Positions 1 to 48,742 of a stretch of DNA of 48,742 nucleotides are shown piece after piece (positions within the stretch are counted from its first letter, which is position 1; each line of letters starts with the position of its first letter). The position numbers and the translations under genes are program-made. Location: positions 1 through 48,742 of the forward strand of contig JAFVUZ010000179.1 of the NCBI GenBank assembly GCA_017502435.1, in the 5' to 3' direction. Source of the stretch: Lentisphaeria bacterium. Lineage in GTDB: Bacteria; Verrucomicrobiota; Lentisphaeria; Victivallales; Victivallaceae. The notes under the pieces are model-generated. The model saw nothing but the letters and a program-made list of their open reading frames with translations. It had not been told where the DNA came from and ran no database searches.

Positions 1-126
1 GAGGAGCAATCGAATATTCCGCCGAAAAAATAGCTAAACACTCTCAGCCGCCGACATACACGCGCCAGCGTAATATCGCACCGGGTCGTACCCGGCGTCT
101 GGTGCAGGGGCGGCGTAAGCCCCTGC
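1..126 (-). repeat. Structured dispersed repeat, copy 1 (partial)
   Basis: Read on the minus strand, this stretch matches the copies at 43514-43660 and 48678-48742. It has a hairpin GCAGGGGC/GCCCCTGC (arms 104-111 and 119-126, 7-nt loop), the invariant palindrome CCGGGTACGACCCGG (81-95, read on the minus strand), an ACGC..GCGT motif (60-71), and a CGGCGGAA..GATTGCTCC tail at the window edge. The terminal inverted repeat of the 43491-43776 copy is not recognisable beyond base 126, so this copy is diverged or truncated there. It codes for nothing visible. Confidence 0.75.
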
Positions 127-397
127 AAAAAAGCACAAAATAAGTTATCTCCCCATATTGGGAATATAGCATTTCAAAAGGTTTTTTCCCAAAAAAACAG
201 TTTTGCAACAGTCCCATTTTTTTTGCTGCGGAGAAAGGATATTTGGTTGTGCGGTTTTTGCAGTTTTACAGGCAGGAGGAGATTTATCCGGTTCAGGTAC
301 AGAGAATTTTGAATGTTTGATTGCTGTATAATTAATTATATAATGATTGAATTGTTTTTGCTGATTTTGGTATTCAGCAGTTATATCTTGACACAAA
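127..397. other. AT-rich intergenic stretch without a recognisable gene
   Basis: An 83-codon open frame on the minus strand (145-396) is the only frame of any size. It has no recognisable domain, no good ribosome binding site and a low-complexity lysine/glutamine-rich product. I see no RNA gene. The stretch is best treated as non-coding sequence between the repeat and the terminator at 398-429. Confidence 0.5.
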
Positions 398-429
398 AAA
401 AGCCTTCCGGAAAAATCCGGAAGGCTTTT
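398..429 (-). terminator. Intrinsic terminator of the reductase gene
   Basis: A perfect 13-bp stem (AAAAGCCTTCCGG, 398-410, with CCGGAAGGCTTTT, 417-429) closes a 6-nt loop. A/T runs on both sides make it usable in both directions. It lies 17 bp past the stop codon of the minus-strand gene ending at 447. Confidence 0.9.
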
Positions 430-446
430 GATAAAACTGATAATGA

Positions 447-1598
447 TTACTTTGTTGCTTCAAGAATTTCCTGAACCCAGGGGACGTTGTTGAAGAATTT
501 AACAAAGAATTCACGCATCATAACTTCCATTTTGCGATCATCATAGGTCCAAGCCAATGCTTCGTCGCCGAGAGCACCGCGGACGTTGGTCTGATCGAAA
601 ATAACGTCATTTGCAAAGTAGGGGAAAAGGTCGCCGATGAAACGTTCGAGCATTTTGCTGTCTTTGTTGAGAGAATCTTCATCTGCACTCTTTGAGACTT
701 CCATGTATTTGAGTTTGAGTACACGGCAGAGAGCACGGTCGATCATGTCGGTATTAACAGGGCTGTCGCCGGTGACGTGGAAAGTTTGGTTTGCAACATC
801 TTTCTGGAAAAGTTTGGTGATTGCATACTGGACATAGTCGATCGGAGTGAAGTAAATACGTTCAGAAGCAACAGTATTGAAATGGATGTTCAAATCGTAT
901 TCAGAAGCGGGATTGACACCTTCTTTGGCACAATGATGGCTTTTGAGTTTTGCGAGGAATTCAAGAATACGGTAGAATGCGAGGGGTTTACGGATTTTGC
1001 CGTCTTCCAGACGTCCGGTGATGATACCCGGACGGTAGATGGTGAAGGGGATTCCGCAGTCACGGACGAGTCCTTCGGACTGGAATTTGCTGGATTCGTA
1101 GGGGTTGTTAAATTCATTGCAGGTGGGACGTGCTTCCATGGCACGGCCGATGGTTTTGCCGGCGACGTATGCGGTTGAGACATAATGGAACTCCTTGAGA
1201 TTGAGGAGTTTTGCAAGAGCGATCATGTTCTCGGTCCCGTTGTAGTTGATTTTGAAGGTTTTGCCGGTGGGGTCTTTGCCGAGGTTGACGTCAGCGGCAC
1301 AATGGAACATACTGTTGACACCTTCCATGACGGGGAGTTTTGCGATTTCGGCGGGATTGATAGTGGTGACGTCGCCGTCAACGACTTCGATATTGCCGAT
1401 GATTTCGTCAAAAAGTTCGGGAGTGCCGTCAAATTCGCACTGTTCTTTTACGATGTCGTAAACGCGGTCATAAGCACTTTTGACCGGTGATTTACGGGTG
1501 AGGCATACGAATTTTGTGCCTTTCTGGTCACGCGACAAGGCGGTGACGAAAGCACTGCCAACCAGTCCGGTAATACCGGTCACGAAAATTTTCTTCAT
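447..1598 (-). CDS. NAD(P)-dependent extended SDR / thioester-reductase-like oxidoreductase
   Basis: The 383-residue product is an extended short-chain dehydrogenase. A TGITGLVG nucleotide-binding loop sits at residues 7-14. An HYVSTAYVAG strand (138-147) is typical of the NAD_binding_4 group (thioester reductase domains, fatty acyl reductases). YESSK at 167-171 is the catalytic YxxxK. The start at 1598 was chosen because the fold begins at MKKIFVTG; an upstream in-frame ATG at 1631 would add 11 residues with no homology. The gene stands alone and ends at a strong terminator. No acyl-carrier or adenylation domain is attached, so it is a free-standing reductase or epimerase. The substrate cannot be told from sequence. 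Confidence 0.85.
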   Translation of the reverse strand: MKKIFVTGITGLVGSAFVTALSRDQKGTKFVCLTRKSPVKSAYDRVYDIVKEQCEFDGTPELFDEIIGNIEVVDGDVTTINPAEIAKLPVMEGVNSMFHCAADVNLGKDPTGKTFKINYNGTENMIALAKLLNLKEFHYVSTAYVAGKTIGRAMEARPTCNEFNNPYESSKFQSEGLVRDCGIPFTIYRPGIITGRLEDGKIRKPLAFYRILEFLAKLKSHHCAKEGVNPASEYDLNIHFNTVASERIYFTPIDYVQYAITKLFQKDVANQTFHVTGDSPVNTDMIDRALCRVLKLKYMEVSKSADEDSLNKDSKMLERFIGDLFPYFANDVIFDQTNVRGALGDEALAWTYDDRKMEVMMREFFVKFFNNVPWVQEILEATK

Positions 1599-1757
1599 AA
1601 ATTTTACCTGTTTTTTTCTGCCTTGCGGCATTTGTTATATTTTATACAAAAACTCATAAACAATGAATATATAATGCAATCATTAAAATATCATGCTTTT
1701 TTATTTTTTCAAGTTTTGAATTAAAAAAACATAAAAAGTTTATTAAAATCCTTGTAT

Positions 1758-3791
1758 TTAAGATGATTTTCGTGGTATTTGAATGGCAAAATAATGGAAA
1801 ATTGCAAGGTCTTTACGGATTTTCCATTTGTTTTCTGCAATTTTTTCTGCAATATTGCTCAAGGGAAGCATCTGTCCGTCTTCATTCAGATATTTTGCGT
1901 TTGCGACGTCGGCACGGCTGTCATTGAAAACGACTGTAATTTCGTGAGCAATATCATAGGAGATATTTGTCATTCCGGCAAGTATGTTTTGGCCGTTATC
2001 GAAATATTGTACGGCAAAACATGACGGATTTTCGACAAATAGTGGAATTGCACTCATATCCATATATTCTATTATATTACGCATGAGAGTCTGTTTCTGA
2101 TATGAAATCAGATGACGCATATCCGGAGTCATTGGGTTTATACGGTATGCCATGACTGCGACTTTGCCGCCGAGAGAGTTTTCAAAAAGCAGCATTGACG
2201 GACATACCGTCCGGCGGTCATGGTCGGTGATGACTGCAAGTGTGCGGGCATTATCTGCAATATCAACGATTTTTTTGACATCTCTGAGGCCTGCATTTTT
2301 CAAAGAAGCGTATGTATTGACATATTTGCCGCAAAATTCGGGATCAGTAAAATATTCCGCTCCGAAATTTCCTTCAATTTCAGCGATGGAACAACCGATT
2401 TGCTCCTTGTATCCACGCATGGCGAATGCTTTTGCCGCATTTGCATCGAGGATGAGATTTTTTGCAAGAAGTTTTTTTATTTCCTCATCACTCAGGGACC
2501 ATGCCGTATCTCCGGCGATAAATGTTATTTCTGAATCATCGTAGGTCATGCAGAATCCGCTGTTGCCGAGAAAATCATGGATTGCAAATGACGGCCAGTA
2601 ATAATCTGTTACAGCAGGATGATTTTCATTGGTATCAAATGCACTGGTCGGTGAAAATTTGAGCCCGATACCTTTTTTTGTATGGCGTTCCGGTGCAATT
2701 TTTATCAAGCCTTCAAAAAATGCTCTTTCGCGTTTGAGCATTTTGGGAATTTCAGGTTCAAAAAATGGACCGTTGCCTACATAGCCGCATGGAGAAATCG
2801 CAGGATTGAACATCCTGTTGATAATGCCCTGCGAAATATGCAGGCGTATGACTTCCATGCTTTTTGAGAAGCGTGAAAAAGGAGTTGTTTCAATTTCCGG
2901 TGTGTATTCTGCATTGTCGCCCATCAAATGTCCCACGATTTGCATATAGAAAAGTCCGGGAATTATTTGTTGACGGTCGTTGTCGCTGTACGGACCTATG
3001 CAGGGACGGAGGAGAACTTTTCCTTCTTTCTGGACTCTTTTGGCGATTTTCGTCAAGTCGTAATTGCAAATTGTCATTGTGTGCAGGCAGGGAACCATAA
3101 TTCCGACTTTTATATCCGGATCGATGCTGTGGGCGGCATCGGCAATAGTTCCGGCAATATCTTCAAGTGTGCCGTTGAGAAAATTTATCCACTGACGTCT
3201 GACATCTGTATCATTGTAAATTGCGTGCTGCAGAGTTTCTCTGGTCCAATTTTTGCCGCTGCATTCAGAAAATCTGCTGATGTGGAGGTCGCACATACAG
3301 CCCCAGGTGTTTGCTTCTCCGGTCATAATGTAGCGGTTGTCGTCGTCAATATAGATATATTCAGCTCCTGCAGAGGCAAGGATTTTTTGAAATTCGGTCA
3401 GGTAATCTTTCAATGCCGGTTCAAGCTGACAGGCGAGGTGTTTCTGACCGCTTCCGTCTGCACGTGTCTGCCAGTAGGTATATTGCGGATTGTGTTCTGA
3501 ATGGTCGAAACGTGACTGCCGCATATTGTAGGAGGAATTTATGCCGACGTGAATATTGTGTTTGGCAAGAGTTTTTACAGCTTTGGCAATATTTTCTGCT
3601 TCATGCCGTGCTTCCTCCAGAGTCAGCTGATTCCAGACCATATGCTGTGCATCGGTGAAAAACATGACATATTCAGTTCCTGTTTCTTTACAGAATTCAA
3701 TTATTTCATCGACGATTTTTTCATGATTCCATGTCGGCAGGTACAGTCTTAAAATGTAATTTAATTTATTTTCCGGAAATATATCTTTCAT
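1758..3791 (-). CDS. Putative cytoplasmic glycoside hydrolase, TIM-barrel type
   Basis: The product has 677 residues and no signal peptide. The N-terminal half reads like a (beta/alpha)8 barrel of the kind found in GH42-related and other putative glycosidase families: strands such as EYVMFFTDAQ, HVGINSSYN, EYIYIDDDNRY and DIKVGIMVPC alternate with helices, and the acidic YIYIDDDNRY strand may carry a catalytic acid. The middle part (IAGDTAWSLSDEEIKKLL...ILDANAAKAF) resembles the glutaminase-like domain that follows the barrel in GH42-type enzymes. The C-terminal part is beta-rich. I do not recognise a specific family, so the substrate is unknown. A good start at 3791 follows an AGGAG-like site. 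The neighbouring EamA transporter and DeoR regulator suggest a sugar-use role. Confidence 0.6.
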   Translation of the reverse strand: MKDIFPENKLNYILRLYLPTWNHEKIVDEIIEFCKETGTEYVMFFTDAQHMVWNQLTLEEARHEAENIAKAVKTLAKHNIHVGINSSYNMRQSRFDHSEHNPQYTYWQTRADGSGQKHLACQLEPALKDYLTEFQKILASAGAEYIYIDDDNRYIMTGEANTWGCMCDLHISRFSECSGKNWTRETLQHAIYNDTDVRRQWINFLNGTLEDIAGTIADAAHSIDPDIKVGIMVPCLHTMTICNYDLTKIAKRVQKEGKVLLRPCIGPYSDNDRQQIIPGLFYMQIVGHLMGDNAEYTPEIETTPFSRFSKSMEVIRLHISQGIINRMFNPAISPCGYVGNGPFFEPEIPKMLKRERAFFEGLIKIAPERHTKKGIGLKFSPTSAFDTNENHPAVTDYYWPSFAIHDFLGNSGFCMTYDDSEITFIAGDTAWSLSDEEIKKLLAKNLILDANAAKAFAMRGYKEQIGCSIAEIEGNFGAEYFTDPEFCGKYVNTYASLKNAGLRDVKKIVDIADNARTLAVITDHDRRTVCPSMLLFENSLGGKVAVMAYRINPMTPDMRHLISYQKQTLMRNIIEYMDMSAIPLFVENPSCFAVQYFDNGQNILAGMTNISYDIAHEITVVFNDSRADVANAKYLNEDGQMLPLSNIAEKIAENKWKIRKDLAIFHYFAIQIPRKSS

Positions 3792-3881
3792 AAAATTACT
3801 CCTGATTTTTGTTAGCAGATTAAATTTCTTTAAAATAGCTTTGAATTTTTAATTGTCAAGTTGTTTTCAGGTAAAATAATA

Positions 3882-3909
3882 TTGATTTTTGCAGAAAATG
3901 TGTTATATT
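3882..3909 (+). promoter_or_regulatory. Sigma-70-type promoter of the EamA gene
   Basis: TTGATT (3882-3887) and TATATT (3904-3909) are separated by 16 bp and lie about 40 bp before the start codon at 3948. This is a visual call. The -10 matches those proposed for rsmI, lysA and ribBA here. Confidence 0.5.
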
Positions 3910-3947
3910 ATGCGGACATAATAACTTTTAAAAATGGAGAAAATAAA

Positions 3948-4844
3948 ATGACATGGAATGCATTTATTGTAATATTGGTTTCGGTTTTTCTGCACGCAGG
4001 ATGGAATTTTATCAGTCGTGCGAGCAGACCTTCGATTGCGTTTTTCTGGTTGGTTGAAGCATTCGGCGGATTATTTCTGATACCATTTCTGTTTATCGTA
4101 AAAATGCCGTGGAGTGAACTTCCCGCAGCGTTCTGGATATTTTTTGCTGTAAGTTCGGTTTTTGAAGGTCTTTACTCGATCGGGTTATCAAAGACCTACA
4201 AAACAACAGACATATCCATTGCATATCCTCTGATGCGTGCTTTGCCGGTTTTGCTGGTAGCAGTTATCACTTCAATTTTCGGGCTCGGTTCCAAATTGTC
4301 ATGGCTGGCAGGCGGAGGGATGGCAGTGGTTGCCGGTGGATGTTTTATTCTGCCGCAGAAATCTCTGAAACAGTTTGATTTCAAATCATTTATCAAATCG
4401 GTCTGCGGTCCGATCATGCTGGCGGCACTTGGAACGACTTTTTATACAATATCCGACAGTATGGCACTTTCTTACTTTAATAAATATTCGCAGTCCGGCT
4501 CGCTGGTGACGGCGTGTGCATATTTTATGCTTGTTAAAATAGGTATCTGCAGCTGTCTGGCGGGAATCGTCTTCGGTATTAAAGAAGAGCGTGATGATCT
4601 GCTTTGCAAGTGCTGGAAAACTTTGAATCCCTATTTGGTCGGAATCGGTACAGGATTTGCCTATTTGCTGGTGCTTTGGGCAATGGGTATGGTCAGCAAC
4701 GTAAGTTATCTGCAGGCGTTCCGTCAGTTAAGTCTGCCGCTCGGTGTGGCAATGGGAATAATTTTTCTGCATGAAAAATTTACAGTTCCCAAAGTTATCG
4801 GCGTTATTATGATCGTAATCGGTCTGATTATGACGGTGATTTAA
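3948..4844 (+). CDS. EamA/DMT-superfamily inner-membrane transporter
   Basis: The 298-residue product is almost entirely hydrophobic, with about ten predicted membrane helices arranged as two five-helix halves, as in drug/metabolite exporters of the EamA type. GLYSIGLSKTYKTTDISIAYPLMRA and SYLQAFRQLSLPLGVAMGIIFLHEK are the typical ends of helices 3-4 and 8-9. The start at 3948 is preceded by GGAG at 3936-3939; the frame opens 29 codons earlier with unlikely sequence. It is convergent with the DeoR gene (3-bp gap) and is the only transporter near the catabolic cluster. Substrate and direction of transport are unknown. Confidence 0.85.
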   Translation: MTWNAFIVILVSVFLHAGWNFISRASRPSIAFFWLVEAFGGLFLIPFLFIVKMPWSELPAAFWIFFAVSSVFEGLYSIGLSKTYKTTDISIAYPLMRALPVLLVAVITSIFGLGSKLSWLAGGGMAVVAGGCFILPQKSLKQFDFKSFIKSVCGPIMLAALGTTFYTISDSMALSYFNKYSQSGSLVTACAYFMLVKIGICSCLAGIVFGIKEERDDLLCKCWKTLNPYLVGIGTGFAYLLVLWAMGMVSNVSYLQAFRQLSLPLGVAMGIIFLHEKFTVPKVIGVIMIVIGLIMTVI

Positions 4845-4847
4845 GTT

Positions 4848-5600
4848 TTATGCTTTGACAGTTACAACGTTTATTCCGGCATTTTTCATGCGTTGAATAT
4901 CGTCGGATTTGAGTTTGCTGTCGGTTATCAGCAGGTCAATATCGTTGAGTGATGCGAATCTTGAAAGTGCCCGCTTGCCGAATTTGCCGTTTTGAGTGAT
5001 GATGGCGGCATGGTCGGCTATTTTCATTGACATTTTTTCCAGACTTGCCAGACTGCTGTCCGAAGTGTAAAAGCCGAGGTCGGAAAAAGCTCCGTCACAT
5101 CCTGAAATAAGCCAGTCAACATGAAATTCTTCAATATTTTTTTCTCCGATATGCCCGACAAGGTCGAGTGAAGTTGACCGAAGTTCACCGCCGAGCAGAA
5201 TAACTTTGCATCTTGAGCGAAAAAGAGCGGAAGCTATTGGCAGTGAATTTGTTATGACTGTCAAAGATGAGGTGTTTTTTTTGACCAGAGTTTTTGCAAA
5301 AGCGAGACTGGTCGTGCCCGTGCTTAAAAAAATCGCATTGCACGGCATGATTTCCATATACAGAGCCTCTGCAATGGCGAATTGTATATCCATGGAGTTG
5401 TCGTCGCCGTGTTCCGGTTCATAGCGGGCAGGGGAGAGGACCGCACCGCCTCTGACCTGAATCAGAAGTTTCTGTTCCTCCAGAATCCGCAAATCGCGGC
5501 GTATTGTCATTTCGGTTACTCCGAAAATTTGTGCGGCGGATTTTATTTCAACTTTGCCGCGTTGGAGCATATCAAGTATTTTTCGGTGCCGTGTATGCAT
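4848..5600 (-). CDS. DeoR-family transcriptional repressor
   Basis: The 250-residue protein has the classic DeoR layout. An N-terminal winged helix-turn-helix (about residues 16-40, with FGVTEMTIRRDLRIL) is followed by RGGA (50-53). A C-terminal sugar-phosphate-sensing domain contains FLSTGTTSLAFA, TVITNSLPIA, VILLGGELR and DWLISGCDGA. Such regulators usually repress sugar-catabolic operons until a phosphorylated intermediate binds. The gene diverges from the operon starting at 5876, and the spacer holds inverted repeats (5640-5653 and 5738-5756) that make good operator candidates. The likely role is local repressor of the 5876-20831 cluster and of itself. The inducer is unknown. Confidence 0.93.
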   Translation of the reverse strand: MHTRHRKILDMLQRGKVEIKSAAQIFGVTEMTIRRDLRILEEQKLLIQVRGGAVLSPARYEPEHGDDNSMDIQFAIAEALYMEIMPCNAIFLSTGTTSLAFAKTLVKKNTSSLTVITNSLPIASALFRSRCKVILLGGELRSTSLDLVGHIGEKNIEEFHVDWLISGCDGAFSDLGFYTSDSSLASLEKMSMKIADHAAIITQNGKFGKRALSRFASLNDIDLLITDSKLKSDDIQRMKNAGINVVTVKA

Positions 5601-5639
5601 AAAAGAAATCCTTTTTTGAGTTTGTTTTTTTTAGAAAAT

Positions 5640-5653
5640 AACATCAAAATGTT
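5640..5653. promoter_or_regulatory. Candidate DeoR operator half-site pair
   Basis: The inverted repeat AACAT-CAAA-ATGTT lies 40 bp upstream of the deoR start codon. It uses the same AATGTT/AACATT half-site as the perfect palindrome at 5738-5756. A further single half-site (AACATTTTA) lies at 5701-5709. Three related sites in the divergent spacer would fit looping or autoregulation, which is inference. Confidence 0.4.
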
Positions 5654-5689
5654 AAAAAATCAAATCGTAAAATGAAAAAAAGATAAAAA

Positions 5690-5720
5690 TTGTATCAGGT
5701 AACATTTTAGGGTGTATAAT
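5690..5720 (+). promoter_or_regulatory. Candidate promoter of the catabolic cluster
   Basis: A consensus -10 TATAAT lies at 5715-5720, with a weak -35 TTGTAT at 5690-5695 (19-bp spacer). Initiation would fall around 5727, giving a leader of about 150 nt and placing the palindrome at 5738-5756 immediately downstream of the start point. Confidence 0.45.
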
Positions 5721-5737
5721 ACTGTATTTTTGTTGTA

Positions 5738-5756
5738 AATGTTAAAAATTAACATT
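5738..5756. promoter_or_regulatory. Candidate DeoR operator, perfect 19-bp palindrome
   Basis: AATGTTAA-AAA-TTAACATT is a perfect inverted repeat in the spacer between deoR and the aminotransferase gene, starting 18 bp after the proposed -10 box. Its position suits a repressor roadblock. Binding by the adjacent DeoR protein is inferred from proximity and from the related half-sites at 5640-5653. Confidence 0.6.
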
Positions 5757-5875
5757 GAGTTTGAAAAAAATAACTTTTTCATACACTTTTTTATTTGAAA
5801 AAATGCATAGATAACTTTATATTTAGTTGTGTTAACCCAATCAACCCTAAACAACTTTTCAAAGGAGGAAAGAAA

Positions 5876-7243
5876 ATGGGAAAATACAATCCGGCACCGT
5901 ATCAACTCGATTTGACACGTTACCCCAACATCGTTACCAAAACTCTCCCCGGTCCCAAGAGTCAGGAACTCCACGGACGTGCATCCAAATATTACCGCGG
6001 TCTTTCCGGTCAGGTCAAACTCTTCCCCGTCGCTTTTGAAAAAGGCGAAGGCTGCATGATGCAGGACGTCGACGGCAATCAGTACATCGACTTCTCCAGC
6101 GGTATCTACGTTACCACTCTCGGTCACTGCCATCCCAAAATTTCTGAAGCCGTTGCAAAATATGCAAAACAGATGATGAACTGCCACGACTTCACCACTG
6201 AAATCAAAGTCAAACTTCTCGAAAAAATGGCAAGCGTTCTCCCCGGAGATTTGAAATGCTTTCAGCTTTATGACAGCGGTACAACCGCAGTTGAAGCCGG
6301 TCTCCGTACCTGCCGTGCCGCAACCGGCAAACATGAATTTATCAGCTGCTTCATGGACTTCCACGGCAAAAGCGGTCACTCTATCGGTCTTGCCCGTATG
6401 ACCAAGTTCAGCGGTGCTTCACGTCCCGAAGGTTTCCATCTGGTTCCCCGTCCTGACACCTACCGTCCCTGGTGGACCCGTCCCGACGGCACCCTCGATA
6501 CTGAACGTTACCTCGAATTTTACGACAAATTCATCAAAGAATCAACCACCGGTCAGGTCGCTGCTTTCGTTCTCGAACCCATTCAGGGCTGGGGCGGTTC
6601 AATCATGCCGCCGGATGACTTCTTCCCCAAACTGCGTAAGTTCCTCGATGAACGCGGCATTCTCCTTTTTGCCGACGAAGTTCTGACCAGCATGGGCCGT
6701 ACCGGCAAGATCCTCTGCTGCGAACACTGGAACGTTCTGCCCGATATCGTCACTCTCGGTAAAGGTTTCGGTAACGGATTCCCTGTTACCTGTATGGCTG
6801 TCCGCACTCCCTACGCCGATGCTGTTGACAAAATTTCTGCTTCCACCAGTTACGGCGGCAACCCGATGGCTTGTGCTGCAGCTCTCGCCTGCTTCGAAGT
6901 TATCGAAGAAGAAGGTCTGCTCGAACACGCTCAGGAACTTGAAGTCCTCTTCAAGAAACGCATGGCTGACTGGACCACCAAATATCAAATCGTTGGTGAT
7001 ACCCGCTGCAAAGGCTGCTTGCTCGGTATCGAACTTGTTAAAGACAAAGCCCTCAAAACTCCGTTCGATGAAGCCGGTAAAATGGTTTATCAGAAGGCAT
7101 TTGCCAAAGGTCTGGCTTGGGTTCCCGCAGGTCACATCCTCCGCATGAGCCCCCCGATCATCATGCCGAACGAAGTCGCCATGAAGGGTATGGATATTAT
7201 CGAAGAAGCTATCGCAGAAACCGAAAAGGAACTGCTCGGCTGA
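5876..7243 (+). CDS. Class III PLP-dependent aminotransferase
   Basis: The 455-residue protein is a fold-type I class III (omega) aminotransferase, the family of GABA, ornithine and acetylornithine transaminases. SGTTAVEAGLR (134-144) binds the cofactor phosphate, FADEV (266-270) supplies the Asp that contacts the pyridine nitrogen, and TLGKGFGNGFPV carries the Schiff-base lysine K296. The start at 5876 follows a strong AAAGGAGG (5861-5868); the open frame extends further upstream into the leader but without a better start. It is the first gene of the cluster behind the candidate DeoR operator. Codons are strongly biased to C-ending and CGT/GGT forms, unlike the next gene, which suggests high expression. 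It probably deaminates an amino-sugar-derived intermediate or uses a sugar-derived carbonyl; the substrate is unknown. Confidence 0.92.
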   Translation: MGKYNPAPYQLDLTRYPNIVTKTLPGPKSQELHGRASKYYRGLSGQVKLFPVAFEKGEGCMMQDVDGNQYIDFSSGIYVTTLGHCHPKISEAVAKYAKQMMNCHDFTTEIKVKLLEKMASVLPGDLKCFQLYDSGTTAVEAGLRTCRAATGKHEFISCFMDFHGKSGHSIGLARMTKFSGASRPEGFHLVPRPDTYRPWWTRPDGTLDTERYLEFYDKFIKESTTGQVAAFVLEPIQGWGGSIMPPDDFFPKLRKFLDERGILLFADEVLTSMGRTGKILCCEHWNVLPDIVTLGKGFGNGFPVTCMAVRTPYADAVDKISASTSYGGNPMACAAALACFEVIEEEGLLEHAQELEVLFKKRMADWTTKYQIVGDTRCKGCLLGIELVKDKALKTPFDEAGKMVYQKAFAKGLAWVPAGHILRMSPPIIMPNEVAMKGMDIIEEAIAETEKELLG

Positions 7244-7256
7244 ATCTGATATGTTC

Positions 7257-7292
7257 CGGCAGCTGCCGTTTCCGCAACGGTGCGGCAGCTGT
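7257..7292 (+). other. Intercistronic hairpin after the aminotransferase gene
   Basis: CAGCTGCC (7260-7267) pairs with GGCAGCTG (7284-7291), with further inner pairing (GTT/AAC). No T-run follows, so it is more likely an mRNA-stability or processing element than a terminator. It separates a codon-optimised gene from a less optimised one in the same operon. Confidence 0.4.
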
Positions 7293-7315
7293 CATAAAAT
7301 AAGCTGGAGTTATTT

Positions 7316-8608
7316 ATGAATAATGTTCTTGATTTCGGAGCCGTCGGTGACGGTAAAACCAAAGACACTGCAGCTGTTCAAAAAGCAATAGACGCCGGTG
7401 GGATCGTTTTTTTCCCTCCCGGTGTCTATTTGTGCGGTACTTTGTATCTCAAGTCATGCGGCGGTCTGGAACTTGCTCCGGGAGCAGTGATACTCGGAAG
7501 CCCTGACAAAGAGGATTATAATGCTGACGATTTTTGTGTACAGAACAGTTTTTCAACCGTTGAAAGATCAAGCGGTGCTCATTTGATAGTTGTTCTTGAA
7601 CAGCATGATGTTGTGATCAGGGGCGGCGGCAGAATTGACGGCAACCGTCAGGCTTTTTACGGCGATCCTGCTGAAAAAGAACGTAAATTTACTTTGAGTG
7701 ACTGGCGCCCCGGGCAGATGGTTTTTGTCTGTGAAAGTGAAAATGTCACCATTACAGATGTTGAATTGAATCATGCCGCATACTGGACACTTTTTCTCTA
7801 CGGATGCGAAAATGTAATGGTCAGAGGAGTCAGGATATGGAACGATTACCGCACCCATAACGGAGACGGAATTGACATTGACTGCTGCCGTTTTGTAACG
7901 GTCAGCGACTGTATTATCCATTCCGGAGATGACTGCATTACATTCCGCGGCAATACCCAACGGTTGAAAAATAAAAAGCCGTGTGAGTATGTTACTGTGA
8001 CAAACTGCGTTCTCGGAACTTCATGCAATGCATTGCGTATCGGGGTCGGAGATGGTATTATCAGAAATTGTACAGTTTCAAATCTCATTGTCAAAGATAC
8101 CCGTACCGGTATTCAGATAAATTCAGCTTATTCAACCGATTCCGGTGTCGGAATCGAAAATATTCTTTTCAGTAATATATGTATGGAAGTCAAAAAGCCT
8201 TTCGCTCTTTTCAGCCATTTCAGAGGTTTGTGCGATCAGGAAATCAAACCCATGCGTAATATACGTTTCAGCAATATTTCCACAACTGCAGTTGCCAATT
8301 CGGCAATTTGTGCAAATCATGTCGGAGATATTGAGGGAATCACTTTCTCGGATGTTGAATTTATTGTCGGTTCTGATGAAAATGTTCAGCCGATGGATGA
8401 ATATTTCTGCCGCGGCTACGGTGTTGAAAGTGCCCCGGCTGTTTTCTATGTCGAAAATGCAAAGAATGTGAAATTCCGCAACGTCAATGCGGTATATGCC
8501 GACGGAGCTGCAAAATGGCAGTACGGTGTTGTTTCAGTGAATACAGAAAAAATGATTCTGGATTCATGCGGTTTTGACAGAGAAAATATTGTTTATGAAA
8601 AAAAGTGA
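7316..8608 (+). CDS. GH28-like right-handed beta-helix glycosidase (cytoplasmic)
   Basis: The 430-residue protein opens with the pectin-lyase-fold entry FGAVGDGKTKDTAAVQKAID (7-26) and ...FFPPGVYLCGTLYLKS. It keeps the two GH28 acid blocks, GDGIDID (183-189) and GDDCI (204-208). The later GHG and RIK blocks of classical polygalacturonases are not seen; SCNALRIG (236-243) and TRTGIQINSAY take their place, as in divergent GH28-like clades acting on other glycosides. There is no signal peptide, so it would act on imported oligosaccharides. A GGAG site precedes the start at 7316. It follows the aminotransferase gene by 72 bp and nearly abuts the next gene. Confidence 0.82.
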   Translation: MNNVLDFGAVGDGKTKDTAAVQKAIDAGGIVFFPPGVYLCGTLYLKSCGGLELAPGAVILGSPDKEDYNADDFCVQNSFSTVERSSGAHLIVVLEQHDVVIRGGGRIDGNRQAFYGDPAEKERKFTLSDWRPGQMVFVCESENVTITDVELNHAAYWTLFLYGCENVMVRGVRIWNDYRTHNGDGIDIDCCRFVTVSDCIIHSGDDCITFRGNTQRLKNKKPCEYVTVTNCVLGTSCNALRIGVGDGIIRNCTVSNLIVKDTRTGIQINSAYSTDSGVGIENILFSNICMEVKKPFALFSHFRGLCDQEIKPMRNIRFSNISTTAVANSAICANHVGDIEGITFSDVEFIVGSDENVQPMDEYFCRGYGVESAPAVFYVENAKNVKFRNVNAVYADGAAKWQYGVVSVNTEKMILDSCGFDRENIVYEKK

Positions 8609-8615
8609 GGCAGTC

Positions 8616-9383
8616 ATGGCAAATACAGTTTCAGTAAAATGGTACGGTACAAATGCTTTGGAATTCCGCCACAGCAGGGGCTCTTTCATGATAGATCCCT
8701 ACGTCAGCCGCAACCGTGAAAAACTGCATATTCCATCGGAAGTGGAAAAATACATTACTACTGAACCTGATTTTGTCCTTATGACTCACGCACACTGGGA
8801 TCATCTGCCGGATATGCCGATGATCCTGGCAAAGTGCAAAGCGGTGCTTTATGCTTCAAAAACTGCCTGTTTGATGATGAAGGCTCTGGGAGTTCCGGCG
8901 GAACAGCTTTATGAAGTTTCATACGGTGAGGTTCTTGAACTTCCCGGCAACGTCAAAGTTACTGTCATCGAATCCCGCCATATGGGGATTGAAGGTGTTC
9001 CGGAGGGATATGATACAATGCCGTCAGCGGAATCACTTGAAAAAGTTGATGGCTGGAGATGCGGCGAAACTCTGGCATTTCTCATTGAAGTTGACGGGCA
9101 GAAGATTTTGAATATCGGCACTGCCAATATGCTTGAAGAGACGATGAACGGAGTTGAATGCGATCATCTTTTCTGCGGTATCAGCCGATGGAAGGATGGT
9201 TTTCCGGAAATGCTGATGCGTAATATCAAATTCCGTCAGCTGATTCCGACCCATCATGATGAATTTAAACTGCCGCTGGATCAGTTTTATCTGCGTAATG
9301 ACCTTCAGCGTCTGGCTGAAGTCATCCCTGATTTGAAAAGTTTTGAAGTCCCGGTTCTTGAATGGACGGAACTTCCTCAATAA
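8616..9383 (+). CDS. UlaG-like metallo-beta-lactamase-fold hydrolase
   Basis: The 255-residue protein has the metal-binding THAHWDH motif (57-63), then ESRHMG and a late IPTHHDEF histidine, as in the UlaG-like branch (L-ascorbate-6-phosphate lactonase and relatives). The place where most family members have a bridging Asp in a GD motif reads LNIGTANM, so this metal ligand appears replaced. The start at 8616 was preferred because GTGAGG (8605-8610) lies just ahead; an in-frame ATG at 8574 would overlap the previous gene and add 14 unlikely residues. Next to a Gfo/Idh/MocA oxidoreductase, a sugar-lactone hydrolase role is a reasonable guess. Confidence 0.8.
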   Translation: MANTVSVKWYGTNALEFRHSRGSFMIDPYVSRNREKLHIPSEVEKYITTEPDFVLMTHAHWDHLPDMPMILAKCKAVLYASKTACLMMKALGVPAEQLYEVSYGEVLELPGNVKVTVIESRHMGIEGVPEGYDTMPSAESLEKVDGWRCGETLAFLIEVDGQKILNIGTANMLEETMNGVECDHLFCGISRWKDGFPEMLMRNIKFRQLIPTHHDEFKLPLDQFYLRNDLQRLAEVIPDLKSFEVPVLEWTELPQ

Positions 9384-9404
9384 TAAAAGTAAAGGTAAAA
9401 AATT

Positions 9405-10547
9405 ATGAAAACAGTAAAATTCGGTATTATCGGAGCCGGTCTCATGGGCCGCGAATTTGCTTCCGCCTGTGCCCGCTGGTGTCACTTGACTGAAATTGGT
9501 GCAAAACCTGAACTCGTTGCAGTCTGCGACAAAAATCCCGCACTTTATCCCTGGTATCAGGATAATTTCCCCACCATTAAACAGGTCACTGACGAGTACA
9601 AAGAACTTCTCGCCAATCCTGAAGTCGAAGCTGTTTACTGTGCAGTTCCCCACAATCTGCACGAACAGATCTATTGCGATATTATCAAAGCCGGAAAACA
9701 TCTTCTCGGCGAAAAACCTTTCGGTATCGACAAAAAAGCCAATGATGCCATTATGGAATGCATCAAAGCTCATCCCGAAGTCACCGTTCGCTGCAGCTCT
9801 GAATTTCCGTTCTATCCCCCGATGCAGAGAATCGGCAAAATGCTCGAAACTGATTTCTTCGGTCCCATCATCGAAGTCAACTCCGGCTTCCTGCACTCAT
9901 CCGACCTCAATCCGATGAAACCCATCAACTGGAAACGTATGATCGAATTCAACGGCGAATACGGCTGCATGGGCGACCTCGGTATGCACGCCTGCCATTT
10001 CCCCTTCCGTGCCGGTTTCATTCCCAAAAACGTCCGTGCCATTCTCTCCAAACTGGTCAAAGAACGTCCCGGCAAAGACGGTGCAATGGTTCCCTGTGTA
10101 ACCTGGGACAATGCAACTTTGCTCTGTGAAGCAGACGATCCCAAATTCGGTCATGCTTTCCCGTTGACAATCAAAACTCAGCGTATCGCTCCCGGTGAAA
10201 CTGATACATGGTATTTTGAAATCAAGGGCATGAAAGGCTGTGCCAAATGGTCCAGCAAGAACCCCCGCCGTCTCGAAATCCTCGAATACAACGGTACCGA
10301 TCAGGCTGTTCAGCAGATCGATATGGGTTATGAAACTGCATTCAAGACCATCACCGGCGGTATTTTTGAATTCGGTTTTACAGACAGTATTCTTCAGATG
10401 TGGGCATCTTTTATCACTGAAATCACAGAAGGCAAGCCCGCAGGTAAATTTGTCTCCTGCGTAACTCCTGATGAAGCTGCACTCTCTCACAAACTCTTTA
10501 CTGCTGCACTTGAAAGCTGGAAAAACGGCAGTGCAGTTGCTTTGTAA
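9405..10547 (+). CDS. Gfo/Idh/MocA-family NAD(P)-dependent sugar oxidoreductase
   Basis: The 380-residue product has an N-terminal Rossmann fold with GIIGAGLMG (7-15) and the family EKP motif (GEKPFGID, 102-109), whose lysine takes part in catalysis. The C-terminal alpha/beta domain includes GDLGMHACHFP. Family members oxidise or reduce sugars and inositols. Codon use is strongly biased, as in the aminotransferase gene. It is tightly spaced after the MBL-fold gene, which may open the lactone it would form. The last 13 bases before its stop codon region (10531-10543) reappear before the third ceramidase-like gene. Confidence 0.92.
   Translation: MKTVKFGIIGAGLMGREFASACARWCHLTEIGAKPELVAVCDKNPALYPWYQDNFPTIKQVTDEYKELLANPEVEAVYCAVPHNLHEQIYCDIIKAGKHLLGEKPFGIDKKANDAIMECIKAHPEVTVRCSSEFPFYPPMQRIGKMLETDFFGPIIEVNSGFLHSSDLNPMKPINWKRMIEFNGEYGCMGDLGMHACHFPFRAGFIPKNVRAILSKLVKERPGKDGAMVPCVTWDNATLLCEADDPKFGHAFPLTIKTQRIAPGETDTWYFEIKGMKGCAKWSSKNPRRLEILEYNGTDQAVQQIDMGYETAFKTITGGIFEFGFTDSILQMWASFITEITEGKPAGKFVSCVTPDEAALSHKLFTAALESWKNGSAVAL
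10531..10543 (+). repeat. Source segment of a duplication scar
   Basis: GTGCAGTTGCTTT at the 3' end of the oxidoreductase gene is repeated exactly at 13611-13623. In both places it precedes a ceramidase-like gene that begins with the same residues (MNEKLMIGWSEAD). The second copy is non-coding. Confidence 0.6.
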
Positions 10548-10579
10548 TTTACATAAATAATTCAAAATGGAGGTGAATT

Positions 10580-12067
10580 ATGAATGAAAAACTTATGATC
10601 GGCTGGAGCGAAGCAGATATTACTCCGGATTCACTCGGCAAAAAAATCCCGCTGTACGGTCAGTATTACACCCGTATCGCAACCGGAATCCATTCACGTT
10701 TAAAAACTGTTGCTGTTGCTGTCAGCAAAGGCGATCAGTATTTTATCAACGCCAGTATTGATAACGGCGGCTGTCCCAAAGTCTTTATCGACCGTTTGAG
10801 AGAAGTCATTGCAGAAAAAGAACCTGCAATCGATCCCATGATGGTTTTTGTCAACGCAATCCACACTCACAGTGCTCCCAATCTGGCTTTCAAAAAAGTC
10901 AATACCGGTGCAGTCAACGTTGCCGGCAAAGGCTGGGCTGACGTTCTCAAAAACAATGACGTTCTGACTCCCGAAGATTATGCTGAATTTGCTATTCCGG
11001 TCATCGCTGACAATATTATTGCCGCTTGGAATAACCGTAAAGCAGGAGGTATTGCCAAAGGTTTCGGCAATGCCCGTATCGGTCACTGCCGCCGTGCTGT
11101 TTACAGCAACGGCAAAGCTGAAATGTACGGCGATACCACCCGTCCCGATTTTATCGGTATGGAAGCCGGCGAAGATACCGGCGTTGAAATGCTTTTCACC
11201 GTTGATGAAAACGGCAAAAAGACCGGTATGCTGCTCAATGTTGCCTGTCCGTCACAGAACATGGAATCAACTTATGTTGTTTCCTCTGACTTTGCCGGTG
11301 CAACACGTGAAATGCTCAAAGAAGAATTCGGTGCAGATTTCCACACCATCTATCAGATTTCTCCTGCAGGATGTCAGTCTCCCCGTGACCTCGTCCGTCA
11401 CTACACCACTGAGCCCGACTTCTGGCACGCTGACGGCGTTCCCGTCCTTGCTGAACGTCTGCTGACTGCAGTCAAAACTGCAACTGTCAGTGATGTTGAC
11501 TATGATCCTGTCCTCGTCAGCAAAAACGTTGAAGTTGTCATCCCCCGCCGCAAAGCATCTTATCAGGCTTACAAAGCAGCTGAAGCAGAACTTGCACGTC
11601 TGACTGCCATTATGCCTGTCGATCAGGCATTTGATGAATTCTGTGCTGAAACTCATGCCAACGAAAAAATCGACGGCCCCGGTCCCTATGACAGCAAACT
11701 TCACCACTTCGTTCTCATCAAGAATGAACAGGCTGTTATTGCCCGCTACAACGATCAGGATGCAAATCCCAACTACATCTTTGACATGAACGTTGTCCGT
11801 CTCGGTGATATTGCTATCGCAAACAATCCGTTTGAACTTTATCTGTACTACGGTCAGAATATCAAAGCCCGTTCAAAGGCTTTCCAGACTTTCCTCGTTC
11901 AGCTTTCAGGCAACGGCAATTTCCATGCCGGTTATCTGCCCAGCCCCGAAGCAGAACAGTATGGCGGTTACGGCGGCATGATCATCAACGGTCAGGTCGG
12001 TTCTGACGGCGGTTACAAACTGGCTGACAGAACTGTTGAAGAAATCAATAAACTTTTTGAGGAGTAA
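10580..12067 (+). CDS. Neutral-ceramidase-like protein, paralogue A
   Basis: The 495-residue product resembles the catalytic domain of neutral/alkaline ceramidases (zinc amidases). It starts GWSEADITPD, has the zinc-binding HTH in NAIHTHSAPN (H95, H97), the segment VACPSQNMESTYVVSSDFAGATRE (221 onward) where ceramidases have HxTSM...SSDNKGYA, and SPAGCQSPRD (261-270) where they have the GDVSPN nucleophile loop, so a Ser is kept there. It lacks a signal peptide and the C-terminal Ig-like domain, being about 490 instead of 650-750 residues. It is a cytoplasmic amidase candidate, perhaps for an N-acylated sugar. GGAGG precedes the start, and codon use is highly biased. Confidence 0.8.
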   Translation: MNEKLMIGWSEADITPDSLGKKIPLYGQYYTRIATGIHSRLKTVAVAVSKGDQYFINASIDNGGCPKVFIDRLREVIAEKEPAIDPMMVFVNAIHTHSAPNLAFKKVNTGAVNVAGKGWADVLKNNDVLTPEDYAEFAIPVIADNIIAAWNNRKAGGIAKGFGNARIGHCRRAVYSNGKAEMYGDTTRPDFIGMEAGEDTGVEMLFTVDENGKKTGMLLNVACPSQNMESTYVVSSDFAGATREMLKEEFGADFHTIYQISPAGCQSPRDLVRHYTTEPDFWHADGVPVLAERLLTAVKTATVSDVDYDPVLVSKNVEVVIPRRKASYQAYKAAEAELARLTAIMPVDQAFDEFCAETHANEKIDGPGPYDSKLHHFVLIKNEQAVIARYNDQDANPNYIFDMNVVRLGDIAIANNPFELYLYYGQNIKARSKAFQTFLVQLSGNGNFHAGYLPSPEAEQYGGYGGMIINGQVGSDGGYKLADRTVEEINKLFEE

Positions 12068-12073
12068 TCGTAT

Positions 12074-13525
12074 ATGCCTCAAATAAAAATCGGCTGGAGT
12101 GAAGCGGATATTACTCCTGATATGAAAAAGAAAGTTGCATTGTACGGGCAGTATTATGCCCGTACTGCAACTGAAATTCACTCCCGATTGAAAACTGTTG
12201 CCGCCGCATTTGAATCTGATGATGAACAGTTTATAACAGCATCTTTGGATCTGGTGAATTTTCAACAGGATTTTCATCGCAAAATAAGAGTCGCGGCCGC
12301 AGCTCTTGAGCCTGAAATAAATCCTGAAAAAATCTTCCTCAATGCCATCCATACTCACAGCGGGCCTTCTGCGACTCCTGTCGGATTGTCCAATGTCTGG
12401 CGTGAGAGAGATACAGAAGCACTTTCACCGGAAGAATACGTTGAGTTCGTTATTCCCGTTATCGCTCAAAATATCGTTGACGCATGGCATAATCGCAAAA
12501 CAGGCGGCATTATGCGGGCATTCGGCAATGCCCGCGTAGGTCATTGCCGTCGTGCTGTTTACAGCGATGGTACAGCTGAAATGTACGGTGATACGACCCG
12601 TCCGGATTTTATCGGTATGGAAGCCGGCGAAGATACCGGTATTGAAATGCTTTTTACCGTTGATGAAAACGGCAGAAAAACAGGAATGTTTCTCAATGTA
12701 GCCTGTCCTTCGCAGGTTATGGAGGCGTCTTGTGTGATTTCATCCGATTTTGCGGGGGCGACCCGTGAACTTCTCAAGAAAGAATATGGAGAAGATTTCC
12801 ATACCATCTATCAAATCAGTTCTGCCGGATGTCAATCTCCCAGAGATCTTGTCCGCCATTACACAACTGAACCTGATTTCTGGCATGCTGACGGAGTTGA
12901 TTTTATTGCACAGCGTTTGCTGACTGCTGTTCGTGCTGCTGACTTTTTTGAAACAGAGTATGAGCCGGTTTTGAAGCATACTTCAATGCATGTAACTTTG
13001 CCTCGCAGAAGGGCATCTTTTACGGCATACAAAAATGCTCAAAAGGAACTTGCCCGTCTGCTTGCAATTATGCCTGAAGCCGAAGCTTTCAAGGAGTTTT
13101 GCGATAAAACTCATGCCAACGAGAAACTTAACGGCCCCGGTCCTTATGACAACAAACTTCATCATTTCGTCCTGATAAAAAATGAACAGGCAGTAATCCG
13201 CCGTTATGAAGAACAGGACAAAGACCCGAATCTCGGTTTTGACATGAATGTTGTCCGTTTGGGAAACATCGCACTTGCTTCAAATCCTTTTGAATTGTAT
13301 CTGTATTTCGGTCAGAACATCAAAGCCCGTTCCAAAGCAAAACAGACTTTTATCGTTCAGCTGGCAGCAGGCGGGGATCATACCTGCGGCTATCTGCCAA
13401 GCCCCGATGCAGAGCGTTACGGCGGTTACGGCGGTTTGATTATCAACGGACAGGTCGGTTCCGACGGCGGTTATAAACTGGCGGATATAACTGTTGAAGA
13501 AATCAATAAACTTTTTGAAGATTGA
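12074..13525 (+). CDS. Neutral-ceramidase-like protein, paralogue B
   Basis: This 483-residue paralogue of the proteins at 10580 and 13648 starts 6 bp after A, using a GAGGAG site that overlaps A's stop codon, so it is probably translationally coupled. The HTH motif is kept as NAIHTHSGPS, closest of the three to the ceramidase consensus THTHSGP. VACPSQVMEAS and SSAGCQSPRD are also kept. It is the most divergent of the three at the N-terminus (MPQIKIGWSEADITPDMKKK) and its codons are less biased. A terminator-like hairpin follows at 13556-13599. No signal peptide is seen. Confidence 0.8.
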   Translation: MPQIKIGWSEADITPDMKKKVALYGQYYARTATEIHSRLKTVAAAFESDDEQFITASLDLVNFQQDFHRKIRVAAAALEPEINPEKIFLNAIHTHSGPSATPVGLSNVWRERDTEALSPEEYVEFVIPVIAQNIVDAWHNRKTGGIMRAFGNARVGHCRRAVYSDGTAEMYGDTTRPDFIGMEAGEDTGIEMLFTVDENGRKTGMFLNVACPSQVMEASCVISSDFAGATRELLKKEYGEDFHTIYQISSAGCQSPRDLVRHYTTEPDFWHADGVDFIAQRLLTAVRAADFFETEYEPVLKHTSMHVTLPRRRASFTAYKNAQKELARLLAIMPEAEAFKEFCDKTHANEKLNGPGPYDNKLHHFVLIKNEQAVIRRYEEQDKDPNLGFDMNVVRLGNIALASNPFELYLYFGQNIKARSKAKQTFIVQLAAGGDHTCGYLPSPDAERYGGYGGLIINGQVGSDGGYKLADITVEEINKLFED

Positions 13526-13555
13526 TTTTGACAGACTGTTTTGTTCAATGAATAA

Positions 13556-13599
13556 AAAAGACCACTGTACGGGCATTCTTTGCCCGTACTGCGTCTTTT
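13556..13599 (+). terminator. Internal terminator hairpin between paralogues B and C
   Basis: GTACGGGCA (13567-13575) pairs perfectly with TGCCCGTAC (13581-13589) around a 5-nt loop. Outer AAAAGAC/GTCTTTT pairs extend the stem, with a T-rich 3' side. It could stop or attenuate transcription before paralogue C. Confidence 0.7.
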
Positions 13600-13610
13600 G
13601 TTCACACCCG

Positions 13611-13623
13611 GTGCAGTTGCTTT
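13611..13623 (+). repeat. Duplication scar: copy of the oxidoreductase 3' end
   Basis: GTGCAGTTGCTTT is identical to 10531-10543, where it encodes the last residues of the oxidoreductase. It lies 37 bp before paralogue C; the original lies 49 bp before paralogue A. This suggests C was copied together with the end of the gene upstream of A. Confidence 0.6.
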
Positions 13624-13647
13624 ATTTTTTTGATTTGGAGATAAATT

Positions 13648-15099
13648 ATGAATGAAAAACTTATGATTGGTTGGAGCGAAGCGGATATTACTCCGGATTC
13701 ACTCGGCAAGAAAATTTCTCTGTACGGTCAGTATTACACCCGTATTGCAACCGGAATACATTCCCGTTTGAAAGCAGTTGTACTTGCTGTGAGCAAAGGG
13801 GATCAGAGTTTTATCAATGTCGGTCTTGACAATACCGGTGTTATGCAGTTTTTTATTGACAGCTTGAGAGCAAAAGTTGTTGAAAAAGAACCTGCAATCG
13901 ACCCGAAAATGATTTTTGTAAATGTTATTCATACTCACAGCAGCCCATCGCTGGCAATCGAAGGGGTGGTTGATATCTGGGGCGATGAACTTGGCGAAAG
14001 TGATGTTCTGACTCCTGAAGAGTATATTGCTTTTACTGTTGAAATCGTTTCTGATGCCGTTGTCGAGGCATGGAATAACCGCAAAGCAGGAGGTATTGCC
14101 AAAGCATTCGGAAATGCCCGCATCGGTCACTGCCGCCGTGCCGTTTACAGCAACGGCAAAGCAGAAATGTACGGCGATACTACACGGCCCGATTTTATCG
14201 GTATGGAAGCAGGTGAAGATACCGGCGTTGAAATGCTTTTCACATTCGATGAAAACGGCAAAAAGACCGGTATGCTGCTCAATGTTGCCTGTCCGTCACA
14301 GGTTATGGAATCAACTTATGTTGTTTCCTCTGACTTTGCAGGTGCTACCCGCGAACTGCTCAAAAAAGAATACGGCGAAGATTTCCATACGCTTTATCAG
14401 ATTTCTCCTGCCGGATGTCAGTCTCCCCGCGATCTCGTCCGTCACTACACCACAGAACCTGACTGCTGGCACGCAGACGGAGTTGATTTTCTGGCGAAAC
14501 GTCTTTTTGATGCAGTCAAGAGTGCTGAATTGAGCGGAATTGATTATGATCCGGTGTTTGCAAGCAAAAATGTTGAAGTTTCACTGCCCCGCCGCAAAGT
14601 CACTTATCAGGCATACAAAGCTGCAGAATCAGAACTTGCACGACTGACTGCCATTATGCCCGAAGTTGAAGCATTTGAAGCATTTTGTGCCGAAACTCAT
14701 GCCAACGAAAAAATCGACGGCCCCGGTCCCTATGACAGCAAACTTCACCATTTTGTCCTCATCAAAAATGAACAGGCTGTCATTGAACGCTACAAAGATC
14801 AGGATGCCAGACCGAATATCATTTTTGATATGAATGTGATCCGTCTCGGAGATGTTGCCATTGCCAACAGTCCGTTTGAACTTTATCTGTATTACGGTCA
14901 GAATATCAAGGCCCGTTCAAAAGCCTTCCAGACTTTTCTGATTCAGCTTGCCGGTTGTGCCGCAGGTTATCTGCCCAGTCCCGAGGCTGAACAGTACGGT
15001 GGTTACGGCGGTTTGATTATCAACGGTCAGGTCGGTTCCGACGGCGGTTACAAACTGGCGGATATAACTGTTGAAGAAATCAATAAACTCTTTAACTGA
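13648..15099 (+). CDS. Neutral-ceramidase-like protein, paralogue C
   Basis: The 483-residue third paralogue shares the N-terminus of A almost exactly (MNEKLMIGWSEADITPDSLG) and long nearly identical DNA stretches (for example 14106-14340 against 11076-11310). Its C-terminal LADITVEEINKLF matches B. The HTH motif reads NVIHTHSSPS, and VACPSQVMEST and SPAGCQSPRD are conserved. GGAGA precedes the start. It follows a terminator and a duplication scar, so it may belong to a separate transcript together with the downstream kinase and isomerase. It is cytoplasmic by the absence of a signal peptide. Confidence 0.8.
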   Translation: MNEKLMIGWSEADITPDSLGKKISLYGQYYTRIATGIHSRLKAVVLAVSKGDQSFINVGLDNTGVMQFFIDSLRAKVVEKEPAIDPKMIFVNVIHTHSSPSLAIEGVVDIWGDELGESDVLTPEEYIAFTVEIVSDAVVEAWNNRKAGGIAKAFGNARIGHCRRAVYSNGKAEMYGDTTRPDFIGMEAGEDTGVEMLFTFDENGKKTGMLLNVACPSQVMESTYVVSSDFAGATRELLKKEYGEDFHTLYQISPAGCQSPRDLVRHYTTEPDCWHADGVDFLAKRLFDAVKSAELSGIDYDPVFASKNVEVSLPRRKVTYQAYKAAESELARLTAIMPEVEAFEAFCAETHANEKIDGPGPYDSKLHHFVLIKNEQAVIERYKDQDARPNIIFDMNVIRLGDVAIANSPFELYLYYGQNIKARSKAFQTFLIQLAGCAAGYLPSPEAEQYGGYGGLIINGQVGSDGGYKLADITVEEINKLFN

Positions 15100-15111
15100 T
15101 AAGGAATTTTT

Positions 15112-16590
15112 ATGAAATATTATTTGGGTATCGATATCGGTACAACCGGAATCAAGACGGTCATATTTGACAGCGAAGGCTTTCCGAAAGGAATCGGCCT
15201 TGCTGAATATACTCTTGAGACTCCGAAACCCGACATCGTTGAACTTGAGGCTGAAGTTTACTGGGAATCAACCAAAAAGGCTCTCGCTCAGGCTGTTGAA
15301 GCCGCTGCCGTCAGCCCCTCTGAAATCCGTTCACTTGCCGTGACCGGACAGGCTGAAACTCTGATCATGGTGGACGAAAACAACAAGCCGCTCCGCAAAG
15401 CCATCGTCTGGCTGGACAACCGTGCAGTTGATGAAGCCGCTGAACTGGACAAAAAGTTCACTACTGAAGCACTTTTCCGTATGTCCGGTCAGACTGAAAT
15501 GCTGCCCTGCTGGCCGGCGGCAAAAATTCTCTGGTACAGAAAGAATGAACCTCAACTTTTTGCAAAAACTGCAAAATATCTTATGGTTGAGGATTTCATC
15601 ATTGCCAAACTTACCGGCAAATATGCAACTTGCAACGGCTTGATGCCTTCAAGTTTGTATTACGATATCCGTACCGACAAATATGATCCTGCTATGCTTG
15701 AAACTCTCGGCATTGCTGAAAATCAGCTGCCTGAACTCAAAAATGCAGGTGAAATTGCAGGTGTTTGTATTGAAAATGATTCTCTGCTCGTTCCCGGAAC
15801 TCCGGTTGCTGTCGCTCCGCTTGACCATGTCTGCGGCAATCTCGGCAGCGGCTGCGGCGAAGAGGGGATGCTCTCTGAAACAACCGGATGTACTCTGGCG
15901 ATTTGTGCGGCTTTCCCGAAAATCGTTTATGATGAAGAACGTCATTTGAGTACTTATCTCGGTTTCAGAAAAGGAGATTTTGTTCTTTTGCCGTGGGCTC
16001 CGACTGCGGGAATGCTTTTGAAACATTTCCGTGATGAATTCGGATGCGGAATGGATTATGCGGCATTTACCGAAGCAGCTGACAAAGTTGCTCCCGGCAG
16101 TGAAGGTCTGATTCTGCTGCCTCATTGTGCCGGAGCGATTTCTCCCGACTGCAATCCCGAAGCAAGAGGTGTCGCCTACGGTATCACTCTCGCTCACAAA
16201 AAAGGCCATTGGGCAAGAGCAATCATGGAATCCATCGCATATTTGCTCAAAGACAACCTTGAAATCATGAAGAGTTTCGGTGCTGAAATAAAAGAGATCC
16301 GTTCTCTCGGCGGTGCTTCAAAAAGTGATGTCTGGATGCAGATAAAAGCCGACGTCCTCAACCTCACTGTCACGACTACTGAATGTGAAGAGGCAACTTC
16401 TCTCGGAGCTGCCATCCTCGGTGCTGTTGCCTGCGGTGATTTCAAAGATACAAGCGAATGTATCAAATCAATGGTCCGTGTCAAAAAACGTTACGTCCCA
16501 GGCAAAAATGCCGAAGTTTATCCCGAATTTTTCAAACAATATCAACACTTGAATAAAATGTTAATGCCAACCTTTGGAGGTAAATTATGA
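15112..16590 (+). CDS. FGGY-family carbohydrate kinase (xylulokinase-like)
   Basis: The 492-residue product has the actin-like ATPase fold of FGGY kinases: GIDIGTTGIK near the N-terminus binds phosphate, AVTGQAETLIMVDE and AIVWLDNRA follow in the first domain, and GGASKSDVWMQIKADVL (from about residue 403) is the second FGGY signature. Length and motifs best fit xylulokinase or gluconokinase relatives. It starts 12 bp after paralogue C and its stop overlaps the isomerase start (ATGA at 16587-16590), indicating coupled translation. Kinase plus isomerase suggests isomerisation of an aldose followed by phosphorylation of the ketose. Confidence 0.93.
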   Translation: MKYYLGIDIGTTGIKTVIFDSEGFPKGIGLAEYTLETPKPDIVELEAEVYWESTKKALAQAVEAAAVSPSEIRSLAVTGQAETLIMVDENNKPLRKAIVWLDNRAVDEAAELDKKFTTEALFRMSGQTEMLPCWPAAKILWYRKNEPQLFAKTAKYLMVEDFIIAKLTGKYATCNGLMPSSLYYDIRTDKYDPAMLETLGIAENQLPELKNAGEIAGVCIENDSLLVPGTPVAVAPLDHVCGNLGSGCGEEGMLSETTGCTLAICAAFPKIVYDEERHLSTYLGFRKGDFVLLPWAPTAGMLLKHFRDEFGCGMDYAAFTEAADKVAPGSEGLILLPHCAGAISPDCNPEARGVAYGITLAHKKGHWARAIMESIAYLLKDNLEIMKSFGAEIKEIRSLGGASKSDVWMQIKADVLNLTVTTTECEEATSLGAAILGAVACGDFKDTSECIKSMVRVKKRYVPGKNAEVYPEFFKQYQHLNKMLMPTFGGKL

Positions 16591-17957
16591 TCCAGAAAGA
16601 ATGGAAAGTCCGTGCCGGTTTCGTCGGTTTCGGTGAAGTCAACACTCCCCGTGAATTTATTGACAACCGCTGCCGTGTCGCCGCAGATGAACTCAAAAAA
16701 CGTGGTATCGAACTCGTTGAAACTGCTCCTGTCAGCGACGATCCCCAGGGCCTTCAGGCTCAGCGTGCCGTTGAAGAACTTTCAAAAGGCGATTTTGATG
16801 CTCTTGTCGTCTGTGTTGCAGGCTGGATTCCCACCTGGGCAGTCATGAAAGTTATTGAACCTTTCAAACACAAACCCATGCTGCTCTGGGGCTTGAGCGG
16901 CTGGAGAGAAAACGGCCACTTTGTCACTACCGCCGATCAGGCAGGTACTACTGCTTTGCGTGCTCCGATGACTGAACAGGGATATAATTTCAAGTATCTC
17001 GTCAATCTTAAAGATTCTGCACCCCGCTATGATGAAGCCGCAGCTTATTTGCGTGCCGCTTCTGCAACTGCCATGATGCATCATGTTCTTATCGGCATGA
17101 ATGGTTACAGAGATATGCGTTTGTACGGTACTTTGTATGACGGCAATTTGCTCAAAAACAAAATCGGTGCAGAAATCGAACACTTTGAACTGCTCGAAAT
17201 CGCCGACATTATCAAAGATATTCCGCAGTCTGAAATTGATGCTCTCGCTGACAAAATCCGCAATAACTGGAACTTTGTCCGTGCTCCCAAAGAAGGTACT
17301 GTTGAAAATTCAGTCCGCCTTTCTCTCGCTTTCCAGCGTAAGATCAAGGAACGCGGCTACGATGCATTCAGTTTCTGCGACGTTGACGGTGTCAAAAAAC
17401 TTTTGAAATTCGCTCCCGCAGGTGCTTTGACTCTGCTTCATGATGAAATGGATATTCCCTCTGTTCCTGAAAACGACTCTTACGGTGCAGTTACCCAGCT
17501 TATCATGAAGTATCTGACCGGCAAAAGCCCCGCTTATATGGAATTTTATGAATTTACCGCAAAATCCGCTTTGATGGGTGTTCCGGACTATGTTCCCGCA
17601 TCTGCAGTTGACGGCAAAATTACCGTCATGCCCAATGCTTTCGGTTCATTTGGCGAAGGTCTTTTGAACGTCTCCAAAGTCAAAACCGGCGAAGTCACCA
17701 TCGTCCGTCTGGCTCAGGTCGGCGGCGAACTGGTCGTTCATGCCGCTCTCGGTACTGCCAAAACTCCCGAAACTTGGGAAGAAGCAGGCTGGGCTCCTCC
17801 CGCACCCCAGCTGCCCAGTATCGAAGTCGAATTCAACTATCATGCTGATGAATTTATCAAAAACGTCATGGCTCAGCACTATATTGTCACCTATGGCAAC
17901 AATATGGAACTTATTGAAAATTACTGTGCCATCAACGGCTTGAAACTTATCAAGTAA
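16587..17957 (+). CDS. L-fucose/L-arabinose isomerase-like protein
   Basis: The 456-residue protein matches the L-fucose isomerase-like group: N-terminal Rossmann-type domains (VRAGFVGFGEVNTPREF...LVVCVAGWIPTWAVMKVIEPF...KPMLLWGLSGW), then a metal-site domain with FSFCDVDGV and a C-terminal beta-barrel. It probably interconverts an aldose and a ketose using a divalent metal. It overlaps the kinase gene by 4 bp, has GGAGG in the kinase 3' end, and shows strong codon bias. It ends before a terminator at 17973-18014. The specific sugar is not deducible. Confidence 0.85.
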   Translation: MIQKEWKVRAGFVGFGEVNTPREFIDNRCRVAADELKKRGIELVETAPVSDDPQGLQAQRAVEELSKGDFDALVVCVAGWIPTWAVMKVIEPFKHKPMLLWGLSGWRENGHFVTTADQAGTTALRAPMTEQGYNFKYLVNLKDSAPRYDEAAAYLRAASATAMMHHVLIGMNGYRDMRLYGTLYDGNLLKNKIGAEIEHFELLEIADIIKDIPQSEIDALADKIRNNWNFVRAPKEGTVENSVRLSLAFQRKIKERGYDAFSFCDVDGVKKLLKFAPAGALTLLHDEMDIPSVPENDSYGAVTQLIMKYLTGKSPAYMEFYEFTAKSALMGVPDYVPASAVDGKITVMPNAFGSFGEGLLNVSKVKTGEVTIVRLAQVGGELVVHAALGTAKTPETWEEAGWAPPAPQLPSIEVEFNYHADEFIKNVMAQHYIVTYGNNMELIENYCAINGLKLIK

Positions 17958-17972
17958 TTTGAGTTGAAACAG

Positions 17973-18022
17973 AAAGGGAAAGGAGAGAGATTTCAGTTTT
18001 GATCCTTTCCCTTTTATTTTTT
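17973..18022 (+). terminator. Terminator after the isomerase gene
   Basis: AAAGGGAAAGGA (17973-17984) pairs perfectly with TCCTTTCCCTTT (18003-18014) around an 18-nt loop and is followed by a T-rich tract. It divides the cluster into an upstream part and the sialidase-aldolase-kinase part. Confidence 0.8.
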
Positions 18023-18039
18023 GATTCCGGAGAACTAAT

Positions 18040-19041
18040 ATGGCAAAATTCAATAAAGATTTGAAGGTCGGATGTCTTATAAACTGCAGACCGGAGAGGT
18101 ATTTGCGGGAAGCATTGATAAAAGGTAATCTTCTGACTTATACCACCGGGGATGTTATAGAACCTGCACCATTGAATTACACTCAGCTTACCATGCGTGA
18201 TGAGAGTGGCAAATTCAAGCGTTTTGCCAGATTCGGTCATCCGGGGGCGGGACTTTTCGTAACTGAACTTTTCAGTCCGCGAAAAGACGAAATCCATGCT
18301 TTTTTCCAGTTTCATTACAAGCAGGAATGGATGACTCGTCTGGAAAACCGCCGTACCATAAGTTATGACGGCGGCAGAAATTGGACTCCGCCCGAACCTT
18401 TACCGGACGGGATAAATAATCTCTGGATAGGCAAAGGAATTATTTATCAGAATAAACGCTGGATGTGGCCGGCATCTTTTTGTGAAGTCGTCAATCCTGA
18501 AGTCACAGACAATTCAAATGTCGGACAGTGGATGATGGCACGTTTTGATTTCAGATGCTGTGTGATTTTCTCTGATGATGAGGGAAAAAGTTTCATCCGG
18601 AGTGTCTCCATAAAAAGCAAAGAACGTCATCTTATTGAACCACGCATCGTTGAATTGAGCGACGGTTCAATACTTATGCTGATACGTTCGATGGATTCAA
18701 AGGAACTTTTCCGTTCTGTTTCAAAGGATGGCGGCATAACCTGGAGCGAAGCTGTGCCGGGCGGCATTCTCAATCCATCTTCAAAATCACTTCTGCTCAG
18801 ACACCCGAACGGTAATATTGTGCTGGTTCACAATCCGTCAGAGAAACGCAACAAACTTGCCGTCTGGGTCAGTGATGATGATGCGGAAACATGGAAAACA
18901 AAATATGTTATCGCCGAAGATAATGTGCGTAATCTCAATTATCCCGACGGCGATTTTGATGAAAATGGCAATTTGAATTTAATATGGGAAAATGGCCGTT
19001 CTGTTTACTCGACAGTCATTCCCGCAGAAATTTTAAAATAA
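18040..19041 (+). CDS. Sialidase-like six-bladed beta-propeller (BNR/Asp-box) protein
   Basis: The 333-residue protein carries Asp-box repeats SYDGGRNW (108-115) and SKDGGITW (228-235), and weaker ones at SDDEGKSF (178-185) and SDDDAETW (278-285), as in bacterial sialidases and related exo-hydrolases. EPRIVELSDGSILMLIR (200-216) is a typical propeller core strand. There is no signal peptide, so it would work on internalised substrate. GGAG precedes the start and an aldolase gene follows by 12 bp. A neighbouring DHDPS/NAL-type aldolase recalls sialic-acid operons, but nanE- and nanK-type genes are not obvious here, so a true sialidase activity is uncertain. Confidence 0.82.
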   Translation: MAKFNKDLKVGCLINCRPERYLREALIKGNLLTYTTGDVIEPAPLNYTQLTMRDESGKFKRFARFGHPGAGLFVTELFSPRKDEIHAFFQFHYKQEWMTRLENRRTISYDGGRNWTPPEPLPDGINNLWIGKGIIYQNKRWMWPASFCEVVNPEVTDNSNVGQWMMARFDFRCCVIFSDDEGKSFIRSVSIKSKERHLIEPRIVELSDGSILMLIRSMDSKELFRSVSKDGGITWSEAVPGGILNPSSKSLLLRHPNGNIVLVHNPSEKRNKLAVWVSDDDAETWKTKYVIAEDNVRNLNYPDGDFDENGNLNLIWENGRSVYSTVIPAEILK

Positions 19042-19053
19042 AGGATTTATGTT

Positions 19054-19959
19054 ATGAGCCGTTTGGAAGGTATTGTAACTCCGATGGTCACTCCGTTGAA
19101 AAAAGACTTTTCTCTGGATGTTGATGGTGTTGAGAATCTGGTCGAATATCTGATAAAAGGCGGAGTTTCCGCACTTTTTCCGCTGGGGACAACCGGCGGC
19201 GGACCTATGCTTTCAAGTGAAATGCAGCGTGATGTCTGTGCTGCTGTCTGCCGTTTCAACAACGGACGTCTGCCGGTTCTGGTCGGTGTTTCTGCCGCTG
19301 CACCGTCAGATTATGTCAAAATGGCAAATTTTGCAGCGGAGCAGGGGGCTTCGGGGGTTGTTGCCGCACCGCCGTGCTATATTCCTCTGGATGATGATGA
19401 ATGTGTTGCTTTTTACCGTGATCTGGCAGAGGCAAGTCCGCTGCCGGTTTATGTCTACAATATGCCCGGTATGACCAAAATCAATATGCCGCCCAAAGTT
19501 ATCTGTCAGCTCGCTGATATTCCCAATATCAAAGGTTACAAAGACAGTGCAGGTGATATGAATGCATTCCACGATGTTATTTTCAAACTCAAGGACAGAA
19601 AAGATTTCTCTCTTTTCATGGGGCCTGATACCATGATGGCTGACTCTGTGCTTTTCGGTGCGGCAGGCGGTGTCAACAGCGGTTCAAACCTTTATCCTGA
19701 AGTCTATGTAAATTGCTATAAATGCATCAGCTCCGGCGATATCGAAGGGGCACGTCATCATCAGGATAATATCAACCGTGTTCAGAAACTTTATTACTTC
19801 CGCCGCTATATCGGTCTCGGTGTTGCAAGTTCACTCAAAACCGGACTCAAACTGCGTGGTGTCTGTGATAATGTCATGCTTCCTCCGCTGGCTCCGGTCA
19901 GTGCTGAAGTTGAAGCAAAAGTCCGTGAAATCATGGATGAAATCGATGCAAATCTCTGA
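19054..19959 (+). CDS. DHDPS/N-acetylneuraminate lyase-family aldolase
   Basis: The 301-residue TIM barrel has the class I aldolase features of the DapA/NanA family: the Schiff-base lysine K163 in IKGYKDSAGD, the catalytic tyrosine Y135 in YVYNMPG, and the GTTG loop (45-48). The loop ends in Gly where the family usually has Glu (GTTGE). The amino-acid pathway enzyme DapA is less likely than a 2-keto-3-deoxy-sugar-acid or nonulosonate aldolase, given its position between a sialidase-like and a PfkB kinase gene. An earlier ATG (19049) opens only a two-codon frame, so 19054 is used. Confidence 0.9.
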   Translation: MSRLEGIVTPMVTPLKKDFSLDVDGVENLVEYLIKGGVSALFPLGTTGGGPMLSSEMQRDVCAAVCRFNNGRLPVLVGVSAAAPSDYVKMANFAAEQGASGVVAAPPCYIPLDDDECVAFYRDLAEASPLPVYVYNMPGMTKINMPPKVICQLADIPNIKGYKDSAGDMNAFHDVIFKLKDRKDFSLFMGPDTMMADSVLFGAAGGVNSGSNLYPEVYVNCYKCISSGDIEGARHHQDNINRVQKLYYFRRYIGLGVASSLKTGLKLRGVCDNVMLPPLAPVSAEVEAKVREIMDEIDANL

Positions 19960-19973
19960 AAAGGGAGTTTGAA

Positions 19974-20831
19974 ATGAAAGTTCTGAATTTCGGTTCATTG
20001 AATATCGATAATGTTTACCGTCTGCATCATATCGTGCGTCCGGGGGAGACGATTGCGGCTTCATCCAATGCAGTTTTTGCCGGCGGCAAAGGCTTGAATC
20101 AGTCGATTGCACTTGCCAGAGCAGGAGCAAAAGTTTATCATGCCGGAATGATTGGGAAAGACGGTATTTTTCTCAAAGAACTGCTGGAGGAAAACGGCGT
20201 TGACTGCTCATTTCTGGATATTTCAAATGAAGTTCCAAGCGGCAATGCTTTGATTCAGGTCGCAGAGGACGGCGAGAACAGTATTGTGCTTTTCGGCGGA
20301 GCAAATCAGGCAATGAAAGCAGAAAAAGCAAGTCAGGTGCTGGCAAATTTTGAAGTCGGAGATATTGCTGTTTTGCAAAATGAAATTTCAATAACATCCG
20401 AAGTTATCCGGGAAGCTCACAAACGTGGTCTAAAAGTCTTTTTCAATCCGGCGCCAATGAGCAGAGATGTTGCAGATTTTCCGCTTGAACTTGTCGATAC
20501 ATTGATAGTCAATGAAACTGAAATGGCAGAATTGAAAAAAAGCCGTCCGCAGCTTGATTTCTGCAATCTATTGCTGACTCTCGGCTCAAAAGGTGCAGTT
20601 TATTATCCGAAAAACGGCGGGCAAAAGATTGCTGTTCCTGCCTGCAAAGTGGAAAAAGTTGTCGATACCACGGGTGCGGGAGATACTTTTATCGGATATT
20701 TTACGGCTGAACTTGCCAAAGGATTGTCTGTTGAAATTTGTCTTGCCCACGCATCTGCGGCGGCGGCAAATTCCATAACCAAAGCGGGAGCGGCAGTTTC
20801 GATCCCGTTTATAAATGAACTCGGATTTTAA
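19974..20831 (+). CDS. PfkB-family sugar kinase (ribokinase-like)
   Basis: The 285-residue protein has both PfkB signatures: the N-terminal GGKGLNQSIALARAG (37-51) and the C-terminal DTTGAGDTF (231-239) with its catalytic aspartate in GAGD. FNPAPM and VNETEMAEL are ribokinase-type segments. It follows the aldolase gene by 14 bp and is the last cytoplasmic enzyme of the cluster. It may phosphorylate the aldolase product or an open-chain sugar. No terminator is visible behind it, and an exported-protein gene begins 17 bp later. Confidence 0.92.
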   Translation: MKVLNFGSLNIDNVYRLHHIVRPGETIAASSNAVFAGGKGLNQSIALARAGAKVYHAGMIGKDGIFLKELLEENGVDCSFLDISNEVPSGNALIQVAEDGENSIVLFGGANQAMKAEKASQVLANFEVGDIAVLQNEISITSEVIREAHKRGLKVFFNPAPMSRDVADFPLELVDTLIVNETEMAELKKSRPQLDFCNLLLTLGSKGAVYYPKNGGQKIAVPACKVEKVVDTTGAGDTFIGYFTAELAKGLSVEICLAHASAAAANSITKAGAAVSIPFINELGF

Positions 20832-20848
20832 AAAAAAAGGAAAAAGTT

Positions 20849-21535
20849 ATGAAAAAAATAATTGCTTTATTTTTTGTTTTTGTGCTTGTTCTGCTTAATG
20901 CTGCGGATTTTTCCATTGGTGAAACAAAAATTAAATTGCCGGTAATGCCGGGATATATCAACAGTGCAGATGTGCATCCTGAATTGAATGCTCATTTGGG
21001 GCGTTTAATGAAAGAACAATATTCTGTTCCTGCGAGTTATATTTTGACTTCGGATGCGGAAATTATCAAAAAGAGTTCCAATAAACGTCTTTTTGAGGAA
21101 ATGGGATATAATTCTCATGTTATGATTTGTTTCTTGAATAAATTGGCAAATTATTCTTGCAGGCAGGATGAATTCGATGTAGTAAAAAACTCTTTGAAAA
21201 AAATATATTCCAGCGATTTCAAGTTATTGGAAAATAAATTGAAAGAACAGGAAAAATATATTTCAGAAAAAGGTAAATTCAAATACAATACCGATAAAAT
21301 TATTCCGGCTGGTATTATTTTTGAGAATAATGATTGTATTATCAGTTCAATGGTAGTAAATCATAAGTTCGATGACGATATATTCAGTCAGGCGTGTTCC
21401 ATGGGAATTTTGAAAATAAAGAATAAAATCTTCTATGTATATGTATATAAGGATTTTAAAACAAAAAAAGATTTGGAATATACTCAAAAAAATGTAAAAA
21501 TACTTGTTCAAAAATTCTTTGAATTAAATAAGTAA
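20849..21535 (+). CDS. Exported protein of unknown function
   Basis: The 228-residue product starts with a clear signal peptide (MKKIIALFFVFVLVLLNAAD), with probable cleavage after the Ala-Ala near residues 18-19. The rest is lysine-rich and mixed alpha/beta, with no motif I recognise. Codons are AT-rich compared with the sugar genes upstream. An AAGG site precedes the start. It is followed 23 bp later by another exported protein, so the two may form a small unit transcribed through from the cluster. No function can be assigned. Confidence 0.7.
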   Translation: MKKIIALFFVFVLVLLNAADFSIGETKIKLPVMPGYINSADVHPELNAHLGRLMKEQYSVPASYILTSDAEIIKKSSNKRLFEEMGYNSHVMICFLNKLANYSCRQDEFDVVKNSLKKIYSSDFKLLENKLKEQEKYISEKGKFKYNTDKIIPAGIIFENNDCIISSMVVNHKFDDDIFSQACSMGILKIKNKIFYVYVYKDFKTKKDLEYTQKNVKILVQKFFELNK

Positions 21536-21558
21536 CCTAAAAAAAAGGAGAATTGTGT

Positions 21559-22560
21559 ATGAAAAAGATTTTGATTTTTGGTGTTGCTTTGATGATGGCT
21601 GTACTCAGTGCGGCAAAACCGAAAGCCCCCGTTCAGGATGCTGAAATTCAGAAGGAAACCCTCAAAAATGAAAAACGTTTTGTCGGAATACTGCCGCCGG
21701 GAGTTAAAACTGTAGCATTTATCTCTCCCGGATCATACCCCGGCAGCAAAGCTCACAAAAGAGGTATTGAACTTATCAAAAATGCCGGATACAAAGTCAA
21801 AGTCATGCCGAATGCTTTCGTCCGTCAGGAAAAAGTTGCACAGGCTCCGCTTGCAGGCAGATTGTCAGACTTTTATGCCGCATGGAACGATCCCGAAGTC
21901 GATATGATTCTCTGTGTCCGCGGCGGCAGAGGCAGTGAAGAAGTTATGGATAATATCGACTGGTCAAAATTGAAAGACCGTCCCGAACTTTATGTTCAGG
22001 GGTACAGCGATATCACTCTGATTACCGGAGCATTGCTTGCCAAAGGCAAAGGTCATCCTATTTCCGGTTTCATGTCAGGTTCACTCCCCGGTTTGAGCAA
22101 AGACAGTATTGCCGCCGCCAAAAAAATCAATCACGGTCAACAGCTTGGTCCGATCAAACTTACACCTATGGTCGGCGGTGATTGCAAAGGTCTGCCGTTT
22201 GCAGGTTTGATTTCCAGATTGAGTACACTTTCCTCCAAAAATTATTGTCCTGATACCAAAGGCAGAATTATTTTTCTGGAAGCAGTAAGTACTTCTGCCG
22301 AACAGATCAAAAAAGATCTTTATAATCTGATGGAAAAGAAATTTTTTGCCAATGCTGCCGGTGTGGTTTTCTGTCAGTTCAAGCGTTGCAAAGATGCTGA
22401 AAAAATCCCTGCAATTCTGGAAGAAATCGCTCCGAAACTCGGAGTCCCCGTTTATAAAGGATTCCATTACGGACACAGTGCCAGACTGTACAGCATTGAC
22501 TTTATGCGTCCGGTTGAAATCAAAAAAGGTCAGCTGACTTTCCCTGCTGTTAAAAAGTAA
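21559..22560 (+). CDS. Exported S66-family peptidase (LD-carboxypeptidase/MccF-like)
   Basis: The 333-residue product has a signal peptide (MKKILIFGVALMMAVLSAAK) and the S66 serine-peptidase catalytic set: S150 in GYSDIT, E241 in FLEAVS and H306 in HYGHS. Family members cut the L,D-bond of peptidoglycan tetrapeptides, or in MccF cleave a peptide-nucleotide amide. LD-carboxypeptidase A is normally cytoplasmic, so an exported form is noteworthy. The start at 21559 follows GGAG (21547-21550); a TTG two codons earlier is less likely. Its 3' end overlaps the convergent pseudouridine synthase gene by 11 bp. Confidence 0.88.
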   Translation: MKKILIFGVALMMAVLSAAKPKAPVQDAEIQKETLKNEKRFVGILPPGVKTVAFISPGSYPGSKAHKRGIELIKNAGYKVKVMPNAFVRQEKVAQAPLAGRLSDFYAAWNDPEVDMILCVRGGRGSEEVMDNIDWSKLKDRPELYVQGYSDITLITGALLAKGKGHPISGFMSGSLPGLSKDSIAAAKKINHGQQLGPIKLTPMVGGDCKGLPFAGLISRLSTLSSKNYCPDTKGRIIFLEAVSTSAEQIKKDLYNLMEKKFFANAAGVVFCQFKRCKDAEKIPAILEEIAPKLGVPVYKGFHYGHSARLYSIDFMRPVEIKKGQLTFPAVKK

Positions 22561-23278
22561 TTTCAGCAGTCAGCAGTTTTAAATCATCGTTTGATAATAT
22601 TTTGAAATCGCCTGAAACGAGATCGGGAGGCAGAATATAGTTTCCGATTTGAATACGTTTCAGGCGTTTTACTGTCGCGTTGGCGGATTTTACCATGCGT
22701 CTGATTTCACGTTTTTTGCCTTCGTTCAGGGTGAAGCGGTATTTGCGGGGGGCAATTTTTTCGATTTTGTCAGCATGAAGTCTTTCGCCGTCATCAATGA
22801 TTCCAGCCATGAGCCGTTCTATAATGCTGTTGTTAAGTTCAATATCGGTTTCAACAATATAGCGTTTGCGGACCTGAAATGACGGATGAGTCAGTTTTGC
22901 CACAAAATCTCCGTCGTTGGAAAAAATTATCAATCCTTCACTGTCACGGTCAAGTCTGCCTGCAGAATAAAGACGGGCAGGGGTTGGAGTTTTTATCAGG
23001 TCAACGGCAAGTTTATCTGCGTGAGAATCTGCATTGGAACAGGTATAACCGACCGGTTTGTTGAGAGCAATATAATATTTAACTTCTTCAGCGGCAAGGA
23101 TTTTGCCATTGAGTGCCACCTTGTCGTTTTTACTTACTCCGCGAGAAGGATCGAGACATTTTTCGCCGTTGACGGTGATTCTGCCTTCTTTTACCAGATC
23201 GCCTGCTTTGCGTCTGGATGCGGCTCCGGATGCGGCAATAAATTTGACGAGGCGGATTTTGTCGTTAAATTCACACAT
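22550..23278 (-). CDS. RsuA/RluB-type pseudouridine synthase
   Basis: The 242-residue protein has an N-terminal S4 RNA-binding domain (RLVKFIAASGAASRRKAGDLVKEGRITVNG, 9-38) and a catalytic domain with GRLDRDSEGL (107-116), where D110 is the active-site aspartate. ALNKPVGYTCS and KREIRRMVKSA are further family marks. It probably modifies a uridine in 16S or 23S rRNA. The S4 domain resembles RluB, while the short length fits either subgroup. It is divergent from rsmI, sharing a 77-bp promoter region. Confidence 0.92.
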   Translation of the reverse strand: MCEFNDKIRLVKFIAASGAASRRKAGDLVKEGRITVNGEKCLDPSRGVSKNDKVALNGKILAAEEVKYYIALNKPVGYTCSNADSHADKLAVDLIKTPTPARLYSAGRLDRDSEGLIIFSNDGDFVAKLTHPSFQVRKRYIVETDIELNNSIIERLMAGIIDDGERLHADKIEKIAPRKYRFTLNEGKKREIRRMVKSANATVKRLKRIQIGNYILPPDLVSGDFKILSNDDLKLLTAEITF

Positions 23279-23283
23279 TTTTC

Positions 23284-23311
23284 TTGCTATTTTCCGTTTT
23301 GTTTATATATT
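23284..23311 (+). promoter_or_regulatory. Candidate promoter of rsmI
   Basis: TTGCTA (23284-23289), a 16-bp spacer and TATATT (23306-23311) lie 45 bp before the start codon at 23356. Confidence 0.45.
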
Positions 23312-23355
23312 ATACACAAGTACACATAATATACATCATGAAAGGTGATTTTTCA

Positions 23356-24066
23356 ATGTCAGGAAAATTATATTTGGTAACAACTCCGATCGGCAATCTT
23401 GAAGATATTACTTTGCGTGCATTGCGGGTGCTGAAAGAAGTTGATGTTATTGCCGCGGAAGATACACGGCACAGCCGCCAGCTGTTGAGTCATTTTGATA
23501 TTCATTCAGAACTTGTAAGTTATCATGCATTCAATGAACATGACAAAACGGATGCTTTGCTGAAACGTATTGAAAACGGAGAAAATATTGCATTGGTTAC
23601 AGATGCAGGAACTCCGTCTGTTGCAGACCCGGGATTTTTTCTGGTGCGTGCCGCTCAGGAGAGAGATTTGGACATTGCGGTTATACCGGGAGTTTCAGCG
23701 GTGACATTTGCTGTAACTGCATCCGGATTGCCGGTGGATAAGTTCGCATTTTTCGGTTTCGTTCCGGTCAAATCGGGGCGGAAAAGTACATTTTTTGCGG
23801 ATATAAAAGAGAAAAATATGACTTCTTTTGTTTTTGAGTCACCGTTCAGAGTCGGAAAAACGCTGGATTTTATACGCGAATTTTTCGGTGATGAAGTACA
23901 GATTGCTATCATCCGTGAAGCAACTAAAATCCATGAGGAAGTCATTAAAGGAACTGCCGGAGAGGTCTGTGAAAAATGCAGAAACCGTGCGTGGAAGGGC
24001 GAATTTGTTATCGGTATTGCACCTCAGCACGCCGAAAGTTGTGCAAATGATAAAGATATGGATTAA
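23356..24066 (+). CDS. rsmI: 16S rRNA (cytidine-1402-2'-O)-methyltransferase
   Basis: The 236-residue product begins GKLYLVTTPIGNLEDITLRAL, the RsmI hallmark. AAEDTRHSRQLL, LVTDAGTPSVADPGF (SAM-binding region) and VIPGVSAVTFAVTASGLP follow, as in the tetrapyrrole-methylase fold. It 2'-O-methylates C1402 of 16S rRNA in the decoding centre. The start at 23356 was chosen because AAAGGTGA lies just upstream and the family N-terminus begins there; upstream in-frame starts at 23284 and 23338 add non-conserved residues. The C-terminus is short, without the extra helical domain of longer RsmI proteins. Confidence 0.95.
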   Translation: MSGKLYLVTTPIGNLEDITLRALRVLKEVDVIAAEDTRHSRQLLSHFDIHSELVSYHAFNEHDKTDALLKRIENGENIALVTDAGTPSVADPGFFLVRAAQERDLDIAVIPGVSAVTFAVTASGLPVDKFAFFGFVPVKSGRKSTFFADIKEKNMTSFVFESPFRVGKTLDFIREFFGDEVQIAIIREATKIHEEVIKGTAGEVCEKCRNRAWKGEFVIGIAPQHAESCANDKDMD

Positions 24067-24092
24067 AAAATACGTTTTTTGTCTTTAAATTG

Positions 24093-24121
24093 TTGTAAAA
24101 TAATTGTTAACAGTGTATATT
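24093..24121 (+). promoter_or_regulatory. Candidate promoter of the lysA operon
   Basis: TTGTAA (24093-24098), a 17-bp spacer and TATATT (24116-24121) lie about 39 bp before the lysA start at 24160. The spacing and hexamers match the other proposed promoters in the window. Confidence 0.5.
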
Positions 24122-24159
24122 ACCATATTGCAAAAGAGTGTAAAAACAGGAGATTTTTT

Positions 24160-25374
24160 ATGATTTCAAATAAAGTTATGCTTGAGGCAGCGGAAAAATT
24201 CGGTACTCCGCTGTTCCTTTATGATATTGACAAAATCCGTGAGTGCTACAATTCGCTTTTTAAATTCATTCCGTACAAAGGCTTGAAAATTCATTATGCC
24301 TTGAAGGCAAATTACAATATTGCCATTTTGAAGGCTTTGCGTGACATCGGCTGCGGCCTTGATACTGTAAGTCCGGGTGAAGTCGCTCTGGCTCTTCAGC
24401 TTGGCTTCAAAAAAGAGGATATAATTTATACTGCAAACAATATGACCGATGCAGAATTTGCCGAAGTTGCCGCAACCGGAGTCGTTATGAATATCGGTGA
24501 ACTTTCACGACTGGAAAAGACTGCCCGGAATTATCCCGGCAGCCGTATCTGTCTGCGTTTTAATCCCGATGTCAAAGACGGCGATAACGAAAAAACCATG
24601 ACTGCCGGCGATTTGACCAAATTCGGTATTTTGTTGGACGATGTTGAAAAAGTCGTTGAAATCGTCAGAAAAGGTGACCTGCACGTCGTCGGTCTGCATG
24701 AACATACAGGAAGCGGTCTGCAAAAGGCTGAATCCGTTTATCAGAGTATGAAAAATCTGATGAATATTGTGACAAAAGAACGTTTCCCCGAACTCGAATT
24801 TCTTGACTTCGGCGGCGGTTTCAAAGTACCGTATATGCCGGATGAAAAACGTATTGATTATGTCGTAATGGGCAGAGAAATCGTTTCAATTTTTGAGGAT
24901 TTCTGCAAAAAATACGGCAGAGATCTCAAAATGTATTTTGAGCCCGGCAAATATATGGTCGCCGAGGCGGGACATCTGCTGGTCGAAGTAAATACCATCA
25001 AGAAAAACCGTTCACGCATAATTGCAGGATGCAATTCCGGTTTTCCGCAGCTTATCCGTCCGGTGATGTATGGTGCATATCATCATATCGTCAATCTCTC
25101 CAATCCTGACGGAGAACTGCAGAAGTATGATATTTGCGGCAATATCTGCGAAACCGGTGACCGTTTTGCAGAGGAACGCATGATGCCGGAAATCCGCGAG
25201 TATGATATTCTGGAAATTCAGAATGCCGGTGCTTATTGCTACTCAATGGGCGGTGTTTATAATCTGCGTCCGATGCCGTCAGAGGCGGTTTATGCCGACG
25301 GCGAATTGAAACTTGTACGCAAAGCTCAGAGTAATGCTGAACTTGCCTCAGAGATAATTGCAAGTGCATTGTGA
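24160..25374 (+). CDS. lysA: Diaminopimelate decarboxylase
   Basis: The 404-residue PLP enzyme is of the alanine-racemase/ornithine-decarboxylase fold. IHYALKANYN carries the cofactor lysine K49, GLHEHTGSGL and FLDFGGGFKVPY bind phosphate and pyridine, and CGNICETGDRF near the C-terminus supplies the Cys/Glu pair of the partner subunit's active site. It converts meso-diaminopimelate to L-lysine. AGGAG (24148-24152) supports the start at 24160; an earlier in-frame start at 24079 lies within the promoter. tsaB follows after 7 bp. Related decarboxylases of other diamino acids cannot be fully excluded. Confidence 0.9.
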   Translation: MISNKVMLEAAEKFGTPLFLYDIDKIRECYNSLFKFIPYKGLKIHYALKANYNIAILKALRDIGCGLDTVSPGEVALALQLGFKKEDIIYTANNMTDAEFAEVAATGVVMNIGELSRLEKTARNYPGSRICLRFNPDVKDGDNEKTMTAGDLTKFGILLDDVEKVVEIVRKGDLHVVGLHEHTGSGLQKAESVYQSMKNLMNIVTKERFPELEFLDFGGGFKVPYMPDEKRIDYVVMGREIVSIFEDFCKKYGRDLKMYFEPGKYMVAEAGHLLVEVNTIKKNRSRIIAGCNSGFPQLIRPVMYGAYHHIVNLSNPDGELQKYDICGNICETGDRFAEERMMPEIREYDILEIQNAGAYCYSMGGVYNLRPMPSEAVYADGELKLVRKAQSNAELASEIIASAL

Positions 25375-25381
25375 GGTGACA

Positions 25382-26020
25382 ATGGATATGATTCACGGAG
25401 TGCTTGATTTTTCCGGTCCGGGGGCAGTTTTCGCACTGCAGAAAAACGGGGAGAAAGTATTTGAAGTCAGCCGTCTGATGCAGAGACGTGATGCAGCGTC
25501 ATTGGCTCTTTTTCTCAAAAACACGTTGAATGAATACGGTTTTGATTTTGAAGATATTACGCATTGGACCGTAGGTTCAGGTCCGGGAAGTTTTACCGGT
25601 ATGCGTATTGCCGCTTCACTGGTGCAGGGACTGACATACGGCAAGTCTGTCAAAAGCCGTACTGTACCGAGTGCTGAAGCCGTTGCCTGCGGTGCAGGAG
25701 GTGATAAACTCAATTCCTGCGTGATATTTGACGGCAGAAACCGTGAAATAATTCTGCTTGATCTCAAAAGCGGAAATGATGCGATTTTGAACAAAGAACA
25801 AGCTGAGGAATTTTTCAAAAATAATCAGTTTGAATCATTTGCGGCAATGGCATACGATAAAAATGCGATTGCTCAAATTGTTCCGGAATCAGTTTTTACA
25901 GAGATCAAATGGGCTGAAAATTTGAAAACAGAGGCTTTTTTTGAATCAGCAAATGTTTTTGATGATGATTTGACCAAACTTATTTATATCCGTCCTTCGG
26001 TGGCGGGTGCAAAGGAGTAA
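25382..26020 (+). CDS. tsaB: tRNA threonylcarbamoyladenosine biosynthesis protein TsaB
   Basis: The 212-residue product shows the TsaB pattern: an N-terminal ASKHA strand (ILDFS-like VLDFSGPGAVFAL), SLALFLKNTL, and the diagnostic WTVGSGPGSFTGMRIAASLVQGL (about 61-83). TsaB partners with TsaD and TsaE to make t6A37 in tRNAs reading ANN codons; the partners are not in this window. GAGGTGA (25373-25379) overlaps the lysA stop and supports the start at 25382 rather than at 25358 inside lysA. The gene is co-transcribed with lysA. Confidence 0.9.
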   Translation: MDMIHGVLDFSGPGAVFALQKNGEKVFEVSRLMQRRDAASLALFLKNTLNEYGFDFEDITHWTVGSGPGSFTGMRIAASLVQGLTYGKSVKSRTVPSAEAVACGAGGDKLNSCVIFDGRNREIILLDLKSGNDAILNKEQAEEFFKNNQFESFAAMAYDKNAIAQIVPESVFTEIKWAENLKTEAFFESANVFDDDLTKLIYIRPSVAGAKE

Positions 26021-26022
26021 AT

Positions 26023-26694
26023 GTGAAAAAAGCGGCAAAAATAACTTTGTGGATCGTTGGCGGAATATTTTTTATTTTGCTGCTTTCTGCTGCTGTTTTT
26101 GCTTTTCTTTTTGTCTCAAAAGATCCGGAATTTGTTCCTGCACAGTTGACTGATATGGATTATTTTACCGGAGCGAAAATCTCCCAGCAGGTTCTTTACC
26201 GGACTTTGAAAAGCAAAAAAAGTTCAGAACTGCGTTCAATAAAAATCAGCAATAAAGAGATGGCTTCTTTGATGAATCTTGCCGAAAACGGTGAAAGTCT
26301 GCTCTATCTTATAACCGGAAAAAAGCCGAAATTTCAGCAGGAACGCAATGAAAATTACAAGATTTCCTATAATGGCGGGATTTATGATTTCAAACTCAAA
26401 TTGACCGATGACTGGTGCAAATTGTGTTTTGTGGCAAGCGGAAAAGCAAAAATCCGTTACAGCAGCGGCAGAACAGAGATAGATTTTCTCTCTTTAAAAG
26501 TCGGCCGTACCGAACTGCCGCAGAAAATTCAGCAGAAGATTAAAGAATATATTTACAGGCAGTTGAAAAATGACAGCATTTATGATGCAGTCCGTGTTGC
26601 TGTTTTGAAAGTTGAATATGCTTCAAACGGCGATGTGAAAGTTTTTTATTATCCTTACCGCTTGCGTAAGTATTTCAGAAATAACGTTTTTTAA
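26023..26694 (+). CDS. Membrane-anchored protein of unknown function (GTG start)
   Basis: The 223-residue product begins KKAAKITLWIVGGIFFILLLSAAVFAFLFVS, one N-terminal membrane helix, with the rest outside the membrane, basic and mixed alpha/beta. I do not recognise the family. The start is GTG at 26023, directed by AAAGGAG (26011-26017) that overlaps the tsaB stop codon; the ATG at 26021 leads straight to TGA. It lies between tsaB and proA in a compact operon. Confidence 0.7.
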   Translation: MKKAAKITLWIVGGIFFILLLSAAVFAFLFVSKDPEFVPAQLTDMDYFTGAKISQQVLYRTLKSKKSSELRSIKISNKEMASLMNLAENGESLLYLITGKKPKFQQERNENYKISYNGGIYDFKLKLTDDWCKLCFVASGKAKIRYSSGRTEIDFLSLKVGRTELPQKIQQKIKEYIYRQLKNDSIYDAVRVAVLKVEYASNGDVKVFYYPYRLRKYFRNNVF

Positions 26695-26708
26695 GAAAAG
26701 GAAAAATT

Positions 26709-27977
26709 ATGAGTAATGAAATGACACTTGAAGATATGAAATCCGCTCTCGAAGCAATGGGCAAAAAGGCTGTCGCCGCCTCCAGAGTTCTCGCTGTGAT
26801 GAAGTGCGAAGATAAACGCAAACTTCTCAACGCAATGGCTGATGCTATTCTCGATGACGCAGAGAAAATAAAAGCCGCCAACGCAATCGACCTCGAAAAC
26901 GGCAGAAATAACGGTCTGTCATCCGCTATGCTTGACCGTCTGGCACTTGATGATAAGCGTGTTCAGGGAATGGCTGACGGTTTGCGTATCGTTGCCGCCG
27001 AGGATGATCCGGTCGGCAAAGTTTTGAGTACAACTGAACGTCCGAACGGTTTGAAAATTGAAAAAATTTCTGTTCCTGTCGGCGTTATCGGTATTATTTA
27101 TGAATCACGTCCCAATGTTACTGCCGATGCAGGCGGTATCTGTCTTATGGCAGGCAATACGGTTCTGCTTCGCGGCGGCAGTGAGGCTTTCAACTCCAAT
27201 CAGGCTATTGCGGGGGCGATGAACCGTGCCGGAATTGCTTGCGGTCTGCCGGATGGAGCAGTACAGCTTTTGCCCTGGACTGACCGCCGTGCAGTTTCAC
27301 TGCTGGTTACATTGGACAAATATGTTGATCTTATCATTCCTCGCGGCGGCGAAGGTTTGATCCGTGCCGTTACCAGAGATGCAACTATTCCTGTTATCAA
27401 ACATTACAAGGGGGTTTGTCATACTTTTGTTGACTGCAGTGCAGATATGGAAAAGGCTCTCAAAATCGTTGAAAATGCCAAATGTCAGCGTCCCGGAACC
27501 TGTAATGCTTTGGAATGTCTGCTGGTTCACCGTGAAATTGCCGCTGATTTCCTGAAAAAACTTTATGCACAACTCGGCACAAAAGTCAAAATGTACGGCA
27601 ATGAAGAAGTCCGTGCAATCCTTCCGGAAATTGAAAAAACTGAAGCAGATTACAATACTGAATTTCTTGATTATGCCATGAATATCAAAGTTGTATCTGA
27701 CATTGATGAGGCAATTGATCATATCAATACTTTCAGTTCCAAACACAGCGAATCTATTTTGACTGAATGTGCAGAAAATGCGGCAAAATTTTTCGCTTCC
27801 ATTGATTCAAGCTGTGTTTATCATAATGCATCAACCCGTTTCACTGACGGCGGCGAGTTCGGTATGGGAGCTGAAATCGGTATCAGTACCGATAAACTTC
27901 ATGCCCGCGGTCCGATGGGGGCCAAAGAACTTACGATTTATAAATACATCATTCACGGAGACGGTCAAACCCGTTAA
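26709..27977 (+). CDS. proA: Gamma-glutamyl phosphate reductase
   Basis: The 422-residue aldehyde-dehydrogenase-fold enzyme has the ProA landmarks: VPVGVIGIIYESRPNVTADAGG (122-143), LLRGGSEAFNSNQAI, the catalytic C265 in KCQRPGTCNALE, and FTDGGEFGMGAEIGISTDKLHARGPMG near the end. It reduces gamma-glutamyl phosphate to the semialdehyde in proline synthesis. The usual partner proB is not adjacent. AAGGA precedes the start, and the gene lies 14 bp after the membrane-anchored unknown and 9 bp before the GYF-like membrane protein. Confidence 0.96.
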   Translation: MSNEMTLEDMKSALEAMGKKAVAASRVLAVMKCEDKRKLLNAMADAILDDAEKIKAANAIDLENGRNNGLSSAMLDRLALDDKRVQGMADGLRIVAAEDDPVGKVLSTTERPNGLKIEKISVPVGVIGIIYESRPNVTADAGGICLMAGNTVLLRGGSEAFNSNQAIAGAMNRAGIACGLPDGAVQLLPWTDRRAVSLLVTLDKYVDLIIPRGGEGLIRAVTRDATIPVIKHYKGVCHTFVDCSADMEKALKIVENAKCQRPGTCNALECLLVHREIAADFLKKLYAQLGTKVKMYGNEEVRAILPEIEKTEADYNTEFLDYAMNIKVVSDIDEAIDHINTFSSKHSESILTECAENAAKFFASIDSSCVYHNASTRFTDGGEFGMGAEIGISTDKLHARGPMGAKELTIYKYIIHGDGQTR

Positions 27978-27986
27978 GGAGGGATT

Positions 27987-29801
27987 ATGTCCTGGTATTA
28001 CAAATATAATGAAAAAGAATTCGGTCCGATGGAGGAACGGACGGTCATTGCCAAACTTATTGACGGTGAAATAAATTCCCGTACTTTGGTAAAGGATCGT
28101 TTTGACGGCAGTTACCGTATGCTTTTGGAAACGGATTTCAACTCTATTTTGGGAAGTTTGACCTCAAGATGGCGTTATAATATCGGGGCATTGAAACGTG
28201 AATTTATTTATCTTATGGTATCGCTGGCAGTTTGGCTGATACCGCTTTTGAGTTATCTCGGCGGACTTTTCAATACAGAAGTGCGGTCATTTCTGCTGCA
28301 TTTCGGAGTGATGGGCGTTTTCGGTTTTTTTTCATTTGCCGGATTTTTCAGCAGCTGCTATTTTGCATGGGTTTTTGCTTACCGTTTGTGGCGTGCAGTG
28401 CCTAAATCGCAGTACAAAATTACTCCGGGCTGGAGGATAATGCTGACATTTATTCCGTTTTTCCGCTTCGGCTGGAATTATTGTATGTGGATACCGCTGG
28501 CGACCCGTTTGCGTGCATTGACCAATTATTCGATGAAAACGGGCAAAGTGGCGGCTTATTTTTATTGCACAGGTGTAATTGTTCTGGGATGTTCGATCTG
28601 GTCGGTTGCAATTCTGCCGTGGAGTTATCTGCTTTTGAATGGAGAAATGCATGAGGCTTTGTGGCAGAATATTCTGGGGTGGCTGTTTATAGGTTTGTTT
28701 GTCATTTCTTTTTTCATAACGGTAATATCATTTATTGTTATGGCAAGGAAGATGGAAAAAGCCGCATTATCAATATTGCGTCACCGTTATGCTTACAATG
28801 TTTGTACGCAGACCAGAAATTCTGTTTTTCTGGAATCAACCTTGAAAAAACAGCGGCATTATGACAAAGTTCACCGCTGGGGACACGGACTTGGAATAGG
28901 CGGTGTGCTTGCCGGCTGGCCGCTGATTTTGATTGGTATTCCGTCGCTGGTGCTTTTCATTGTCGGGTCGTGCCGTTATGAGCGGACCAAGTCCAAAATT
29001 GCAGATATGGGTTATCCCTCATCTGTGGTTCAGCTTTATAAATATGCCAATCTGCCTGATAATGCACTTGAAGATTTACGGGCGGTGAAAAATCAAAGCA
29101 ATGCCGGACAACTGGATAAGATTTTTGGTCGCAGCAATCTTGCAATTCCCGCTGATTGGAGCAGAACGGACTGTCAAATTGAATCGGCGGATGTTGAGGC
29201 ATTGCTCATAACAGGTGCACTTTTGAAGTCAGAAACAGAAAAAAGTCTCAAAGCGAATGATGCAAAAGCATTTGCCGCAAATCTTGCAAAATACAATAAA
29301 TATCTGCTGTGGCTGTTGAGTTCTGTCGTTCCGGAAGTCAACGATTGCGGCTTGAAAATTTTCAATGATTTCATAACCATTGTCAATTCAGATTCTGCAA
29401 TGAAAATGTCAAAGGATGCTGCAGTTGAATTGCAACTTTGTAAATCTTCTGAAATATTGTCTGCTCTTACGGCAGAAATGTTTGTAATCAAAAATCTTCT
29501 GCATGAAATGCGTTTTGACAGGAAATCTCTGCCGGTGCCGCTCTCCCCTGAAAGTTTCTGGAAACACGTTTACAAGTACACCCCGTTTGTTTATTTCAGC
29601 AAAGATGCAATATGGCGTGAGATACTTGTTATTGCCGCAAAAATTAAAACTTCAGGTGCAGATAAAGTTACTGCAAAAATGATAGAAAAATACAGCAATT
29701 CAAGTTTTATTATCGGTGATGTCGGCAATGAAATTGAACTGCTGAAAAATTATGCATGTTGTATCAGTGAACTGAATAAAATTGCAGAAAGAGTAAAGTA
29801 A
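27987..29801 (+). CDS. GYF-like-domain multi-pass membrane protein of unknown function
   Basis: The 604-residue protein opens with WYYKYNEKEFGPMEERTVIAKLIDGEI, matching the small GYF_2 (DUF4339-type) domain seen at the start of many PVC membrane proteins. About six hydrophobic segments follow (residues 70-330), then a soluble alpha-helical C-terminal half of about 250 residues. The stretch WRIMLTFIPFFRFGWNYCMWIPLATRLRAL is typical of GYF_2-linked membrane regions. The role is unknown; GYF-like domains often bind proline-rich peptides, but that is not shown here. GGAGG precedes the start. The stop codon lies inside a terminator hairpin. Confidence 0.75.
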   Translation: MSWYYKYNEKEFGPMEERTVIAKLIDGEINSRTLVKDRFDGSYRMLLETDFNSILGSLTSRWRYNIGALKREFIYLMVSLAVWLIPLLSYLGGLFNTEVRSFLLHFGVMGVFGFFSFAGFFSSCYFAWVFAYRLWRAVPKSQYKITPGWRIMLTFIPFFRFGWNYCMWIPLATRLRALTNYSMKTGKVAAYFYCTGVIVLGCSIWSVAILPWSYLLLNGEMHEALWQNILGWLFIGLFVISFFITVISFIVMARKMEKAALSILRHRYAYNVCTQTRNSVFLESTLKKQRHYDKVHRWGHGLGIGGVLAGWPLILIGIPSLVLFIVGSCRYERTKSKIADMGYPSSVVQLYKYANLPDNALEDLRAVKNQSNAGQLDKIFGRSNLAIPADWSRTDCQIESADVEALLITGALLKSETEKSLKANDAKAFAANLAKYNKYLLWLLSSVVPEVNDCGLKIFNDFITIVNSDSAMKMSKDAAVELQLCKSSEILSALTAEMFVIKNLLHEMRFDRKSLPVPLSPESFWKHVYKYTPFVYFSKDAIWREILVIAAKIKTSGADKVTAKMIEKYSNSSFIIGDVGNEIELLKNYACCISELNKIAERVK

Positions 29802-29819
29802 AACTTTTTCTGCAATTTT
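29778..29819. terminator. Bidirectional terminator overlapping the GYF-protein stop codon
   Basis: AAAATTGCAGAAA (29778-29790) pairs perfectly with TTTCTGCAATTTT (29807-29819). The stop codon (29799-29801) lies in the loop. A and T runs allow function for the + strand operon and for the convergent gene ending at 29861. Confidence 0.8.
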
Positions 29820-29860
29820 GTTGCCGTTGCTTATATTGAGAACAGAGCGTTTTCTGAAAA

Positions 29861-30949
29861 TCAGATTTCTTCGCGGTCAAGAGCCCATTTCTGGATTTTT
29901 GTCTGATATTCTGCAAAGTCGGGAGAGGCAAGTTTTTCTGCAAAGAAGTTGAAGTAAGTTTCCAGTGCCTGTTCCAGAACGACCAGACTCTGCATACGTT
30001 CCTCAAATCTGCCTTCATCATCCTGAGCTTCGCCGTCGGGGAGATTGAGACTGCCGAAAGCAAACTTATCCGCATCGAAATTACCGCTCCAAACATCGCC
30101 GTTACGGGTAATGGTAACTTTGGCTTTTTTAAGTTTTTTGCCACTCAAAAGGGCGGCTTTTGCCTCTGCACTGCGTTGTGGGAAATCTCCTTTTTTGAGA
30201 ACGGTTTCGCCTGCACCCTGAGATTCTGAAGCGTAGGCAAAAGTCAGAGGTCCTTCGATCATGACGTCGAATGAGCCGAATTGTTCATGTTCGATTTTTC
30301 CTTCGGTTTCACCGAAGAACCAGAGCCAGGTCAGAAAATCACGTCCGATACACGGTTCATCTTCTTTATTTTCTGCGAAACTTATTTTAGGCAGAGCCGT
30401 TTCATTTGTATCGCGTTTGGCGAGCAGCATTCCGGGGGTGAACTGCAAAGGTTCGATGGCAGTGCATTTGAGGAAGTTTTCAATAAAAAGGTCGATTTGA
30501 GCTTCACTTGAGGCTCCGACGAACATCAGTTTTTCAACGGGGCTGATGACGATGGGAATACCTCCGAGGGAAGGTGGCATTTTCATAAGATTTTTTTCCA
30601 CGATGTCTTCTTTGATACTTTTTTTGACCTTACGTGGGACCCATTCGAGGTTGTTGGCTTTTATGTAAATATCCTCTTCCTGTTTGCAGAGTGCGTTAAG
30701 ATAAGCACTCGGTATTTTGCGGGAAGCGTTGCGGAGGGCGATATGATAAAATTCGCCGCGGTGTGCATTGTCTTCTTCGATGCGGTTGTCGAGCAGATGG
30801 CGGCCGGAAACCCAGCCGATCTGGACTTCATCGGTCACTGAATCCAGCGAACCGGCACGGCGTGAATTGAGACATTCCAGAAAGTTATTCGGCAAATCGT
30901 TTTCAAATGTAAAAAATGTAGCATTTACTGATCCATGATCAAACGGCAT
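29861..30949 (-). CDS. RdgC-like recombination-associated protein (tentative)
   Basis: The 362-residue product has no signal peptide. LEWVPRKVKKSIKEDIVEKNLMKMPPSLGGIPIVISPVEKLMFVGASSEAQIDLFIENFL (about 99-158) follows the RdgC pattern of a basic helix, a central IPxxxS..xxhhhGAxS strand and an amphipathic helix. GRDFLTWLWFFGETEG also fits longer RdgC-like proteins. RdgC is a DNA-binding ring protein that modulates RecA. The length exceeds the roughly 300 residues of the E. coli protein. The family assignment is by pattern only; an uncharacterised protein is the alternative. A strong AAGGAG precedes the start. Confidence 0.5.
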   Translation of the reverse strand: MPFDHGSVNATFFTFENDLPNNFLECLNSRRAGSLDSVTDEVQIGWVSGRHLLDNRIEEDNAHRGEFYHIALRNASRKIPSAYLNALCKQEEDIYIKANNLEWVPRKVKKSIKEDIVEKNLMKMPPSLGGIPIVISPVEKLMFVGASSEAQIDLFIENFLKCTAIEPLQFTPGMLLAKRDTNETALPKISFAENKEDEPCIGRDFLTWLWFFGETEGKIEHEQFGSFDVMIEGPLTFAYASESQGAGETVLKKGDFPQRSAEAKAALLSGKKLKKAKVTITRNGDVWSGNFDADKFAFGSLNLPDGEAQDDEGRFEERMQSLVVLEQALETYFNFFAEKLASPDFAEYQTKIQKWALDREEI

Positions 30950-31039
30950 AATTATTTTCTCCTTTTTTTTGATTTTTTTATGGCATTTGGAAATATAACG
31001 TGTTATATTGAATAATCAAATTTTTTATGGAGGTTTTTT

Positions 31040-32128
31040 TTGAATAATTTTGATAAAATTTTGAAAAACGGACTTGAAACGTCATCTTTCAGCGAAGAAG
31101 AACTCGTTTTGATGCTTGATGAAAAGAATCCGGAAAATATACAGAAACTTTTTGACAGTGCCAATGCCGTAAAACTTGAAATTGTCGGCAATAAAGTCAG
31201 TTTACGCGGTCTTATTGAAATCGGTAATGTCTGCCGCAAAAATTGTTTCTATTGCGGGATACGCCGTGAAAATTTCAAAATGGAACGTTTTGAACTCTCT
31301 CAGAATGAGATACTTGCAGATGCGGAACTTGCTTGGAAATTTAAATACGGATCGATAGTTCTGCAGGGCGGTGAAATTCAGACTGAAAAGCATATCACTT
31401 TTATTGAAGATACTGTCCGCAAAATTAAATCGTTGACAAACAATGAGTTGGGTATAACTCTGTCGCTTGGAGAACAGTCGCTTGAAACTTACCGGTACTG
31501 GTTTGAGGCAGGTGCTCACCGTTATTTGCTCCGGATAGAGACTTCATCACCTGAAATTTACGGCAGAATACATCCTGCGGATCATTTGTTTAATGAACGT
31601 TTGCAAGCGTTGTATGATTTGCGGACGGCTGGTTTTCAGCTTGGCAGCGGCATAATGTTCGGTTTTGACGGGCAGACTTCGGCTGATATGGCACGGGATC
31701 TGCTTTTTCTTAAAAAACTTGACGTTGATATGGTCGGTATGGGACCTTATTCAATTCACAGAGATACCCCGATGGGCAGAGTTCATCCGGTGCAGAATAA
31801 CGCCGATATGCTGACGCTCGGCTGTAAAATGATTGCACTTTTGCGTATCCTTATGCCGGACATAAATATTGCATCGACTACAGTTCTGCAGGCTCTTGCT
31901 CCCGATGGCAGAGAGAAGGGACTTCTTGCGGGGGCGAATGTTATCATGCCCAATGTCAGTGAAGTGCGTTTCCGCAAAGCATATCAGCTTTATGACAATA
32001 AACCAGGAATTGATGAAAACGCCGATTGTACCCGCAATGCCCTTGAACAAAGTCTGCACAGTATAGGACTTGTCCCTGCATATAATGAATGGGGGGATTC
32101 AAAACATTTCAAAAATCGTAAAAACTGA
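31040..32128 (+). CDS. HydE-type radical SAM protein ([FeFe]-hydrogenase maturase-like), TTG start
   Basis: The 362-residue protein belongs to the BioB/HydE radical SAM group: RGLIEIGNVCRKNCFYCGIRRENF holds the CX3CX2C cluster (C65, C69, C72). VLQGGE, MFGFDGQTSADMARDLLFL and NVIMPNVSEVRFRKAYQLYDNK are closest to HydE rather than biotin synthase or PylB. HydE acts with HydF and HydG in building the H-cluster; neither partner nor a hydrogenase is in this window. The start is TTG at 31040, set by GGAGG at 31029-31033; there is no ATG in frame near it. The deacylase gene follows after 14 bp. Confidence 0.82.
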   Translation: MNNFDKILKNGLETSSFSEEELVLMLDEKNPENIQKLFDSANAVKLEIVGNKVSLRGLIEIGNVCRKNCFYCGIRRENFKMERFELSQNEILADAELAWKFKYGSIVLQGGEIQTEKHITFIEDTVRKIKSLTNNELGITLSLGEQSLETYRYWFEAGAHRYLLRIETSSPEIYGRIHPADHLFNERLQALYDLRTAGFQLGSGIMFGFDGQTSADMARDLLFLKKLDVDMVGMGPYSIHRDTPMGRVHPVQNNADMLTLGCKMIALLRILMPDINIASTTVLQALAPDGREKGLLAGANVIMPNVSEVRFRKAYQLYDNKPGIDENADCTRNALEQSLHSIGLVPAYNEWGDSKHFKNRKN

Positions 32129-32142
32129 CTCTTTGTACTGTT

Positions 32143-33555
32143 ATGAAAAAGTGTTATGCAAATGTGAAATTGATTGACGGCAGGAATTTTTCCGGAGAAA
32201 GAAAAAATGTTGTCGTTGAGGACGGAATTATCACAGCTTTTTCAGATGATTTGCCGGGTGAATGTGAAATTATTGATTGTGAAAACAGGTATCTTTCCCC
32301 GGCGTGGATTGATGTTCACGGACATTCGGATTTGTCGGTTTTTGAACTTCCGGACGGCGGGACACGCAGAGCAGGCGGCTTCGGGATTGAAATTGCGGGG
32401 AACTGCGGACTTTCGCCTTTTCCGCTTACTGATTTGAACCGTGCAAATCTGGCAAAGATTTATGAAAGTTATAAAATGCCTCTTGATTGGCAGAGTTATG
32501 CTGAATACTGTTTGAAACTGCAGCCAAAAAGGCGTGGTTTTGAAGTTTTTTCTTTTTGCGGACACAATACTTTGCACAGTGCGGCACTGGGATATGAGGA
32601 AAAAATTCCGTCTGCTGATGAATTAAAAAAAATGAGTTTGCTTCTTGAAGAAACATTGGAGCAGGGGGCTTTGGGGATGTCGCTTGGATTATTGTATTCA
32701 CCGGGACGTTTTGCCGCTCAGAATGAACTTGATATTTTGTTTAAATGCTGTGCGGAGCATGAAAAAATTGTCTGTGCCCATTTGCGGAGTGAGGGGGATT
32801 TTCTGCTTGAAAGTATAAAAGAAATGTTTGAACTTTGCAGACGGAACGGTCTGCATGATTTTCATATCAGCCATTTGAAAACTGCCAAAGCGGCGAATTT
32901 TTATAAAATAGATGCACTTTTTGAACTGCTTGACCGTTCGGAAAAAGATTATGGGGTCAATGTGACTTTTGACCGTTATCCTTTCACTCAGTCTATGACG
33001 CAGTTGAGTGTGGTCGGACCTGAAAAATATCTTTCTGTGCCTGACAGAATTATTATGGAACACTTGAAAAATCCTGCTGAAAAGGCAGATTTTTTGAAAT
33101 ATCTTGCAGATTTGCCTGCTGAAAAATGGGATAAAACAGTGCTTGCCAAATGCAGGATTGGAAAATTCAGAAATTTCTGCGGTATGACTTTTGCAGAAAT
33201 CGGTGCTTCTCTGGGAGTATCACCCGCAGAAATTGCACTTGAAATGATTGCTGAAGATTCGGTTGGAACCTGTGCCGCTTTTGATACTCTTTCTGAAGAA
33301 AATATGCTCCGCATAATCTGCGACAGCCGCTGTTTTTGCGGTTCAGATGAAACTGCCGCAAAAATTGACGGTCAATGGCTCATGCCCCGTAATCAATTCT
33401 CCGGCTTCCGCACGATAGAACTGCAAATGCAAAAAGGAATACCTCTGCATGAAATCATTGCCAAACTGACTTGGCGGGCGGTTGAACGCTTTAAATTGCC
33501 TCTGGTAAAGGAACTTTGTATCGGCTCTCCGGCAGATTTTACTTTGTTTATATAA
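32143..33555 (+). CDS. N-acyl-D-amino-acid deacylase-like amidohydrolase
   Basis: The 470-residue protein has the D-aminoacylase/dihydroorotase-like layout: WIDVHGHSD (H59, H61) for the first metal site, GMSLGLLYSPGRFA, CAHLRSEGD and DFHISHLKTA for the remaining ligands, and a final PADFTLF strand typical of metal-dependent amidohydrolases. No signal peptide is seen. It would hydrolyse N-acyl-D-amino acids or a related amide. It sits 14 bp behind the HydE-type gene and probably shares its transcript; no functional link between the two is known to me. A hairpin terminator follows immediately. Confidence 0.85.
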   Translation: MKKCYANVKLIDGRNFSGERKNVVVEDGIITAFSDDLPGECEIIDCENRYLSPAWIDVHGHSDLSVFELPDGGTRRAGGFGIEIAGNCGLSPFPLTDLNRANLAKIYESYKMPLDWQSYAEYCLKLQPKRRGFEVFSFCGHNTLHSAALGYEEKIPSADELKKMSLLLEETLEQGALGMSLGLLYSPGRFAAQNELDILFKCCAEHEKIVCAHLRSEGDFLLESIKEMFELCRRNGLHDFHISHLKTAKAANFYKIDALFELLDRSEKDYGVNVTFDRYPFTQSMTQLSVVGPEKYLSVPDRIIMEHLKNPAEKADFLKYLADLPAEKWDKTVLAKCRIGKFRNFCGMTFAEIGASLGVSPAEIALEMIAEDSVGTCAAFDTLSEENMLRIICDSRCFCGSDETAAKIDGQWLMPRNQFSGFRTIELQMQKGIPLHEIIAKLTWRAVERFKLPLVKELCIGSPADFTLFI

Positions 33556-33559
33556 AAAA

Positions 33560-33580
33560 TCCCGCCGGAGCGGGAATTTT
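33560..33580 (+). terminator. Terminator of the HydE-type/deacylase operon
   Basis: TCCCGC (33560-33565), tetraloop CGGA, and GCGGGA (33570-33575), flanked by A6 and followed by TTTT. It starts 4 bp after the stop codon. Confidence 0.85.
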
Positions 33581-33768
33581 CGCAGTTGTTTTTATTTCTG
33601 CTTGCAGTATTTGACAATGGCATAGGAACTCATTGCGATGAGAACAATGAATGCAGCCGCAGATTAGCATTCATCCGGTAATAGTATCAAGTATCATCTT
33701 TACCTCTGAAAAATCATAGTTTATTTCTCCCGCGGTGAATGTACGGGAGAAATGAATTTTTGAAATTA

Positions 33769-35024
33769 TCAGTTGATATTTGGTTCAGAGCCATTCAGGA
33801 TAAAAGGCTGAGTCCAAGCACATTGGTAAGTCGGATACAGACTTTGGGAGACTCGCACTTTTTTATTTGCTGTAATTACAGCTCTGATGTATAGATCGTC
33901 ATCAGTTATTTTGCATGAAGCTGAAGTGCCGCTGACAGATTTTATGATAATGCCGATATCTTCCCGAATAAGCGGAAATTCGCGATTGAGTTCTGACCTT
34001 TCAAGAGTGTATTCTTTATATTCTATGCTGCGGTCAAAATCTTTTTTTGTACTGATGAAGTCAATACGGTAATTGACTCCCTCTTCGGCTTCAACTTTGA
34101 CATTCAGAGTACCGTTTTCAAATGAAACATCCTCCAGCATAACTCCGCATGAAGCATAAAAATCACCTTCGAGCATGGATTTTGTGATGTTTTCTGCTGT
34201 AAATTCATTCCGGCAGTTCACTACGACCCATGATTTGTTCGGAGAGAGGATTGTATTGTATTGATCAGGTCTGAAGTAGTGTGAATCATCAGTGGCAGTA
34301 ACATATACAAGACCGTTTCCTGCCGTCAGACGGTGTGCCAAAACGAAATCGTAATATTTATCCGGGGAACATATCCAATTTTCAGGGACATAACTTGAAC
34401 CGCTGTTGCATATTTCAAAAAGTTTGATCTCTGCATGGTTTATTAATATGAATGGATCTACATCCCAGCTGCGCCAGAATGGATGATTGAGCATAAGAAA
34501 TGAACCGTTGTTGTTGTTGTGTTTGTTGAAAATTTCAATTACTTCCCCGGTTAATTCTTCCAGCGAACCATGTTGAGGAACAGGAACATTGGCCGCAATA
34601 TTAAAAAGATTATAATGAAGATAATAACCGCGTTCTTCTTTGCCGTAATTCTGAATGGGAATGGATATTTCATTGCCGGGAACAACGAGAAATTTGCCCG
34701 GAATTTCCCATTCTTTTTTGAGTTCTTTATAAGTTTTCATGCGTACAAAGGTTCGCAGTCCGAGCTGTTTTTTATCAATAGGAGCAGGCAGAGCCAATTT
34801 CATATCATCTTCAAAACATCTCTGTAATAACTGCCAGGCCAGACATTTTCCTTGACGACTTGAATCCATGCATGTTCATCTTCCTGAAAAACATTGTGGT
34901 CAGAAAGGCATACGAAATCGTACCCTTTATTTTTGTAGGTATTGATCACAATTTCAGGAAGAGCATTTCCATCGGACCAGATAGTGTGTATATGCAACTC
35001 ACCTTTTTTCCAATTTTTTTTCAT
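33769..35024 (-). pseudogene. PHP-domain phosphoesterase gene interrupted by a frameshift
   Basis: Reading from 35024, one frame gives MKKNWKKGELHIHTIWSDGNALPE...VCLSDHNVF, the HxH and SDH motifs of PHP phosphoesterases, and stops at 34800. The other frame, open from about 34869 to 33769, continues with MKTYKELKKEWEIPGKFLVVPGNEIS, LNHPFWR and ATDDSHYF, the remaining metal motifs. A single-base change between about 34800 and 34869 would rejoin them into a protein of about 415 residues. No slippery heptamer is apparent, so this is a real frameshift or a sequence error. It has no signal peptide and lies downstream of the helical-barrel gene. A hairpin (33724-33752) follows. Confidence 0.75.
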
Positions 35025-35090
35025 TTTTTTACCTTTATTTTTTTGGGGGTAAATATTCAAAAGTTTTTCGGCATCGATCCAGTTTTGCAT
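35025..35090 (-). pseudogene. Fossil 3' tail and spacer of a fifth C45-array gene
   Basis: On the minus strand this encodes WIDAEKLLNI, the exact C-terminus type of the four array proteins (IDAEKLLKI, INAEKLLNI, KDAEKLLNI). The array's inter-gene spacer follows, running into an ATG. The original stop codon position reads TAC. The PHP gene therefore uses the ribosome-binding region of a lost array gene's successor, consistent with deletion or replacement within a tandem array. Confidence 0.75.
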
Positions 35091-35150
35091 GGGTGGTACA
35101 AGCATACTTGCAATAAAAAATCAGTTTATATTCAGTACACAGCCAATTTT

Positions 35151-36356
35151 TTATGCCGTCCAGTTACGGTTCACGGCACTCCATAAACCCTGCTGAAGCT
35201 GCAAAATGCCGTTGACATTCATCTGTTTAAAATCCATTTTGTCAAGTATCTTGCGATAGCGTGGCAGCATATCCGGATCAGGTTCAGCCATCGGGTCAAG
35301 CGACAGAGAGAAAAGAAGATTTCCAAGCCCTCTGGTGTATTCCATGACCTGATGAAATTCATCCGGCCGCTTGGGATTGGCATAGACATAACCTTCAAAA
35401 ACACCGTCTTTTTCGGGGACAAACGGCGGCTGAAGCAGACGCATCGGACAAGTCCGCCAGTTTGGTGCAAAAACGGTCCAGCTGCCTTTGAAGTTTTCAG
35501 CATCAGTTAATTGTTTGCGGAAAAGTTCCAGAATGTGAACTCTGTTTAAAGCCATGGCTTTTTGATATTTTCTGTGCAGATTTTCATCTCCGATCGGAAT
35601 ATTTGAAAGTACAGTCAGCGAAATCTGCATTTGAGACACTGTTATATCCCACCAGAATAAATCAGCTTCATTCATTTTTAGCGTGGCATCTACGCCGGGA
35701 TTTGCATATTTCAGTGCGAGTTCCCGCCAATGTTCGTCTCCGGTTGCATCCCATGCCGCCGCATAAAACATCGGAAGCCGTAGCATTTCATGCGGTGCAG
35801 CATTCCATACGGTTGAAACAATTCCCGGTCGGCCGTCAAGACGCAGAAGATTTCCGTCTGATTCAGGAGTTATGACTTTTTCGCAGTAACGTGCGGTATT
35901 GACGAGCAGAGTTCGTGCATCATTTTTCAGTTCGTGGAAATTTCTGAAACAACGCCATGCCGCATATACTGCCAGAGTGAATTGATCACGTGAACTGTTG
36001 AAATAACAGCTTTTTCCGTCAAAAGGACTGACACTGCGGGCAAAAAAACCGTCTTTGCCGTGACAGCTTGAAGCAAGAATCAATCCTTGCAGAACAGCTT
36101 TTGCCTGTTCAAGAGCATTTTTGTCTCCGGCGGCATGACGGAAACGGAGAATATCCATTGCCGCACCTGCAGAAAGCATACTGTCTTCCATCCCTGTACT
36201 CCAACCGCATGGGTTGGGGTATTGTTTGGCTATTTCCTGCGGAGTCGGGAGAGAGTGTAAGCCATTTTCTGTCAGACAATCATAAAAAAGGGATGTTGCA
36301 GGATGAAAAAATGCACTCCATATCCGTTCCCATGCGTCCTGTAAATAAAGAAACAT
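35151..36356 (-). CDS. Putative (alpha/alpha)6-barrel protein, possible glycan-active enzyme
   Basis: The 401-residue product lacks a signal peptide and is almost all helical, with repeated aromatic-rich helices (PNPCGWSTGMEDSMLSAGAAMDILRF, SSRDQFTLAVYAAWRCF, NAAPHEMLRLPMFYAAAWDATGDEHW). This resembles six-hairpin glycosidase-like folds such as GH88/GH105. GWSTGMEDS and SRDQF hold acidic residues that could be catalytic. I cannot name the family. It follows the C45 array by 26 bp on the same strand. It may act on a sugar substituent, but this is conjecture. Confidence 0.6.
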   Translation of the reverse strand: MFLYLQDAWERIWSAFFHPATSLFYDCLTENGLHSLPTPQEIAKQYPNPCGWSTGMEDSMLSAGAAMDILRFRHAAGDKNALEQAKAVLQGLILASSCHGKDGFFARSVSPFDGKSCYFNSSRDQFTLAVYAAWRCFRNFHELKNDARTLLVNTARYCEKVITPESDGNLLRLDGRPGIVSTVWNAAPHEMLRLPMFYAAAWDATGDEHWRELALKYANPGVDATLKMNEADLFWWDITVSQMQISLTVLSNIPIGDENLHRKYQKAMALNRVHILELFRKQLTDAENFKGSWTVFAPNWRTCPMRLLQPPFVPEKDGVFEGYVYANPKRPDEFHQVMEYTRGLGNLLFSLSLDPMAEPDPDMLPRYRKILDKMDFKQMNVNGILQLQQGLWSAVNRNWTA

Positions 36357-36382
36357 TACACTCTCCTTAGTTTGTAATCAAT

Positions 36383-37495
36383 TTATATTTTCAAGAGTTT
36401 TTCGGCATCGATCCAGATTTTTTCAGCAGTTGAGTTCATGAGTTTGACTGCTTCGGCACGTTTTCCTGCATCGAGAAGTTTGCGTGCTTCTGACTGGGCC
36501 TTTTTGTAAACAGCCATTGAGTCTTTTTCAAATTTTGTCCATTCAGCAGGGATGGGGGCTTCAAGTTTGAGATTATCAAGACGTTTGAAGGCGGCGGCAG
36601 ACCATTTGCCATTGCCCATGGAGGGAATGACTTTTTCGGCACAGACGGGGACGGGAACATAAACTGTATGTCTGGGATGACCGATGGTGACATACAGACT
36701 TGAGAGGACATCGGGATATTTTTTGTCAACTTCGAGACTGGAACTTGAGTTGGTCAGTTTGAAGCAGACGGAGCGTTTTTCGGGACAGTCTTCGGGCATG
36801 AGGTAGTGACGTGAGAGGGCAAAAATATCAAGCAGGGAAATTTTGCCTTTTTTGTCGAGTATCTGATTGAGACCTGAGAGGGCGATAAATGCTCTGGCAC
36901 TGGAATTGAGATAGACTTTGATTGAGTTTCTGGTCATCTGATACATACCGGGATTCTGCCAGATATTGGCACGGACAGTAAAGCCGTTGTCGTAACGCTG
37001 TGCGGCACAGAATTTTGCAGTAATTTCGCAGACATAACCTTCGTTGCGGTCCATGAGGAAGAAAATTGAACCTTTATTGCCGTGAGAATAGTCACCTGCG
37101 GCTATAAGTTCTTTGATTTTTTCGACGCCCTGTGCCGCAGTGTCGCAGGTGTTGAGAACTTCATTGAGCATGGCGGGAGTGCCTTTTTTGCCTTTTACAT
37201 TGGGTGGATTGATGCATGTTTCACCGCTGTTCATGACCCCTGCAAGACCGGAAACATTTATGCCCATATTGGTATTGCCGTTACCGAGGGCGACCCATTT
37301 GCGGGGGGATGAGGCGGGGCTGATGGAAACAACGATATTGCGTGGGATGGCATCACGGTTTTTGTGGAGGATGTTGGTTCCGTTTTCAGTCATATCGGAA
37401 AAGACCATCCAACTGGTACAGCCATGAACGCTGATGGGATTTACTGCCAAGAATAATGCAGTCAAAACGGTGGCAAAGAGAAACAATTTTTTCAT
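36383..37495 (-). CDS. Secreted C45-type Ntn hydrolase, array member 1
   Basis: The 370-residue product has a signal peptide ending ...NPISVHG, directly followed by C26 in CTSWMVFSDMTENGTNILHKNRD. This matches the N-terminal-nucleophile start of C45/choloylglycine-hydrolase-like amidases and acyltransferases (Cys, then Asn-Arg-Asp). MGINVSGLAGVMNSGE, DRNEGYVCEIT and RANIWQNPGMYQ are further family segments. Export would expose Cys as the nucleophile. The last 60 residues (PAEWTKFEKDSM to the end) are nearly identical in all four members and look like a helical tail. It probably cleaves or transfers an amide-linked acyl or amino-acid group in the periplasm or outside the cell. Confidence 0.82.
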   Translation of the reverse strand: MKKLFLFATVLTALFLAVNPISVHGCTSWMVFSDMTENGTNILHKNRDAIPRNIVVSISPASSPRKWVALGNGNTNMGINVSGLAGVMNSGETCINPPNVKGKKGTPAMLNEVLNTCDTAAQGVEKIKELIAAGDYSHGNKGSIFFLMDRNEGYVCEITAKFCAAQRYDNGFTVRANIWQNPGMYQMTRNSIKVYLNSSARAFIALSGLNQILDKKGKISLLDIFALSRHYLMPEDCPEKRSVCFKLTNSSSSLEVDKKYPDVLSSLYVTIGHPRHTVYVPVPVCAEKVIPSMGNGKWSAAAFKRLDNLKLEAPIPAEWTKFEKDSMAVYKKAQSEARKLLDAGKRAEAVKLMNSTAEKIWIDAEKLLKI

Positions 37496-37518
37496 TTTTT
37501 TATCTTTCTTTTTTGGGG

Positions 37519-38637
37519 TTAAATATTCAAAAGTTTTTCGGCATTGATCCAGATTTTTTCAGCAGTTGAGTTCATGAGTTTGACTGCTTCGGCACGTTTG
37601 CCTGCATCGAGAAGTTTGCGGGCATCGGATTGTGCCTTTTTGTAAACGGCCATTGAATCTTTTTCAAATTTTGTCCATTCAGCAGGGATGGGGGCTTCAA
37701 GTTTGAGATTATCAAGACGTTTGAAGGCGGCGGCGGACCATTTGAGATTTCCCATAGAGGGGAGAATTTTTTCAACGCAGACAGGGATGGGAACATAGAC
37801 GGTGTGGCGGGGATGTCCGATGGTGAAATAAGCAGTTGAAAGTACATCGGGATACTGTTTGTCGATTTCAAGACTTGAGGTGGAGTTGGTGGCTCTGAAG
37901 CAGACAGAACGTTTCTGTGAAGAAGTTTCCGGCATGAGATAGTGACGTGAGAGGTCAAAAATGTCAAGAAGAGTGATTTTGTTATGTTTGTCGATAGCCT
38001 TGTTGAGTTCAGAGATGGCAATGAAGGCTCTGGCACTGGAGTTGAGATGCCATTTGATATTGCTGCGTGAAATCTGATACATACCGGGATTCTGCCAGAT
38101 GTTGGCACGGACGGTGAATCCATCGTTGTATTTCTGGACGCTGTAATATTTGGGAGTCATTTCAAAAACATAACCTTCGTTACGGTCGCAGAAAAAGAAA
38201 GTGGAACCTTTCTTTTCGCCATGACGGTATTTGCTGTTTTTGACAATATCTTTCATCATATCGACAGCTTGAGCGGCAGTATCGCATGATTTAAGCATTT
38301 TGAGAACGATTTGGGAGGTTGACATTTTTGTTTTTTCATCGGAATAGTCGAAACTTACTTCGCCGCTGTTCATGATAACTGCGAGACCGGAAGCGTTCAT
38401 ACCCATGCAGAGAGCGTTGTTGTTGCCCATGCCGACCCATTTGCGTGCAGATTCGGCATTGCTCAGATATACAGCGATTTTTCTGGAAACTGCGTCACGG
38501 TTTTTGTGAAGGATATTGGTTCCGTTTTTGGTCATGTCGGAGAAGATCATCCAGCTGGTGCAGCCGAGAACATTAAGGGGATTTACTGCAAAGAGCAATG
38601 TAGTTAAAACGGTGGAAAAGAGAAACAATTTTTTCAT
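37519..38637 (-). CDS. Secreted C45-type Ntn hydrolase, array member 2
   Basis: This 372-residue paralogue starts MKKLFLFSTVLTTLLFAVNPLNVLG with C26 at the proposed mature N-terminus (CTSWMIFSDMTKNGTNILHKNRD). It keeps DRNEGYVFEMT, RANIWQNPGMYQISRSNIKWHLNSSARAFIA and IGHPRHTVYVPIPVC. The spacer to member 1 is short (23 bp) and itself repeated between other array genes (AATATTTAACCCC followed by an A-rich tract). Its C-terminal part is nearly identical in DNA to member 1, suggesting recent duplication or gene conversion. Confidence 0.82.
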   Translation of the reverse strand: MKKLFLFSTVLTTLLFAVNPLNVLGCTSWMIFSDMTKNGTNILHKNRDAVSRKIAVYLSNAESARKWVGMGNNNALCMGMNASGLAVIMNSGEVSFDYSDEKTKMSTSQIVLKMLKSCDTAAQAVDMMKDIVKNSKYRHGEKKGSTFFFCDRNEGYVFEMTPKYYSVQKYNDGFTVRANIWQNPGMYQISRSNIKWHLNSSARAFIAISELNKAIDKHNKITLLDIFDLSRHYLMPETSSQKRSVCFRATNSTSSLEIDKQYPDVLSTAYFTIGHPRHTVYVPIPVCVEKILPSMGNLKWSAAAFKRLDNLKLEAPIPAEWTKFEKDSMAVYKKAQSDARKLLDAGKRAEAVKLMNSTAEKIWINAEKLLNI

Positions 38638-38659
38638 TTTTTTACCTTTCTTTTTTTGG

Positions 38660-39754
38660 TTAAATATTCAAAAGTTTTTCGGCATCCTTCCAGATTTTTT
38701 CAGCAGTTGAGTTCATGAGTTTGACGGCTTCGGCACGTTTGCCTGCATCGAGGAGTTTGCGGGCTTCATCTTTGGCTTTATTGTATTTTACCATTGAATC
38801 TTTTTCAAATTTTGTCCATTCAGCAGGGATGGGGGCTTCGAGTTTTAATTCATCAAAACGTTTCCATGCAGCAGCCGACCAGCGAAGATCTGTCATTGCC
38901 GGATGCAGTTTCTCAACACAAACGGGCACTGGAACATAAACCGTATGTCTGGGATGACCGATGGTTGTGTACATGGTTGAGAGAACATCAGGATGCTGTT
39001 TGTCTATTTCAAAAGATGCGGTAGAATTAGTTGCTCTGAAACAAACGGAACGCTTCTGGGGAGAATTTTCAGGCATGGTGCAATGGCGGGTCAATGCGAA
39101 AATATCAGTCAAAGTTATTTTGCTGTGCCTGTCAATTGCCTTGTTGAGTTCGGAAATAGCAATGTATGCTCTGGCACTGGAGTTTAGATACCATTTGATA
39201 TTACTTCTTGAAAGTTGATACATTCCCGGGTTCTGCCAGATATTGGCACGGACGGCGTAACCATTTGTATAACGCTGAACGGAACAGAAATACGGAGTAA
39301 TTTCGCAAATATACCCTTCATTGCGATCGCAGAAAAAGTAAATCATTCCTCTGTTTTCACGATGACAATAAAGTTTATTTTTGATAATATTCAACAAATA
39401 TTCAACACACTGTTCCGCAGTATCACACGTTTCAAGACATTCCTGAATAGTCGGAGCAAATTTAGGAAGTTTTATTTCTTTTTTATCTGTATAATCTTCG
39501 CCGTTATTGGCGACAACTGCCAAACCTGAAACATTCATTCCCATACGGATGCCGCCTTTATCGCCGGAAGCGATCCATTTGCGGGGAGAACTTGCATCAC
39601 TTAAATATGCGTTGATTCCCCGCGGATTTGCATCACGGTTTTTATGAAGGATATTAGTTCCGTTTTCAGTCAAATCCGAAAAAATCATCCAGCTGGTGCA
39701 TGCAAAAACATTTGCACAAACAATGACAGCAATGAGAGTGACAATTTTTTTCAT
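38660..39754 (-). CDS. Secreted C45-type Ntn hydrolase, array member 3
   Basis: The 364-residue paralogue has a shorter, different signal peptide (MKKIVTLIAVIVCANVFA) with a textbook Ala-x-Ala signal-peptidase site immediately before C19 of CTSWMIFSDLTENGTNILHKNRD. The start at 39754 was preferred to an ATG two codons earlier because AAAGGA would otherwise touch the start codon. The core and helical tail match the other members (RANIWQNPGMYQLSRSNIKWYLNSSARAYIA; IPAEWTKFEKDSM). It begins 11 bp after member 4's stop. Confidence 0.82.
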   Translation of the reverse strand: MKKIVTLIAVIVCANVFACTSWMIFSDLTENGTNILHKNRDANPRGINAYLSDASSPRKWIASGDKGGIRMGMNVSGLAVVANNGEDYTDKKEIKLPKFAPTIQECLETCDTAEQCVEYLLNIIKNKLYCHRENRGMIYFFCDRNEGYICEITPYFCSVQRYTNGYAVRANIWQNPGMYQLSRSNIKWYLNSSARAYIAISELNKAIDRHSKITLTDIFALTRHCTMPENSPQKRSVCFRATNSTASFEIDKQHPDVLSTMYTTIGHPRHTVYVPVPVCVEKLHPAMTDLRWSAAAWKRFDELKLEAPIPAEWTKFEKDSMVKYNKAKDEARKLLDAGKRAEAVKLMNSTAEKIWKDAEKLLNI

Positions 39755-39765
39755 TTTCATTCCTT

Positions 39766-40950
39766 TTATATTTTAAGTAATTTGACTGCATCCTTCCAGA
39801 TTTTTTCAGCAGTTGAATTGACAAGTTTTACTGCTTCGGCACGTTTTCCTGCATTGAGGAGTTTGCGTGCATCGGATTGGGCTTTTTGGTAAACAGCCAT
39901 TGAATCTTTTTCAAATTTTGTCCATTCAGCAGGAATCGGGGCTTCGAGTTTGAGTTTGTCAAGACGTTTGAAGGCGGCGGCTGACCATTTGAGATTTCCC
40001 ATAGAGGGGAGAATTTTTTCAACGCAGACGGGGACGGGAACATAAACTGTATGTCTGGGATGCCCGATGGTTGTGTACATGGTTGAGAGAACGTCGGGAT
40101 AGCGGCGGTCAATTTCAAAAGAAGAGATCGAATTGGTGTATTTGAAGCAGATGGAACGTTTTGTTCCATACAGGGTTGAAAGAACGTCAGTATTGCTTTC
40201 TTTTTTAGCGGCAGTCTGTTCTGCCGGTGAATTATCCGGCATGGCACAGTGACGTGAGAGTGTGAAAATATCAAGCATGGCGATTTTGCCGTTTTTGTCA
40301 ATGATCTGATTGAGACCGGCGAGTGCGATAAAAGCCCGGGTACTGGAATTGAGATATTTTTTCACACTGTTTCTTGCGAGCTGATACATACCGGGATTCT
40401 GCCAGATATTGGCACGGACGGTGAAGCCTTCGGTGTATTTTTGTACGGAAATGCGGCTGTCGGTAAATTCACAGACATAACCTTCATTGCGGTCGCATAT
40501 AAGGTAAATGGCACCGACTTTAGAGGGGTGATAGTAAAGTTTGTCTGTAATAACTTTTTTGAAATATTCTACTGCCTGAGCGGCGGTATCGCATTGTTCG
40601 AGACATTCACGGATTATAATGGGAGTAGTTTTCCGGTTTTTTGCGGTACTGTTCCGGACATTGACGTATGCTTCGCCGTTGTTCATGATGACACCGAGAC
40701 CGGAAGAGTTCATGCCCATATAAACTCCGCCGTTGTTGCCGGAGCCGATCCATTTGCGGGGAGAAGAGGCGGGACTGAGATAAACTGCAACATTTTTGGG
40801 GGTTGCGTCGCGGTTTTTGTGGACGATGTTGGTCCCGTTGGCAGTCATGTCGTGCATGATTATCCAGCTGGTGCAGCCGTGAATATTCAGCGGGTTCAGT
40901 GCGATAAAAAGAGCAGTACAAACTGCCGCTAAGAGAAATAATTTTTTCAT
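39766..40950 (-). CDS. Secreted C45-type Ntn hydrolase, array member 4 (first in the operon)
   Basis: The 394-residue paralogue is the longest. A signal peptide (MKKLFLLAAVCTALFIALNPLNIHG) precedes C26 in CTSWIIMHDMTANGTNIVHKNRD. It carries an insertion of about 24 residues after CAMPDNSP (AEQTAAKKESNTDVLSTLYGTKRS), part of which repeats the nearby DVLSTMYTT segment, so it looks like an internal partial duplication. It is the promoter-proximal gene of the minus-strand array; AAAGGA precedes the start. Function is as for the other members, and differing inserts may give different specificities. Confidence 0.82.
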   Translation of the reverse strand: MKKLFLLAAVCTALFIALNPLNIHGCTSWIIMHDMTANGTNIVHKNRDATPKNVAVYLSPASSPRKWIGSGNNGGVYMGMNSSGLGVIMNNGEAYVNVRNSTAKNRKTTPIIIRECLEQCDTAAQAVEYFKKVITDKLYYHPSKVGAIYLICDRNEGYVCEFTDSRISVQKYTEGFTVRANIWQNPGMYQLARNSVKKYLNSSTRAFIALAGLNQIIDKNGKIAMLDIFTLSRHCAMPDNSPAEQTAAKKESNTDVLSTLYGTKRSICFKYTNSISSFEIDRRYPDVLSTMYTTIGHPRHTVYVPVPVCVEKILPSMGNLKWSAAAFKRLDKLKLEAPIPAEWTKFEKDSMAVYQKAQSDARKLLNAGKRAEAVKLVNSTAEKIWKDAVKLLKI

Positions 40951-41107
40951 TTTAGTCCTTTCATTTACTTGTATAATTACAAAAATAAATACATTTTATA
41001 ATATATCGCAGGTATCAGGAAATATAGCATATTTTTTTTTGAGTTCAATATATAAAATAATATTTGTTAAAAGAAAATGTTAAAAAATTACATTTAAAGA
41101 TAAAAAA

Positions 41108-41146
41108 TGCGGGAAAATGAAATAAATCACTTTCCCGCAATTTTTT
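41108..41146. terminator. Terminator between the RRM gene and the C45 array
   Basis: TGCGGGAAA (41108-41116) pairs with TTTCCCGCA (41131-41139), flanked by A6 (41102-41107) and T6 (41141-41146). It lies just after the RRM stop on the minus strand. Confidence 0.85.
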
Positions 41147-41161
41147 CAGGCTATTCAGAGA

Positions 41162-41422
41162 TTATGCCTGGGGACGCGGTTCGCGGGGACGGGCTTCGTT
41201 AACGACAACTTTGCGTCCACCGATTTCCTGACCGTTCATAGCCTCAATAGCGGCTTTTGCCTGAGCATCGTCGTGCATTTCAACAAAACCAAAACCTTTT
41301 GCACGACCGGTTTCGCGGTCTTTGACCAGACGGACCGCAGCGACTTCGCCATATGCTGAGAAAACAGATTTAACCTCTTCATGAGAGATTGCATACGGCA
41401 AATTTCCGACGTAAATGTTCAT
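41162..41422 (-). CDS. Small RRM-domain RNA-binding protein
   Basis: The 86-residue product is a single RNA recognition motif. RNP2 is IYVGNL (3-8) and RNP1 is KGFGFVEM (42-49), with a short PRPREP-type basic tail. Such one-domain RRM proteins (RbpA-like) occur in cyanobacteria and PVC bacteria and act as RNA chaperones, often cold-induced. The start at 41422 matches the family N-terminus; the frame runs 23 codons further upstream through structured leader sequence. An AAAGG site lies about 9 bp ahead. A promoter at 41581-41608 implies a leader of about 150 nt with several inverted repeats, suggesting post-transcriptional control. Confidence 0.93.
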   Translation of the reverse strand: MNIYVGNLPYAISHEEVKSVFSAYGEVAAVRLVKDRETGRAKGFGFVEMHDDAQAKAAIEAMNGQEIGGRKVVVNEARPREPRPQA

Positions 41423-41441
41423 AAATGAACCTTTCTTTTTG

Positions 41442-41512
41442 GGAGAAAATCTCCGTTTACAGCTGTAAATCCACCCTGAATTTACACGCAATTCTGCAAA
41501 AAAATGCAGAAT
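41442..41512 (-). promoter_or_regulatory. Palindrome-rich 5' leader of the RRM gene
   Basis: The leader holds GGAGA-AAA-TCTCC (41442-41454), the perfect 14-bp palindrome TTTACAGCTGTAAA (41456-41469), a TGTAAAT/ATTTACA pair (41464-41470 and 41480-41486) that competes with that palindrome, and ATTCTGCA/TGCAGAAT around a 6-nt loop (41491-41512). Mutually exclusive hairpins so close to the start suggest a switchable or autoregulated leader. This is inference from sequence only. Confidence 0.55.
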
Positions 41513-41580
41513 AATATTTTTTCTTCAGGGAGACTTACGTTCGATATGTATCCATGACTAAAAAATAAAATTTGTTCTAT

Positions 41581-41608
41581 ATTATAGTATTATTTTGTAA
41601 AATGGCAA
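41581..41608 (-). promoter_or_regulatory. Promoter of the RRM gene
   Basis: Read on the minus strand: TTGCCA (41608-41603), a 16-bp spacer and a consensus TATAAT (41586-41581). It would start transcription near 41574. The rest of the spacer to 41793 is very AT-rich with no gene. Confidence 0.65.
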
Positions 41609-41793
41609 GAGAAAAAATAAAAAAAAATTGAAATTTTTTTGTAAAATTATTTTGTTGAGTGTTGAAATTAATTGTTTTTTTGTAACTTGCACATAATAAG
41701 TAAAATAAAACAATTTTAAAAAATGATATTTCGGAGCAATTTCTATCAAAAAAAGCAGGATATTTGGGATTTGTATAAAATTAAGCTGCAGAA

Positions 41794-42228
41794 TCAATCT
41801 GAATTTTTGTATAACATTGGAGTATGACCGGTCATTACTTCAAAGCCGAGAGATGCATAAAATTTTTCATTGCCGGGAGTTGCTATCAACTGAATCCAGT
41901 CAATTCCGAGTTTGAGTGCTTCATCCACGAGTTTTTTTACAATGGCTTTTCCGATGCCGAGCCCCTGAAATTCTTTCAGTACTGCGACATCCTGAATGCA
42001 GCCGTCTGAAACGCCGTCAGAAAGCAAACGCCCCATGCCGACCATTTCATCATTGACAAATGCCCCGGCAAAGAGCGTTGAATTCTGACATATTCTGCTC
42101 ATGGCTTCATGCGAAAAACTTTCGTCATACCAGTTGACAGAACGGTAAATACGCTCCAGCGATGATGCCGGAGCGTTTTTTATAATGCGGATCTGAAAAT
42201 CCGTTTTACTGCATGTTTTTGACGACAT
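41794..42228 (-). CDS. GNAT-family N-acetyltransferase
   Basis: The 144-residue product has the GNAT core: [42 protein letters not shown] with the acetyl-CoA loop QGLGIG, then [11 protein letters not shown]. The substrate is unknown. It is compact, with no extra domains. The start at 42228 lies inside the 3' end of icd (23-bp overlap in another frame) with no clear ribosome binding site, so translation is probably coupled to icd. A longer start at 42264 would add 12 residues of frame-shifted icd sequence. Confidence 0.85.
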
Positions 42229-43462
42229 TGCGGGCAAATTCCATACAGCCGACTTCGGTTGCACCTTCCATCAGGCGGGCAAAGTCATAGGTGACGACTT
42301 TGGAGCTGATGGCTTTTTCGATGGCGGAAATAACCAGATCTGCGGCTTCAGTGAAGCCGATGTGACGCAGAAGCATTTCTCCGGAAAGTGCCAGACTGCA
42401 GGGATTGACTTTGTCCATGCCTGCATATTTGGGTGCTGTACCGTGGGTGGCTTCAAAAAGTGCATGGCCGGTCATGTAATTGATATTTGCACCGGGAGCG
42501 ATACCGATACCGCCGACACAGGCTGCCAGTGCATCGGAAACATAATCGCCGTTGAGGTTCATTGTGGCAATGACATCATATTCTGCGGGACGGGTGAGAA
42601 TCTGCTGCAGAAATGCGTCGCAGATGCAATCCTTGATAAGGATTTTGCCTTCGGGAGCAACTCCGCCGCATTCGTCGTATGAAACGCATTTGTCGCCGTA
42701 TTCACGTTTTGCGAGTTCATAACCCCAGTTTTTGAAGCCGCCTTCGGTGAACTTCATAATGTTGCCTTTGTGAACGAGAGTGACGCTTTTGCGGTTGTTG
42801 GCGATAGCGTATTCGATAGCGGCACGGACGAGACGTTCACTGCCTTCCTGCGAAACAGGTTTGACACCGATTGAAGAAGTTTCGGGGAAGCGGATTTTTT
42901 TGACGCCCATCTCTTTTTGCAGAAATTCAATGACTTTCTGTGCTTCGGGAGTGCCTGACATCCATTCGATACCTGCATAAATATCTTCGGTATTTTCACG
43001 GAAAACTACCATGTCAGTTTTTTCGGGCTGCTTGACAGGTGAGGGGACGCCTTTGAAATATTTGACTGGACGCAGACAGACATACAAATCCAAAGTCTGA
43101 CGCAGTGCAACGTTGATTGAACGGATACCGCCGCCGATGGGAGTGGTCAGAGGTCCTTTGATCGCAACGAGGTATTCATTGATTGCATCGCAGGTTTCCT
43201 GCGGGAGCCAGGTGTTTTCGCCGTAAACTTTGTTGGCTTTTTCGCCTGCATAAAGTTCCATCCAGCTGATTTGTTTTTTGCCGTTGTAAGCAATCCGGAC
43301 AGCTTCGTTCCAGATAAGCATTGATGCTTTGGTAATGTCAGGACCGATTCCGTCACCTTCAATAAATCCGATGATAGGATTGTCAGGAACAATCAATTTG
43401 CCGTCTTTGCCCATAGTGATTTTTTCACCCGCAGGCACCGTAATATACTGGTACTTCGCCAT
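42206..43462 (-). CDS. icd: NADP-dependent isocitrate dehydrogenase
   Basis: The 418-residue product matches the bacterial dimeric enzyme in length and motifs: [32 protein letters not shown] (substrate-binding Ser/Arg region), [16 protein letters not shown], and [15 protein letters not shown], where Lys-Tyr is the usual NADP-selective pair. It oxidatively decarboxylates isocitrate in the TCA cycle. AAGGAG lies just before the start. The upstream 950 bp hold a MITE-like element, so the promoter may lie within or beyond that element. The GNAT gene overlaps its 3' end. Confidence 0.97.
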
Positions 43463-43490
43463 AAAAAACTCCTTTTGTTACAGCAGTGTA

Positions 43491-43776
43491 CTGAACGCTG
43501 ACTGATTTTTATTGCAAGGGGGCTGGCTGCGCCCCCCTGCACCCCCGCAGCCGGGTACGACCCGGTGCGATGTAACGCTGACGCGTGAGTGTCGGCGGCT
43601 GTGTGGTGCAAGCATTATTTCGGCGAAATGTTCGATTGCTCCTTCTTCTTTTTTGAAGGATGAGCAATCAAATCTTCCGCCGGACTTCGCCACATCAGGG
43701 GTATTGCCGTTCATTGCTGTTGCAATTCACTATCCCCCCGAACCCCCTCATTTTTTTATTATCAGTCAATGTTCAG
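43491..43776 (+). mobile_element. MITE-like element (286 bp) with terminal inverted repeats and flanking TA
   Basis: The ends are imperfect inverted repeats of about 34 bp: CTGAACGCTGACTGAT at the left (43491-43506) and, read on the minus strand from 43776, CTGAACATTGACTGAT, both continuing to a G5 run. TA dinucleotides flank both ends (43489-43490 and 43777-43778), as expected for IS630/Tc1-type insertion. Inside are a hairpin (43514-43540), the invariant CCGGGTACGACCCGG (43551-43565) and a large imperfect hairpin built on GATTGCTC/GAGCAATC (about 43640-43680). There is no coding sequence. It lies between icd and nagA, close to the icd start. Confidence 0.7.
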
Positions 43777-43907
43777 TATATAGCTTTTGTTTTTTGTAAA
43801 TTCTGAAAATAAGTGAGAGATACAAAGTTTTTATAATATAGCATGAAATATTTTTTTTTCCACAATGGTATTATCAAATAGTTGATAAATATATATAAAA
43901 TTTTTAA

Positions 43908-43957
43908 GGGGAGGGAAAACTTTTTTCTTGATTAAAAGAAAAAAGTTTTCCCTCCCC
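43908..43957. repeat. Perfect 22-bp inverted repeat (hairpin, 6-nt loop)
   Basis: The left arm 43908-43929 (GGGGAGGG followed by AAAAC and a T-rich run) is exactly complementary to the right arm 43936-43957, with loop GATTAA. It is not followed by a T-run in either direction as in a standard terminator. The surrounding 43779-44162 holds no gene I can recognise. Confidence 0.8.
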
Positions 43958-44162
43958 TGTCCCCACCTTTTCAAAAAAGAAAAAAGTACTTGTTCATATC
44001 TAATGCAGGCTCCGTCGTGTTTTACCCTGGTATGTAAGACTGTTTTCCGTTGGACTTCTCTATACCTCTGTCTCACCTCACTTTTTCTTTGCTTACACAA
44101 ATATTAAGAGAAAAGAATATTTATTAACCGTCACATATTCTGTTAAAACACATGACTACTAT

Positions 44163-44369
44163 ACAGCTTTCTTTGTCCTACTTTCTTTCACTTGGAAAGA
44201 AAACATTGGAGTAAAATGCTTCAGTTGTTCTATAAACAAGGAAACAGCTTTCTTTGTCCTGCTTTCTTTCACTTGGAAAGAAAACATTGAAGTAGAATGC
44301 TTCAGTTGTTCTATAAATAAGGAAACAGCTTTCTTTGTCCTACTTTCTTTCACTTCGAAAGAAAGTAGG
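44163..44369. repeat. 81-bp tandem repeat, about 2.5 units, with internal hairpins
   Basis: Units start at 44163, 44244 and 44325 with ACAGCTTTCTTTGTCCT and differ by a few substitutions. Each contains CTTTCTTTC-ACTTG-GAAAGAAA; in the last, partial unit this has become a perfect 13-bp hairpin (CCTACTTTCTTTC, 44339-44351, with GAAAGAAAGTAGG, 44357-44369). The array ends directly at the nagA promoter. An in-frame 27-residue reading on the minus strand exists because 81 is a multiple of 3, but it lacks any sign of being a gene. Confidence 0.85.
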
Positions 44370-44397
44370 TTGAATTTTTTATCTTTTGTGTTATAGT
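44370..44397 (+). promoter_or_regulatory. Candidate promoter of nagA
   Basis: TTGAAT (44370-44375), a 16-bp spacer and TATAGT (44392-44397) lie 21 bp before the nagA start. It begins immediately after the tandem-repeat hairpin. Confidence 0.55.
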
Positions 44398-44418
44398 ATG
44401 ATAAAAAAGGAGAGATTT

Positions 44419-45561
44419 ATGAAAATTTACGGTAATGTTGTTGCTCCGGAAAATGCCGGATATGGTTTTGTTGAATATGAAAACGGTAAAATAACTGCTG
44501 TTGAGATTGTTGAAGATGTGCGTTCTGAGGCAGATTGGATTCTGCCGGGGTTTATTGACGTGCATCTGCACGGGATGTTTGACGGCGAGGCAAGTGCTGA
44601 AAAAGTACATTTGATGGCACAGCATGAACCGTCAACAGGTGTCGTGCGTTTCTGTCCTGCATCGGCTTCTGAACCGCATGAAAATATTTCTGCATTTATC
44701 CGCAGGGTCCGTGAACTTGTTGAAAATCCCATGCCTGGCTGTGCTTTGATTCACGGCAGTCATCTTGAGGGGCCTTTTCTCGAATATGTTCACCGCGGCG
44801 GAATGAATGAAAATTATATCCGCAAACCCGATCCCGAAGAGACGGCTGAATGGCTCGAAGAGGGCGGCGGAACTGTTAAAATCATGACGATCGCTCCGGA
44901 ATTGCCGGATGCAGATAAAGTTATTGCCAAATTGATTGAAAACGGTGTTATTGCTTCAGCAGGGCACAGTGCGATGAATATTGAAGAACTGCAGCATTTT
45001 GTTGAAATCGGCGGCAGGGGAATCTGTCATTTGTACGATGCTCATGACGGACGTGAGGTTTACAACTGTGTTGTCCAGCCGTCAGCAGCGGATGCGATTC
45101 TGATGGATGACAGGTTGTTTGTTGAACTTATTCTTGACGGAGTTCATGTGCCGGAAATGCTGGTCAGACTTTCGATTCGAACTGCCGGGGCAAAAAGAAT
45201 TATCGGTATTACAGACAGTCTGCTCGGAGCAGGGGATCCTTACGGAGAGTATCCGATGCTGGATGCCGGACGTTCGTTCCATTTCAAAGATGGAGTTTTC
45301 CGTCTGGTTGAAGATGATGATGTCATTGTCGGTTCAGCGTTGACTATGAATGTTGTTTTTTATAACCTCTGTAATAAATTCGGTTGTAATCCGGTTGAAA
45401 GTGCATGGATGACTTCCGGAAATGCAGCAAGGTATCTTGGAATTGACAGTTTTACCGGCAGTCTTCAAAAGGGCTTGAATGCAGATATTGCAGTGCTTGG
45501 TTCCGATATGCTGACAGTCAAAAAGACAATTCTTAACGGAGACGTGATTTATGGCAATTAA
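44419..45561 (+). CDS. nagA: N-acetylglucosamine-6-phosphate deacetylase-like amidohydrolase
   Basis: The 380-residue enzyme has the NagA order of motifs: FIDVHLHG (H49, H51), HLEGPFL (metal ligand E117), ASAGHS (H183), a HL motif at 204-205, and ITDSL with the catalytic Asp. It would release acetate from GlcNAc-6-phosphate. Deviations are HLYDAHDG (204-211), where typical NagA has HLFNAM, and RFCPAS in place of a TLPT-like block, so the exact substrate may differ. The start at 44419 follows AAGGAGAG; an in-frame ATG at 44386 lies in the promoter. It overlaps the GNAT gene by 11 bp. No nagB is present here. Confidence 0.85.
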   Translation: MKIYGNVVAPENAGYGFVEYENGKITAVEIVEDVRSEADWILPGFIDVHLHGMFDGEASAEKVHLMAQHEPSTGVVRFCPASASEPHENISAFIRRVRELVENPMPGCALIHGSHLEGPFLEYVHRGGMNENYIRKPDPEETAEWLEEGGGTVKIMTIAPELPDADKVIAKLIENGVIASAGHSAMNIEELQHFVEIGGRGICHLYDAHDGREVYNCVVQPSAADAILMDDRLFVELILDGVHVPEMLVRLSIRTAGAKRIIGITDSLLGAGDPYGEYPMLDAGRSFHFKDGVFRLVEDDDVIVGSALTMNVVFYNLCNKFGCNPVESAWMTSGNAARYLGIDSFTGSLQKGLNADIAVLGSDMLTVKKTILNGDVIYGN

Positions 45562-46420
45562 GTTTGTTTTTGCCGGAGAAAAAACTGAATTGCAGAATGC
45601 TTCGATCAACGTGCTTGAGGAGTGTTTTGAAGAGTGGCGGATGTTTACTGCAAAATATGGTCGTAAATTCAGTTTTCAGGAGATTTCGTTTGCCGCACTC
45701 AATGAAGAAGATGAAGTTATTGCTCATGTCGGACTGATGCCGTTTGAAGTAAGTGACGGCAACGGGGGAGTTATTGCAATGGCTGGTGTTGCTTCGGTTG
45801 CAACCGGCATTGCTTACCGGAAACGCGGAATAGCGTCTCAACTCTGCAGCAATGCGGCGGCGTGGGCAAAGGAGAACGGATTTGACTGTCTGCCGCTTTA
45901 TACCGCTTTCAATCGTGTTTACGAAAGCTGTTCATGGCAGAATGTGCCAGCCTGCGGTGTCATTCTTGAAAATAAAAATGTTGTTCCATGCCAATTTAAA
46001 AAAGGCAGTGAGCTGACCGCTGAGGAACGTGAATTTATTATTGACTGCTACAATAAAATGCCGGATTTCAAAGGTAAAGTCAAGCGTCCGCTGGAATGGG
46101 CGTTCCACAGTTGGGAACGTGTGTTCAGAGATATATTTTTGACCTGGAATGTAACTTCCGGCGGTTATGCTGTTAAATTTGAAGACACTCTGGCAGAATT
46201 TTTTGCACTTGACGGCAATGCGGCAGATTTGTGCGGCGGAGCGGCAACGGCATTTTTGAGTCCTGATTGTCCGCAGCTTGAAAAACTGCTTGACGGCGGA
46301 TGGTGCAGAATTGCGGAAAATATGCCGCCTGAATGCTGGCATGGAGAAAATGTCATGCTCCGCAATGTAAGCCAAAAAAACTGTGACGGACTGTTTTTTT
46401 CACTGACAGATAAATTTTAA
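45551..46420 (+). CDS. GNAT-family N-acetyltransferase, two-domain (Eis-like) type
   Basis: The 289-residue product has an N-terminal GNAT domain: MAGVASVATGIAYRKRGIASQLCSNAAAWAKENGFDCLPLY includes the YRKRGIA acetyl-CoA loop (about 97-103). A second, less conserved half follows, as in Eis-like or tandem GNAT proteins. The acceptor is unknown. It starts inside the last codons of nagA (11-bp overlap), indicating coupled translation, so an amino sugar is a reasonable but unproven substrate. Confidence 0.82.
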   Translation: MAIKFVFAGEKTELQNASINVLEECFEEWRMFTAKYGRKFSFQEISFAALNEEDEVIAHVGLMPFEVSDGNGGVIAMAGVASVATGIAYRKRGIASQLCSNAAAWAKENGFDCLPLYTAFNRVYESCSWQNVPACGVILENKNVVPCQFKKGSELTAEEREFIIDCYNKMPDFKGKVKRPLEWAFHSWERVFRDIFLTWNVTSGGYAVKFEDTLAEFFALDGNAADLCGGAATAFLSPDCPQLEKLLDGGWCRIAENMPPECWHGENVMLRNVSQKNCDGLFFSLTDKF

Positions 46421-46468
46421 AATTGCAGGTTAGGCATTTTTTTTCTGAAAAAATGTATATTTTAAAAC

Positions 46469-46497
46469 TTGACAACCGGCATTTTTTATGATAATTT
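46469..46497 (+). promoter_or_regulatory. Candidate promoter of the prepilin-like gene
   Basis: A perfect -35 TTGACA (46469-46474) is followed after 17 bp by TAATTT (46492-46497), or after 15 bp by GATAAT (46490-46495). It is the best -35 in the window and lies about 55 bp before the start codon. Confidence 0.5.
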
Positions 46498-46550
46498 AAA
46501 GAGTGTGTAATTTGTTGTTTTGTTTTAAAGTTAAAATAAGGGAACCGGAG

Positions 46551-47294
46551 ATGAAAAAAATACATAATGCTTTCAGTTTTACATTGATTGAACTTTTGAT
46601 AGTTATTGCCATTATTGCAATCCTTGCAGGACTGCTGATGCCTGCTCTCAATAAAGCCCGTGAACGTGCAAGAGGTGTGGTCTGCCTCAATAATATGAAG
46701 CAGATTCATCTCGCTTTGAGCAAATACACCAGCGTCAGCCGCGATTATATGATGTCAACGACCAAAATGGGCGGCAGAACATGGTATGAATACATTATTG
46801 CTGCAGGTTATCTTAAAAAGAAAAAAAATGATGACGAAAAATCAAATCTGATGAGTTTCAAATGTCCCGCTGATAAAACTGCCATCGCCAAAAATAATCG
46901 TGACGGTCATTGCAGTTATGCTTACAACAGCTGGATAGGTTACTGGACTCCTGAAGGAACTCCGAATAATTACACCGATGCCCGCCGTCCGTGGCTTAAA
47001 ATCACCCGCCATAATCCCAAAACAAATGATACGATCCTGCTGACTGAAAAATGGAGCTGCTTCAAACCAAACAGTGAATCTGACTTGTATGAAACAGCCG
47101 ACCAGTTCAACTTTTTCTCCGATAAAAAATCACTCTCTCTCGGTGATAAAGGTGCTCACGGCAAAATGCTTAACAGCCTCTATGCCGACGGTCATGCCGC
47201 TCAAACTGATTATGTTTGGATGCTTAACGGCTATCCCGCTGTCTGGAACGTTCAATTCGGCGGAACTCTTGTCAAGGAAAAAAGCAATCATTGA
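46551..47294 (+). CDS. Type II secretion/prepilin-like protein with H-X9-DG tail
   Basis: The 247-residue product has a prepilin N-terminus: a short basic leader (KKIHNAFS), then [28 protein letters not shown] with Glu at +5. The residue before the cleavage site is Ser, not the usual Gly. The C-terminal part includes [13 protein letters not shown], an exact H-X9-DG motif as in the DUF1559-type pseudopilins greatly expanded in Planctomycetes and Lentisphaerae. [11 protein letters not shown] and [12 protein letters not shown] are typical of the Lentisphaerae group. The start at 46551 follows CCGGAG. It is probably an exported surface or matrix protein rather than a pilus subunit. Confidence 0.9.
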
Positions 47295-47378
47295 TTTTTA
47301 ATTTATAGATTTTGTACAGAAAAAACTGTATCTGCATTATGCAGGCGTGCTCTTTGGCATTTCATGTGTAATAAAAAC

Positions 47379-47407
47379 TTGCAAAATGCTTATTGCGAGT
47401 GTATATT
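47379..47407 (+). promoter_or_regulatory. Candidate promoter of ribBA
   Basis: TTGCAA (47379-47384), a 17-bp spacer and TATATT (47402-47407) lie 42 bp before the ribBA start. Two small hairpins precede it (TACAG/CTGTA near 47315-47330 and CTGCAT/ATGCAG at 47331-47343). No FMN riboswitch is visible. Confidence 0.55.
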
Positions 47408-47448
47408 ATACAAATCGAAACAGATGTAAGTATAAAGGATTATTAAAT

Positions 47449-48645
47449 ATGGATTTTGAATTTGATAAAATAGAAGATGTTATTGCTGCTTTCCGCAATG
47501 GTGAAAAAGTAGTGGTAACTGATGATGAAAACCGTGAAAATGAGGGTGACGTTGTTGTTGCCGCTTCTTTTGCCACTCCGGAAGCAATCAATTTTATGGC
47601 CCAAAATGCCAGAGGTTTGATTTGTGTTCCGCTCGCAGAACCGATTGCTTCCAGACTCGGTTTGAAATCAAATGCATCCATGAGTGATCCTTACGGTACT
47701 GCTTTTACCCAGAGTGTTGATGCAAAAAACGGAACTACAACCGGAATTTCCGCTTTTGACCGTGCTCAAACAGTCAAAGAACTGCTTGACCCCGACAAAA
47801 CTTTGAATGATTTTATCACTCCGGGACATCTTTTTCCGCTCATTGCCAGACCCGGCGGCGTTCTCCGCCGTACCGGTCATACTGAAGCTGCAGTCGATCT
47901 TGCATCTCTTGCCGGCCTTGCTCCTGCCGGTGTGATTTGTGAAATTATGAATGAAGACGGCACAATGGCAAGAGTGCCGCAGCTTAATGAATTCCGCAAA
48001 AAACATAATCTCAAATGGTGTACCGTTGCAGACCTTATCGAATACCGCCGCCGTACAGAAAAACTTATTGAACGCGGTGCAACTGCCAATCTGCCTACCA
48101 AATACGGCGATTTCAAAATAACTGCTTACCGTTCAAAACTTGATAACAAAGAGCACGTTGCTCTCGTTTGCGGTGATGTCAATGGTAAGGAAAATGTAAT
48201 GGTTCGTGTTCACAGTGAATGCATGACCGGAGACGTTTTTGGTTCACTCCGCTGTGACTGCGGTCCGCAGCTGCATTCTGCCCTGCGTCAGATTTCTGAA
48301 AACGGTTGCGGTGTGCTGGTTTATCTCCGTCAGGAAGGCCGCGGAATCGGTATCTTCAACAAAATCGGAGCTTATAAACTTCAGGATAACGGATGCGATA
48401 CCGTTGATGCTAATGAAAAACTCGGATTCGCCGCCGACTTGCGGGATTACGGAATCGGGGCTCAAATCCTCAATGACCTCGGCGTTAAATCAATGCGTCT
48501 TTTGACCAATAACCCCCGCAAAATTATCGGTCTTGACGGTTTCGGACTCAAAGTAACAGAACGTGTCCCGCTGGTCATTGAACCTATCGACGAAAACGCT
48601 TTCTATCTTCAGACCAAAAAAGACCGCATGGGTCATTTGATTTGA
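47449..48645 (+). CDS. ribBA: Bifunctional 3,4-dihydroxy-2-butanone-4-phosphate synthase / GTP cyclohydrolase II
   Basis: The 398-residue fusion supplies both precursors of riboflavin. The RibB half has [10 protein letters not shown] (25-34), [10 protein letters not shown] and HTEAAVDLA. The RibA half has [22 protein letters not shown] (the three zinc cysteines) and [11 protein letters not shown] with TVDAN for GTP. Both active sites look complete. The start at 47449 follows AAAGGA; the frame extends upstream through the promoter. It appears monocistronic within the window, and the structured repeat begins 12 bp after its stop codon. Confidence 0.97.
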
Positions 48646-48656
48646 GCTGATTTGTA

Positions 48657-48742
48657 AACGCAGACTGATTTTTTATTACAAGGGGGCTTACGCCGCCCCC
48701 TTGTATCCCCGGCGCCGGGTACGACCCGGAGCGATGTGACGC
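48657..48742 (+). repeat. Structured dispersed repeat / MITE-like element, copy 3 (cut by window end)
   Basis: It starts with AACGCAGACTGATTTTTT, matching the left terminal repeat of the 43491-43776 element. A perfect 10-bp hairpin follows (ACAAGGGGGC, 48678-48687, with GCCCCCTTGT, 48695-48704, 7-nt loop), then the invariant CCGGGTACGACCCGG (48715-48729). The rest lies beyond the window. Confidence 0.75.

Follow-up and report, generated by a model that had tools for sequence, protein, structure and literature searches.

As a general rule, MITEs fold stably and occupy AT-rich intergenic regions (review: PMC10969869). Among short bacterial repeats, the pneumococcal RUP, BOX and SPRITE elements are biased towards sites between convergent genes, and this bias has been read as the mark of parasitic elements occupying regions under little constraint (PMC3049150). 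The relatives of the insertion sequence ISAba12, which shares its terminal repeats with a MITE, have GGCTTTGT ends and 9-bp duplications (PMC6382973). The element described here is very probably also a non-autonomous DNA transposon (MITE), with ends presumably recognised by a DDE transposase in trans, 8-bp target duplications and survival where insertion does little harm.

The window, the whole 48,742-nucleotide stretch analysed, is contig C181 of a Lentisphaeria MAG (2.86 Mb in 266 contigs, 87% complete), and where its relatives match entries in named collections, those entries are Lentisphaeria MAGs of ruminant-gut origin. Copies of the family, aligned with their flanks, have a 25-bp consensus end, GGCTSTGTACTAAACnnnGACTGAT. 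The arms of the window copy match at 20 of 25 positions, and no second start in the window has equally similar 25-base arms at the 304-bp spacing. A sequence-only reading had proposed an element with inverted termini at 43489-43778, flanked by TA; the element and its termini are real, with limits about 7 bp further out at each end (Table 1), while the TA sits inside the longer repeat (GGCTSTGTAC...). That reading saw no coding capacity, and we likewise found nothing gene-like in the element, only mechanical ORFs of 72-95 aa. Outside the repeats, TTTGTTAC and TTTGTTTT are identical at six of eight positions; the window copy is an older member of the family whose duplications have decayed. It is atypical in position, lying in a divergent region 19 bp upstream of the icd start codon. 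The left terminus does recur after ribBA, as had been noted, in the same orientation; this second copy has 94% identity over 107 bp with another copy in the same genome. The window also contains an 80-bp unit (TTTCTTTGTCCTACTTTCTTTCACTTGGAAAGAAAAC...) repeated in tandem about three times at 44165-44370, between the MITE and a nagA-like gene.

Table 1. Features of the MITE copies and their surroundings in the window.
Feature	Position	Strand	Basis or remark
MITE copy, 304 bp, non-coding	43482..43785	+	alignment with 14 other copies; matches in its own genome
Left terminal inverted repeat AGCAGTGTACTGAACGCTGACTGAT	43482..43506	+	25 bp
Right terminal inverted repeat (reverse complement AGCTATATACTGAACATTGACTGAT)	43761..43785	-	25 bp
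Left target-site duplication, decayed, TTTGTTAC	43474..43481	.	placed by its distance from the 25-bp repeat; family members as a rule have 8-bp duplications
Right target-site duplication, decayed, TTTGTTTT	43786..43793	.	8-bp duplications are the rule in the family
Hairpin 1 (TGCAAGGGGGC / GCCCCCCTGCA)	43513..43541	.	helix 2 of the covariation analysis
Hairpin 2 (CCGGGTACGACCCGG)	43551..43565	.	a different hairpin, GGGGATRTCCATCCCC, in its place in five other copies
Central hairpin	43621..43682	.	stem varies by compensatory change; helices 6 and 7 of the covariation analysis
Isocitrate dehydrogenase-like gene (icd), neighbour	42206..43462	-	named by sequence resemblance
Second copy, left part	48645..48742	+	final base of the ribBA stop codon is also the first base of the repeat; contig end cuts the copy

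The suggestion that the family is dispersed was borne out. In the genome that holds the window, 182 ends (94 + 88) lie within three mismatches of the end pattern and none match the reversed-pattern control, so the genome should carry roughly ninety or more copies; a whole-element search of it returned at least 40 strong places with full or partial copies. An exact 8-bp flanking duplication is present in 18 of the 31 full, non-redundant copies taken from six genomes (shuffled mean 0.77, maximum 4); none has a duplication of 9 bp or more, and exact 2-bp flank matches are not in excess (11 versus 8). Many further perfect 8-bp pairs were seen at loci examined later. The insertion targets are A+T-rich, and several copies are nested, inserted just inside the ends of others. 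In four copies in the window's genome (L007:1464, L011:1463, L019:1462 and L386:3662), the left terminus is not the usual one but GCTnTATnnCnAATATGGGGAnATA, and a normal right end lies about 313 bp away (once 403 bp). The same terminus stands alone at three more places in this genome and may represent either another type of end or a chimera.

Across the order, the strict 14-base end pattern is present in 10 of 137 genomes, and only six have at least 14 such ends (G000, 129; G011, 67; G066, 41; G001, 27; G051, 15; G072, 14). No MITE ends were found in G002, from the genus of the window's genome, or in G043, from the genus of G011. The window locus in G002 and the C227 locus in G001 both lack the element; relatives had been proposed as a source of empty sites, and such element-free loci exist, with flanks at both too diverged for sites exact to the base. 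An intergenic region shared by G000 (C69) and G001 (C51) holds a copy in both species, and the duplication is not common to the two sites. Neither inconsistent ends nor positions conserved in distant relatives, both named by the sequence-only reading as arguments against a mobile element, were observed. The interiors look unrelated between several genera and the ends are constant, which points to several MITE families with one common set of ends. A gltS-like sodium/glutamate symporter gene is followed downstream by a full copy in the window's genome (L009, C223) and by a solitary end in G001 (L110:6685-6709).

The copies are far from evenly placed among genes. According to a simple ORF heuristic applied to 33 full copies from several genomes, 21 (64%) lie between convergent genes, eight between tandem and four between divergent genes, with none called within a gene. 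The background, 15.5% of intergenic regions convergent, comes from 441 kb of the window's genome alone and the copies from several, and on these terms the binomial p is ~1e-9; in that genome by itself, 8 of 11 full copies are convergent. Single ends there face the 3' end of a gene in 54 of 75 cases (p 3e-5), a median of 42 bp past the stop. End-to-stop distances of -24, -13 and -2 recur, which suggests that a repeat landing at a gene's last codons supplies the stop codon. Half of a terminator-like hairpin adjoins the element in seven end flanks, against 0.24 expected.

The window element folds with a z of -8.8; in several genera, complete elements (about 250-365 bp) reach z values of -4.3 to -13 on both strands. 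Fifteen aligned copies give 77 pairs, 15 of them with changes on both sides. Under a structure derived from the same alignment that was used to test it, 96.6% of cells are paired, versus 35-46% in slid versions, and 67 cells carry double changes versus 22 in shuffles. The central hairpin stem, for example, occurs as ATTGCT/AGCAAT, TTTCGT/ACGAAA, CTTCAT/ATGAAG and CTTTGT/ACAAAG. The folded shape is kept in the family despite sequence change, and these compensatory changes may reflect either selection or quasi-palindrome repair. Classical hairpin-plus-T-tract terminators are not in excess over shuffles, and there is no Rfam match at the gathering threshold.

In the mechanism that we propose, a DDE transposase supplied in trans would presumably recognise the 25-bp ends, and the MITE would have inserted into A+T-rich 8-bp targets, duplicating them, and multiplied to roughly ninety or more copies. 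Copies would then survive mainly at low-harm sites, just past stops and between convergent genes, sometimes beside half of a terminator-like hairpin. The sequence-only reading was right to call the element a MITE, given its inverted repeats, target duplications, dispersal and a congener locus without the insertion, and went astray in assigning it to the IS630/Tc1 type with a TA duplication. A TA does adjoin the inner part of both repeats, yet it belongs to the longer conserved repeat (GTAC), and the 8-bp duplications, with no excess of exact 2-bp matches, rule out a TA duplication of the IS630 type. An IS630-type transposase, for which the same reading had proposed a search, is missing as well: the window's genome, 87% complete and the only one searched for it, has no DDE_3 (PF13358) match. 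We give an IS630/Tc1 origin almost no credence. A fixed, non-mobile intergenic RNA or repeat of the REP or riboswitch kind could account for the strong fold and the covariation, but not for 8-bp target duplications, nested insertions and absence from congeners; with no Rfam family matched either, this explanation is highly improbable.

A mobile element may instead carry a working interior: its hairpins, active on either strand, could be a bidirectional terminator or insulator between convergent genes, for instance, and be kept by selection. The compensated pairs, the good folding of both strands, the convergent bias and the adjoining half hairpins are what such a role would lead one to expect. 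The terminators themselves do not exceed shuffles, however, template-switching repair of quasi-palindromes would also match changes in both arms, and the covariation was scored on the alignment that supplied the structure. Moreover, a like convergent bias in pneumococcal BOX, RUP, SPRITE and IS has been read as that of parasites settling where the damage is smallest (PMC3049150). We regard a selected interior as unlikely. A broader version, in which one set of ends repeatedly captured unrelated hairpin-forming interiors in several genera, and selection kept these because they act on both strands, bidirectional terminators between convergent genes being one example, with the result that a selfish element renders its insertions harmless, is speculative and strikes us as doubtful.

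Returning to the non-autonomous transposon, a trans-acting transposase presumably moves the family, its action and any candidate class being inferred. The partner models run were DDE_3 (PF13358), IS6 (PF13610), IS1595 (PF12762) and ISL3. In the window's genome, neither PF13610 nor PF12762 has a match, and PF12762 has none in the high-copy carrier genomes. IS6 was rejected as partner, with no PF13610 transposase in eight carrier or near-carrier genomes searched, and so was IS1595: the six genomes of the order that have it include no high-copy carrier of MITE ends, and its own ends are mostly different. In G072, one MITE end has an ISL3 transposase 42 bp away, but all copies of this ISL3 element end at GAAGAGGC and it had merely inserted beside the MITE end; resident ISL3 elements of relatives end GCCTCTTCACC..., unlike the MITE. 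At L164 and L172 (G072 C10), an ISL3-family IS has inserted directly inside a MITE end. The ISL3 copies of the family end at ...CTGGTGAAGAGGC and occur at many contig ends, and an ISL3 fragment in G001 adjoins a tandem repeat of about six copies (L167:1737-2156), read as FYRIAFTAFRLPIQNV-like peptides, a possible repeat array. No autonomous copy was found near the roughly 150 ends inspected, and reading by eye through the ORFs inside solitary ends turned up nothing recognisable as a transposase. This absence is weak evidence because short-read assembly drops multicopy IS from MAGs. Viral contigs, plasmids and phages gave no match, and in the literature we found neither the end sequence nor anything relevant on MITEs of Lentisphaera or Victivallales.

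These observations correct a plausible but wrong IS630 assignment and name a high-copy repeat, bounded by GGCTSTGTACTAAAC... This repeat helps to break gut Lentisphaeria assemblies: for 30 of the 45 listed minus-strand ends, a contig start is no more than 300 bp away. With both compensated hairpins and a position bias, the family also allows a test of whether it is the element or its host that the folding of a MITE benefits.

Several insertion sequence groups (IS6, ISL3, IS1595 and IS903-type IS5 elements) have GG(C)TxT-type ends similar to those of the MITE. The IS6 family, with GGCTCTGTTGCAAA-type ends and an 8-bp duplication, agrees in the first 8 bases and in duplication length, but its ends diverge after GGCTCTGT. 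The ends of the IS1595 family element in G035, GGCTATGTCnGAnTTAAG, are similar to GGCTSTGTAC in their first 8 bases and have A-rich flanks, and one G035 element begins GGCTATGTC; the remainder of the ends is different. The ISAba12 relatives with GGCTTTGT ends are IS903-type IS5 elements. MITEAba12 is likewise a MITE with only its terminal repeats in common with an IS, here ISAba12, with related IS ends that begin GGCTTTGT and A+T-rich targets; it differs in having 9-bp duplications, a length of 113 bp, 78% A+T and a known parent IS, against 8 bp and about 300 bp in Lentisphaeria (PMC6382973). RUP, BOX and SPRITE are also short, high-copy, non-coding, enriched between convergent genes and prone to insert into one another, and RUP and BOX share inverted repeats, target duplications and tight folds with the Lentisphaeria family (PMC3049150). 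Their sequences and hosts are other ones, and RUP has IS630-type ends (PMC3049150), whereas the Lentisphaeria MITE combines GGCTSTGTAC ends and an 8-bp duplication with interiors that, unlike those of the three pneumococcal repeats, are about 50% G+C and hold several compensated hairpins.
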